From a virus, in IMG/VR virus record IMGVR_UViG_3300048800_000013, positions 1 through 40,108 of that record: 40,108 nt of DNA. The stretch is one strand, 5' to 3'. The position numbers and the translations under genes are program-made. Below, piece after piece: positions 1 to 40,108 of the stretch. The notes below the pieces were generated by a model. That model was not told the origin of the DNA. It saw nothing but the letters and a program-made list of their open reading frames with translations, and did not search any database. Numbering within the stretch: the first letter of the stretch is position 1; each line of letters opens with the position of its first letter.

Positions 1-727
1 TCCGCAGAAAGGCGGTGTCGTACTGGCGCTGGAGGACGTCGTAGAGGATGTCGTAGCGGGCCGACTGAAGGGCGCTCATGGCCTGCCGTGGGTCGTTCAG
101 GCTGGGCGTGAAGCTGTAGAAGACCTGACTGACCTCAAGGCGCTTCTTCATCCCCGGCCCGGTGGTGGTCGGGCTGCTGGTGCCGTAGGGATAGCCGCCC
201 TTGCCGTAGGTGAAGAACTGGAAGAGGTCCGATCCACCGTTGGTCGGCACCGCATCGAAGAAGCGGGCGATCAGGGGCCATATGGCCACGGGGGCCCAAT
301 CGGTCTTCTTGGGGTTGGCGCCCTGCGGCATCTCCAGCTCCCACGCCAACTTGCCGGTGACGATCTTGTTGGTGATCGCGTTGGCCCAGAGCTTGCGGCT
401 GCTCAGGTTGCGGTTCGGGCCACCGGGGGCAGGGCCGAGCAACTTCGCCAGTGGAGCGTTGGGGTCGTGGTTCTCGATCTTCTGGCCCGGCAACACAGCC
501 CGCAACGGACAGCCGGCGAAGGCGTAGGCCCGTGTCCTGACGCAGGCGAAGACCATGACGCTGGACAGGTAGGCGTCATTGATCGCGGTGTTGGCATCCC
601 ATTCGGGGATCTGGCGCTGACCAGGGCTGATGTACTGGAGCGCCTGGGTGGCGGCAGATGGGTCGCGGACGGCGTCAGGCTGGAGTGCCCGCGTCTCCGA
701 CTGCCGTGAGCGGGTGAAGATGCTCAC
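1..727 (-). CDS. Phage portal protein, HK97 type, C-terminal part missing
   Basis: The portal forms the dodecameric ring at the capsid vertex through which DNA is packaged and ejected. I translated this frame by hand: 242 residues are visible before the window edge. An in-frame TAA lies four codons before the GTG at 727, so that GTG is the first possible start; a weak AAGG lies upstream. The stretch SVMVFACVRTRAYAFAGCPL matches the family's typical Y/F-ACV-R helix near the N-terminus. The gene follows the large terminase by 46 bp, the classical order. HK97 portals are usually about 400-480 residues, so close to half the protein is absent here. The right edge of the window does not continue this frame usefully, so sequence is missing. 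Confidence 0.85.
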   Translation of the reverse strand, partial: MSIFTRSRQSETRALQPDAVRDPSAATQALQYISPGQRQIPEWDANTAINDAYLSSVMVFACVRTRAYAFAGCPLRAVLPGQKIENHDPNAPLAKLLGPAPGGPNRNLSSRKLWANAITNKIVTGKLAWELEMPQGANPKKTDWAPVAIWPLIARFFDAVPTNGGSDLFQFFTYGKGGYPYGTSSPTTTGPGMKKRLEVSQVFYSFTPSLNDPRQAMSALQSARYDILYDVLQRQYDTAFLR

Positions 728-736
728 CCAGATGCC

Positions 737-767
737 TTAGCGTAGCATTTCGCTGAGTTGGCGTAGC
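737..767 (-). repeat. Paired GCTACGCTAA-type repeats before portal
   Basis: On the minus strand GCTACGCCAA (758-767) and GCTACGCTAA (737-746) lie 21 bp apart in the gap between terminase and portal. The same 10-mer occurs twice, 22 bp apart, at 35960-35991. Two-helical-turn spacing suggests a protein-binding site, but no function is known. Confidence 0.4.
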
Positions 768-773
768 AAGGCA

Positions 774-2111
774 TCAGGCGTGGAACCGTAGGGTGGGTCG
801 GGTGCTGAGGCACAGCTCAGTCAGCGCATGGACGAGAGCGTCGATGCGGTCGGGCGAGAAGCCGCTGTCAGGGGTGAAGCTGATCATCTCGTCCTCGAGC
901 TGGCTGAGGTCCGCGGCCATGCCCGATGCGGTGATGGCGTGGCTCACACGGCCCTGCTCGTAGAGGGCTGCGATCGGTTCGGCACGCAGGCGCTTGCTCT
1001 CCTTGGCGTGGATCTTGCGGAGACGGGGAATCGCCAGGCCCATCGACCTCGCTGCCGAGTTGATGACCTGTTCCGCCATCTCACCGCCCTGGTTCGTCTC
1101 CAACACAACGACATCCGCATGAAAGTCTATTGTCGCCTGCATAACCCGATGCCCCCAGCCGTCTGGTGAGAGGCGGCATGTACGGTCACCGAGGACGTAG
1201 GCTCTGCCGTCGAAGGCTGATCTGCCCACGATCACGATGCCGGTGTGGTCGGCGTCCGGGCCACTGGTGGAAGCTGGATCTACTCCGATCACCACCCGTG
1301 CCATGTCGTCGGCGTATTCCCAGTCCTGCGTCTCCTTGTTCAGCCAGCGCTTCTGCGGTGGCTTGGCGACGCGCCTGCCGTCCAGCATGGCCATGTTCCA
1401 GAGGGCACCCTCCACCTCGTCGAGGATCTCGCCGTACAACTCCTGGCGGCCCAGCCTGGTGCCTTCGTAGCGGTCTCTGAGGGCGTCCAGCATCGACTCC
1501 GGGAGGTTGGCGGCATTGTCGAAGGTGCTGCCGATGGTGACCAGCGTGTCACTGCGCTTCTTCAGTTCCCGGATCGGCTTGATGCCACGGGGTGTAGTGG
1601 TGACCACGGCCTGAGGGTGCGCGCCGAGGCGCAGGCCGAACATGAGCATGTCCCACGCCATCACCGGGTAGCGGAAGGCTCCGTACTCATCCACCCAGAC
1701 GCGGTGATGCTGCGGGCCTCTGAGGCGCTCCGGCTCGTCACCCGAGAACAGCTTGTAGCGGGTGCCGTTGGTCAGGGTGAGTTCACCCAGAGAGCGGTTC
1801 CAGTTCCGCACCGCGCTCGGGGGCAGGGCATTCAGCAGGCCCGTCTCACCCTCGACGCATGTGTCACGGGCGTCCTGGGTGGTTGGGGCGACGATGGCAC
1901 AGCGGCTGAGGGCGTGCTCCTGGCCGAACTTGGCCATGTCCTGCGCTCCCGTCTCCGTCTTCCCCCAGCCTCTGCCGCTCAGGATCAGCCAGGTGTTCCA
2001 GTCACCATCTGGGGTGAGTTGGTTCGGCCGTGCTCGCAGACGCCACTTCAGCCGGTGCTTGAGGGCTGGGGTGAGTTGGGCGATCGCCTCAGGTGGCGGG
2101 GCTGTCGGCAT
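774..2111 (-). CDS. terL: Terminase large subunit (TerL), packaging ATPase/nuclease
   Basis: TerL is the motor and nuclease that cuts concatemeric DNA and pumps it through the portal. The Walker A motif SGRGWGKT lies at about residues 45-52 of the chosen start. A Walker B-like VWVDEYGA follows, and the nuclease domain shows GVDPAS and a late SPDRIDALVHAL with metal-binding acidic residues. At 445 residues the length is normal. An upstream GTG at 2123 would add four residues. I prefer the ATG at 2111, which has GGTGAG seven bases upstream. The gene overlaps the end of terS and is followed by the portal. Confidence 0.95.
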   Translation of the reverse strand: MPTAPPPEAIAQLTPALKHRLKWRLRARPNQLTPDGDWNTWLILSGRGWGKTETGAQDMAKFGQEHALSRCAIVAPTTQDARDTCVEGETGLLNALPPSAVRNWNRSLGELTLTNGTRYKLFSGDEPERLRGPQHHRVWVDEYGAFRYPVMAWDMLMFGLRLGAHPQAVVTTTPRGIKPIRELKKRSDTLVTIGSTFDNAANLPESMLDALRDRYEGTRLGRQELYGEILDEVEGALWNMAMLDGRRVAKPPQKRWLNKETQDWEYADDMARVVIGVDPASTSGPDADHTGIVIVGRSAFDGRAYVLGDRTCRLSPDGWGHRVMQATIDFHADVVVLETNQGGEMAEQVINSAARSMGLAIPRLRKIHAKESKRLRAEPIAALYEQGRVSHAITASGMAADLSQLEDEMISFTPDSGFSPDRIDALVHALTELCLSTRPTLRFHA

Positions 2112-2505
2112 GTTGGATCTCACCGAACAGGCGGGACAGCTCGGCGTCCAGGTCTGGCTCCATGCTGTGGGTCACGTTGAGTTCGGCACCACGGAGCAGG
2201 GCGAGGGCTCGCAGGACGTCAAGGGCGCCGGCTGGGTTGCCTTTCTTCCATGCCCTACGCAGTCCGGCGAGGGCGTCCGGGGCGAGGTCGGCGACATAGC
2301 GGGCGGCCACCTCATTGCTCACGATCTCCCACTGTTCGGTATTGCGCCAGCGCCAAAGGGTGGACGGGTTCACGGCCACCTTGGCGGCAATGTCGTCCCA
2401 CGCAACCTCGGGGTGAGCGAATCGCATCTCAATTGCCATACGGAGCTTCTCTGGCTCCCTGATTGCGCGGGGTTGCCGCCTGCTTGGGAGGATTGGTGCG
2501 CTCAT
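2089..2505 (-). CDS. terS: Terminase small subunit (TerS)
   Basis: TerS recognises the packaging site and recruits TerL. This 138-residue protein has a helix-turn-helix near its N-terminus (WDDIAAKVAVNPSTLWRW), as expected for a DNA-binding terminase subunit, followed by a helical region. The frame stays open upstream to 2703, but that stretch overlaps the membrane-protein gene. The ATG at 2505 overlaps that gene's TGA as ATGA, so I chose it. Its end overlaps terL by about 23 bases. The identification rests on the HTH, size and position; no single signature residue is diagnostic. Confidence 0.85.
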   Translation of the reverse strand: MSAPILPSRRQPRAIREPEKLRMAIEMRFAHPEVAWDDIAAKVAVNPSTLWRWRNTEQWEIVSNEVAARYVADLAPDALAGLRRAWKKGNPAGALDVLRALALLRGAELNVTHSMEPDLDAELSRLFGEIQHADSPAT

Positions 2506-2618
2506 CGGAAGGGGTGGAACGTCACAGCGAGGGCGGCCAGCCCGAGGATGACGATCACGATCCCCAGGAAGACCAGTTGGAGCTTCGGGGAGAGGCGGAG
2601 GTTGCCGTTCACGGTCAC
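2502..2618 (-). CDS. Small single-pass membrane protein (38 aa)
   Basis: This is a hand-translated ORF starting at GTG 2618, which overlaps the TGA of the fibre-like gene upstream (GTGA). Its own TGA overlaps the ATG of terS (ATGA). After a short polar start (VTVNGNLRLSPKLQ) one hydrophobic segment follows (LVFLGIVIVILGLAALAV), then HPFR. Overlaps at both ends argue that it is translated. Function unknown; a lysis or inner-membrane role is possible, but nothing shows it. Confidence 0.6.
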   Translation of the reverse strand: MTVNGNLRLSPKLQLVFLGIVIVILGLAALAVTFHPFR

Positions 2619-3106
2619 GAACTCGTGACCGTTTCCCAAGCTGTCGCGCCGCCGATGCGCAACTTGTGGAGGGTGAGGTCGTAGTAAATCCCACCGATGA
2701 CATATGCCGGCGCCAGAGCCGTAGTCGCTTGCGTAATCGGGGGGCCGTTGACGTAGTTGCCCGGTGTGGCTGGAATGGAGACGATCAGCCCGTCAGTCAC
2801 GATGTCGAAGTACGTCGGGTGACCACCTGGGTAGGCAGCATTGGTCACCACGATCGACACCGACACCAGGGTGGTGTGATGGACCGTGATGATGTATGAC
2901 GTGTTTGCCGGAGTCAGGTCGGCGTTGGCGGGGACCGAGAACGTCCACACGCCGCTGCCGTTGGTCAGGGTGCTCAACTCACCGGGAACGACCTCTCCGG
3001 TGGCAGTGACGGCTGCCGGAACTGCCAGATCACAGGTGACTGTGGCTCCGGGGATCGGGGTGCCCGTCAGATCGAGCACTGTGCCTTGGATCGCTCTTAC
3101 GCTCAC
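2615..3106 (-). CDS. Fibre- or tail-associated protein with Ig/carboxypeptidase-regulatory-like N-terminus
   Basis: This protein has 163 residues and a GTG start. The first half (GTVLDLTGTPIPGATVTC ... GVWTFSVPANADLTP) resembles a carboxypeptidase-regulatory or Ig-like beta-sandwich of the kind used as spacers in phage fibres. The C-terminus (LHKLRIGGATAWETVTSS) has the pattern common at the ends of tail-fibre modules, a short K-L-R-x-G strand followed by A-W. It lies downstream of two other surface-type proteins and is coupled to the small membrane protein. Probably a virion surface or receptor-contact protein; the exact role is not readable. Confidence 0.6.
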   Translation of the reverse strand: MSVRAIQGTVLDLTGTPIPGATVTCDLAVPAAVTATGEVVPGELSTLTNGSGVWTFSVPANADLTPANTSYIITVHHTTLVSVSIVVTNAAYPGGHPTYFDIVTDGLIVSIPATPGNYVNGPPITQATTALAPAYVIGGIYYDLTLHKLRIGGATAWETVTSS

Positions 3107-3119
3107 GGGTTGAGGCTAC

Positions 3120-4526
3120 CTATGGTGGCCAGTTGCCCCCGTGAGGTCGATTCGGGCCAGAGGGAGGCCACGGTGGGGGAGCTAGCCAGTTGACGCCGTC
3201 GATCAGGCGATTGGTGATGGTGGGGTCTGGGCCGGTGCTAGTGGAGGCGCCAACCACCCCAGCAGCCGCGATTGTGGAGGTGACGGGGACAGTCGCGCCG
3301 GAGGCCACGATGGCCGAACCGGAGGCCACGATGGTAGTGGTCGCCGGGACGCTTGCGGTGGCACTGACACCGACCACGCCGGCGGCGGTGACGGCATCGT
3401 TGGTTAGTACGGTTGCACCAGCGGAGCGGCCCACTACACCAGCGACGGTGATGGCATCGCTGACCGGGACGGCGGCTCCGGTCGCGGGACTACTGCCCGA
3501 GGCGTTCCCGGCGGTGGTGACGGTGGCAGTAATGGGCGCACTGGCGCCGCTGGAGACACCAACTACCCCAGCGGCCGAGATTGTGGCAGTAATGGGCGCA
3601 CTGGCGCCGCTGGAGACACCAACTACCCCAGCGGCCGAGATTGTGGCAGTAAGAGGAGCGCTGGCGTCAGTAGAGACACCTGCTGCGCCACCCACGCTGA
3701 TGGCCGCAGCCAGAGCAAGCAGCGCTCCGGTGAGCACGCCTACCGCGCCGGCAGTGACGCCTGTTGCGGTAACCGGCGCGGTAGCGCCACTGGCGGCGCC
3801 CACTGCTCCGGCAGTGGTGATGGTATCGGCGACAGGGGCGCTGGCGTCAGTAGAAAGAGCGCCGCCTGTGGCGGCCAGGAAGGTGACGACGCCCGCGAGC
3901 CATGCCTGCGAGGCCAGGGTTGCACTGAACGTCTCGGCGACTGCGCTGCCCAGGATGCCATCGAACGTCGAGAGGCCCGACTTCTGGCCGGTCAGGGTGT
4001 CGTCAGCGAAGGTCTCTGTGGTCGAGGAGGTGAGAGTGGTGGAGAACGTCGGCGACGTGGCACGCGCGTTGCCGTTATGGGAGGCGAAGCCGACGCAGAA
4101 GGTGTTGGCCGTGGTCGTCGCACTGGCACCGGAGTTCGGGGCTGTGCTGGTACCGGTGGCGGTCTTCTTCTGGTCAATGAAGGTGGCCGTGTCCTGGCCC
4201 GACACCTCGATGACGGTGCAGCAAGGGGTGACGGTTGACGCTGAGAACGTCGGGGTGATCGTCAGCGAGCCACCTGTCCCGACGTTCTTGCAGTACCAAA
4301 CGTCGAACATCTGGTTGCCGTTGGCGAGCGACAACCCAGACCACTTGGTGTAGGTATTGTGGGTGTCCGAGACGCCCGTGACCGTGGGCGCCGACCCTGA
4401 TCCTCTCGCCGCGCAAATGACGATCAGGCCGTTACCGACGCCCACCCCGGCCAGGGTGACCGGGGCAGTCGCTTGGGCTGCAGTTAGTGTGCCACTGCCA
4501 CCTGACTGTACTCTGGCAATCGCCAC
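3120..4526 (-). CDS. Repetitive, low-complexity virion surface protein
   Basis: This protein has 468 residues and a GTG start. The first ~220 residues form a non-repetitive beta-rich domain (VTLAGVGVGNGLIVICAARG; DTHNTYTKWSGLSLANGNQM) like phage or secreted domains that bind surfaces. The rest consists of about ten imperfect 20-residue repeats built on ASAPITATISAAGVVGVSSG, rich in Ala, Val, Thr, Ser and Gly, with a Pro-rich tail (APPPWPPSGPNRP). At DNA level two repeat units are identical. The pattern suggests an extended beta-strand stalk or adhesin-like fibre. Its place among fibre-like genes supports a host-contact role. Copy number probably varies. Confidence 0.6.
   Translation of the reverse strand: MAIARVQSGGSGTLTAAQATAPVTLAGVGVGNGLIVICAARGSGSAPTVTGVSDTHNTYTKWSGLSLANGNQMFDVWYCKNVGTGGSLTITPTFSASTVTPCCTVIEVSGQDTATFIDQKKTATGTSTAPNSGASATTTANTFCVGFASHNGNARATSPTFSTTLTSSTTETFADDTLTGQKSGLSTFDGILGSAVAETFSATLASQAWLAGVVTFLAATGGALSTDASAPVADTITTAGAVGAASGATAPVTATGVTAGAVGVLTGALLALAAAISVGGAAGVSTDASAPLTATISAAGVVGVSSGASAPITATISAAGVVGVSSGASAPITATVTTAGNASGSSPATGAAVPVSDAITVAGVVGRSAGATVLTNDAVTAAGVVGVSATASVPATTTIVASGSAIVASGATVPVTSTIAAAGVVGASTSTGPDPTITNRLIDGVNWLAPPPWPPSGPNRPHGGNWPP
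3523..3652 (-). repeat. Perfect 60-bp tandem repeat inside the surface-protein gene
   Basis: Bases 3523-3592 and 3583-3652 are identical, a 60-bp period (20 codons) over 70 bp. The surrounding units are diverged versions of the same period from about 3240 to 3870. A recent duplication or slippage event is the simplest explanation. Confidence 0.9.
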
Positions 4527-4541
4527 GGTTAGCGGCCTAGC

Positions 4542-4560
4542 TGAACGTGATGGTTGCCAG
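4542..4560 (-). repeat. GGCAAC-containing gap element
   Basis: In the 72-bp gap between the 4599 and 4526 genes the minus strand reads GGCAACGGCTGGCAACC, carrying the same GGCAACC core seen in other non-overlapping gaps of the late operon. A short GCCG/CGGC stem is nearby. Function unknown. Confidence 0.35.
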
Positions 4561-4598
4561 CCGTTGCCTGGGCGGTCAGCGCCGTCACGGCGAGAGCC

Positions 4599-4991
4599 TT
4601 AGGCTGCTATCGGCGTCAGTGAGACCGACAGCGAGGTCAGCGTGAAGGTGTTGGTGGACACCCAGGCCTGGCTCGCCGTCAGGGCGGCAGAGAACAGGAA
4701 GTTACCGGCTGTGACCGCGTCCCAGGCGCTGATGTGGGTCAGCGTCTCCGACGTCCCGCCGTTGGTCCAGACAGGCAGCGTGCCGTTCATCGCCTTGGAA
4801 CCGGCGGAGGCGGCGGCATACGTGATCACTACGCGCGTCGCCGAGCCGACAGCGGCGGCGGTCGCACCCGCCACGCCTGGGTCGGCGGTGTGTAGCTTGA
4901 TGTACGCGGCGACTGGGGCGGTGAAGGCGGTCCCGGCCAGCATGTCCAGCCACTTGTTCGCCAGGGTGGTCGCTGCCAGTCCGACGGTCAT
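4599..4991 (-). CDS. Phage structural protein of the LHTxDPG type
   Basis: This protein has 130 residues. It shows the layout of a widespread family of small phage tail or fibre-associated proteins: an N-terminal helix (LANKWLDMLAGTAFTAP), then AAYIKLHTADPGVAG, an alternating Ala/Thr/Ser beta region, and HISAWDAVTAGNFLFSAAL near the end. Such proteins usually sit next to minor tail or fibre genes, as here. The ATG at 4991 overlaps the TGA of the preceding 59-residue ORF (ATGA). The family is recognised by pattern; the exact virion location is unknown. Confidence 0.65.
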   Translation of the reverse strand: MTVGLAATTLANKWLDMLAGTAFTAPVAAYIKLHTADPGVAGATAAAVGSATRVVITYAAASAGSKAMNGTLPVWTNGGTSETLTHISAWDAVTAGNFLFSAALTASQAWVSTNTFTLTSLSVSLTPIAA

Positions 4992-5167
4992 TTCGGTGTC
5001 CTTTCAAGGTGCGCGAGTATTTCGGCCTCGGTCAGAATCGCGGTGGCCTCAACCGGTTCCTGGCTGACGACGTTCCCGGCGGCATCGCGGACGACGCCTG
5101 TCGCGGTAATCTTCAGTTCATATCGACGCGCACCATCGGCGGCGGGCTCGGCCTGGCTGTAGGGCAA
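4988..5167 (-). CDS. Small unknown protein (59 aa), TTG start
   Basis: This is a hand-translated frame starting at TTG 5167, six bases after a clear AGGAG Shine-Dalgarno. The product (LPYSQAEPAADGARRYELKI ... LTEAEILAHLERTPK) is hydrophilic, with a predicted beta hairpin followed by a helix. Its TGA overlaps the next ATG. I do not recognise the family; position suggests a structural accessory. Confidence 0.65.
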   Translation of the reverse strand: MPYSQAEPAADGARRYELKITATGVVRDAAGNVVSQEPVEATAILTEAEILAHLERTPK

Positions 5168-5215
5168 CGCGGTCTCCTGTAAATGGGTGGCCCCGCTATC
5201 GTCGGACGCCCTTCA

Positions 5216-5224
5216 GGTTGCCCT
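5216..5224 (-). repeat. AGGGCAACC element after a stop codon
   Basis: On the minus strand AGGGCAACC lies eight bases after the TGA of the 51-residue gene, in a 64-bp gap that otherwise holds only the leader of the TTG gene. Identical 9-mers are at 22171-22179 and 22842-22850. Confidence 0.45.
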
Positions 5225-5231
5225 CAGACCC

Positions 5232-5387
5232 TCACTGCTCGAGCTTGTCCATCCATGAAGGTTGAGGGGTGACAGGCTTGGGGATGCGCTTGGGACGGGG
5301 TGGCATGACCTCTTGGGCTCCTGCTGCAATCGTGCCGGCTAGGTTGTAGAGGGCGGCTGCGAGGAAGCGACGGAGGCTGGGGTTCAT
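5232..5387 (-). CDS. Small unknown protein (51 aa)
   Basis: The ATG at 5387 overlaps the upstream TGA (ATGA). An amphipathic N-terminal helix (NPSLRRFLAAALYNLAGTIA) is followed by a basic, Pro-rich tail ending in PQPSWMDKLEQ. Not recognised. Coupling on the 5' side supports translation. The C-terminal LxxL-like peptide after a Pro-rich tether could be a docking motif, which is speculation. Confidence 0.55.
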   Translation of the reverse strand: MNPSLRRFLAAALYNLAGTIAAGAQEVMPPRPKRIPKPVTPQPSWMDKLEQ

Positions 5388-5569
5388 GGCGACTTGTTCG
5401 GCTTGCGTGAGGGGAACGGGCGCAGCAGGGTCATCGGGTCCGACGTCTCGGTGGGCAGCGTGGCTGGCAATGGCTTCTTGCCACGGTCGAGCAGCGCGGA
5501 AAAGTACAGATCCAACTCGGCGTCAGTCATGTCGGCGTAGGGGTCCGGGAACCACGGGCGCGTCTTCAT
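5384..5569 (-). CDS. Small unknown acidic protein (61 aa)
   Basis: I chose the ATG at 5569, which overlaps the TGA of the preceding 27-residue ORF, over an upstream open stretch. The product begins MKTRPWFPDPYADMTDAELD and ends in a basic Pro/Lys tail. The DAELDLYFSALLDR helix is acidic and amphipathic. Family not recognised. Confidence 0.5.
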   Translation of the reverse strand: MKTRPWFPDPYADMTDAELDLYFSALLDRGKKPLPATLPTETSDPMTLLRPFPSRKPNKSP

Positions 5570-5649
5570 GTCGGGATCGCCCTGGCTTCCGTCCGGGATT
5601 GAAGCATGACGATGGCCTCTTGCTCTACGCGCGATATGCGGACACTCAT
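5566..5649 (-). CDS. Tiny ORF (27 aa) linking two genes
   Basis: The ATG at 5649 overlaps the upstream TAA (TAATG), and its TGA overlaps the next ATG (ATGA). The product is MSVRISRVEQEAIVMLQSRT plus seven residues, a single basic helix. It may be a real microprotein or only a translational bridge. Confidence 0.4.
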   Translation of the reverse strand: MSVRISRVEQEAIVMLQSRTEARAIPT

Positions 5650-5831
5650 TAGGCTGGCGTCTGCACCCAGTAGCTTTCCTCGCACTCATGGCAGACGAGG
5701 GGAACCCGAGCGGCGCGCGGCTGTGCCTTCTCCAAGGTGACGGCAAAACCACAGGTTGGGCAGGCGGTACGGATGCGGATCGTGGCTGGCTTCAACTCAC
5801 CGATCAGCCCATGAAAGCCAGCGGGGATCAC
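5649..5831 (-). CDS. Zinc-ribbon protein (60 aa)
   Basis: Two cysteine pairs, CPTCG and CHEC, about 28 residues apart in a small protein ending ESYWVQTPA make a single zinc ribbon. GTG 5831 overlaps the preceding TGA (GTGA) and fits the 4-base overlap pattern of this chain; ATG 5846 is the alternative and would add five residues. Such ribbons are frequent accessory phage proteins and may bind nucleic acid or protein. No specific function is readable. Confidence 0.6.
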   Translation of the reverse strand: MIPAGFHGLIGELKPATIRIRTACPTCGFAVTLEKAQPRAARVPLVCHECEESYWVQTPA

Positions 5832-6016
5832 TTGTGGTTCTCGCATTGATGGACGAAGCGGCGGCATTGATGAGTTCGCAAGGTCACGTCGTAGGTGCCG
5901 TCTGGCTGGCGCTCACCGATCCTCCACTGGCACGGCTCTGACCAGTCAGCCTGGAGTTGGGCGACGATCTCCGGTGCCGCGAGGATGACGATGCGTTCGG
6001 TGGCCTGCTCGCTCAC
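5828..6016 (-). CDS. Small unknown protein (62 aa)
   Basis: Tandem GTG codons at 6019 and 6016 follow GAGGGGG. The second overlaps the upstream TGA as GTGA, so I chose it. The product has a helical start (VSEQATERIVILAAPEIVAQ), then DWSEPCQWRIGERQPDGTYD and a His/Cys-rich end (THQCRRFVHQCENHK) that could bind a metal. Not recognised. Confidence 0.5.
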   Translation of the reverse strand: MSEQATERIVILAAPEIVAQLQADWSEPCQWRIGERQPDGTYDVTLRTHQCRRFVHQCENHK

Positions 6017-6117
6017 CACGGACCCCCTCGGTGAACGTCATGGAAGAGACTGGTAGCGGTGACCAGCAGAACTCCAGCCATGAAGCCGAGGGCGAAGACG
6101 GGGAGGCGTCGGATCAT
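6013..6117 (-). CDS. Small membrane protein (34 aa)
   Basis: Start ATG 6117 overlaps the previous TGA, and the stop overlaps the following GTG. MIRRLPVFALGFMAGVLLVT contains one transmembrane segment with positive residues on the N-terminal side, followed by a short polar tail. Hand-translated; function unknown. Confidence 0.5.
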   Translation of the reverse strand: MIRRLPVFALGFMAGVLLVTATSLFHDVHRGGPW

Positions 6118-6263
6118 GGCACCCTCAGCCCACGGAAAGGGCGGACAGTGGTGCTGCCGTCATCGCAAAGGATCAGGACATTACGCGGCGTGCCCTTCGT
6201 CCAGGCCGCTCGGGCGAGGACCATCACCTGACGCCCTCGCAGTTCGTAGACCTTGCCGATCAC
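6114..6263 (-). CDS. Small basic beta-rich protein (49 aa)
   Basis: The GTG at 6263 overlaps the upstream TGA (GTGA), and its own TGA overlaps the next ATG (ATGA). VIGKVYELRGRQVMVLARAA and DDGSTTVRPFRGLRVP suggest a small five-stranded barrel such as an SH3- or KOW-like fold. That is inference from strand alternation. Not recognised. Confidence 0.5.
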   Translation of the reverse strand: MIGKVYELRGRQVMVLARAAWTKGTPRNVLILCDDGSTTVRPFRGLRVP

Positions 6264-6379
6264 GGCCCAGCCTCACACCACTGCCGACGCCCTTCCTGGA
6301 ACAAGCTCGCCTCGATGATGAGCAGGGCACCAACCACCACTCCGAGACCGAAGGCGACGAGAACGAGGGGGGTGGTCAT
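6260..6379 (-). CDS. Small membrane protein (39 aa)
   Basis: The ATG at 6379 overlaps the preceding TGA. One membrane segment (VLVAFGLGVVVGALLIIEAS) is followed by a charged tail (FQEGRRQWCEAGP). The stop overlaps the next GTG. Function unknown; one of several mini-membrane proteins in this chain. Confidence 0.5.
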   Translation of the reverse strand: MTTPLVLVAFGLGVVVGALLIIEASLFQEGRRQWCEAGP

Positions 6380-7005
6380 GCGGTCATCGTCTTGAACGGG
6401 CGGGCTCGCACTTCCTGGGCAAGGCGTCGGGCCATCTCCGAGACGAAGGGTTCGAGGGTCATCAGAGAGTCCGGGATGTCCGTGCCCATCACTAGTTCAC
6501 AGTGCCATTCCGCGCGGGGTGCCCCTGATCCGTGGCCCGATCCTTCCTCTCGTTTGGTGGTCCCGATCGGGTAGGTGATAGAGATCTCCACGACGGCTGA
6601 GCGGAGGTGGTCAGGCTGGTAGATGGGGTCAGGTCGGTCGACGTCGAGACCTTCGGACTGTGCCTGTGGGGTGGGTGGATTGAGGAGGGCCAGCAGTGTG
6701 TCTACCCCCGGCAACTTGCCGCTACCCGAAAGGGCACTGTCGAGTAGAGCCACCACGGCGGGTCGGTCCTCGGCTAGCCTACGAAGTCTGCCACCCCACT
6801 GAGGCGTGAACCCGAACTCTTGTTCCTCGAACCAGCGGCCATACAGGGGGTCGGACGGGAACTGGGCGCGCGCCTCTATCAGCAGAGCGCCGACATCCAT
6901 GTAGCCTTCCCACGCCTGGATCTGGCCGGTGCGAGCTGTTCCCCACGCCGAGTGGATGCGGCCGGCGAGTACGGCGAGGTCGGCTTGAACGGCAATCGTG
7001 GTCAA
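6376..7005 (-). CDS. Unknown protein with DUF3102-like N-terminal region
   Basis: This protein has 209 residues. TTG 7005 overlaps the upstream TGA (TTGA), with GAGG four bases before it. The N-terminal half (IQAWEGYMDVGALLIEARAQ ... YGRWFEEQEFGFTPQWGGRL) follows the pattern of phage and plasmid proteins related to DUF3102: a helix with GxLLxEA, a W and an acidic patch, then a fold that looks DNA-binding. The C-terminal half is a separate beta region (SAVVEISITYPIGTTKREEG). It may be a regulator, but this is only a family resemblance. Confidence 0.5.
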   Translation of the reverse strand: MTTIAVQADLAVLAGRIHSAWGTARTGQIQAWEGYMDVGALLIEARAQFPSDPLYGRWFEEQEFGFTPQWGGRLRRLAEDRPAVVALLDSALSGSGKLPGVDTLLALLNPPTPQAQSEGLDVDRPDPIYQPDHLRSAVVEISITYPIGTTKREEGSGHGSGAPRAEWHCELVMGTDIPDSLMTLEPFVSEMARRLAQEVRARPFKTMTA

Positions 7006-7268
7006 TCGTCATCCTCGTATTCGGGTTGGTTGCGGCTTCGCTTGATCTGTCGGCACACCGGGCACCGGACGTGGCTCAGGTTCGCCTCTGCCATGCGTCG
7101 GCACCAGGGGCAGGCAGCTCGCACCCAGATTCGCTGCTGGGGACGGAGCACCCGATGGAAGTACTCATCGGCGAGGTAGGTCAGTTGCTCTACCAGCCAC
7201 TCCTCGACCGGGTCAGCCTGGACACTGGCCTCGGCCAGCACAGCCACCATGCGGCTGAGAATACACAC
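7002..7268 (-). CDS. Zinc-ribbon protein, first gene of the leftward chain
   Basis: A helical N-terminal region (VEEWLVEQLTYLADEYFHRV) is followed by CPWC and CPVC pairs 17 residues apart and an acidic end (EYEDDD). This is a rubredoxin-knuckle style ribbon. GTG 7268 has AGG five bases upstream; ATG 7250 is the alternative. It is the first gene after a putative leftward promoter at 7323-7352. It may bind nucleic acid or act as a regulator; not proven. Confidence 0.55.
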   Translation of the reverse strand: MCILSRMVAVLAEASVQADPVEEWLVEQLTYLADEYFHRVLRPQQRIWVRAACPWCRRMAEANLSHVRCPVCRQIKRSRNQPEYEDDD

Positions 7269-7322
7269 CCTTGCCTATGCGCACGCGGGTGGCACCTGGA
7301 GTAGACTTGCCCTTGCCCGCAA

Positions 7323-7352
7323 TATCTAGTGTCCCAACGCACAGGTTGTCCA
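7323..7352 (-). promoter_or_regulatory. Putative leftward promoter
   Basis: On the minus strand TGGACA (7352-7347) and TAGATA (7328-7323) are separated by 18 bp. Transcription would start near 7316 and read into the zinc-ribbon chain. The -35 overlaps the DnaA-like box. Confidence 0.4.
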
Positions 7353-7354
7353 CA
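7346..7354 (+). promoter_or_regulatory. Single DnaA-box-like site (TTGTCCACA)
   Basis: TTGTCCACA matches the DnaA box preferred in high-GC Gram-positives. It is a lone copy, so it may be chance or a regulatory rather than an origin site. Confidence 0.35.
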
Positions 7355-7561
7355 GGTGGTGGCAACATCCGTTCGGTTGACGCGGTCACGGGGAATAGTG
7401 CAGAGTGGGGAAGTTTGCGCGCAGGGGGGTTGCGGAACTCGCCGGGTAGGCGCATAGTGGCCCCACGCATGAAAGAGGCTGGCGACGTGGTAAGCGTCCC
7501 AGCCCATGGCCAGGAGGTTGAGTCCCGACGTGCAGCACTCTAAAGCATACGGCGACACGGT

Positions 7562-7567
7562 ACAATC
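7562..7567 (+). promoter_or_regulatory. Candidate rightward -10 box
   Basis: TACAAT lies about 35 bp before the ATG of the HNH gene at 7602. No good -35 is seen 16-18 bp upstream, so this is weak. Confidence 0.25.
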
Positions 7568-7601
7568 CGCGTCCCTCCAGGGCGCTCGGTCTAACGAGAA
7601 T

Positions 7602-8075
7602 ATGCATTCGCAGAACTCCCTTCTGGAAGTTTTGCGAGCGCATAGTGTTTCCGAGCGCGCAGAGAGCGGGCGGAAGTACACCCCCGAACAGCGTCGAATC
7701 AACGCAGAGATCACCAAGCGGTGGCGTGAGACGCACCCGGATTACAACAAGGCTAACAACGCACGCCTACGCGCCGAACGTCACGGGGTTGGCGGAAGTT
7801 GGACGCCGGAGCAGAAGGCGGCTCGTTGGGCGATGTGGGGCAACCGGTGCTGGATGTGCGGTGACCCAGCCACCTGTGTCGACCACGTCAAGCCGCTGAG
7901 CAAAGGCGGCTCGAACTGGCCGGCCAACCTTCGGCCTGCGTGCACGGACTGTAACGCCTGGAAGTTTACGCGCTGGCCTCTGCCCGCATGGTTCGTCACC
8001 GCGACCTTCCCGGTCACAGAGTTCTACGAACCCACCGTGCCGCTTGGACAAGGCGTCCTGGCCCTCCCCGCATGA
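7602..8075 (+). CDS. HNH endonuclease
   Basis: This protein has 157 residues. The C-terminal half has the classic HNH signature: CWMCGDPATCVDHVKPLSKG, then NWPANLRPACTDCNAW. The CxxC pairs hold a structural zinc, and the DH...N...H-type core carries out metal-dependent DNA cleavage. The N-terminal half (YTPEQRRINAEITKRWRETH) is a basic helical DNA-contact region. The frame is open upstream to 7506, but ATG 7602 follows the candidate promoter and gives the conserved length. Its stop overlaps the next gene. It may be a free-standing homing nuclease or a packaging-associated HNH; its place far from terL favours the former. Confidence 0.85.
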   Translation: MHSQNSLLEVLRAHSVSERAESGRKYTPEQRRINAEITKRWRETHPDYNKANNARLRAERHGVGGSWTPEQKAARWAMWGNRCWMCGDPATCVDHVKPLSKGGSNWPANLRPACTDCNAWKFTRWPLPAWFVTATFPVTEFYEPTVPLGQGVLALPA

Positions 8076-8449
8076 CCGCCCTCCAAACCGCCGGGGCTGC
8101 CCTTCCCTCCAGGGGCGCCCCGGCTTCGATTGACACATGCGTCTGCGGACACCCCGCGGACAGTCACGGACACCGCAGCGCACTTTGCTTCCAGTGGACC
8201 GTTGACAGGTTCTGCACCTGCCTCCAGTGGGCACCTCCGCGTCGCCCCACGCTGGTGGCGACGCAGTACCGAGCGCGTTGCACCAAGTGCTTGGCAATAG
8301 CACACGAGGCCACCGGCAGACCCTTCGCCCGGATTCACGCCAAAGGGGGGCCGTGGCGAAACGGTACGCGGCTGTGGGACCGGGCCAGCGTGGACGAAGA
8401 CGTCCGCGTCTATGTCATCTGCCGTGATTGCCTCGGACTGAGCCGATGA
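8072..8449 (+). CDS. Cys/His-rich zinc-binding protein (125 aa)
   Basis: ATG 8072 overlaps the HNH stop (ATGA). The N-terminal module CVCGHPADSHGH followed by CFQW and FCTCLQW is a recurring actinophage zinc motif. The C-terminal module has CTKC and a later CRDC. Two zinc sites are likely. No enzymatic domain is seen; nucleic-acid or protein binding is the usual assumption. Coupled to a membrane microprotein downstream. Confidence 0.6.
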   Translation: MTALQTAGAALPSRGAPASIDTCVCGHPADSHGHRSALCFQWTVDRFCTCLQWAPPRRPTLVATQYRARCTKCLAIAHEATGRPFARIHAKGGPWRNGTRLWDRASVDEDVRVYVICRDCLGLSR

Positions 8450-8541
8450 GCGAGCGTCAGATCGGGGTGGCCATTGTGGCGATGGGTGTTCTGGTCTTCG
8501 CATATATCGTGTGGCTCGTCGTCAAGGCGTACCTCGGATGA
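8446..8541 (+). CDS. Small membrane protein (31 aa)
   Basis: Starts with ATGA overlapping the previous stop and ends with ATGA overlapping the next start. The product is one hydrophobic helix (IGVAIVAMGVLVFAYIVWLV) flanked by MSERQ and KAYLG. Function unknown. Confidence 0.55.
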   Translation: MSERQIGVAIVAMGVLVFAYIVWLVVKAYLG

Positions 8542-9017
8542 TCAGGCCCCGCTCCACCCGCCAGAAGGGCTGGGAGTACTGCACCGTCTGCGGTGAGGGG
8601 AGGGATCTGCGGGGCAACAAGGCGCGCAAGACGGGGATGTGTATCACCTGTCTGCGAGCCAACCCGCCGGAGTTGACAGCGCCGTACCTCTGCACGCTGT
8701 GTGGGGACACGGAGCCTTCGCATTTTGCGAAGAAGGGCCGGGCGCGCTGTACCACCTGCATCAACAAGGTGCACAGCGATTGGGCCAAGGTGGAACGGCG
8801 CCAACTCAACGCCATCTTCGCTGCGCTGACCGCCTGCGATGAGGGGGTGGGCGGGTGCGGGCTCAAGGACAGTCACGTCGTTGACGGGCTCTGCGCGGTG
8901 TGCCGTGAGGAGATGCGGCGGGGCAGGCGCTGGGTCTTCGACAAGGATGATCTGGAGAGGTGGTTGGCTCACGTCGCCAAGCTGGAGCAGTGTGCTCGCG
9001 TGGCGGTGGCCGCATGA
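8538..9017 (+). CDS. Multi-zinc-finger protein (159 aa)
   Basis: At least four cysteine pairs are visible: CTVCGEG, CITC, CTLCGDTEPSHF with CTTC, and a late CAVC. The knuckles pair as two or three ribbons. The C-terminal end is helical (DKDDLERWLAHVAKLEQ). It directly precedes the replication initiator with an ATGA overlap, so a role in replication, such as DNA or helicase binding, is plausible but inferred from position. Confidence 0.6.
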   Translation: MIRPRSTRQKGWEYCTVCGEGRDLRGNKARKTGMCITCLRANPPELTAPYLCTLCGDTEPSHFAKKGRARCTTCINKVHSDWAKVERRQLNAIFAALTACDEGVGGCGLKDSHVVDGLCAVCREEMRRGRRWVFDKDDLERWLAHVAKLEQCARVAVAA

Positions 9018-9799
9018 GGGAATGGGTGCGGCTCTACACGTCGAGCTGGGGGCACCGGAAGATGCTGCCCCTGTCGCTGGAGGCCCACGGGTTGTGGGCT
9101 GCCGGGCTGGCCTACGCGGGCAGCCAGGAGCGGGAGGACTTTGTGCCCGAATCCTTCGTCATGCGCGTAACGCGTTACGGGTGTGACAACGAAAACGACC
9201 CGGAGAAAAGCAGGCCCGAAGAGCTGGTAAAGACCGGACTATGGGAGCCAGTCGAGGGTGGGTGGCTCATCCACAACCATGAGCTACGCCAGAGTGACGA
9301 GGAGGCCCGTAAGGAGGCGAATCGTATTCGGCAGCAGCGCTACCGGGAGGCGCGTAACGCCCCGCGTAACGCCAGTCACAGTGACAGTAACGCTTCCGTA
9401 ACGCCTGTCACGCGTCTAGAGAAGAGAAGAGTAGAGAAGAGTAGAGAAGATAAGTCACCTAACGGTGACTCTGTGGCGCGCAGGGTGTTCGAGGTCTGGC
9501 AAGTGGAGACCAACCACCCTCAGGCGCGGTTGCTTCCCTCGCGGTTCAAGCTCATTGCAGCCCGGATGCGCGAGGGACTCAGCGAGAGCGACCTGACTGA
9601 CTGTGCGCGCGGGGTGCCGCTCGATCCGTGGCCCGACCGAGTGCTCCACAACAGTTTCGAGATCGTGTTCAGGAGTGCCGCCAACGTGGAGAAGTTCCGC
9701 GACTTCTACCGCAATGGCGTGCCCGCGCTCGCACTGGTGCCCAACCGCCACGACGCCATCACTGCCCGTATCGGTGTGTTTGGAGACTTCCCAGCATGA
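9014..9799 (+). CDS. Replication initiator / replisome organiser (lambda O or SPP1 gp38-like)
   Basis: This protein has 261 residues. The N-terminal ~95 residues (MREWVRLYTSSWGHRKMLPL ... GGWLIHNHELRQSDEEARKE) form a winged-helix-like DNA-binding domain typical of phage replication organisers. A hydrophilic Asn/Ser/Thr linker (about residues 113-150) is encoded by the repeat-rich DNA described separately. The C-terminal domain (RRVFEVWQVETNHPQARLLP ... LSESDLTDCARGVPLDPWPD) is the recruiter-type module seen in such proteins. By analogy with lambda O and SPP1 gp38 it should bind an origin in its own gene and load the host helicase. No phage helicase or polymerase is present, consistent with host dependence. 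Confidence 0.7.
   Translation: MREWVRLYTSSWGHRKMLPLSLEAHGLWAAGLAYAGSQEREDFVPESFVMRVTRYGCDNENDPEKSRPEELVKTGLWEPVEGGWLIHNHELRQSDEEARKEANRIRQQRYREARNAPRNASHSDSNASVTPVTRLEKRRVEKSREDKSPNGDSVARRVFEVWQVETNHPQARLLPSRFKLIAARMREGLSESDLTDCARGVPLDPWPDRVLHNSFEIVFRSAANVEKFRDFYRNGVPALALVPNRHDAITARIGVFGDFPA
9165..9470 (+). other. Candidate replication origin inside the initiator gene
   Basis: Four GTAACGC copies lie at 9354, 9366, 9387 and 9398, and a perfect 14-bp palindrome CGTAACGCGTTACG at 9166-9179 carries the same core in both orientations. GTCAC/GTGAC inverted pairs lie at 9375-9385 and 9453-9470. A homopurine run of repeated GTAGAGAAGA units fills about 9419-9450, locally lower in GC. Iterons plus an easily opened tract inside an initiator gene match the lambda and SPP1 arrangement. 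Confidence 0.55.
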
Positions 9800-10284
9800 C
9801 CACAATGGCGCCTCCCGAGAACGTCGTCATGGCCTTCCGCTTCGCTCACTGCCTGTGGCCAGACGACGCCAAGACAGCCAGCCAGGGGACGCTGATCGCT
9901 TGGGCTCCGATGCTCTCGCCGTACTCGATCGACGAGTTGTACCACTCGCTAACCACGCTGGCCAAAGCAATGACAAGGATGCCGGCGCTGGCCGTGTGGC
10001 TCGACGAGTTGCACGCCGCGCGACGCAAGGACGCACCTCCGCCGCTGTTCCTCCCGGCACCAGCTCGAGGCCAGATCACCGGCCCCGACGATGTGTACCG
10101 CGACAAACTCCGCAAGGACGTCCGCCGGTTCCTGCGCCAGCCTGACGGCTCGATCGACCCAGAGCGGCTGGCCGAGATGGATGCATGGGTGGACGAGGTT
10201 GGCCCGCACGAGGCTGCGTTCTTGAAGCGCCACGGAATCGACGTTGAGGTGACCCAGCCGGTGAGGAAGGGTGGGGGGATATGA
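9796..10284 (+). CDS. Unknown replication-linked protein, possible G39P-like helicase-loader partner
   Basis: This protein has 162 residues and is coupled to the initiator by ATGA. The N-terminal ~75 residues (ENVVMAFRFAHCLWPDDAKT, then W, then SIDELYHSLTTLAKAMTRMP, AVWLDEL) follow the pattern of the SPP1 gp39 or small helicase-loader-inhibitor domain: helix, aromatic-Pro, long helix pair. The C-terminal half is charged (VYRDKLRKDVRRFLRQPDGS). Gene order initiator-then-loader is as in SPP1. This is inference from order and pattern, not a firm family match. Confidence 0.45.
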   Translation: MTTMAPPENVVMAFRFAHCLWPDDAKTASQGTLIAWAPMLSPYSIDELYHSLTTLAKAMTRMPALAVWLDELHAARRKDAPPPLFLPAPARGQITGPDDVYRDKLRKDVRRFLRQPDGSIDPERLAEMDAWVDEVGPHEAAFLKRHGIDVEVTQPVRKGGGI

Positions 10285-10511
10285 GCGAGCCGTTCCTCGA
10301 CGACGAAGGGCGCCCGTTGGCATGGGCTGAGTTCTTCGCCAGGACGGAGGCGTGGCTGGATGAGATCTATCCCGTCGATCTCTTCGGCACCGCTGACCGC
10401 CTGCTGTGCGCTGACCGCTCCGGTGTGGACATCAGCACCGGGTACGGTCCTGCGGCTGTTCGCGCCCTGCGTGCAGCCGTCGCGCTGGCCCGCAAAGAGG
10501 ACCCGCTGTGA
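10281..10511 (+). CDS. Small acidic unknown protein (76 aa)
   Basis: Starts at an ATGA overlap and ends at a GTGA overlap. An acidic helical protein (WAEFFARTEAWLDEIYPVDL) with a second helix (AAVRALRAAVALARKE). No cysteines or membrane segment. Not recognised; lies in the replication operon. Confidence 0.6.
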   Translation: MSEPFLDDEGRPLAWAEFFARTEAWLDEIYPVDLFGTADRLLCADRSGVDISTGYGPAAVRALRAAVALARKEDPL

Positions 10512-10726
10512 CCGATCTCCAAGCATGGCGAGAGTACGTGCGAGACAGCGAGCGCGCCTACGTGCAGGCGGCCACCCGTCAGGACACGATCCGGGTGATG
10601 GAGCGGGGGAGGATCAGCGAGGGCTTCCTCGAGGCGAAGGCCAAGACGGAACTCGCGCGCTCCCTGTGTGAGGCCCGCGGGGTCGCCTTCGCGGCGTTCC
10701 TTGATTGGCAGGAACGTGCCGCATGA
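10508..10726 (+). CDS. Small helical unknown protein (72 aa)
   Basis: GTG 10508 overlaps the preceding TGA. The product is almost wholly alpha-helical with a coiled-coil-like charge pattern (LQAWREYVRDSERAYVQAAT ... EAKAKTELARSL). Its stop overlaps the ATG of the next gene. Not recognised. Confidence 0.6.
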   Translation: MTDLQAWREYVRDSERAYVQAATRQDTIRVMERGRISEGFLEAKAKTELARSLCEARGVAFAAFLDWQERAA

Positions 10727-10905
10727 GCCTGATCTATCAGATTCCAACCGTTGTATTGGCGTGCGTCGTGGGGCTGGCGCTGCTCTGGGCGTTTTACTGG
10801 ATCTGCGCAGAGTCGCATGGCGCGTGCTTCGTCGTGGTGCCGGTCGTAGGCGGCGTCCTGAGTTTCGTCATCTGGGTCTGCGGCAGAGGGTTCGCGTGGT
10901 GGTGA
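10723..10905 (+). CDS. Two-pass membrane protein (60 aa)
   Basis: Two hydrophobic helices (IPTVVLACVVGLALLWAFYW and VVVPVVGGVLSFVIWVCG) are joined by a short Cys-containing loop (ICAESHGACF). ATG 10723 overlaps the upstream stop. Could be a small early membrane protein; holin-like size, but an early-operon position argues against lysis. Function unknown. Confidence 0.55.
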   Translation: MSLIYQIPTVVLACVVGLALLWAFYWICAESHGACFVVVPVVGGVLSFVIWVCGRGFAWW

Positions 10906-10906
10906 G

Positions 10907-11257
10907 ATGAGCAATCCGAACGGACGGAAGGGCGCCAGCTTCGAGCAGGCAGTCTGCGACCACCTCAAGGCAGACGGCTGGGAGAACTGCGAGAGGAGAG
11001 TGAAGAACGGCCGAGCCGATCGCGGCGATGTGACCGGCTTGCCCCAGATCTGCCTGGAGCTGAAGAACACCAAGGAGTTGGATCTAGCCGGAGCGATGAC
11101 CGAGGCCAAAGTGGAGGCCGGGCATGCCGGGGCAAGGTACTACGCAGCGATTCTGAAGCGAAGAGGGAAGCCGACGTCAGAAAGTTACGCGGTGATGTCG
11201 CTCGACCAGTTCAGCCAGATCATGCGGATCTTGGAGGCTGCTGGATGGCTGCGCTAG
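10907..11257 (+). CDS. Holliday-junction-resolvase-like PDDEXK nuclease
   Basis: This protein has 116 residues, the size of archaeal Hjc and phage relatives. Motifs in order: GASFEQAV with Glu13, RADRGDVTG with Asp38/Asp41, ICLELKNTKEL with Glu51-x-Lys53, and a C-terminal strand SYAVMSLDQF. This spacing is that of the PD-(D/E)xK core, which binds a metal and cuts branched DNA. It would resolve replication or recombination intermediates before packaging. Its TAG overlaps the stop of the antisense HNH gene through a shared CTAG. The family call is solid at fold level; substrate is inferred. Confidence 0.7.
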   Translation: MSNPNGRKGASFEQAVCDHLKADGWENCERRVKNGRADRGDVTGLPQICLELKNTKELDLAGAMTEAKVEAGHAGARYYAAILKRRGKPTSESYAVMSLDQFSQIMRILEAAGWLR

Positions 11258-11664
11258 AGGCCGAGTTCTTCGCTGCTTACCCCGAGAACGCGAGCGAGTT
11301 TCGCGCGGATGCGCTTGGGCGGCTTGGTCGCTCGTGCTCGTCGTCGGTTTTCCGCCGCGGACACCGCTTCGAGATGACTTGGGCGCACACAGTTGCGGAC
11401 ACGGCAGAGGTGGTCGATCTCCCAATGGCCCGTGAGTGGTACCCACCCATTGGCGGCACCGAACGCGAACCGCTGCGCCGTCTCATGTCGACTTCCGTTC
11501 GGGTTGATGGCATCGGGACTCCAGAACATTCCATAGCCGTCGGAGAGCGGTCCCGTCCACAACCAGCACCCGTCCGCGAGGCTGCGATCACCGACCCGCG
11601 ACCAAAAGGCTGCCAGGGCATCTGCCGAGTAGTTGACCTCGCACCTCCGAAGGAGATGATTCAT
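11254..11664 (-). CDS. HNH_3-type homing endonuclease coupled to the repressor
   Basis: This protein has 136 residues. It has an N-terminal CWLWTGPLSDGYGMF motif, then WEIDHLCRVRNCVRPSHLEA and SAAENRRRARA, the layout of free-standing HNH_3 endonucleases. The same layout appears at 13771 and 33167 in this window. A basic tail ends in KLARVLGVSSEELGL, which echoes the end of the adjacent repressor. ATG 11664 overlaps the repressor's TGA (ATGA), so both are made from the repressor transcript. It lies antisense between the two early operons. Confidence 0.8.
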   Translation of the reverse strand: MNHLLRRCEVNYSADALAAFWSRVGDRSLADGCWLWTGPLSDGYGMFWSPDAINPNGSRHETAQRFAFGAANGWVPLTGHWEIDHLCRVRNCVRPSHLEAVSAAENRRRARATKPPKRIRAKLARVLGVSSEELGL

Positions 11665-11864
11665 TCAGCCCCGAAGCCGAGGGCCTCAACGGTCACGCCG
11701 AGACGCTTGGCTAGTTTGGCAGCCATGCGAGGACGAGGCGTATCGCCTGGGTCACTCTCCCAGCGTCGAATGGTCTTCTCGCTAACGCCGAGGAGGAAGG
11801 CGAGTTGGGCTTGCGTGAACCCAGCATCCTCGCGCAACTCTTTGACCCGGGTGTTGATGTCCAC
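11661..11864 (-). CDS. Cro/CI-type HTH repressor
   Basis: This protein has 67 residues. An XRE helix-turn-helix (FTQAQLAFLLGVSEKTIRRW) fills residues 16-35, followed by PRPRMAAKLAKRLGVTVEAL, the usual fourth and fifth helices. There is no dimerisation or protease-sensitive domain, so it resembles Cro or a minimal repressor. The start is GTG 11864, which lies directly at the predicted transcription start of its promoter. The message is probably leaderless, as for lambda cI from PRM. It likely binds the ACCGGACGTT repeats next to it and controls both directions. Confidence 0.85.
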   Translation of the reverse strand: MDINTRVKELREDAGFTQAQLAFLLGVSEKTIRRWESDPGDTPRPRMAAKLAKRLGVTVEALGFGAE

Positions 11865-11870
11865 CTCCCC

Positions 11871-11899
11871 AGTGTACCACCGGACGTTCGACTTGACAA
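11871..11899 (-). promoter_or_regulatory. Leftward repressor promoter
   Basis: Minus strand TTGTCA (11899-11894), 17-bp spacer, TACACT (11876-11871). The start would fall near 11865-11864, at the repressor's GTG. The -35 overlaps that of the rightward promoter. Confidence 0.6.
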
Positions 11900-11911
11900 G
11901 GACCGGACGTT
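11879..11911 (+). promoter_or_regulatory. Two direct operator repeats ACCGGACGTT
   Basis: Identical 10-mers at 11879-11888 and 11902-11911 are 23 bp apart. One precedes the shared -35 region and one lies in the rightward spacer. Likely binding sites for the adjacent HTH protein. Confidence 0.65.
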
Positions 11912-11921
11912 GTGTTATGCT
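11893..11921 (+). promoter_or_regulatory. Strong rightward early promoter
   Basis: TTGACA (11893-11898), 17-bp spacer, TATGCT (11916-11921). This is the best sigma70-type match found in the window. The predicted start near 11928 drives the operon beginning at 11987. The spacer contains the second operator. Confidence 0.75.
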
Positions 11922-11930
11922 TCAAGGAGT

Positions 11931-11958
11931 GACCCCGCGAGCGGTGAACTCCGGGGTC
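11931..11958 (+). promoter_or_regulatory. Stem-loop in the early leader
   Basis: GACCCCG (11931-11937) pairs with CGGGGTC (11952-11958), giving a 7-bp stem and 14-nt loop in the roughly 59-nt leader before the GTG at 11987. It could modulate translation or early termination; no U-run follows. Confidence 0.4.
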
Positions 11959-11986
11959 GTGGCCAATCCCGTATCGGAGGATCGAC

Positions 11987-12187
11987 GTGACTGATTCTAA
12001 GCGACCCACCCTGGTTAGGCGTGCCACGCACGTCACTACATTCGCCAGAGGCGCCGGGCGCGAGTGGCAAGCCACCTGCTCTGTGTGTGGGCGCATCGGC
12101 CAGCCCCAGGAATACCTGGCCGACGCGGAGGCGGTCGCTACCGACCACCGTGAGCGCCAAGGGTTCAGCGATGGCCGCGCCCGATGA
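11987..12187 (+). CDS. Small Cys-containing protein (66 aa), first gene of the repressor-controlled operon
   Basis: GTG 11987 follows GGAGG by six bases, the best ribosome site nearby. The product has a basic start (TDSKRPTLVRRATHVTTFAR), a central WQATCSVCGRIGQ and a helical end. It has one CxxC, so half a zinc site that might pair in a dimer. As first gene after an operator-regulated promoter it sits where Cro or an anti-repressor would be, but no HTH is visible. Not recognised. Confidence 0.65.
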   Translation: MTDSKRPTLVRRATHVTTFARGAGREWQATCSVCGRIGQPQEYLADAEAVATDHRERQGFSDGRAR

Positions 12188-12258
12188 ACTGGCCCTTGTT
12201 CGCCATCGGACTGGTTCTTGTGTGGGCATCGGGCTGCACGTACGGGCGCATGACATGA
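12184..12258 (+). CDS. Tiny membrane or lipoprotein-like peptide (24 aa)
   Basis: ATGA overlaps at both ends. MNWPLFAIGLVLVWASGCTY plus GRMT is one hydrophobic helix followed by ASGC, which resembles a lipobox. Without a basic N-terminus lipidation is uncertain. Hand-translated. Confidence 0.45.
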   Translation: MNWPLFAIGLVLVWASGCTYGRMT

Positions 12259-12500
12259 TCGCCCCGCGCGTTTCCCGCTTCGACCTCGAACTCTGGTCAC
12301 GCATGGCCAAGCAAGCCGAAGCGGCAGCTCGCACCGAGGATGCACCGACAGCCTTCGGGATCGTCTCGGCGCTCGCGAGCTATCTTGACGCCGCGCTCGA
12401 GCCGCCGAAACCTCCGCTCGTTGACCGTTGGCAGCGCGACTATGACGCAAGCCACCCCGACGTCCTCGAGGCCAAGCTGCGCCGGGTCTTCGGCAGATGA
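12255..12500 (+). CDS. Small helical unknown protein (81 aa)
   Basis: ATG 12255 overlaps the preceding stop and is the only start consistent with the chain; upstream in-frame sequence overlaps two genes. Helical (FDLELWSRMAKQAEAAARTE; FGIVSALASYLDAALE) with a basic end (LEAKLRRVFGR). Not recognised. Confidence 0.6.
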   Translation: MIAPRVSRFDLELWSRMAKQAEAAARTEDAPTAFGIVSALASYLDAALEPPKPPLVDRWQRDYDASHPDVLEAKLRRVFGR

Positions 12501-12649
12501 GCGAGCGAGCCGATTGGGTAGACGACGCCCGCGAGCCGAATCCCTGGCATGACTGCGAGGAATGTGGTGCGCGGCAGGCTGCGGACATCCTGGATTCCGA
12601 GACGGACCGTTGGGTGTGCCGTGACTGCGCGAAGACGGTCCTGCTGTGA
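12497..12649 (+). CDS. Zinc-ribbon protein (50 aa)
   Basis: Hand-translated. CEECG and CRDC pairs lie 20 residues apart in a 50-residue acidic protein, a single ribbon. Starts with ATGA and ends with GTGA overlaps, so it is part of the coupled chain. Role unknown. Confidence 0.6.
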   Translation: MSERADWVDDAREPNPWHDCEECGARQAADILDSETDRWVCRDCAKTVLL

Positions 12650-12783
12650 GGGACTACGACTCCGTCGACGAGTACCTCTACGCCTTTCGTGGCACGCAAC
12701 GCTGGGTTGGAGCCGTGATCGCGGTTTTGGTGGTGCTGGCTTGCATCATCCTGGCCGGATCTATCACAGGGACGGGAACATGA
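12646..12783 (+). CDS. Small membrane protein (45 aa)
   Basis: GTG 12646 overlaps the preceding TGA; the stop overlaps the next ATG. An acidic N-terminus (VRDYDSVDEYLYAFRGTQRW) precedes one membrane segment (VGAVIAVLVVLACIILAG). Function unknown. Confidence 0.55.
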   Translation: MRDYDSVDEYLYAFRGTQRWVGAVIAVLVVLACIILAGSITGTGT

Positions 12784-12932
12784 CTGATTGCCAATGTCCA
12801 CGATTCGCGGAGAAGAAGAGCAGGCACGAGGCGCTCATCAACCACACCTACGCCTGCCTCGTAAAGCAACGCGGGGCGAACACGCTCCGAGAGCAGTACG
12901 GGCCACCCGACAAGGGGGAGAAGGCAGCATGA
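12780..12932 (+). CDS. Small basic protein (50 aa)
   Basis: MTDCQCPRFAEKKSRHEALI continues into NHTYACLVKQRGANTLREQY. Three cysteines and two histidines could form a small metal site. ATGA overlaps at both ends, directly before the annealing-protein gene. Not recognised. Confidence 0.5.
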   Translation: MTDCQCPRFAEKKSRHEALINHTYACLVKQRGANTLREQYGPPDKGEKAA

Positions 12933-13771
12933 CTACGCACGCAACGAAGGAGGTCGCAAACGCGGTGGGGGGGAACGATGGTGCAGCCGTCTCCTCCCCA
13001 CCGCCGACTCCCTGGGAGAAGCTCCGTGCGCCGTTCCCAGAGAACAGGATCGGCCACCTTCCACCCACGCCGAAGCGGCCAGTGGAGTTGTCTTACGTCG
13101 GCCACGCTGACGTCACCGACAGGTTGCTCTCCGTCGACCCATTCTGGAACTGGAGGCCGCTGGCCTTTCGTGAGGACGGCATGCCACGGTTTGTGGTGGA
13201 TGAGCACGATCACCCCATCGGGTTGTGGATCGAGTTGACCGTACACATCACAGAGAAGCCCTCGGGGATCTTCGATGGATGGCCCGCCGTCACCCGCCTC
13301 GGCTACGGCTCCGTCACCTCAACTGCCTTCGACCCCGAGAAGCAACTCATCGGTGATGCACTCCGCAACGCCGCCATGAGATTCGGCGTGGGCTTGGACT
13401 TGTGGCGCAAGGAGGAGCAGCCCGCAGAGAACGCCTCTACGGTCACCGCAGAGGTCAAGCGGGTGTTCAGCCAGCCAGTTGTGCCGGCGGCGGTACAGAC
13501 GATGACAGCGCCATCTGGTGGCAAAGGCAAGGTGCCGTGTGCGTTGTGCGCTGCCGACGACATGAAGAGCAAGAAGGGATACCCGTCGGTCTTCTGGCCA
13601 GACAGTAAGACGTGCGACGGTGGGTGGAAGGATGCCGATGACGGCTGGCACTACGTCAACCATCCGCTGGTGCGTGAGCCGCAGTTGTCCGGTGTCGGTG
13701 CAGCGGTGAGTGCAGAGGCAGACCGGGTGCCTATCGAACTTTACGACGACGGCGGCTCGGTGTCGGTCTGA
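12929..13771 (+). CDS. Rad52/Sak-like single-strand annealing protein
   Basis: This protein has 280 residues. The core (LSYVGHADVTDRLLSVDPFW, then WRPL, GLWIELTVHI, VTRLGYGSVTS, and IGDALRNAAMRFGVGLDLWR) matches the conserved strand-helix-helix layout of phage annealing proteins of the Rad52/Sak group. These coat ssDNA and pair complementary strands. The C-terminal third is separate: CALCAAD followed later by SKTCDGGW looks like a zinc-binding domain. Starts at an ATGA overlap. With the Gam-like protein and the junction resolvase it forms a recombination set; no partner exonuclease was found. Confidence 0.75.
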   Translation: MTTHATKEVANAVGGNDGAAVSSPPPTPWEKLRAPFPENRIGHLPPTPKRPVELSYVGHADVTDRLLSVDPFWNWRPLAFREDGMPRFVVDEHDHPIGLWIELTVHITEKPSGIFDGWPAVTRLGYGSVTSTAFDPEKQLIGDALRNAAMRFGVGLDLWRKEEQPAENASTVTAEVKRVFSQPVVPAAVQTMTAPSGGKGKVPCALCAADDMKSKKGYPSVFWPDSKTCDGGWKDADDGWHYVNHPLVREPQLSGVGAAVSAEADRVPIELYDDGGSVSV

Positions 13772-14220
13772 TGCCCGGTCCGAGGAACACGCCGGATAGG
13801 TTCTGGTCGCACGTCGACCGCAGCGCGGGGGAGGCCGCCTGTTGGCCGTGGACCAGCACGCTGAGCAGCACCGGTTACGGCAAGGTCACATGGCACCAGG
13901 TGCAGTACAAGGCCCATCGGATCGCTTGGTTTCTGACTTATGGCGAGATGCCGAGGCAGACCATCGACCATCTCTGTCGCAATCCTCTCTGCTGTAACCC
14001 GTCACACATGGAGGATGTCCCCAACGGGGTCAACGTCCTACGCGGACGCGGGCCGTCGGCCCTCAACCTGCTGGTTACCCACTGCCCCAGGGGTCACGCA
14101 TACGATGAAGCCAACACATCCGTCCGGATATCTGCGCGTGGCCGGGTTTCCCGAAAGTGCCGGGCCTGTGAGGCGGCACGCCAGCGTGAACTAAGGGCGA
14201 GAGTGAGGGCTGTAGCATGA
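13771..14220 (+). CDS. HNH_3-type homing endonuclease
   Basis: This protein has 149 residues. N-terminal RFWSHVDRSAGEAACWPWTS and GYGKVTW, then AHRIAWFLTYGEMP, then the HNH core TIDHLCRNPLCCNPSHMEDV, and a C-terminal zinc module (CPRGHAYD ... CRACEAARQR). The CPRGH plus CRACE tail is typical of complete HNH_3 phage enzymes. ATG overlaps the annealing-protein TGA (TGATG). It sits between the annealing protein and Gam-like genes, so it may have invaded the recombination operon. Confidence 0.85.
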   Translation: MPGPRNTPDRFWSHVDRSAGEAACWPWTSTLSSTGYGKVTWHQVQYKAHRIAWFLTYGEMPRQTIDHLCRNPLCCNPSHMEDVPNGVNVLRGRGPSALNLLVTHCPRGHAYDEANTSVRISARGRVSRKCRACEAARQRELRARVRAVA

Positions 14221-14726
14221 CTGAGGTGGAAGCACCCGAGAGCATCATCGACCCTGTCCAAGCACGTCACGAAGCCCAGTACCGGATGAGGAAGATCCGC
14301 GAGCACGCAGCAGCAATGGACCGTATCCACGCTGACTATCGCGACCAGATCGGCGAGATCGAGCAGTGGTTCTCCCAGGAGTCCGGCAAGCACCAGCGAG
14401 AGGTGGAGCGCCTGAAGTTGGAGATGCGCCCGTACATCGACGTGATCACCGCAGCCGATCCGATGCACCGCAAGAGCGTCGAACTGGTGGCCGGGCGGGC
14501 GGGGTTCCGAGAGGGGAGGGAGAGGGTGGTGGTGGAGGACTCTGAAGCCTGCATGGCTTGGCTGGAGCGCGAGTACCCAGGGCTGATCCGCGTCAAGACG
14601 GAGCCGCATCTGGAGGCCATCAAGGTGGGCATCCTGAACGGCGACATCCTCGCACCCGTCGGCATCCATGTAGAGCGTGGGGAGCGGAGCTTCTTCGTGG
14701 AGCCCACAGGGAAGGCGTCGGAATGA
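14217..14726 (+). CDS. Gam-like host nuclease inhibitor
   Basis: This protein has 169 residues. A long helical first half (YRMRKIREHAAAMDRIHADY; QIGEIEQWFSQESGKHQREV) leads to a KSVELVAGRAGFREGRERVV strand pair and a C-terminal helix-strand region (CMAWLEREYPGLIRVKTEPH). This is the Mu Gam layout: coiled-coil then a small beta domain that grips DNA ends. It would protect linear phage DNA from host RecBCD/AddAB-type nucleases. The neighbouring annealing protein fits this. Confidence 0.7.
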   Translation: MTEVEAPESIIDPVQARHEAQYRMRKIREHAAAMDRIHADYRDQIGEIEQWFSQESGKHQREVERLKLEMRPYIDVITAADPMHRKSVELVAGRAGFREGRERVVVEDSEACMAWLEREYPGLIRVKTEPHLEAIKVGILNGDILAPVGIHVERGERSFFVEPTGKASE

Positions 14727-14863
14727 ACCTCCCCCGCCTCTGCTGGCACAAGTACGCATTCCACCTGTACCTGGCGCCTGACACACGAGAGCAACCGTGG
14801 ATAGTGCCGGCGTCGTGGGTACTGGAGAGCGTGTGCTTGCGATGTGGGAAGAAGCGCCGATGA
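14723..14863 (+). CDS. Small Cys-containing protein (46 aa)
   Basis: Starts and ends in ATGA overlaps. MNLPRLCWHKYAFHLYLAPD ... VLESVCLRCGKKRR contains CWH and a terminal CLRC, four potential zinc ligands. Not recognised. Confidence 0.5.
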   Translation: MNLPRLCWHKYAFHLYLAPDTREQPWIVPASWVLESVCLRCGKKRR

Positions 14864-15135
14864 CCTCCCCCGAGGGCGGCAACGAGTGTCCGTCGTGCTA
14901 CGGCAAGGGTGGCACCCCGATGATCGCCTGCGGCCCGGGTTTCTCGCGGCTGGACCCGTCACACCCCTGCCGGACATGCGGTGGCACAGGGCGGGTCGAC
15001 GATGCCCGGCTGGAACAGATCAGGGCCGCGCGTCGGATGCGAGCAGATCGCCTACACAGAGGCTTCACACAGCGGCAGGAGGCCACACGGCTTGGGATGA
15101 CGCCACAGGAGTACTCGCGGATGGAACACCCATGA
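14860..15135 (+). CDS. DnaJ-type zinc finger joined to an HTH
   Basis: This protein has 91 residues. The first half carries CPSCYGKGG and CRTCGGTGRV, the paired CxxCxGxG knuckles of the DnaJ cysteine-rich domain, with a loop between them. The second half (LHRGFTQRQEATRLGMTPQE, then YSRMEHP) is a short XRE-like helix-turn-helix. No J-domain is present, so chaperone function is unlikely. More probably a small DNA-binding regulator. ATGA overlaps both sides. Confidence 0.6.
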   Translation: MTSPEGGNECPSCYGKGGTPMIACGPGFSRLDPSHPCRTCGGTGRVDDARLEQIRAARRMRADRLHRGFTQRQEATRLGMTPQEYSRMEHP

Positions 15136-15494
15136 CCTCCCCCTCCCCCGAGGACGGAAGAAGGGTGAGCGATGAGCAAGCGCGAGGAATGACAGCGTTC
15201 CAGTGCGACCACTCCATCACGATGACCGCCAATCTCGCCAAAGATCTCCTCGACGCCCGTGCTGAGATCGCCCGCCTGACCAGCGACGTGTGCATCCACT
15301 CGTCGGTGCGCGACGACTGCCTGTCCTGCCAACACGGCGCGCTACTACGGTGCGATGCCGAACTCGCCCACCTGAGGGTAGTGGTGGAGGCGCCGAGGGT
15401 GGATCACGGACTGGAGTGCGCTTGTGCCGGCGATGACTGCCTCCTCCGCGCTGCACTTGCCGCCCTCGATGCCCTCAACGAGAAGCCATCGTGA
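15132..15494 (+). CDS. Unknown coiled-coil/Cys protein, copy 1 of a paralogous pair
   Basis: This protein has 120 residues. It contains LAKDLLDARAEIARLTSD, a Cys-rich middle (CIHSSVRDDCLSCQHGALLR), LAHLRVVVEA and an end GLECACAGDDCLLRAALAAL. The 15714 gene shows LAQALLDARAENAKLLAVL and FDAACTCGF ... YRAALSTGKPEE in the same order, so the two are probably paralogues. The next reading frame begins with a copy of the HNH start from 16222. Function unknown; zinc binding is possible. Confidence 0.6.
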   Translation: MTSPSPEDGRRVSDEQARGMTAFQCDHSITMTANLAKDLLDARAEIARLTSDVCIHSSVRDDCLSCQHGALLRCDAELAHLRVVVEAPRVDHGLECACAGDDCLLRAALAALDALNEKPS

Positions 15495-15550
15495 GCCCAT
15501 CCCTCCCTCGTCGTCTCCCACAGCGTGGGCCAGTAGCGGCATGGGTATGA
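15491..15550 (+). pseudogene. Decayed 5' copy of the 16222 HNH gene
   Basis: GTG 15491 overlaps the preceding TGA. The 19-residue product VSPSLPRRLPQRGPVAAWV matches the first residues of the 16222 protein (MTPSLPRRLPQRGPVAERW). Bases 15509-15537 are identical to 16240-16268 (29 bp), then homology breaks. Together with the paralogous pair 15132/15714 this marks a segmental duplication whose HNH copy was lost. Confidence 0.65.
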
Positions 15551-15717
15551 GGTGGCCGTGGCAGCCCAAGATGGTGCCGAGACGGCGGCTGAACATGGAC
15601 CCGCGTGGAGGCCCGCTGTACGTCTGGGTTATCCAGCGGGAGGATGAGGGTAATACCACGGGCGACGGTATCCGCAAGGGACTGATGTTTGTCCCATCTG
15701 AGAAGGAGACGGAATGA
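15547..15717 (+). CDS. Small basic unknown protein (56 aa)
   Basis: ATG 15547 overlaps the remnant's TGA (ATGA); ATG 15541 would add two residues. MRWPWQPKMVPRRRLNMDPR is followed by a beta-rich GGPLYVWVIQREDEGNTTGD. Not recognised. Stop overlaps the next start. Confidence 0.5.
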   Translation: MRWPWQPKMVPRRRLNMDPRGGPLYVWVIQREDEGNTTGDGIRKGLMFVPSEKETE

Positions 15718-16025
15718 GTGGGGCCGGGTATGTCGGCGTCGATGACGCAGCCGTCCGCACTTGGGCGATGGCTACGGATACCTGGCACGTCAACGGCACA
15801 GTCGTTCGCAAGCTCGCCCAAGCCCTCCTCGACGCCCGAGCCGAGAACGCCAAGCTCCTCGCAGTGCTCCGTGAAGCGCGGACGCATTGCCATCACGCAG
15901 CGCACTGTGCCATGACGCAGGCAAGCGTTCACAACCGCCTGTTCGATGCCGCCTGTACGTGTGGGTTCAGCGAATGGTGGACGGAGTACCGTGCCGCCCT
16001 CTCTACCGGGAAGCCGGAAGAATGA
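15714..16025 (+). CDS. Unknown coiled-coil/Cys protein, copy 2 of a paralogous pair
   Basis: This protein has 103 residues. WHVNGTVVRKLAQALLDARA, ENAKLLAVLREARTHCHHAA and FDAACTCGFSEWWTEYRAAL align in order with the 15132 protein. The His/Cys cluster (HCHHAAHC) could bind a metal. ATGA overlaps at both ends. No function known. Confidence 0.6.
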   Translation: MSGAGYVGVDDAAVRTWAMATDTWHVNGTVVRKLAQALLDARAENAKLLAVLREARTHCHHAAHCAMTQASVHNRLFDAACTCGFSEWWTEYRAALSTGKPEE

Positions 16026-16225
16026 GCGGGCAGGACCGAGCGATGGCATCGGCGAGACTGAGTACCGCCATCAAGCACCTAGGCAACGCCGAGGATCGCA
16101 TCAACGAGGCCATCTTCTATGCGCTCCCGGAGCCGGGGTTCTCATATGACGGCGAGAAGATCATCGTGGTGCTGGCCCACGCAGTGAGGGAACTCACTGC
16201 CCTTCAGAAGACGTTGAAGCCATGA
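16022..16225 (+). CDS. Small helical unknown protein (67 aa)
   Basis: ATG 16022 overlaps the upstream stop. Two helices (ARLSTAIKHLGNAEDRINEA; DGEKIIVVLAHAVRELTALQ) joined by a turn. Its TGA overlaps the HNH start. Not recognised; absent from the first copy of the duplicated segment. Confidence 0.55.
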   Translation: MSGQDRAMASARLSTAIKHLGNAEDRINEAIFYALPEPGFSYDGEKIIVVLAHAVRELTALQKTLKP

Positions 16226-16632
16226 CCCCAAGTCTCCCCCGTCGTCTCCCACAGCGTGGGCCAGTAGCCGAGAGGTGGCAACGCCACCAGGACGACAGCC
16301 GCTATGCCGTCTTCCTCCGCAGCAAGGGAAAGTGCGAGGTAGGCGACTGCTTCGAGGAGGCGCGGGACTGGCATCACCTCTTCCCGCGCAGGGGAACAAA
16401 CATCGGGGAGCCATGGGTCAGCTCGCCCGCCATGTGCTTGGCGATGTGTCGGCCGCACCACAACGCCATCCACCGCCACGACGATCCCGACTGGCGCGAC
16501 CGATTGAGATGGCAGGGATTGGTACGGCTCTGTCAGGAGGAGGCCATCCCCTTGACCATACTCAGAGACTACGACCCCGAGGGAGCCGCTGGAGTCCTCG
16601 AGGGTTTGCTGCGTGGGAGAATGGGGGAATGA
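16222..16632 (+). CDS. HNH-family nuclease
   Basis: This protein has 136 residues. KGKCEVGDCFEEARDWHHLF, then PAMCLAMCRPHHNAIHRH form an HNH core: zinc-binding cysteines around a DWHH strand and a final HHNAIH helix. It is a different HNH subgroup from the HNH_3 enzymes here and resembles those that may act on phage or host DNA during packaging or repair. Its 5' end is duplicated at 15491. ATGA overlap with the upstream gene. Confidence 0.7.
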   Translation: MTPSLPRRLPQRGPVAERWQRHQDDSRYAVFLRSKGKCEVGDCFEEARDWHHLFPRRGTNIGEPWVSSPAMCLAMCRPHHNAIHRHDDPDWRDRLRWQGLVRLCQEEAIPLTILRDYDPEGAAGVLEGLLRGRMGE

Positions 16633-16838
16633 GCGAGGCTGACGAGGTGCGAGTAGTCATCGAGGCCATGGCAATGATCAACGCCATGGGCGCACTCTCC
16701 GAAGAGCGTCGGCAGTGGATTGAGAAGCACCATTGGGACGAGAGGTGCAACGAGTGCGGAAACTGGACTCCACCGCACACGGCAGACTGCTCAGTCCCTC
16801 GCCTTATCCAAGTAACTGAACCGCATACGACGCCGTAA
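16629..16838 (+). CDS. Small Cys-containing protein (69 aa), last gene of the rightward operon
   Basis: ATG 16629 overlaps the HNH stop. A helical start (VRVVIEAMAMINAMGALSEE) is followed by ERCNECGNWTPPHTADCSVP, three cysteines and one histidine in a likely zinc knuckle. The operon ends here, before a hairpin. Confidence 0.55.
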   Translation: MSEADEVRVVIEAMAMINAMGALSEERRQWIEKHHWDERCNECGNWTPPHTADCSVPRLIQVTEPHTTP

Positions 16839-16860
16839 CCTTCCCCTTCTCTGGATCAAT

Positions 16861-16899
16861 CTATACCTATACGCGGAAGGCTTCCCGGTCAAGGTATAG
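16861..16899. terminator. Hairpin-within-hairpin between converging operons
   Basis: CTATACCT (16861-16868) pairs with AGGTATAG (16892-16899), and an inner GGAAG/CTTCC (16875-16885) forms a second stem. It lies in the only gap between converging genes (stops at 16838 and 16902). It may be a bidirectional terminator, though no strong T-run follows. Confidence 0.45.
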
Positions 16900-16901
16900 G
16901 T

Positions 16902-17921
16902 TTACGCCAGCCGGATCTTGTGCTGACTGGTGACGTGGCCTGCCTCTGGGTTGATGAAGTGAAGTCTCTGGGTGGGCGTGGCTGAAGCGGCCATGGTGAC
17001 CCCTGCATAGCGGTTGTCGCTCTCGGTGCTGCCCGTCCAGTAGATGGCGCCGATCCCGTCCGCCAGCGGCTCCTCTGCGTGTCTGTGATAGTGCCCGACG
17101 TAGCAGTCGGTGAAGGCCCAGGGGTAGGCACCGGAGCGCCAGCGGTTGACGTGCTGGATCATCGTGGGCGCGGAGGCGAACCCGGAGCGCCCGACCTCGT
17201 CGCCGTGGATGGAGAGCGCCCTGTAGTTGCCGATCTCCACGCGCTGGATGTCCTCAGGACAGTCCCCCCAGGTGAGCCGCGCCTCCTGTGCGAGTGCCAT
17301 CCGCGCCACCTCGTAGCACATGCGGTCGATGTTGTCGTTGCGGGGGACGGCGTCACGCTTGGAACCCATGCGGCCGTGGTTCCCCCACTCAGCTACGACG
17401 GTGACCTGATCGTAGATTCCCAGAGCCCGTCGCACCACGTCCGTGAGCAGTCGCGACACCGTCGTCCACTGGCGAAAGATAGTGGCGTCGACCTCGAATG
17501 GCTGGGTCGGAAAGTTCCAGAGGCCCTCCACGACGTCGCCGCCGAAGAGGAGGACGGCGTTGCGGACAGGGTGATCACTGCGCTGGATCTCTGTGATCTG
17601 CTGGGCCTTGTCCACGAAGCGGTGGACCCGCTCGATCATTATCTCGCTGTTGTAACTGGTGGTGAGTTTGGCCCCCTGCCAGTCGGTCATGTGCCACAGC
17701 GCCACCTCGGCAGCCGAGCGCCGCTTGTCGACACGCGCCGGGCGTGGGGTGGCTATCGCCTTCTCGACGATCCACGAGTCGCGTGTGCCCCGGTAGACCG
17801 CCTCAACCAGATCCTCGGTCTTCGACTTCGCCTTGGCCAGTTGTCGGGTGAGCCTCCTGATTGTCTCCTTCTGTTCCTCGGCCTCCGCGAACTCCTCCGG
17901 GCTAAGTGGAGGATTGTTCAT
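16902..17921 (-). CDS. Calcineurin-like metallophosphoesterase
   Basis: This protein has 339 residues. A coiled N-terminus (residues 12-45) is followed by the phosphoesterase motifs in order: D80 (HMTDWQ), GGD 127-129, GNHGR 180-184, HGD 239-241 and GHYHR 276-280. These bind two metals and hydrolyse phosphoesters. Among phages this form is often annotated as SbcD-like DNA exonuclease or as a general phosphoesterase; no SbcC partner is present. It is the last gene of the late operon, overlapping the upstream gene by 20 bases. Substrate unknown. Confidence 0.8.
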   Translation of the reverse strand: MNNPPLSPEEFAEAEEQKETIRRLTRQLAKAKSKTEDLVEAVYRGTRDSWIVEKAIATPRPARVDKRRSAAEVALWHMTDWQGAKLTTSYNSEIMIERVHRFVDKAQQITEIQRSDHPVRNAVLLFGGDVVEGLWNFPTQPFEVDATIFRQWTTVSRLLTDVVRRALGIYDQVTVVAEWGNHGRMGSKRDAVPRNDNIDRMCYEVARMALAQEARLTWGDCPEDIQRVEIGNYRALSIHGDEVGRSGFASAPTMIQHVNRWRSGAYPWAFTDCYVGHYHRHAEEPLADGIGAIYWTGSTESDNRYAGVTMAASATPTQRLHFINPEAGHVTSQHKIRLA

Positions 17922-18132
17922 GGTGGCGTTCGGCGAAGTGCCGGTGGATGCCCGTTGCGCCGAGCCTGACCTCAGGGTGAACCAGTGCGACCCATCGTGT
18001 CAGTGAAGCGTAGGTAACCCCTGCCGCCTGAGCTCGCTCTATGTCTTCGCGGAGTGGCGAGCGGCAGAGAAAGCACTTCACCCGAGGCTTCTCCCCTGCG
18101 AAGAAATCCTCCGGCGATATTGGCTTGGTCAC
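17902..18132 (-). CDS. Small HTH/zinc-like unknown protein (76 aa)
   Basis: GTG 18132 overlaps the preceding TGA. KCFLCRSPLREDIERAQAAG then GVTYASLTRWVALVHPEVRL and GIHRHFAERHH. The arrangement (CxxC, then a helix pair, then His-rich helix) resembles small proteins that pair with large terminase or phosphoesterase genes in actinophages. DNA binding is possible; no firm family. Confidence 0.5.
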   Translation of the reverse strand: MTKPISPEDFFAGEKPRVKCFLCRSPLREDIERAQAAGVTYASLTRWVALVHPEVRLGATGIHRHFAERHHEQSST

Positions 18133-18410
18133 GGTTTCCCCTTTTTAGGGCGGGTGGCCTCGTACAGCTTCTCCGAGAAGTCAGCAGCCCAGTCGGCCTT
18201 CTGTTCGTCGGTCGTGGCTGGGATCGGAGGAGGGCTGCAATACGCGCCCGACGCGTGCCATTTGTGGCATATCGGGCAGAGGGTGTTGATGTTGGCTGGC
18301 ACGAGGTTAGGGTGCCCGTCCGTCTTCCACGAGCAGGACATGGACTGCCAGTGGCGCGTCTTGCACGCTGGGCAGATCGGCTGCGACGGTTTTCCTCCTG
18401 GCCACCGCAT
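18129..18410 (-). CDS. Cys-rich zinc protein (93 aa)
   Basis: Start ATG 18410 lies one base after the stop of the large phosphoesterase gene (TGAAATG); upstream in-frame sequence belongs to that gene. CPAC, then a CSW, then CPICHKWHASGAYC gives six cysteines and several histidines, enough for two zinc sites. The second half is helical (DEQKADWAADFSEKLYEATR). It slightly resembles a degenerate HNH but lacks the DH core. Function unknown. Confidence 0.55.
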   Translation of the reverse strand: MRWPGGKPSQPICPACKTRHWQSMSCSWKTDGHPNLVPANINTLCPICHKWHASGAYCSPPPIPATTDEQKADWAADFSEKLYEATRPKKGKP

Positions 18411-18411
18411 T

Positions 18412-20721
18412 TCACCCGAAGGCCCCGAAGGGATCCGCGGCGGTAGCGGCAGCCCCGAGCAGGGACAGTCCGAAGCTCTCCTCGATGGCTCGCAGCGTCC
18501 CGTAGGTACCACCCAGCGTGGCGTTGTGGCCTCCGCCCTTGGCGTTATTGGAGATCACCACCATCGGGATGGCGTTGGTACTGCCAGCGTCACCCTCGTC
18601 CATGGAGATCACCACGGTGCTGTTGAAATTTAGGAACCAGGCTGAATTTAGTACCGGGGCTATGTTGGTCTTGAGCCACGCGTCACCCTGAGCAACGCTG
18701 CCGTCATGCATGTCGTCAGTGAGGTTCGGCGTGATCCAGACGAAGCTCGGCGCGCTCGGTCCGGTGAGGGCTGCGACCGCGCCACTGGTGCCTGGGTAGG
18801 GGACGTCATGGGCAGCGCAGTCGGTCAGTCCACTGCTCGAAGCGAAGGGGTTGTGCTTGAGCACGAAACTCTTGTTGCAGGCTCCTGGCATGGACTCGAT
18901 CCATGCGGCCCACGGCACATGCGCACCGTCGAGTTGCATCCCGAGGCTGGTCGCGCTGAACGGCCCACAGGTGTCTGACGTGCAGCCCTGGGTGCTCCCC
19001 GAGGTGATCGCGTAGTAGTTCGGCTGGCTGGGATGGGTGACCCCGTGCCAGTTCGTGAAGGAGGTATATGCTGCTGCCAGTGAACAGAGGTACGGATCCG
19101 CCGAGCAAGTGCCCAGCGTCGCCAGCAGTCCTTTGTTCTCCTCTTGGATGTACATGACGTGAGGAGTGCCTGATCCCAGAGTCGGTGTGGGAGTTGGTGG
19201 GACCGTCGGAGACGGGGTGGGAGTTGGTGTCGGTGTACCGCTCTGCGACGGCGACTGTGATGGAGTGGGCGTCGGACAGGGGCTTGACGACGCTGTTGGC
19301 GTCGGGGGCACCGTCGGAGTTGGCGTTGCTGTCGGCACCGTCGTCGGACTGGCCGTGGGAGTGGCAGTTGGAGTTGGAGCGACGGTCGGCGGATCCACGA
19401 AGTCGTCATCTGGATCATCGGAGCCAACGCTTCCGCTGTCAGGATCGAACGCAGGAGTAGCGGCTGTAAGCCTCGCCGCTGTCAGGCACGAGGTTGCCAA
19501 CGGTGCAGCGAGAGGCTGCCGTGGCGTCCCACCGCCGCCGATGTTGTTCGGCCCGTTGTTGTCTACGACCGCCAGACTTCTGATGATCGTCTGAACATCG
19601 TTCGCCCAGCCTGCCCCTGTGGCTCCGCTCGTGGCCAGAGGGAAGCCCCAGTCACTCTGGAACTGTGCCGCAGTGTTGGCGTCACCCTGTTCTGTGTTCA
19701 GTGCGAAGACGCTCTGCGCTGAGTCGTTGGCAACGTAACCGCCGTAGTCTTGGAGGGTCCGACACAGTTCTGCGCCTGCCAAGCCCAATGAGCCGCAGTT
19801 GAAAGAGGGAGGGACTGCGAGGAGGGCACCCATCGAAAGCTGGGGGACGGAGCCCCCCGGAGAGTAGGCATAGCTATCCTTCTTTGTTGCAGGCCAGCGG
19901 AAGCCAGGACTGGATGGTGTGCAGTCTTGTGGGCAGTCGATGTTGACGCGCAAGGCATGGGGCACTTCAACCTTGCCGGGGGCGATCTCACCGGGGCGAA
20001 TCAGGCCGCCGAGAGTCGAGAGCTTCGAGCCGCCTGCACCACCAGTCAGCCCGTCTCCGAACAGGGTGCCGTAGGTGGCCACATGGCCCGCGGTGGCGGG
20101 ACCTCCGGCACTACAGCGAGCGAACGCTCCACCCTCGTCGATTGTCTGCCCATCGCTCTTGATGATCGCGAAGCCGTTGTTGTGGTTCGAGGCCGGCACC
20201 ACCAGGGCGGCGGGTACTGGATCGTTCGCCAGATTCCCGCTACCTGAGCACGTGTTGCTGTGTTGACCCCCGTTTTGTTGGATAGCCGTGAGCGGGCTGG
20301 AGGGATCTTGGATGACGACTGTCTGGTCAGTGGTGACCGCCTTCTGCGTGAGAGGCTTCATCCCGCTGGCCACATAGACGGCGCTGGAGCCGATGGGCTG
20401 GTTCCAGATCGACGTCGAGGTGAACGGCTGGGCGAAGGGATCGCGGCTGCCGGCACTCTGTGGAGAGCTGCCAGGGATGCCGGTGTGGACGAACTGCCCC
20501 GTGAAGAAGCCGAGCATGCCAGCGATCACCACCGCAGCGATGGACTTCCAACCGACCGTGGTGGTGAAGTTATTGACCACGTTCCCCGGCGTCTTGACGG
20601 CGGCGTGGTCCGCTGCTGCCTGGGCGTGATCCGCGGCAGCCTGCGCCATGTCGGCCGCGGCCTGTCCGTAGGGGACGGCAGGGAGGTTGCCGGGATCTGG
20701 GGGTGGTGCCGGGAACGTCAT
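18412..20721 (-). CDS. Membrane-anchored two-domain protein with acid-phosphatase/phospholipase-C-type phosphoesterase
   Basis: This protein has 769 residues. Ala-rich coiled start (residues 20-45), one transmembrane segment (59-75, [17 protein letters not shown]), then an extracellular-type domain (97-430, beginning [12 protein letters not shown], with several cysteines), a Pro/Thr linker (445-515) and a C-terminal domain (520-769). The last shows [23 protein letters not shown], a late DDMHDGS and a DEGD, the layout of the PF04185-type phosphoesterase family. That family cleaves phosphate esters, including phospholipids. It lies between holin-like genes and the end of the late operon. It probably acts outside the cytoplasmic membrane in envelope disruption or entry. 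This fusion is unusual for a phage. Confidence 0.7.
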
Positions 20722-20795
20722 TCCTCTGGCCTAGCGAGAACTCTGGCGGCGTAGAGAACCAGCGGGACCAGCACCACCAGCGCGAAGGGAGCCAC
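20718..20795 (-). CDS. Tiny membrane protein (25 aa)
   Basis: GTG 20795 follows the holin stop directly (TGAGTG), and its TGA overlaps the next [23 protein letters not shown] plus ARPEE is one hydrophobic helix with a basic end. Possibly part of the lysis set. Hand-translated. Confidence 0.45.
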
Positions 20796-21020
20796 TCAGA
20801 CCTTCGGAGGAGTGAGCACCTGCGGGGGAGTCGGCGGGACGGCGGCGGCTGTGGGGGTGACGTTGGCGCGCACCAGGAACCCCAGCGCGATGGTGACGAC
20901 CGCCATGATCGCGCCGATCTGCTCCGTGCTCAGGTGCAGGCCGAAGGTGACGGCGGCTGCGATGACTGCGGCGACGAGCCCACCGTAGACGGCGGGTTCC
21001 TGCGAGGGGTTGAAGTTCAC
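20796..21020 (-). CDS. Putative holin (74 aa)
   Basis: GTG 21020 follows AGGGAG by five bases. Two membrane segments (VYGGLVAAVIAAAVTFGLHL and IGAIMAVVTIALGFLVRANV) are separated by a short polar turn. The C-terminus is Pro-rich (PPTPPQVLTPPKV), a form common in actinophage holins. Placement after the peptidase supports a lysis role: pore formation in the inner membrane. Confidence 0.65.
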   Translation of the reverse strand: MNFNPSQEPAVYGGLVAAVIAAAVTFGLHLSTEQIGAIMAVVTIALGFLVRANVTPTAAAVPPTPPQVLTPPKV

Positions 21021-21029
21021 GGGTTCTCC

Positions 21030-21095
21030 CTAGAGTTGGCGGATAAGGACGAGCACAACGACGACGATCAGCACGATCACGAGGAGTTCGATCAT
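21030..21095 (-). CDS. Tiny membrane peptide (21 aa)
   Basis: ATG 21095 follows the peptidase stop (TAAATG). MIELLVIVLIVVVVLVLIRQ plus L is one membrane helix. It could be a second lysis or anti-holin peptide; only position suggests this. Confidence 0.4.
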   Translation of the reverse strand: MIELLVIVLIVVVVLVLIRQL

Positions 21096-21863
21096 TTAGT
21101 CCTGCGCCACCGGGGGGCTCCACTTGTTGTCAGAGGTGGTCATCCACGCCTCGTAGTCCTTGCCATCCGTGGCGCGCCAGAAGAGCACCACTGCGGAGCC
21201 GTCCTTGGTTGTGGCCGCGGCGAGGCTGCCTGACGCGATCTTTCCGAGGGTCTGGGTGAGATCCTGGTAGCCACTCCAGGCATTTCCGACGTACCACTTG
21301 TGCTGGATGTGACCGGCGGAGTCGACGCGGTAGTACCGCTGGGCTCCCGTGACCGGATCGATCGTGACCGCGTTCATCCCCTCTAGCGTGGCTGGCTTCT
21401 CTGGTTGCCCTACGATTGGGTGGGTGGCGATGACCGGAGCCGCGTCGTCGATCTGGACGTAGACGTGGAGCGATGCGGCGAGGTACGCCTGGAACATGCT
21501 GGGGGGCAGCAGGCCACCCCACGCCGGGTTCATGCACCAGCCGGGCTGTGGATCGCCCCTGACGATGTGGCTGCGTACGTTGTACTTGGAGAGCGCGTAG
21601 ACGATCCCCTCCGAGGTGGTGCCGTACTGGCTGGTGCCCGCGTATGCCTCGAGCGTCAGGGTCGGAGCAGTGATTCCCCGATCAAGCAGGGCGCTTCGCA
21701 TACAGGCGACGGCGCAGTCAGAGCCTGGCCACCGTCCACCGGACGTCATCTGGTTTACGGGTCGCATCGTGGCGGCCCCGACTCGCACGAAATGCGCGGT
21801 CGGGCCACCGGGCTGCGGGTATCCCTGGTAGTTGGACCTGAGCAGCAGGATGCAGTCGGTCAA
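21096..21863 (-). CDS. Putative endolysin: C39-like cysteine peptidase plus C-terminal beta domain
   Basis: This protein has 255 residues. The region GSDCAVACMRSALLDRGITA with a later YGTTSEGIVYALSKY follows the C39-like peptidase pattern, Cys at the start of a helix. The expected downstream His is not where it normally sits (EGMNAVTIDP has Met), though THPIVGQ is nearby. The C-terminal ~70 residues (RYYRVDSAGHIQHKWYVGNA ... VLFWRATDGKDYEAWMTTSD) form lectin- or propeller-like repeats that could bind the cell wall. TTG 21863 lacks a good ribosome site; ATG at about 21767 is the alternative. It lies directly before the holin-like genes. Confidence 0.6.
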   Translation of the reverse strand: MTDCILLLRSNYQGYPQPGGPTAHFVRVGAATMRPVNQMTSGGRWPGSDCAVACMRSALLDRGITAPTLTLEAYAGTSQYGTTSEGIVYALSKYNVRSHIVRGDPQPGWCMNPAWGGLLPPSMFQAYLAASLHVYVQIDDAAPVIATHPIVGQPEKPATLEGMNAVTIDPVTGAQRYYRVDSAGHIQHKWYVGNAWSGYQDLTQTLGKIASGSLAAATTKDGSAVVLFWRATDGKDYEAWMTTSDNKWSPPVAQD

Positions 21864-21866
21864 GGA

Positions 21867-22145
21867 CTAGCCGACTGGCGGGGGAACCGCGACGGGGGGA
21901 GTGACGATCGCCTGAAGGGCGGCGGTGTTGGCCTCGAGCCCGGTCACGATGCCGTCAACGGTCGCCTGATCGGCTGCGTCGAGGGTGGTGCCGGCGGCTG
22001 CGAGGTGCGCCTGTAGGTCCGTGACTGCCTGGGTGTTGGCTGCGACGGCGGTTCCGAGGTCTGCGATGGTGCTCACAAATAGCTCCTTGAGTTCGTCGAT
22101 GGCGTCGGACAGGGAGTCGCGATCGCTTGGGTGGTTGAAGTGCAT
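21867..22145 (-). CDS. Coiled-coil protein (92 aa)
   Basis: ATG 22145 is chosen over an open upstream stretch that overlaps the hairpin and membrane gene. The product is almost entirely helical with heptad spacing (DSLSDAIDELKELFVSTIAD; ANTQAVTDLQAHLAAAGTTL) and ends in a Pro/Val tail (IVTPPVAVPPPVG). Oligomeric spacer or lysis accessory; not recognised. Confidence 0.55.
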   Translation of the reverse strand: MHFNHPSDRDSLSDAIDELKELFVSTIADLGTAVAANTQAVTDLQAHLAAAGTTLDAADQATVDGIVTGLEANTAALQAIVTPPVAVPPPVG

Positions 22146-22166
22146 TGCTGCAATGGTTCCCCAACA

Positions 22167-22192
22167 CTTCGGTTGCCCTGTCAGGGCCGAAG
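22167..22192 (-). promoter_or_regulatory. Nested stem-loop containing AGGGCAACC
   Basis: Outer CTTCGG/CCGAAG stem and inner CCCT/AGGG stem with a CAA bulge. It spans the stop of the 22181 gene and lies 22 bases before the ATG at 22145. It may control stability or coupling; no U-run. Confidence 0.45.
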
Positions 22193-22270
22193 GTTGTACC
22201 AGAAGATCCAGCCCACCACGAGGGCACACACCCCGACGACGATGGCCGCGTCGATCAGGACCGCGATCAT
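22181..22270 (-). CDS. Tiny membrane protein (29 aa)
   Basis: ATG 22270 follows the TAG of the upstream gene by three bases with AGGGA as ribosome site. MIAVLIDAAIVVGVCALVVG plus WIFWYNLRP is a single membrane helix. Unknown; lies in the lysis region. Confidence 0.5.
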   Translation of the reverse strand: MIAVLIDAAIVVGVCALVVGWIFWYNLRP

Positions 22271-22273
22271 TCC

Positions 22274-22816
22274 CTACTTCCAGAGGTGACCGATCACAGC
22301 TGAGGCGACGATGGCGATCAGGGCGAGGATGCCGATCAGGGTCGCGTTGTAGTCGCGCTTGTCGGTCTTACCCTCGGCCTGCTGTGCCCGCTGCCCCTGC
22401 TGTTCGTACTGGGTCTTGCGGAGTTCGGCGATGTCCTTTTGGATCGGCTCGAGGGCGGCCGCCAGAGCCACGCGGGCCGCTTCTGCTGTGGTCACAACCT
22501 GCACCTGGAGGGTTGCCGCCTGCGCTGCGGCCACCTCCGCCGCTCGTGTGACTGCACCAGTGTCGACCGCCCGGATAGCGTCGATGCGGGCCGTCTCCTT
22601 CTCGGAGATGTCTGTGGCGTGACTCGCCCGGAGGTCGGCGATCTTAGCCTCGTACATCTGGGACATCTCGCGCAGATCGTCCTGGCGTCGGTTGGCTGAC
22701 TGGATGACGGCGAGCACGTTGGCGGTAGGGTCTACCACTGGCATGTTCCGCGCATCCGTGGCCGGGCCACCGCTCGGACTGGCGGCGTCCTCGTAGCCGT
22801 TCTTTCTCTTCGTCAC
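22274..22816 (-). CDS. Coiled-coil membrane-anchored protein (180 aa)
   Basis: GTG 22816 is chosen (AGGCGA upstream). The frame is open to 23086, but that part lies under the tail-collar gene. The product has a long helical region (ANVLAVIQSANRRQDDLREM ... AATLQVQVVTTAEAARVALA) and a C-terminal membrane segment (ATLIGILALIAIVASAVIGH). A tail-anchored coiled coil next to lysis genes could be a spanin-like or holin-associated protein. Its Gram-positive-type context makes a classical spanin unlikely. Not recognised. Confidence 0.6.
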   Translation of the reverse strand: MTKRKNGYEDAASPSGGPATDARNMPVVDPTANVLAVIQSANRRQDDLREMSQMYEAKIADLRASHATDISEKETARIDAIRAVDTGAVTRAAEVAAAQAATLQVQVVTTAEAARVALAAALEPIQKDIAELRKTQYEQQGQRAQQAEGKTDKRDYNATLIGILALIAIVASAVIGHLWK

Positions 22817-22841
22817 TCGCCTAAGGGTGCCGGGGAAGAGG

Positions 22842-22850
22842 GGTTGCCCT
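22842..22850 (-). repeat. AGGGCAACC element in a gap
   Basis: Third non-overlapping gap of this operon with the 9-mer, again near a stop codon; the stop at 22881-22883 itself reads TAGGGCAAC. It can fold as AGGG-CAAC-CCCT. Confidence 0.45.
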
Positions 22851-22880
22851 CCCTTATACTGGCTCCTGCACCTTGTTGCC

Positions 22881-23690
22881 CTAGAGTGCCCGCTGGTACC
22901 AGTACCCACCACGGACCGGGTTGAGGATGCTGTGCGCAGTGCCTGAGCCAACCGAGGTGGTGTCCGTGTCGGTGGAGACAGCGCCACCGGAGTTCGTGCT
23001 ATTGGCCGAACCGGCGGTACCGAGGTAGGCACCCCCTTGCGGAACGGCCGTCCCAGCCGTGAAGGAGTTGGAGATGGTGTGGGCATGGGCGCCCCCGACG
23101 TGAGCGTGGCTGTGGTCGTGGGCGGCCAACTCGGCGAGCGTCAGGGCGTGGGTGGTCGCTCCTGCCGTGGCTCCCGCGGCCACCAGTCCCGTACCGGCGG
23201 GGAGGTAGTGCATCAAGTCCGGGGTGTTCGCGTTGATGGCGTGGAGGGCTGGGTAGGTGGTGGCGTTGACTGCCGAGCCGTCGCACAGCAACCAGTTCGG
23301 GTTAGAGGTCTTCTGAATCGGCGTCCAGATGCAGTCGCCGATGTCCACACCGCCGCCGCTCGATCCTGAACCGCCCGAGAGCGCATAGGCGATGACGAGC
23401 ATGTCCCCGACGTGGTTGAAGACAACGGTATCCCCAACGCTGGGGCTGTAGCTGGTCGCGTAGCGGACGCCGGGGATCTGAGTCGGATCGCCAGCGACGG
23501 TCACGGTGACGGTGTTGAACGGCAGTCCCGGCTGGAGTGAGATGACGACGCCCTGTGACTCGCCGACGGGTTGCGCGATGGGGCTGAGTCCCGTGGCCGG
23601 GGAAGCGGTGCTCGTGATCGCGGCGGCCACATCGGCCGGCGTCATGCCGGATGGCTGGGGCACCGAGACGGGAGGGGGTAGCTGGCTCAA
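22881..23690 (-). CDS. Minor tail protein with phage tail-collar domain
   Basis: This protein has 269 residues. TTG 23690 overlaps the upstream TGA (TTGA), with AGGTG before it. N-terminal segment with helix and beta region, then the tail-collar signature: NWLLCDGSAVNATTYPALHA, NTPDLMHYLPAG and THALTLAELAAHDHSHAHVG, with a His-rich loop and the terminal NPVRGGYWYQRAL. Collar domains form trimeric tips of tail fibres. It probably contacts the host surface. Confidence 0.8.
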   Translation of the reverse strand: MSQLPPPVSVPQPSGMTPADVAAAITSTASPATGLSPIAQPVGESQGVVISLQPGLPFNTVTVTVAGDPTQIPGVRYATSYSPSVGDTVVFNHVGDMLVIAYALSGGSGSSGGGVDIGDCIWTPIQKTSNPNWLLCDGSAVNATTYPALHAINANTPDLMHYLPAGTGLVAAGATAGATTHALTLAELAAHDHSHAHVGGAHAHTISNSFTAGTAVPQGGAYLGTAGSANSTNSGGAVSTDTDTTSVGSGTAHSILNPVRGGYWYQRAL

Positions 23691-24853
23691 CTCGGCACCT
23701 GACGAGCCACGAAGTCAAGGAGCCCGCCGGGGCCGAAGCCGAGGGTGAAGGAGTCGATCACGTAGAGCTGCGAGGCCAACCCGGCGCGCGCGCGGGTCAC
23801 AGAAACAACGTCGTCGGGCTGCGTGTCAGGCTTGGGCATCGCCTGTATCTCAACGGATTCGATCGTGCCCAGCGCGAGCAGCAGTTGGGCGTCGGCGTCC
23901 GCCTGCGCTTCGTCCTGAGTGGCGTACAGCCCGGACGTCTTGGGTGGGGCGACCTGCTGGCCGTACTTCCCTCCGACCCACGTAGCAGAGAGCGGGTTGG
24001 TGTCCTGGGCGACCGCTTGGAACGGCACCGCGATCCCCGGACCCGACCCGACACAAGTGATGTAGTTCGGCGCGTTGGTGCGGCTGACGTGCCGTTTGAT
24101 GTGGGTGGCGAGGTTGGCACCCTCGACATAGTCCCAACTGACCGCAGCCTGTGTCGGATCGGGGATCGGTAGCATCGTGCAGACGCCAGTGGGGGCGAAG
24201 AACAACTCATAGCCAATCGACGTGGCCAGATCGTTGGCCTTCGCGAAGGGGTCATCACCGGGGAGGTACACGATCGGCGTCGTCGGGGTGACAGCGTCCG
24301 TGTTGGTGAAGGCGAAGGAGATGACAAGGCCGGTCTGGAGGGAGGCGATGAGCGTCTGAATGGCCACCCCGACGTTCGTTCCGGGCGGGATCGTGTAGGC
24401 AGAGGTGAAGCCGGCGTGCTGGCAGGCCACGCTCCGGTCGTTGCCAATCAGGGTGATTACCAAGTCGTTGGCGCCGTCGTCGAAGTCTGCGTCCGTGAGG
24501 CCGAAGACTCCGAGTTGAATCAACTCCTGTGTGCCGTCCGGGTAAGTGATGCCGCTGTAGACGACCAGCTCATTGCCGACCGGATAGAGGATGTCGCCGG
24601 CTGTCGTGGGCACGATGGCGTCCGCGGTGCCTGCTTTGGGGTCGGTCATCACCAGCGAACAGGTCGTGCGGCTGAGATTGTTTCTGTCGACGGTGACCGT
24701 GCTAGACGCTTCAATCGCCAGCGTCGCCAGTTTGGTTTCGCCCGACCAGACCTCCGCGCTTGAGGCGGTCAGCAGCCTGTCCTTGCTCTGGGCGAGCTTA
24801 TTCAAGGCCGCGATGTAGTTGGCTGAGATCGTGGTCGTGCCGGTACCGGGCAT
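23687..24853 (-). CDS. Minor tail protein, tail-hub-like
   Basis: This protein has 388 residues. Start ATG 24853 directly follows the TAG of the previous gene. The protein is beta-rich with EVWSGETKLATLAIEASSTV, GTQELIQLGVFGLTDADFDD, then SIGYELFFAPTGVCTMLPIP and YVEGANLATHIKRHVSRTNA, followed by YITCVGSGPGIAVP. This is the plan of XkdQ/gp27-like hub proteins and of actinophage minor tail proteins annotated as DUF5047. It would cap the tail tube at the baseplate. Confidence 0.7.
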   Translation of the reverse strand: MPGTGTTTISANYIAALNKLAQSKDRLLTASSAEVWSGETKLATLAIEASSTVTVDRNNLSRTTCSLVMTDPKAGTADAIVPTTAGDILYPVGNELVVYSGITYPDGTQELIQLGVFGLTDADFDDGANDLVITLIGNDRSVACQHAGFTSAYTIPPGTNVGVAIQTLIASLQTGLVISFAFTNTDAVTPTTPIVYLPGDDPFAKANDLATSIGYELFFAPTGVCTMLPIPDPTQAAVSWDYVEGANLATHIKRHVSRTNAPNYITCVGSGPGIAVPFQAVAQDTNPLSATWVGGKYGQQVAPPKTSGLYATQDEAQADADAQLLLALGTIESVEIQAMPKPDTQPDDVVSVTRARAGLASQLYVIDSFTLGFGPGGLLDFVARQVPS

Positions 24854-26821
24854 CTAGGGCATGTTCTGGCCACGCCAGGTGACCGTGTGCGCCCGATACA
24901 TGTCGGGGAGCACGAGGTATGGCTGGTCGGTGGGGATTGCGCTGGTGATGTAGACGTACCACTGGCGACCGTCTGCGGTCTGGAGCAGGATCGTCTTCTG
25001 TGAGAGCAATAGGGCCATCAGTGCCGCGTCATCGGAGGCGCTCATGGTGATCAGCGTCGCCCCGCCGTCCTCCAGGCCCATCACGTCCTCGATGATTGAG
25101 GCGGCTGCGTTGCCGAGCCCTTGATGCTCCGTCAACTGTCTCGGGTAGTGGGTGGAGAGGCTCCCCTTGAGCACCTTCAGCTTCACCGTACCCAGCGAGC
25201 CGGTGACGTCCTTCAGCCAGAACCCCGGCGTCTGGTTACTGACCGGCACAGTGGTGGACCACGCCGAGGGGACTCCAAGCGTGGTGGAGACCATCGCCCG
25301 ATAGTTACGGATGGCGAGAGGTGGGCCTTCGCGATCGTAGATCGAGACGTAGTTCCCGCCGCCGACCACGATCGAGGTTCCGTTCCGCACGGGCAGCCAG
25401 GTCACCCCGTCGTCGTTGTACTGGATCGTGGCGAGCAAGGCAGCGGTGGAGAAGACGGTCAAGGTGGTCTCGGCTGTCACGGGATCGCTGGCAGCACCGA
25501 GCGTCGGCGTCGACGGGGGAGTGGTGTTGATCGTGAACGCCGAGAACTGCCACGCCGAGGTCTGCCCTCCGGTCTGGGTGATCTGGACGTAAAAGCGATA
25601 GACGGCGTTCGTCAGGACGGCGCTGTCTGCCGAGGCTGTGCTGGTCCCCACCACGCCGCTGTCCCATGTGCTTGGACTGGTACCTGGCGTGAATCCGCCG
25701 ACGCCGTACTGGGCGGCCGTGTAAACCACAGCTCTGTAAGCCGTCTGGCTGCCACCTGGAGTGGTCGGAGTCCACGCACCGTGAGCCACGGGATCGGTGG
25801 TGGCCGTCCCGGTCGGAGCGGTGACGGAGAGCGTCGGCGTGCTCGAGGCAACAAAGGTGAAGTCATTGGCGAACGCACCGAGGCCGTTGCTGTCGGTGGT
25901 GGCGATCGACCAGTTGTAAGTGTTGCCGTTCGACCAACCCGTGGGCGTGACCGTGGTGGCCGCAGTGGTGTTGTTGACTGGCGTGGAGGATGACCAGTTG
26001 GTCCCGTTCCAGTAGGAATAGGCTCCTGCTCCGATCTTGCGGCGGAGCTGATAGCTGAGCTGGGTCGTGCCGGCTGCGCTCTGGTTGTAGGCCCAGTCGA
26101 GCAACACACTGGTCCCCGCGTTCAGGCTTGACCCTGAGTTCGGGGTGAGCAGCGTCGGGCTCGGGGGGGCAGGGACGGTGAACTTGACGGCACCGTTGCC
26201 AGCCTGAGTGCCTGTGGCGTAGAGGATGTTGAAGGCTGTCCCGCCAGCCCACGACGATCCACCGCCACCACCACCAGCCGTGAAGCCAGCACCACCTCCG
26301 TAGTACCCACCACCACCACCACCGCCAGAGCCGCCAGAGTTACCGCCCTGGAAGGCAGCCGCGCCCGATGCCGGCGAGGTCTCGGTGCCTGCGGAAGACT
26401 GCGTCGCGCCGCCGCCCTTGTGGGCGCCCTCGCCAGCCTGACCAGGGTTGCCACCCGCCCCGCCATCGCTGTTGGAGTTGCCATCCGGGCCACCACCACC
26501 ACCACCGACAACCACAATGTTGCCCGTTCCGGTGCCGCCCTGGCGAACGTCGGACATGCCGCCACCAGCCGGTCCACCCGACGAGGCGTTGCCGCCTCCG
26601 TTCCAGCCGGTAGAGCTGCCGCCGACGTTGACGTACAGCGTCTCGCCAGGAGTCGTCGGGATCGTGGCCCTGACGTAGCCGCCCTTGCCAGGATCACCGG
26701 CAACTCCGCCAGCGCGCTGTCCCCCAGCTCCCCAGCACTCAATCTGGAGTTGGGTCACTCCACCAGGAACCACAAGTGTCTGCTGGCTTCCGACGTAGGT
26801 GTATGTCCAGGAGGTAGCCAT
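24854..26821 (-). CDS. Minor tail protein with glycine-rich N-terminus and Fn3-like modules
   Basis: This protein has 655 residues. The first ~215 residues form a glycine-rich domain with GGGGGG stretches, starting WTYTYVGSQQTLVVPGGVTQ, like the glycine-rich modules in many adhesive phage tips. Two or more fibronectin-like repeats follow (SPTLLTPNSGSSLNAGTSVL; TPTLSVTAPTGTATTDPVAH). The C-terminal ~130 residues (LKVLKGSLSTHYPRQLTEHQ ... YRAHTVTWRGQNMP) resemble distal tail protein cores. Adjacent to tape measure and hub, so a tail-tip protein is very likely. Confidence 0.75.
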   Translation of the reverse strand: MATSWTYTYVGSQQTLVVPGGVTQLQIECWGAGGQRAGGVAGDPGKGGYVRATIPTTPGETLYVNVGGSSTGWNGGGNASSGGPAGGGMSDVRQGGTGTGNIVVVGGGGGGPDGNSNSDGGAGGNPGQAGEGAHKGGGATQSSAGTETSPASGAAAFQGGNSGGSGGGGGGGYYGGGAGFTAGGGGGGSSWAGGTAFNILYATGTQAGNGAVKFTVPAPPSPTLLTPNSGSSLNAGTSVLLDWAYNQSAAGTTQLSYQLRRKIGAGAYSYWNGTNWSSSTPVNNTTAATTVTPTGWSNGNTYNWSIATTDSNGLGAFANDFTFVASSTPTLSVTAPTGTATTDPVAHGAWTPTTPGGSQTAYRAVVYTAAQYGVGGFTPGTSPSTWDSGVVGTSTASADSAVLTNAVYRFYVQITQTGGQTSAWQFSAFTINTTPPSTPTLGAASDPVTAETTLTVFSTAALLATIQYNDDGVTWLPVRNGTSIVVGGGNYVSIYDREGPPLAIRNYRAMVSTTLGVPSAWSTTVPVSNQTPGFWLKDVTGSLGTVKLKVLKGSLSTHYPRQLTEHQGLGNAAASIIEDVMGLEDGGATLITMSASDDAALMALLLSQKTILLQTADGRQWYVYITSAIPTDQPYLVLPDMYRAHTVTWRGQNMP

Positions 26822-29800
26822 CTACCGCCTCCCTGCTCGGAGAGCTGTGACCAGGGTGGCGTTCTCTCGACGGACGACGGCTTGCACGTCCGCGGGGTTG
26901 GAGCCGGTGATGTTGAAGTGCTGGACGATGCTCACGGGGCCGCCTCCACCCACCGGGACAGAGCTGCCGCCAGAAGCGCCACTCATCAGGCCGGCGATCT
27001 GCGAACCCTGGGGTGGCAAGCCGGGAGCCTTCCCCTTGATGGCATCCTGCATCGCCGTCCACAACCACGGGGTGGCCTTGCCCTTGGGCACGACTGCCTC
27101 TGTACCGTGGAGCGTCCACGGCTCGCCAGAGGTGGGGGCGTTGACGATGCCGCCCTCGGCGAGGATGCCGTGGGTCTGGCCGGGCACTTGCGAGGCAGCG
27201 TTTCGGGCTGCCTGCGCTGCCAGCATGGCCGCCTGCTCCGCCTTGGTGAGGGCATTCCATGCGCCACTCAGACCAGCGAGGATCAGCGCGGTATTGGCGG
27301 CGTCGGCCTGCTGCTGAAGGAAGGCGCTGAGGAGTGACGGGTTCTGGTTGACCAGGGCTTGTATCGCGGCGCCAGCACCGGGTCCGGTGAGGCCCATCGA
27401 GGTGGCCAGGGCCGTCATGGTCGTTGTGGCGTTCTGCCCCGCCGGGTCGATCTTGTTGGCCTGTTGTGTCGCCCAGTCGAGGGCCGCCTTGCCAGACAGT
27501 CCGATGACGGTCGCCTGATCGGTGTACGACTGGATCAGCGTCTGGTAGTACGGCAGCGCGCCCGTGATGCCCTGCGTCTGCTTGACGAGCGCGCCGCCAG
27601 CAGCATCCCAGGCGGTGATCAGGGCCAGTGTGGCGTTGCGCGCGTCGCCGCTCTGCTCTGCCGCCAACTTGACAAGGGCGGCTCGGTGGATGTCCGCCGA
27701 CGTGGTGGCTACTCCCATCAGCAGGCCGGTCTTTGTCCAAGTGGGCAGCCCTTGATCCTGTTCGCCCTTTAGCGCCTGATAGGTCTGAACTAGGACGGTG
27801 TTGCTGGCGCCAGCCTTCTGGAGTTGGACGATCGTGGCTTGAACGACGGGCGTCAGCGACCCGAAGTTACTGGACAGGTCAAAAAGCCCCTTGGATGTTG
27901 CCGAAGTCTGCTTGACCACTTCAGCCATCGCGGCATTGACCGAGGCGAAAACCGCCTTCTGTTCGGTGCTGTATTTCGAGCTGGCCGCGCTCGCACCGTA
28001 GAGGCTGGAGGTGACGCCGGCAAAGGTGGCGCCCATCTTGACGTTGTTGGCGGCGATGGCGGTTTGCGCGCCATAGATGTTGGACTGCATCGTGGCCAAC
28101 GCCGGGGCGAAGTTCGCGGTGATCGTCTGACCACTGGCCTGCATCGCCTTTCCCAATCCGACCGTGTCGGTGGAGAGGTTCTTTAGCGCGGTCGACGCCG
28201 CCGTAGCATCGAGTGCCTTGAGGTTGTCGTCGATCTGCTTGACGGCCTTTGCGGCTGCATCGCTCGGGGACTGGAAGGCCGCGGTGACCTCAGTCCAGTG
28301 GGTGGCCACCAGGACGGCCGCTACTCCGATAGCGGTGATACCGAGCACGAGACCACTGGCGCTCAGACCCATCAGGCTGAACGCACCCTTGCCGCTCGTG
28401 GCCATCGCGTCTGTCACTACGGTGACTTCACCCGCCGCCGCCACGGCTGTGGCCGCCTCCGCCTGAGCCGCTGCGCCTGCGGCTGTGAGGCCCAGGACGT
28501 AGGTGCCGAGGCTGGTGACCCAGCCCACGATGGTCTGCTCGAGAGAGATGGCCTTGAGGATGGCCATTCGTATGACCACAGCGGCCAGCGCGCCCTCAAC
28601 GAGCCAGAGGTTGTTGGCGAAGAAGCCAAGCACGGCCACAAGGGGCGGCATCACGACACCGGCAACGTCGCCGATCACCTGGCCAAACTTGCCGATCGCG
28701 GGGATGCCGTTGGCGATGAACCAGTCGCTGAATCGCATCAACGCCGGAATGATCACGGTGCTGAAGTAGCCCGCGGCTTGCGAGAGCACGGGGAGCAGAG
28801 CCGTCCCGATCTTGATAAGGAAGGCGTCGACCGCAGCCTTGGCCTCGTCAATCTTCTGGTTGAAGTCCCCCTGGATCAGCGTCCAGCCCGCAACGGAGTT
28901 GCCGGCCGCCGTGACCTTCTGGTCAATGGTGGCGATGTTGTCCGTGAAGGTCTTCATGCTCGGCCCGGTCAGTTCCACGGCGGCCGTGAAGCCTCGCGTA
29001 CCGCCTGTCGCCGTCTTCAGGGCTGCGTTGTAGGCAGCGTTCTGGGCGGCGTTGGTCTGGTATTCGGGGAACTGCTTGACCAACGCGTCGGTGATCATCT
29101 TCAGCGCGGCGGGAAGGCCACCGGGACCGGCGAGGGTGGCTGCCACATCAGAGGTGTGGAGGCCGAGTGTCTGGATCTCCGCAGAGACGGACTTGGTGAT
29201 CCCTGGGATCTGAGCCTCACCGACGCCGAGACCGACCATCTCCTTGGCTGCCGCGGCGGTGGGTCCGGCGAGAGCGGCCAGGAGGAACCGCAGCGACTGG
29301 GACGCCTTGCTCGCATCTGTTCCCTGCACCGTCATCGTGGCCATTGCCGCGGTGACCTGATCGAGGGGGATGTGGAGTGACGAGGCGATCGGGAGGATCG
29401 CGCCCAACGCGCCCGCCAGATCCTGCAGGTGGGTCTTGCCGAGCGAGACAGCGGTGATCAGGGTGTTGGTGACCTGAGCCGCATCACTGGCCGGGAGGTG
29501 GTAGGCGTTGAGGGACGTGGTGACGGCATCCGTGACCACAGCGAGGTCCGCGTTGCCGACCTTGGCGCCCTCGGCGGCAACCCTGAGGATGTCGAGTGCG
29601 GCGGCGCCGTGATAGCCCGCCGACTCGATCATGTAAATGCCCTTGGCCAGATCGATCGGGGCTTGCCCGACCTGACCCGCCATCGCCAAGATGCCGTCGC
29701 TGATCAGCTTGAGGTTCTTGACCGACTCCCCGGCACCCGTGGCCAACTGAGTGATCGACGTCTGGAAGTCAGCGGCCATCTTGACCGCCACCACGCCGAT

Positions 29801-29983
29801 CCCAACGCCAGCGACGGCCACAGCCCCACCGGCAACCAGGGCGGCCTTACCGATGCCACTGAACATGCCTTCGGCCTTGGTCAACGGCCCTTGCAGGCCG
29901 CCGGTCAGGGCGGTCTCGAAGCCAGTCGTCTCAGGGCGAACGGCTACCCAAGCTTCACCGATGATGCCGCCGGGAGTGGCCAT
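26822..29983 (-). CDS. Tail tape measure protein
   Basis: This protein has 1053 residues, the longest gene here. It begins IIGEAWVAVRPETTGFETAL with a membrane-like segment at about residues 45-65 (GKAALVAGGAVAVAGVGIGV). It continues with the TP901-type region (MAADFQTSITQLATGAGESV, NLKLISDGILAMAGQVGQAP, AALDILRVAAEGAKV). Further hydrophobic segments lie in the middle. At about 0.15 nm per residue the tail would be near 150 nm, a siphovirus length. The start overlaps the chaperone stop (TGATG). Confidence 0.9.
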   Translation of the reverse strand: MATPGGIIGEAWVAVRPETTGFETALTGGLQGPLTKAEGMFSGIGKAALVAGGAVAVAGVGIGVVAVKMAADFQTSITQLATGAGESVKNLKLISDGILAMAGQVGQAPIDLAKGIYMIESAGYHGAAALDILRVAAEGAKVGNADLAVVTDAVTTSLNAYHLPASDAAQVTNTLITAVSLGKTHLQDLAGALGAILPIASSLHIPLDQVTAAMATMTVQGTDASKASQSLRFLLAALAGPTAAAAKEMVGLGVGEAQIPGITKSVSAEIQTLGLHTSDVAATLAGPGGLPAALKMITDALVKQFPEYQTNAAQNAAYNAALKTATGGTRGFTAAVELTGPSMKTFTDNIATIDQKVTAAGNSVAGWTLIQGDFNQKIDEAKAAVDAFLIKIGTALLPVLSQAAGYFSTVIIPALMRFSDWFIANGIPAIGKFGQVIGDVAGVVMPPLVAVLGFFANNLWLVEGALAAVVIRMAILKAISLEQTIVGWVTSLGTYVLGLTAAGAAAQAEAATAVAAAGEVTVVTDAMATSGKGAFSLMGLSASGLVLGITAIGVAAVLVATHWTEVTAAFQSPSDAAAKAVKQIDDNLKALDATAASTALKNLSTDTVGLGKAMQASGQTITANFAPALATMQSNIYGAQTAIAANNVKMGATFAGVTSSLYGASAASSKYSTEQKAVFASVNAAMAEVVKQTSATSKGLFDLSSNFGSLTPVVQATIVQLQKAGASNTVLVQTYQALKGEQDQGLPTWTKTGLLMGVATTSADIHRAALVKLAAEQSGDARNATLALITAWDAAGGALVKQTQGITGALPYYQTLIQSYTDQATVIGLSGKAALDWATQQANKIDPAGQNATTTMTALATSMGLTGPGAGAAIQALVNQNPSLLSAFLQQQADAANTALILAGLSGAWNALTKAEQAAMLAAQAARNAASQVPGQTHGILAEGGIVNAPTSGEPWTLHGTEAVVPKGKATPWLWTAMQDAIKGKAPGLPPQGSQIAGLMSGASGGSSVPVGGGGPVSIVQHFNITGSNPADVQAVVRRENATLVTALRAGRR

Positions 29984-30560
29984 CAGTCAGTAACCACAGC
30001 TTCACCACCCCAGCCGAGCAGCAAGTCGCGCTTCTCGGCCTTGGTGTAGGCGTGTTCGATTCCGGAAGCCTCCTCGAGCAGTTCGTCGAACTCTTCCTCC
30101 TGCTCAGAGGCCATGCGCTCTCGAAGAAGCGCCTCGTACACGACTAACCAACGACGGAGAGTGAACCCTTGGGGGTCGATACCGGATCGAGCGAAACGCG
30201 CCTCGGCTTGCCCGTAGGCTTCGACCGCGCTACCGGCGAGGGTGAGGCAACGTCCGTAGGGTTTCCGGTTGCCTGCTCGACGATCCACGTCCCCAAGGCG
30301 GTCAGGGTGAACAGTTGAACGTCCTTCGCGTCCAGCATCTTGTGAAAGTCCTCACGCTGGCTTTCCTCGAGGGCTCCGGTGACGTAGTCGTCGAAGGCGA
30401 AGATCACGTCGTTGCCGCCCTTGGCGATCTGGCGAGCGAACTTCAGGAAGTTGGCAGCGTTGACGTGGGCCACGACCCAGTCCCGACCGCCCAGACGGAA
30501 GACGATCGGCTCGTCCGATCGTTCCGCCTCCGCAGCGTCGAAGTCCTTGAACCGTGCCAT
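29983..30560 (-). CDS. Frameshifted tail assembly chaperone (G-T fusion, about 192 aa)
   Basis: The upstream frame (30144-30560) and the frame ending at 29983 overlap in the -1 relation. A canonical slippery heptamer A_AAC_CCT lies in frame at 30264-30258. Slippage after codon 101 gives a fusion whose second part is 91 residues (YGRCLTLAGSAVEAYGQAEA ... ALLRERMASEQEEEFDELLE). This G/GT arrangement between major tail protein and tape measure is nearly universal in long-tailed phages. A small fraction of ribosomes makes the longer form. Confidence 0.8.
30144..30560 (-). CDS. Tail assembly chaperone, unshifted form (138 aa)
   Basis: MARFKDFDAAEAERSDEPIV then FRLGGRDWVVAHVNAANFLK and DVIFAFDDYVTGALEESQRE match actinophage tail chaperones. 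The ATG overlaps the TAA of the major tail protein (TAATG). It carries the slippery site at codons 100-101, and without slippage reads on to VSTPKGSLSVVG. It binds the tape measure during tail assembly and is not in the mature virion. Confidence 0.85.
   Translation of the reverse strand: MARFKDFDAAEAERSDEPIVFRLGGRDWVVAHVNAANFLKFARQIAKGGNDVIFAFDDYVTGALEESQREDFHKMLDAKDVQLFTLTALGTWIVEQATGNPTDVASPSPVARSKPTGKPRRVSLDPVSTPKGSLSVVG
30258..30264 (-). other. -1 ribosomal frameshift site AAACCCT
   Basis: In the chaperone frame the codons are GGA-AAC-CCT. Re-pairing as AAA-CCC one base back fits X_XXY_YYZ exactly and enters the frame that reaches the tape measure start. Confidence 0.75.
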
Positions 30561-31111
30561 TACGCGCCGGTCCGAGCGAGGCTACCGAACCAGATCCACG
30601 GCAACTTGCCGGCTGGCTTCTCGAGGTTGAAGCTCACAGGGAGCAGCGCCTGGGGGAGGATCTTCTGGCGGGCGGTCGCGGTGGCTCCGGACTGGAAGCA
30701 ACGGCGCCAGAGGTAACGCTCGTCGCCGGAGACAGATTGCCAACCGATCATGATCCTCGTCTCCGTTCCAGCCAGTGGCGGCTCGAAGGTGACGTAGGTG
30801 CCCAGCACGGTGGTCGTTCCACCCGCGTAAGCGATCTGGAGAGCTGCCGCGGTGATCTGCGAGAGGGCGAAGTCCACCTTGCCCGTCTTGGCGGTCACCA
30901 CGGTGCTGATCGGGTAATACTCCTCGGCCACGTCCACGTCAGCCGCGGTGAGGCCATTGGTGAACGTGGTGCCCTTCTCCGTGTAGCCGAGCGCGATGAA
31001 GGCGGGATCCCACGCTCCCGTGAGGGAGACGGGCTCCGCCGTGCCGAGCGGGGCGACGTACAGAGTGCCTGCCCCTACTGAGACGGTGTTCGGGTCTTTA
31101 CCGACGGCCAT
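30560..31111 (-). CDS. Major tail protein
   Basis: This protein has 183 residues. VGAGTLYVAPLGTAEPVSLT, AFIALGYTEKGTTFTNGL and VAEEYYPISTVVTAKTGKVD follow the tail-tube protein pattern (beta barrel with an early GxLYVAPLG). The ATG follows AGGAGAA. Its place, after the tail terminator and before the chaperones, is canonical. Hexamers stack to make the tail tube. Confidence 0.85.
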   Translation of the reverse strand: MAVGKDPNTVSVGAGTLYVAPLGTAEPVSLTGAWDPAFIALGYTEKGTTFTNGLTAADVDVAEEYYPISTVVTAKTGKVDFALSQITAAALQIAYAGGTTTVLGTYVTFEPPLAGTETRIMIGWQSVSGDERYLWRRCFQSGATATARQKILPQALLPVSFNLEKPAGKLPWIWFGSLARTGA

Positions 31112-31122
31112 GTGATTCTCCT

Positions 31123-31136
31123 GGGCCGAACGGCCC
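31123..31136 (-). promoter_or_regulatory. GC-rich hairpin before the major tail gene
   Basis: GGGCC-GTTC-GGCCC lies just before the AGGAGAA site of the major tail gene, in the 33-bp gap after the tail terminator stop. It may stabilise the downstream message, a frequent trait before high-copy genes. Confidence 0.5.
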
Positions 31137-31144
31137 GTTTACTG

Positions 31145-31573
31145 CTACTGTTCAGCGCCGTGCATGGCGAACTGAACGTCGACGACATAGCGAGCGGTGT
31201 TGGTGGTGGGGTCGGGTAGCCAGCGGCGCTGGTTGAGGTCCGCCCACGTGATCACCGCGCTGCCAACCGTCATCGGTTGGCCTGACGAAATCTGCCGAGC
31301 TGCGGTCTGCACCGCGAGAGCTGCGGCGGCTGCGAGGGCTTTAGTCTTGCCCCAACAGTCGAACTGGACGAGGGACAGTTGAAGCCCCAGATCCCCTGCC
31401 TGATGGGTCTCACCCACCAGTGAAAGAACGATCCACGAGTCGGCAGGCGTTTTCCCGTACGACTGCGGTGTGCTGAAGAAAACCCGGCCACTCACGGCCG
31501 CGTTGATGTGTGTTTCTGCTTTGGCCCACGTCCGGGCGGTGGCCTCAGAGTCGACGAGCGTGAGCGTGGTCAC
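31145..31573 (-). CDS. Tail terminator protein
   Basis: This protein has 142 residues. GTG 31573 overlaps the upstream TGA. TWAKAETHINAAVSGRVFFS, then WIVLSLVGETHQAGDLGLQL and SLVQFDCWGKTKALAAAAAL follow the DUF3168/gpU-like plan. It caps the tail tube and joins it to the connector. The position just before the major tail protein agrees. Confidence 0.75.
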   Translation of the reverse strand: MTTLTLVDSEATARTWAKAETHINAAVSGRVFFSTPQSYGKTPADSWIVLSLVGETHQAGDLGLQLSLVQFDCWGKTKALAAAAALAVQTAARQISSGQPMTVGSAVITWADLNQRRWLPDPTTNTARYVVDVQFAMHGAEQ

Positions 31574-31866
31574 AACTTCACCGACTGCAGGGCCGGACGG
31601 AGGAAGGGCGTGCCGCTCTGGAAGCGGGTTCCCATCTCCTGGTAGATGGCGTATTCGACGGGACTGCCGACGAAGCCAACCGGGCCGGTGGCGTCCACAC
31701 CCATCTGGTGAGTGACTGAGGCACGCAACCGTCCGGTGTCCACCGGGGCGAGGCGCTTGGCCTCGAGCTCCACCGCCAGGGCGAGCTTGAGGATCTCGGC
31801 GTCAACGATCCCACCGCTCCCGCGGAGCATGTGGTCGATCTCGATCTGGTTGAGGATCAGGGTCAT
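31570..31866 (-). CDS. HK97 gp10-like neck protein
   Basis: This protein has 98 residues. LALAVELEAKRLAPVDTGRL, RASVTHQ and GSPVEYAIYQEMGTRFQSGT, then PFLRPAL, is the gp10-like signature (APVDTGRLR...YAxYxExGT). Neck component between connector and tail terminator. Starts with ATGA overlap. Confidence 0.85.
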   Translation of the reverse strand: MTLILNQIEIDHMLRGSGGIVDAEILKLALAVELEAKRLAPVDTGRLRASVTHQMGVDATGPVGFVGSPVEYAIYQEMGTRFQSGTPFLRPALQSVKL

Positions 31867-32204
31867 CCGACGTACCCCGTGACCAGCCTGATCTGGGCGT
31901 TGACGTGCTCGAGACCGAATCCGATCCGCTGCATCGGAGAGCCGACCAGCTCGTACACCTGAAGGTCGCGTTCGTCTTGCACCCGGTCGTTGACGCGGAG
32001 GTCACAGGGATCGAGGGCGATCGAGAGCGTGTCGAGGGTCTGCACCGAGCCGGCACGGACCTCAGCGAAGGTCGGGCGGCTGATGTGGCCGCGGATGCTC
32101 TCGGACTGGTCGACCCAACTCGCAGCCGTGTCCCCGTAGCCGTCCGTGGTGGGATCGGCGTCAGAGCGGAGGATGGTGAACGTGGAGGTGGAGAAGGGCA
32201 GCAT
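31863..32204 (-). CDS. Head-tail adaptor / head closure protein
   Basis: This protein has 113 residues. FTILRSDADPTTDGYGDTAA, SIRGHISRPTFAEVRAGSVQ and LRVNDRVQDERDLQVYELVG resemble the small beta-barrel stopper proteins (SPP1 gp16 type). ATG 32204 directly follows the connector stop (TAGATG). Called largely by order and beta-barrel pattern. Confidence 0.7.
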   Translation of the reverse strand: MLPFSTSTFTILRSDADPTTDGYGDTAASWVDQSESIRGHISRPTFAEVRAGSVQTLDTLSIALDPCDLRVNDRVQDERDLQVYELVGSPMQRIGFGLEHVNAQIRLVTGYVG

Positions 32205-32798
32205 CTAGTGGCCGATTTCCTTTTTGACGAAGCCCTTGACGGTGGCGAGGATGGCGTCGGTCACGCCTGCCCTCGTGGGCGCGTCGGTGTACTGCACCGA
32301 GGTGTCGCCGACCGTGGCCATCCTCACGCCGGCCGCCGCAGGGTCGAACGTCCGCAGTTCCACCTGCGCCAACTCCACGATCGCCTGACGCAGCTTGCGC
32401 GGGAGGTTGTCGGGTGTGTAGCCGCCGACATACGTAATTGTGGAAGGTCGCATGGTGGTGTCGAACTCCCCTCCTGCACCTCCGGGCCCGTAGTGGTAGG
32501 GCTCGACGAGGACGTCCCAGAGCGGGTTCTGATCGGCCATCAACGACCCGACGACGGTCCCGTCCATGACCACCGCGGTGGTGGGGGAGGTCACTGAGGT
32601 GATCGGGGTCGACGTCGGGTAGGCGCGGCCGTCGTAGTGGATGCGGACCTGTTCGGTGCGCGTCATCGACTCCAGTCCGCGCTGGAGGTGCTCCTCGAGG
32701 AGCGTCTGGGCCGCCGCCAGGGCGACCACGATCTCCGGTCCCTGCGTGGTGAAGTCGCCGGACAGGGTCTGGTAGGTAGGAGTGTCGACGAGAGCCAT
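32205..32798 (-). CDS. Head-tail connector (gp6/gp15-like adaptor)
   Basis: This protein has 197 residues. AAAQTLLEEHLQRGLESMTR at the start, YHYGPGGAGGEFDTTMRPST and ITYVGGYTPDNLPRKLRQAI in the middle form the helical connector plan with the conserved TYVGGY...P..LRQAIVELA. It attaches below the portal. The start overlaps the upstream gene as TGATG. Confidence 0.8.
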   Translation of the reverse strand: MALVDTPTYQTLSGDFTTQGPEIVVALAAAQTLLEEHLQRGLESMTRTEQVRIHYDGRAYPTSTPITSVTSPTTAVVMDGTVVGSLMADQNPLWDVLVEPYHYGPGGAGGEFDTTMRPSTITYVGGYTPDNLPRKLRQAIVELAQVELRTFDPAAAGVRMATVGDTSVQYTDAPTRAGVTDAILATVKGFVKKEIGH

Positions 32799-33076
32799 CA
32801 GCGGTCCTGCTCCGGCTGGTGGGCACGGTTCTCGGGCGACTGGGTGGGCTTGCGGCCTAGGGCCATCTCGCGAGCGCCGGGGAGATCCTGGGCGACCGCG
32901 TCGGTCAGGGTGGTGTTCTCGTCGTACATCCGCTCAGGGGTGCTGTGGTCTTCCAACTCCAATACCTCGAAGGCAATCGGGTTTCCCATGGCGTCGTCGT
33001 GGCAGTCGGAACGTCCACAGAGGTCGCAGACGGCACCGCCTTGGCCTTGGGCGCTGGCCGAAGTGATCAGGCTCAT
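32798..33076 (-). CDS. Small unknown protein next to capsid (92 aa)
   Basis: MSLITSASAQGQGGAVCDLC then GRSDCHDDAMGNPIAFEVLE. A Cys cluster (CDLCGRSDCH) and a long polar tail ending in ENRAHQPEQDR. Could be a capsid decoration or accessory protein with a zinc site. Similar small Cys proteins occur in actinophage capsid operons. Not recognised. Confidence 0.55.
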   Translation of the reverse strand: MSLITSASAQGQGGAVCDLCGRSDCHDDAMGNPIAFEVLELEDHSTPERMYDENTTLTDAVAQDLPGAREMALGRKPTQSPENRAHQPEQDR

Positions 33077-33166
33077 GACGCCACCAGAGGGCAGCCCGAA
33101 GCGGTGGGATCGGGAGTAACGCGGGTGGCGTGACCCACGCTCCGGCTGCCCCTGGAAGGGGAGGCG
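33077..33166 (-). other. Structured 90-bp spacer after the HNH gene
   Basis: GGGCAGCC (33089-33096) is inverted as GGCTGCCC (33144-33151), with a GCGGGT/ACCCACGC-type stem inside and a CCCC-TTCCA-GGGG stem directly after the HNH stop. The RNA should fold strongly. No ORF. Confidence 0.45.
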
Positions 33167-33616
33167 CTAGTCGGCGGCCTTCTGGGCGGCGAGTTTCGCC
33201 GCGTGGCGCGCCTTGTAGACGATGGCGCACGTCCGGCACTGCCGGTGGCCGCGGAAGGTGTTGGTGTTATCTGAGGTGTACGGGTGACCCTGCTTGCAGT
33301 GGGTCTTGACGGCGTTACGCTGCCAGCCATTGCCGCGGGCGCGGCGCACGTTCTCTGTGTGGCTGGCAGGTTCGCAGTGCTCTGGCCCTGGCCGAACACA
33401 TGGCGGGTTGAAGCAGCGGTGGTCGATCTCCAATCCATCGGGGATCGGGCCAACGAGCAACTCATACGCAACGCGGTGGGCGTAGAACGTTCGGGGATTG
33501 GGGCGCTTGGACCGGAGACGCCCGTAACCGTTGTGGTCACGGGCGCCCGTCCAAACCCAGCAGGTATCGAACTTCCGGACCTTGGCCCAGAAGCGGTCTT
33601 CGTCGATACCTTCCAT
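33167..33616 (-). CDS. HNH_3-type homing endonuclease after the capsid gene
   Basis: This protein has 149 residues. RFWAKVRKFDTCWVWTGARD, GYGRL, then AHRVAYELLVGPIPDGLEID with HRCFNPPCVRPGPEHCEPAS and SHTENVRR, and a C-terminal CKQGHPYTSDN plus CRTC module. Same architecture as the 13771 enzyme. It sits between capsid and connector genes without breaking either, separated by 28 bp and a 90-bp structured spacer, as expected for a mobile free-standing HNH. Confidence 0.85.
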   Translation of the reverse strand: MEGIDEDRFWAKVRKFDTCWVWTGARDHNGYGRLRSKRPNPRTFYAHRVAYELLVGPIPDGLEIDHRCFNPPCVRPGPEHCEPASHTENVRRARGNGWQRNAVKTHCKQGHPYTSDNTNTFRGHRQCRTCAIVYKARHAAKLAAQKAAD

Positions 33617-33644
33617 TGCATGATGATTGTACCCTAAAAATCAG

Positions 33645-34868
33645 TTAGAGGGTCACATCGCAAAACAAATCCCCGCGGTAGCAGACCAAAGCCAGCCTTT
33701 CCTCGATCAGAATGGCAACTTGGTTTCTAACGAAGAAGTCAGAGTGCTGATCGCCCACGCGGACGGTTGCGCTCTCACGGTCGAAGAGTTCGGCGGCCTG
33801 CTTGAAGTCACCGAGGAGGCAGTGGCCGGCCTGTTGGCGAGGCGAGCGCACGGACGGAATGCCCCAGATGGTGTCCGGCGGTCCCGTGAAGGGCGAGGCG
33901 CCGGTCAGGGTTGCGGCAGATGCAGCCATCGCGGCCCAGTAGTCCGTGGGGTTCCAGATGGCGCCACTGGCGTCACCGTCGTGGTTCTCGATCGCAGACA
34001 TGCCCTTGGTGAAACTGGCGAGGGCGTTGGCCCCGGCGGAGGCTGTCTGGAGGTTCGGGAAGTGGGTCAGCCCCAGAAGGTTCTGGCCGGTGCCGTCCCC
34101 GTTGATGAGCTGGTCTTCCTCGAAGCGGCGGAGCTTGTACTCCAGCCTGTTGTCAATGGCCCCGCGGAGCTGACCGACGTCGGCCAGGGACTCAAGCGTG
34201 GCAGGCACCCAGGCGGCGATCTTGCGGACTGCCTGATCCTGGCGGTACCAGTTCATCGCCACTTCGGGCTTCAGCGCGGCTTCAGCCACCATCCCCGCAT
34301 CGCCGGCACCAGAGACGTAGGTCTCTCCGACGAAGTGGATGATCTCGAACATGGTGTTGGTCTGCGGGAGCAGATCCCTGACGTACAGGCGGTCCCGGCG
34401 GATCGCGTTGATGTTCAGGACGTACGGCATAACCGGGAGCATCGAGCCGCCCGATGTGAAGCCGGCGTCGTTGGTTGCGGTCGAGGAGACCGTGGTACGA
34501 ACGTCAGAGGCGACGTTCCCCTGTGGGAGACGGTTGCCATCGCCGCGCCATGCGCGATACTCGTCGCTCTCGACGAACTGCTGGCCCATCGAGCGGGTCT
34601 CGGCGGTGCCGTGGATGGCGGAGTTGGCAGCCTGTGGTCCCTGTCCGACAGGGGCCTCTGGCTGAATCTGGCGCTCGAGGGCTGTAAAGCGGGCGTCGAG
34701 GCCACCGACCTCGTCGCGGGCCTGCTTCATCTCCACGCCCCACGTCTCGGAGCGCTTCTCGGCGGGTTGGGAGAGCATCTCCGCCAGACGGCTGGCGCGC
34801 TCCATGAGTGCTGATCTGACCCCGACGATCTCGACCTTCGGATCGACTGGGGTATCGGTGTCGGCCAT
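33645..34868 (-). CDS. Major capsid protein, HK97 fold
   Basis: This protein has 407 residues. The first ~100 are charged and helical, like the HK97 delta/scaffold domain normally removed by the prohead protease. The fold region shows GSMLPVMPYVLNINAIRRDR, YVSGAGDAGMVAEAALKPEV, FEEDQLINGDGTGQNLLGLT and a late GDFKQAAELFDRESATVRVG, all usual capsid landmarks. ATG 34868 follows GGAGG by six bases. A protease is encoded upstream, but an unusual glycosylation island intervenes. Confidence 0.93.
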   Translation of the reverse strand: MADTDTPVDPKVEIVGVRSALMERASRLAEMLSQPAEKRSETWGVEMKQARDEVGGLDARFTALERQIQPEAPVGQGPQAANSAIHGTAETRSMGQQFVESDEYRAWRGDGNRLPQGNVASDVRTTVSSTATNDAGFTSGGSMLPVMPYVLNINAIRRDRLYVRDLLPQTNTMFEIIHFVGETYVSGAGDAGMVAEAALKPEVAMNWYRQDQAVRKIAAWVPATLESLADVGQLRGAIDNRLEYKLRRFEEDQLINGDGTGQNLLGLTHFPNLQTASAGANALASFTKGMSAIENHDGDASGAIWNPTDYWAAMAASAATLTGASPFTGPPDTIWGIPSVRSPRQQAGHCLLGDFKQAAELFDRESATVRVGDQHSDFFVRNQVAILIEERLALVCYRGDLFCDVTL

Positions 34869-34995
34869 TTGGGGCCTCCAGGGACAAGTCGAACTAACTT
34901 GCCTCGGTGGCCTCCGTATCCAGGGAGCCGCCTCGGTGAGGGCGGTCCACTCTCTGCTCCGCTATCCGGGAGCGTCCAGTGGCCTCACTGAGAGG
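34869..34995 (-). promoter_or_regulatory. Leader of the capsid gene with hairpins
   Basis: No gene is seen in this 127-bp gap. Two stems occur: CCGCC(C)TC/GAGGCGG at 34928-34945 and GCCTC/GAGGC at 34982-34996, the latter just after the upstream TAG. A strong GGAGG is near 34875. A processing or termination role is possible. Confidence 0.4.
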
Positions 34996-35232
34996 CTACG
35001 AAGGTTCGGCGGTTGCCCTCGGTGGCCGATGCGCCCCGTCGCGGGTGTTGTATTCCAGCAGCGGGTCCGGGTCTGGTAGCGCGTACGCGGGGCTGATCAA
35101 CGAGAGCGACAGATAAGTCTCCGAGCCACACGTCGGGCAGACAACCATCAAGGCACCTCCCGCGAGCCAGTCACCGGTCAGTTCGATGGCGCAGCGGCAC
35201 CGAAGGCAGTGGATGTGGGTTATCCCGCTCAT
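34996..35232 (-). CDS. Zinc-ribbon protein (78 aa)
   Basis: ATG 35232 overlaps the preceding TGA. CLRCRC and CPTCG pairs about 22 residues apart, then a polar tail. The final codons contain another GGGCAACC. Function unknown. Confidence 0.55.
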   Translation of the reverse strand: MSGITHIHCLRCRCAIELTGDWLAGGALMVVCPTCGSETYLSLSLISPAYALPDPDPLLEYNTRDGAHRPPRATAEPS

Positions 35233-35387
35233 GGGTGCTCCTCCTCCCACGCCTTGATGGCTTGACGGACTGCCTCTAGCGCGTCCATGTGGTAAGCGAA
35301 CTCGACAACGCTGCCCTCGTCGCTTATCGCGTCGAAGTCCAGCCACCGCTCATGCGAGCCGATCAAGTCGTACAGTTCGTCGCTCAT
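35229..35387 (-). CDS. Small acidic protein (52 aa)
   Basis: ATG 35387 overlaps the upstream TGA. MSDELYDLIGSHERWLDFDA leads to EFAYHMDALEAVRQAIKAWE, an acidic two-helix protein. Not recognised. Confidence 0.55.
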   Translation of the reverse strand: MSDELYDLIGSHERWLDFDAISDEGSVVEFAYHMDALEAVRQAIKAWEEEHP

Positions 35388-35518
35388 CGCACCCTCGCCC
35401 TCCGTGCTTCCACGCGACACACGGCACCGCAGTATTTCGACGTCAGTCGGAGCCAGCGGTATGGCTTGGAGCACTGGTCGCACTTCCGCCACTTGGGCGG
35501 AGCGTGCCCAGTGGTCAC
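35384..35518 (-). CDS. Zinc-finger protein (44 aa)
   Basis: GTG 35518 overlaps the preceding TGA, and its stop overlaps the next ATG. WRKCDQCSKPYRW then YCGAVCR, four cysteines in a compact basic protein. Hand-translated. Likely nucleic-acid binding. Confidence 0.55.
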   Translation of the reverse strand: MTTGHAPPKWRKCDQCSKPYRWLRLTSKYCGAVCRVEARRARVR

Positions 35519-35691
35519 CGAACCCACTGCCCGCACTCAGCGCAGATCCGATGCTGTCGCCATGCGGTGACGACGTGGTAGTCGAGACTCTCGTGGTCGT
35601 CGGCATGTCCGAGCGGCTTGCTACAACGACGTGGCCGGTTCGGTGAGTACGACTGTGTGAACGTACTCTCGCATCGTGCCAACCCGGGCAT
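35515..35691 (-). CDS. Zinc-binding small protein (58 aa)
   Basis: ATG 35691 lies five bases after the previous stop. RRCSKPLGHADDHES then HRICAECGQW give a Cys/His site of a type common in actinophages (C-x-x-P-x-GH). Ends with a GTGA overlap. Unknown role. Confidence 0.5.
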   Translation of the reverse strand: MPGLARCESTFTQSYSPNRPRRCSKPLGHADDHESLDYHVVTAWRQHRICAECGQWVR

Positions 35692-35696
35692 GGTGG

Positions 35697-35921
35697 TCAC
35701 CGAACCCACGTCGCCGTGACCGAGTTGCCCTTCTTGGAGCGACCGCCAAGGAGCAGGCCGATCCCGCCTGTCAGGACTGCCTTGCCAGCGGTACGACCGA
35801 TGGCGGTCTTGCGGTCCTTGTCGCCCGTCGCCTGAAGCTGCCAACCTCCGCGCTGCATCTTGACGGCGTCGTTGTTGAAGTCCTTCTCGTTCTTGTAGCT
35901 CTTCATCTGAATGGGCACCAC
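35697..35921 (-). CDS. Small protein with glycine-zipper segment (74 aa)
   Basis: Strong GGAGGAGA precedes tandem GTG codons (35921, 35918). MKSYKNEKDFNNDAVKMQRG and GWQLQATGDKDRKTAIGR lead to AVLTGGIGLLLGGRSKKGNS, a short Gly-rich hydrophobic segment. This layout (NEKDFNxDA...GGWxL) resembles small cytoplasmic-to-membrane proteins in actinobacteria. Not a known phage structural protein. Confidence 0.55.
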   Translation of the reverse strand: MVPIQMKSYKNEKDFNNDAVKMQRGGWQLQATGDKDRKTAIGRTAGKAVLTGGIGLLLGGRSKKGNSVTATWVR

Positions 35922-35959
35922 GGTCTCCTCCGTTGCCGGGGTGTTGGCCCCTGACGGAG

Positions 35960-35991
35960 TTAGCGTAGCAGAACTGGCGTCTTAGCGTAGC
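35960..35991 (-). repeat. Paired GCTACGCTAA repeats at the end of a glycosyltransferase gene
   Basis: GCTACGCTAA at 35982-35991 and 35960-35969, 22 bp apart, lying in and over the last codons of the glycosyltransferase (the second includes its TAA). Same 10-mer as before the portal. Confidence 0.45.
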
Positions 35992-36997
35992 GTGCGGCTT
36001 TCCATGCTTCCCAGACCTGGGGAGCCATCGTGTCCTCGATGGTGTGCCGTGCCGCCACTGTTCGGCCTCGATCTGCCATCTCCAGGCGCATGTCGGCGGA
36101 TTCGGCGAGGTTGCGGAGGCAGGCGTACCACTGGCGAGGCCGAGAGGCGAGGGAGCCGGCGCCCTGCTGGATGAGTGCCTCGTATTCGGCGACGATCGAG
36201 GCGACGAAGGGGACGCCGAGGGCCGCATACTCCAAGCCCTTCAGCCACGACTTCGACTGGTTGAAGGCGCTATCAGCCAATGGCACGATGCCGATGTCCA
36301 GTTGTGCGACAAGGTGGGCGTAATCGAGGTTGTCGAGACGGGCTCCTGGAACGTGTTCCTGATCCTCAACGCCGAGGACGTCGAGGGTGGCTCGGTCGCC
36401 GATGGCGCGGAACGTTGCCTCGCCCTCGCAGACCCGAGCCACGGCGTCTCCGACCATCTCAAGGTCGTCGGGATGCATCTTCGGCGTGCCAGTCCACCCG
36501 ATAATCGGCAGGTCCTCGCGCTCAGCGGTGATACCAAGGTACGCCCGTGGCACGCAGTTCCGCACCACCGTCCCGCCGTACTTCGCGGCCAGAGCTGGCG
36601 TGCTGACCGTGACCAGGTCGGCCTCGCGGCAGGCTTCGGCGAGGACGGACCAGTTCCGCGAGCTGTTCTTGGGGTGCAACTGCGCCCAGACCGGGTGCCG
36701 GGGATGGAGGGCGCTGAAGTCGTCGTCCACGTCCACCACGACGGCGACACCCTGCTCCCGAAGGCTACGGATGACCGTCAGGATATCGGGGCGGAAGACC
36801 CGTTGGAAGACTGCCACATCTGCGTCGTAGGTGGCTGCTCCGACGATCCGGTCGCCGTCCGGCGTGTGGTCCCAGAGGGCTGGGATGTGGTCGCTGATGG
36901 TGATGTCGGCACCCTGCGCGGCGAGAGCCAGGGCGGCAAAACGCAGCCTATACCAACCACAGCCCGTATTGTCCGAGGGATACACGCGCACCCTCAA
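35960..36997 (-). CDS. GT-B-type glycosyltransferase
   Basis: This protein has 345 residues. It starts YPSDNTGCGWYRLRFAALAL; a Rossmann half contains VAVVVDVDDDFSALHPRHPV and DLVTVSTPALAAKYGGTVVR. The second half has IIGWTGTPKMHPDDLEMVGD, LDIGIVPLADSAFNQSKSWL and LEYAALGVPFVASIVAEYEA, the usual family-4 layout including an E-x-x-A-L-G-V-P nucleotide-sugar site. TTG 36997 overlaps the HNH-AP2 stop (TTGA). Acts on an unknown acceptor, possibly capsid. Confidence 0.85.
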   Translation of the reverse strand: MRVRVYPSDNTGCGWYRLRFAALALAAQGADITISDHIPALWDHTPDGDRIVGAATYDADVAVFQRVFRPDILTVIRSLREQGVAVVVDVDDDFSALHPRHPVWAQLHPKNSSRNWSVLAEACREADLVTVSTPALAAKYGGTVVRNCVPRAYLGITAEREDLPIIGWTGTPKMHPDDLEMVGDAVARVCEGEATFRAIGDRATLDVLGVEDQEHVPGARLDNLDYAHLVAQLDIGIVPLADSAFNQSKSWLKGLEYAALGVPFVASIVAEYEALIQQGAGSLASRPRQWYACLRNLAESADMRLEMADRGRTVAARHTIEDTMAPQVWEAWKAARYAKTPVLLR

Positions 36998-37473
36998 GGG
37001 AAGTTCAGCCTCGCAAACTCACCCCAAATGGCCGTCGCGGCGGCGTCGTATTTCCGGGCAGCCTCGTTCTCGTCGATGGAGGTACCAACGGACCGGCTTT
37101 TGCCTTGATGGTTGACGTAGCTAACCCAGCGAAGCTTCGACTTGCTCCACGAGACGCCCTTGTAGCGCGAACTCTTGCCGGCCTTGCGGCGATTAGAACC
37201 TGTGTTGGCTGCGTTTTGACTACGCGTGGCCAATCTCAGGTTGAGGCGGCGGTTGTCGAGGCCGTCACCATTGATGTGGTCGACCGTCATATCCGCTCCA
37301 GCCCCGATCACAAGGCGGTGTAGATAGAGGTGGAGTTGGTTGTGCCACGCATGGGCGTATGTGCGACCACCTGTGTCCAGCGGACGCCATTTGAAGCCAC
37401 GGACCAAGTCAGAGTCGGCCCAATCAATGAGCGCATGGCGCCCATCGCCAAGCGGCAGTTGAAGGCTCGCCAT
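36994..37473 (-). CDS. HNH homing endonuclease with AP2 DNA-binding domain
   Basis: This protein has 159 residues. N-terminal strand region (LPLGDGRHALIDWADSDLVR), then HRLVIGAGADMTVDHINGDG and LDNRRLNLRLATRSQNAANT, the HNH core. SSRYKGVSWSKSKLRWVSYV through NEAARKYDAAATAIWGEFAR is an AP2-type domain. Such HNH-AP2 enzymes are mobile. It sits inside the glycosyltransferase cluster, coupled to the next gene by a TTGA overlap. Confidence 0.9.
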   Translation of the reverse strand: MASLQLPLGDGRHALIDWADSDLVRGFKWRPLDTGGRTYAHAWHNQLHLYLHRLVIGAGADMTVDHINGDGLDNRRLNLRLATRSQNAANTGSNRRKAGKSSRYKGVSWSKSKLRWVSYVNHQGKSRSVGTSIDENEAARKYDAAATAIWGEFARLNFP

Positions 37474-37491
37474 AGCGCAAATTATACACCT

Positions 37492-38148
37492 TCATGAGAG
37501 TGCCACCTTGGCGATATCAGCGGTGAAGCCGTTGGCCAGGTACTCCTCGAACGCCCGCCGGTCCCTGTCCATCAGGGCCGCACTCTCGGCGTAGAGCGGA
37601 TCGAGTTCAGCCGTGCCGGCAGCAGGGTGCATGTGCTCGATCACCACGTCGGGTAGGTAGCGGTACCCCAACGATCTCCCCCAGCCCAGCCAGACGTTGT
37701 CGATGTACTGGTGCTCCAGCGAAGGCGGGCACATGTAGCCGATGGCCCGGACGATGTTCGACGTCAGGAAGCAGGCGGTGGGGAGCGCCTCGTGCTGGAT
37801 GAGATCTTCGCCGTAGGCAATGCCGGTGCCGAGTTCCTTGAGGGCGGCGCAGATGCGACGATCCCAGCCCACCGTCCGCGGGACGTGGTCATCGCCCATG
37901 GAGCCGAGGTAGCGGTATCGGTCCGCGTGCTTCATCGCGATCTCGTTCGTCCAGCCCACCAAGCCCTGACGCGGACCTGCGGTGAGGAAGTTCAGATCCA
38001 TCACTGCGTACTGGGAGAGGAAGGGGTCGTCGTTGTCAACGCAGACGATCAGGTCTGCTGTCGCCTCAGTGTCCACCCACGCCTTGAGCAGCCGCCTGAT
38101 GTTCTGTGGCCTGCCCCGCGACGGGACGATCACCAGGAGGTCCTTCAT
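37492..38148 (-). CDS. GT-A-like glycosyltransferase
   Basis: This protein has 218 residues. ATG 38148 overlaps the methyltransferase stop (ATGA). DLLVIVPSRGRPQNIRRLLK and ADLIVCVDNDDPFLSQY are the start and the DxD-like acidic site of a family-2-type fold. WTNEIAMKHADRYRYLGSMG, DDHVPRTVGW and ALPTACFLTSNIVRAIGYMC follow. Similar to phage glycosyltransferases of the PSRGRP kind. Likely transfers sugar to a virion or surface component. Confidence 0.8.
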   Translation of the reverse strand: MKDLLVIVPSRGRPQNIRRLLKAWVDTEATADLIVCVDNDDPFLSQYAVMDLNFLTAGPRQGLVGWTNEIAMKHADRYRYLGSMGDDHVPRTVGWDRRICAALKELGTGIAYGEDLIQHEALPTACFLTSNIVRAIGYMCPPSLEHQYIDNVWLGWGRSLGYRYLPDVVIEHMHPAAGTAELDPLYAESAALMDRDRRAFEEYLANGFTADIAKVALS

Positions 38149-38630
38149 CGGGTGGCCAGCACCACGCACTGCCAGGGGTAGGCCGTGCCAGGGATCGACC
38201 ACTCGCCGAGGTCAGGGTCAATGATCGGGCGAGCGATCACGTCGAGGAACCCGGCATCCCGCACGAACCGCTCGACGAGGCTCTCACAGCAGGCCCACTG
38301 GTGGAAGTCCCCAGCCCACCGCTTGGAGCCGTAGATGACCCACTCGATCTCGTTCTCGGGCGTGTCTTGACAGATGCGGGTGAAGTCGGGGCCGACCACG
38401 CAGAGCTTGCCACCCGGGACCAGCACGCGATGGACTTCGGCGAGAGCGGCAGGGATGTCTTGCAGCGGGACGTGCTCGAGGACGTGGCCGCAGTAGACGG
38501 CTGTGGCGGAGGCGGCGGCGAAGGGCAGCGCCAGGATGGAGCCGATCACGTCGGGGTGGACCGTTGGCTCGGTGTCGAGATTCGTCCATCCCTCACGGTA
38601 GAACGGGCCGCAACCGACGTTGATCTTCAC
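38145..38630 (-). CDS. SAM-dependent methyltransferase
   Basis: This protein has 161 residues. GTG 38630 overlaps the upstream TGA (GTGA); upstream in-frame codons lie under the next gene. KINVGCGPFYREGWTNLDTE is the SAM-binding motif I, then YCGHVLEHVPLQDIPAALAE and VLVPGGKLCVVGPDFTRI, the HVLEHV...EVHRVLVPGG class-I pattern. It may methylate a sugar added by the neighbouring transferases. Confidence 0.9.
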   Translation of the reverse strand: MKINVGCGPFYREGWTNLDTEPTVHPDVIGSILALPFAAASATAVYCGHVLEHVPLQDIPAALAEVHRVLVPGGKLCVVGPDFTRICQDTPENEIEWVIYGSKRWAGDFHQWACCESLVERFVRDAGFLDVIARPIIDPDLGEWSIPGTAYPWQCVVLATR

Positions 38631-39199
38631 CACGCCAACCCGCTGAGGTTGCCGCCCCAGTGGTTCCAGATCCACGTCCGCTCGGGGAGGTGGACGAACT
38701 TCGCGCCGGCATCGAGCAGGCGCAGCCACAGACCCCAGTCCTCACACGTCGGGTTTGGCCATGCGTCTGTGCCGGGCTCTGGAAAGCCGCCGACGGCAAG
38801 AACGGCCTCCGTCCGCACCAGGACGGTGACGGGGATGTAGTTGGCTAGGCGAACGGCTTCGGCATCGAAGGGCACGCCCTCCCGGCCTAGTGGATCACTG
38901 CCGCCCTGGACGTCGAACCACGGGTACACGAGGTCCGCGTGACAGTTCTCGGCAGTGGAGAGCAGCCGCTCGATGTGGAGCGGTCGCCAGAGATCGTCGT
39001 CGTCGAGAAAGGCTGTCCACTCGCAGTCCACAGCCTCGAGGGCTCGGTTGCGGGTGGCTGGCGCTCCAAGGTGCTCGTGGTCGATCGCCACGCTGATCTG
39101 ATCGACAGGCCGGGTCTGGTTGGCCACGGAGGCCAAAGCCTCGACGAGCCTGTCGGCTCTCGGCGGGATCGAGGGAATGACCGCCGCGACCGTGGTCAC
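38627..39199 (-). CDS. Family-2 glycosyltransferase
   Basis: This protein has 190 residues. GTG 39199 overlaps the protease stop (GTGA). VAAVIPSIPPRADRLVEALA, ATRNRALEAVDCEWTAFLDD with FLDDDDLWRP (the metal/UDP-sugar DxD site) and a C-terminal CEDWGLWLRLLDAGAKFVHL (catalytic ED-W region). Soluble GT-A fold. First gene of the glycosylation island directly behind the prohead protease. Confidence 0.9.
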   Translation of the reverse strand: MTTVAAVIPSIPPRADRLVEALASVANQTRPVDQISVAIDHEHLGAPATRNRALEAVDCEWTAFLDDDDLWRPLHIERLLSTAENCHADLVYPWFDVQGGSDPLGREGVPFDAEAVRLANYIPVTVLVRTEAVLAVGGFPEPGTDAWPNPTCEDWGLWLRLLDAGAKFVHLPERTWIWNHWGGNLSGLAW

Positions 39200-40098
39200 G
39201 CGATGTCGGCGAGCAACCTTCGGGCGTCTGCTTCGTCGATGGCGTCGTGTTCTGCCTCGGTCTTGCCCGACGCCGGCAGTTTGGCCCCGCACTGGTCGCA
39301 GAACTTGGCGTCAGGCTCGTTCATCTTCCCGCAGGACGGACACTTGACCGTCTCGCCAGGCTTGGCGGAGTAGGGGGCGCGGCCGTCTGAGGTGATCTCG
39401 CCGTCCCGCTTCGCAGCTCGAGGCATCATGCCCGAGTGGGCGTGAGTACCACTGATGTCCCCAACGTGGGAGTGACTGATCGATCCGTCGCCTGACTGCT
39501 TGGCGTGGGAGTGCATGGAGCGCAGATCCGGCGAATCCACCGCCCTGCCGACGATGGTCAGCGCCTGCTCGAGGGTGAGTTCGCCGGCTTCGAGGGAGCG
39601 GGCGATACCGAGGAACTCGGTCGGCATGACCCCACGACTGCCCACCAGCTTCACGCCAGGGACGGCGCCACGCAGGACGATGCTGTTCTCGTCGAGGTCC
39701 GCCTCGTGATAGTCACGAACGCCCTCAAGACCATCACCTGCGGCAGGTTCGTCCTTGCCGTGGGAGAAGCCGAACGAGGCGTCCGTGACTGTTCCGGAGT
39801 GGTACTGAGCCCATGCCTGACGGGCGCGAGGGACGGCCTCGAAGTCGTCGAGCTGGTAGAGGGTGCGGAGCGACTTATCCGAGTCCGTGTAGTCCACGAG
39901 CGAGCCAATCGGCTCCTTCCAGTCATGCGCCCAGCAGAGCGGCGGCTTGCGGAGCTCCAGCGAGCGCGTCCACACACCAGGGCGGAACCGGGTGTTGTAG
40001 TCGTCCACCACGTTGTAGACGGTCGACTCGATCTCGAGCTGGTGCTTGGAGGTGTCGGTCACCTTGACCCGACTGGATGGGACGGAGCGGTATTCCAC
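39196..40098 (-). CDS. HK97-type prohead protease with C-terminal His cluster and zinc ribbon
   Basis: This protein has 300 residues. The first ~150 residues match the S78 family: ESTVYNVVDDYNTRFRPGVW, CWAHDWKEPIGS with His58, and SGTVTDASFGFSHG with Ser108 as probable nucleophile. Residues 195-222 carry HSH, SHSH and HAH clusters, and 253-271 a zinc ribbon (CPSCGKMNEPDAKFCDQCG). The extra C-terminus is unusual and may act as scaffold or metal site. GTG 40098 is the track start; the frame is open to the window edge, so the true start could lie outside. Downstream it is coupled to a glycosyltransferase. Confidence 0.85.
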   Translation of the reverse strand: MEYRSVPSSRVKVTDTSKHQLEIESTVYNVVDDYNTRFRPGVWTRSLELRKPPLCWAHDWKEPIGSLVDYTDSDKSLRTLYQLDDFEAVPRARQAWAQYHSGTVTDASFGFSHGKDEPAAGDGLEGVRDYHEADLDENSIVLRGAVPGVKLVGSRGVMPTEFLGIARSLEAGELTLEQALTIVGRAVDSPDLRSMHSHAKQSGDGSISHSHVGDISGTHAHSGMMPRAAKRDGEITSDGRAPYSAKPGETVKCPSCGKMNEPDAKFCDQCGAKLPASGKTEAEHDAIDEADARRLLADIA

Positions 40099-40108
40099 TT
40101 CAGACGGC

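Follow-up and report, generated by a model that had tools for sequence, protein, structure and literature searches.

In phage lambda the replication origin lies inside gene O, where iterons are followed by a melting region (PMC6022878, PMC7466680). In phage SPP1, oriL lies in gene 38 and combines direct repeats bound by the initiator with an AT-rich unwinding element (PMC6316719). The window analysed here, a complete virus contig of 40,108 bp, carries a locus that resembles lambda, and also the Stx phages, in having dyad iterons and an adjacent unwinding region in the middle of an initiator gene. We propose that positions 9353-9470, together with an outlying palindrome at 9166-9179, form the replication origin of this phage, of the lambda/SPP1 type and within its own initiator gene; we put the probability of this reading at about 0.85. 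The segment 9353-9470 is so read because the gene encodes an initiator homologue, repeats are clustered in it, the least stable stretch of duplex adjoins them, and both position and DNA are conserved. The features are as follows.

9014..9799, plus strand: predicted replication initiator gene (ATG 9014, stop 9799, 261 aa)
Residues 9-86 of its product: predicted winged-helix N-domain (helices and strands), then a long helix at 90-115
Residues ~116-153 of its product: disordered linker, then a helical C-domain at 154-233
9166..9179, no strand assigned: outlying site, a perfect palindrome of 14 bp (CGTAACGCGTTACG) made of two iteron cores that overlap
9353..9360, plus strand: iteron 1, CGTAACGC, read CGT AAC GC (Arg-Asn-Ala)
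9365..9379, plus strand: iteron 2, CGTAACGCCAGTCAC, a 15-mer that recurs at 9397 with 93% identity
9375..9385, no strand assigned: perfect palindrome GTCACAGTGAC between iterons 2 and 3
9387..9393, plus strand: iteron 3, GTAACGC, preceded by A instead of C
9397..9411, plus strand: iteron 4, CGTAACGCCTGTCAC, in the other reading frame (GTA ACG, Val-Thr)
9417..9454, plus strand: pentamer-periodic purine tract TAGAGAAGAGAAGAGTAGAGAAGAGTAGAGAAGATAAG, proposed unwinding element
9453..9470, no strand assigned: hairpin AGTCACC-TAAC-GGTGACT (7-bp), directly 3' of the tract

Against the PHROG profiles, the 261-aa protein matches phrog_2447 (E 2.9e-16, residues 4-148, covering the N-domain) and, as a second profile, phrog_3926 (E 2.2e-13). 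Both are replication initiation families, and on these matches the protein is a replication initiator homologue, in agreement with the original prediction of a replication-organiser-like protein. Lambda O itself is not among the phrog_2447/phrog_3926 initiators matched by the N-domain. The C-domain matches an O-like protein in a search of a phage collection (E 7e-8), and residues 156-252 are 36% identical to the 'replication protein O' of Flyfo siphovirus Tbat2_3. In the AlphaFold model (38 sequences, mean pLDDT 68) the predicted fold of the N-domain is winged-helix-like, and the linker falls below 50-60. The PDB gave no significant match to the initiator, either by sequence or by fold comparison. 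A homologous initiator on plasmids, as expected of an iteron-plasmid replicon of the RepA/TrfA type, was not found among 72,556 plasmids.

The early region around the initiator encodes a RusA-like resolvase, a RecT-like annealing protein and HNH endonucleases, three HNH endonuclease-like genes being located at 7506-8075, 13771-14220 and 16222-16632. No PHROG profile matches the following gene, 9796-10284, which also does not resemble the gene beside Tbat2_3 O, and no helicase, loader (P-like) or polymerase gene was recognised near the initiator. The structural genes that were scanned lie on the minus strand. Among the minus-strand genes, 18412-20721 encodes a minor tail protein whose linker is PTPTPT-rich and whose C-terminal part looks phosphoesterase-like by eye, and the product of 39196-40098 is a prohead protease to which a zinc-ribbon-like segment, CPSCGK...CDQCG, is added at the C-terminus. 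A 60-bp tandem repeat of 2.6 copies (3523-3680) is located inside the minus-strand ORF 3120-4526, whose product is Ala/Ser/Thr-rich and repetitive.

The heptamer GTAACGC occurs 10 times in the contig against 2.2 expected, and six of the ten copies are inside the initiator gene, between 9167 and 9404. Four of them start at 9354, 9366, 9387 and 9398, i.e. four copies in 51 bp as originally noted. Their spacings of 12, 21 and 11 bp correspond to about whole helical turns, but it should be mentioned that the four-copy array is imperfectly regular and the iteron short. The remaining two copies are the opposite strands of the upstream palindrome at 9166-9179, which was also correctly predicted. This palindrome encodes residues 51-55, within the folded N-domain; the earlier statement that all the elements lie in the linker thus holds for the four clustered repeats (codons 114-131, at the start of the disordered linker) and for the purine tract, but not for the palindrome. 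The inverted GTCAC/GTGAC pairs are real as well (9375/9381, 9407 and within 9453-9470), and the paired copies build the palindrome at 9375-9385 and the hairpin. The GTCAC word is not enriched contig-wide (144 versus 131 expected).

Such repeats could be a protein-level feature, arising when a low-complexity hydrophilic linker is duplicated by slippage, with no origin function. Low-complexity linkers are common, the present one is disordered in the model, and two of the four iterons form an exact 12-bp tandem, all of which would suit slippage. However, GTAACGC is read in two frames, and in the palindrome on both strands. The copies also exceed what the protein demands: when the gene's own synonymous codons were shuffled with the protein fixed, the mean was 1.2 GTAACGC and only 2 of 20,000 shuffles reached 6, and when codons were redrawn from the phage usage the mean was 0.6, with a maximum of 4 in 3,000. 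In 20 Markov-simulated 40-kb sequences, no 7-mer exceeded 3 copies per 60 nt. The iterons are spelled with the rare codons GTA and CGT, GTA accounting for 5% of the phage's valine codons. The 5-nt period of the neighbouring tract is also out of step with codons.

The repeated purine tract noted originally is (AGAGA)n, with 7.4 copies at 9418-9454, corresponding to codons 135-147 in the disordered part of the model. The initiator gene has 32 arginine codons, and AGA is used for all three in the tract and for none of the 29 elsewhere. The use of two frames by the iterons, the rare codons at the repeats and the confinement of AGA to the tract support the suggestion, made in the original prediction, that the DNA repeats dictate the composition of the linker. 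The contig's most purine-rich 36-mers start at 9418/9419. The segment 9414-9473 is the least stable 60-bp duplex among the ~40,000 windows of the contig, with a nearest-neighbour energy of -75.5 compared to a contig mean of -94.9 (sd 3.8); this ranking considers duplex energies only. The hairpin folds as DNA with -6.4 kcal/mol (z -2.9), and the order along the gene is iterons, then purine tract, then hairpin. The GC-skew check suggested earlier did not bear the candidate out, as no turning point was found there. A single DnaA box, TTGTCCACA at 7346, is present in the contig, which is no excess, and there is accordingly no DnaA site beside the candidate origin.

Initiators can repress their own genes, and the iterons could be operator sites for autoregulation by the initiator, or for another regulator, with the true origin elsewhere. 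The inverted repeats are operator-like, and the palindrome at 9166-9179 is separate from the main array. However, a scan for sigma-70-like promoters, that promoter type alone, found none in 8400-10400, and the gene starts 340-390 bp upstream of the sites. The least stable stretch next to them and its conservation suit an origin better. We consider it very unlikely that these are operators, and rejected the operator-only reading on the lack of a sigma-70-like promoter in 8400-10400, the depth of the sites in the gene and the conserved unstable stretch.

With the window protein alone as query, the locus scans gave no confirmed relative. Relatives were obtained only when an alignment served as query, giving related N-domains in 50 viral loci and 3 genome loci, the closest being ~25-38% identical. 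The Gordonia phages StorminNorm (L007) and Leonardvirus (L012, L013) have GTAAC/GTTAC dyads in the corresponding linker. In L028, L035 and L038, CGTAACGCCGTTAC-type repeats follow immediately 3' of the N-domain and a stop codon falls within the first repeat (CCG TAA CGC CGT TAC...), so that the later repeats and a C-tract are not translated. L043 has repeats extending across the stop codon, and short cluster-G-like homologues have GCAATGC-type repeats just 3' of the stop. Since repeats and tract are kept outside the coding frame in these relatives, it is the DNA that is conserved and not the linker protein; the repeats of L028/L035/L038 and L043 are the clearest evidence of this. Repeat conservation in relatives had been named beforehand as a test of the prediction, and the repeats are kept even where untranslated. 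Slippage would not account for them, and as the sole cause of the repeats it is largely refuted by the frames, the shuffles and these untranslated copies; we regard it as highly improbable.

In 17 of the 43 N-domain relatives, no 350-nt span of the locus is less stable than the one that follows the N-domain. The actinophage relatives mostly have a C-rich tract with a 5-nt period there (CCCGA, CCCGT, CCCTT, CCCAT), and the pattern C3N2C3N2C3 is found in 27/43 relatives compared to 10/684 background blocks; the window has the purine tract instead. In L007, L012, L032, L040, L048, L056, L058, L061, L063 and others, the C-rich tracts lie on the coding strand at ~codons 120-160 of the initiator and encode 'RPDPTRPDP' linkers. 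Their opposite strand reads GGGNN x3-4, a G-quadruplex motif. A G-quadruplex reading, considered for these relatives, is inapplicable to the purine tract of the window, in which GGG runs are absent. It is noted that TCACCT, present at 9454-9459 of the window shortly 3' of the tract, is similarly placed in 12 of the 43 N-domain relatives (L007, L009, L012, L015, L037, L056 and L064 among them), the background frequency being 48 of 684 blocks. In L028 (402-620), L035 and L038 the region of iterons and C-tract is bracketed by DnaA boxes of consensus sequence (TGTGGATAA), which are not found near the window's candidate origin.

No DNA-level relatives of 9340-9480 were found among named phages. The pattern CGTAACGC-NNN-CGTAACG occurs in at least 120 viral contigs, compared to 75 for a permuted control pattern. 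Among the matches listed, many ORFs with the iteron pattern belong to replication initiation, DnaD-like loader, primosomal or replisome organizer and helicase-loader families, with 19/81 in the top family. Five of the 55 control ORFs match phrog_2447, and the presence of the control pattern in initiators too indicates that the linkers of initiators are rich in repeats of many different words. Thirty-six GTAACGC-iteron initiators were picked by eye from the ORFs of the matches listed. In these the unwinding region is located downstream of the iterons, with a median stability percentile of 0.10 versus 0.53 upstream, and a percentile of 0.05 or less is reached in 16 downstream and in 1 upstream. 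AGA-rich tracts are found in 17 of the 36, compared to 3 of 1,681 background blocks, and AGR accounts for 35/80 arginine codons after the iterons versus 124/629 elsewhere.

A search with the window's own tract, TAGAGAAGAGNAGAGNAGAGAAGAG, gave at least 120 contigs and at least 104 distinct loci, whereas a permuted pentamer gave 10 contigs. At least 104 distinct viral loci share a 25-mer of the tract exactly, and almost all of them are within initiator linkers. Since these loci were chosen by the tract itself, its conservation among them is by construction, and the informative points are its location, its reading frames and how seldom the control occurs. Among the matches listed, 75 of 102 tract ORFs belong to one replication-initiation family, the tract falls at ~residue 105-220 of mostly 200-350-aa ORFs, and it is read in two open frames (83 and 21 loci), the third frame containing a stop. 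Occurrence in both open frames again argues against slippage of a protein repeat. Upstream of the tract the sequences vary (GTNAC types, GTTGAAC types and others). The purine tract is more widely conserved than the iterons, and was under-read in the original prediction. All 10 permuted-pentamer matches are linkers of initiator-like ORFs, from translations read by eye, which suggests that short-period purine tracts in general mark such linkers. This permuted pentamer, (AGGAA)n in L381-L390 with linkers such as VGKERKGKEQGKE, is a second tract class, seen only in initiator-like linkers.

A hairpin lies within 65 nt 3' of the tract in 28 of the 103 listed tract loci, with 7 expected, and the window's hairpin core, CACCTAACGGTG, is present in one of the 28. 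The minus strand of the window reads GAGTCACCGTTAGGTGACTT ATCTTCTCTA, which has been called terminator-like, and the hairpin with the pyrimidine strand of the tract could accordingly be a terminator for minus-strand transcription, leaving the tract without a replication role. However, its T residues are interspersed with C, which sets it apart from a strong intrinsic terminator; in the other 75 of the 103 listed loci the tract is kept without a hairpin, and the iterons would be left unexplained. A terminator appears extremely unlikely.

At the level of DNA, repeats and, with them, a special tract are retained at the corresponding place in relatives of the window initiator and in unrelated initiators alike. 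The candidate intragenic origin of the original prediction gains support from this in-place conservation and from the repeats' adjoining what is calculated to be the contig's least stable duplex. We propose that the winged-helix N-domain, probably as dimers, would bind the iterons, and that the resulting nucleoprotein complex would strain the (AGAGA)n tract next to them and open it. The helicase loader or the helicase would then be received by the strand so exposed and by the helical C-domain, and theta replication would begin. The linker sequence (RNAPRNASHSDSNASVTPVTRLEKRRVEKSREDK) would be largely a by-product of the DNA signal.

The lambda-type layout is already known. A nucleotide-conserved, pentamer-periodic purine tract common to dissimilar initiators was not found described in the open-access literature searched, which is weak evidence of novelty. 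We tentatively raise the possibility, at somewhat less than even odds, that the tract is a portable second origin element, independent of the iterons and melted or recognised by a mechanism common across phages of very different hosts. If so, the initiator linkers of dsDNA phages would be largely a non-protein code, consisting of an iteron, a strand-asymmetric tract of short period (AGAGA or AGGAA, in actinophages CCCGA) and often a hairpin, and origins could therefore be found genome-wide by the tract alone. To our knowledge, the origins of nearly all phages are unmapped. If the layout holds, an origin could be read from the initiator gene by two independent signs: a repeat that is spelled in at least two reading frames, and a tract, either purine or C-rich, of short period. 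The odd 'REEKRREEK' and 'RPDPTRPDP' linkers would then be explained as DNA signals and not as protein features, and it would become directly testable whether different initiators can use one common melting tract.

We have compared the locus with the described systems. As in lambda, the repeats lie between the DNA-binding and C-terminal domains (iteron codons 114-131), there are several iterons with dyad symmetry (four GTAACGC, and the palindromes 9166-9179 and 9375-9385), and an easily unwound region, 9414-9473, is adjacent. The window differs from lambda in having short GTAACGC cores in place of 18-bp iterons, in its pentamer-periodic purine tract within a 64% G+C genome where lambda has a plain A+T-rich element, and in having no recognisable P gene. 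With SPP1 oriL it shares only the layout of repeats and unwinding element in an initiator gene; the second origin of SPP1, oriR, has no counterpart seen in the window.

Gene O of Tbat2_3 (L008) is unrelated to the window's in N-domain and iteron sequence, yet shares the 36% identical C-terminal domain and has three TCCCC-AAAAAT-GGGGA iterons at the corresponding place of its own linker. The RepA-like initiators of StorminNorm and Leonardvirus have C-domains that are not alignable with the window's and a downstream tract that is (CCCGA)n where the window has (AGAGA)n, the coding strand being the C-rich one; they share the related N-domain and the dyads in the corresponding linker. Isolates with the window's layout include Escherichia phage vB_EcoS-673R7, in its 'replication protein O' (L391), and Pseudomonas phage VW-6S (L393). 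Their N-domains are of another family (DWIK...), with low protein similarity to the window's, and a helicase-loader gene adjoins the initiator in both. In the linkers of both, GTAAC/GTTAC-type dyads are directly followed by an AGAGAAGAG-type purine tract.
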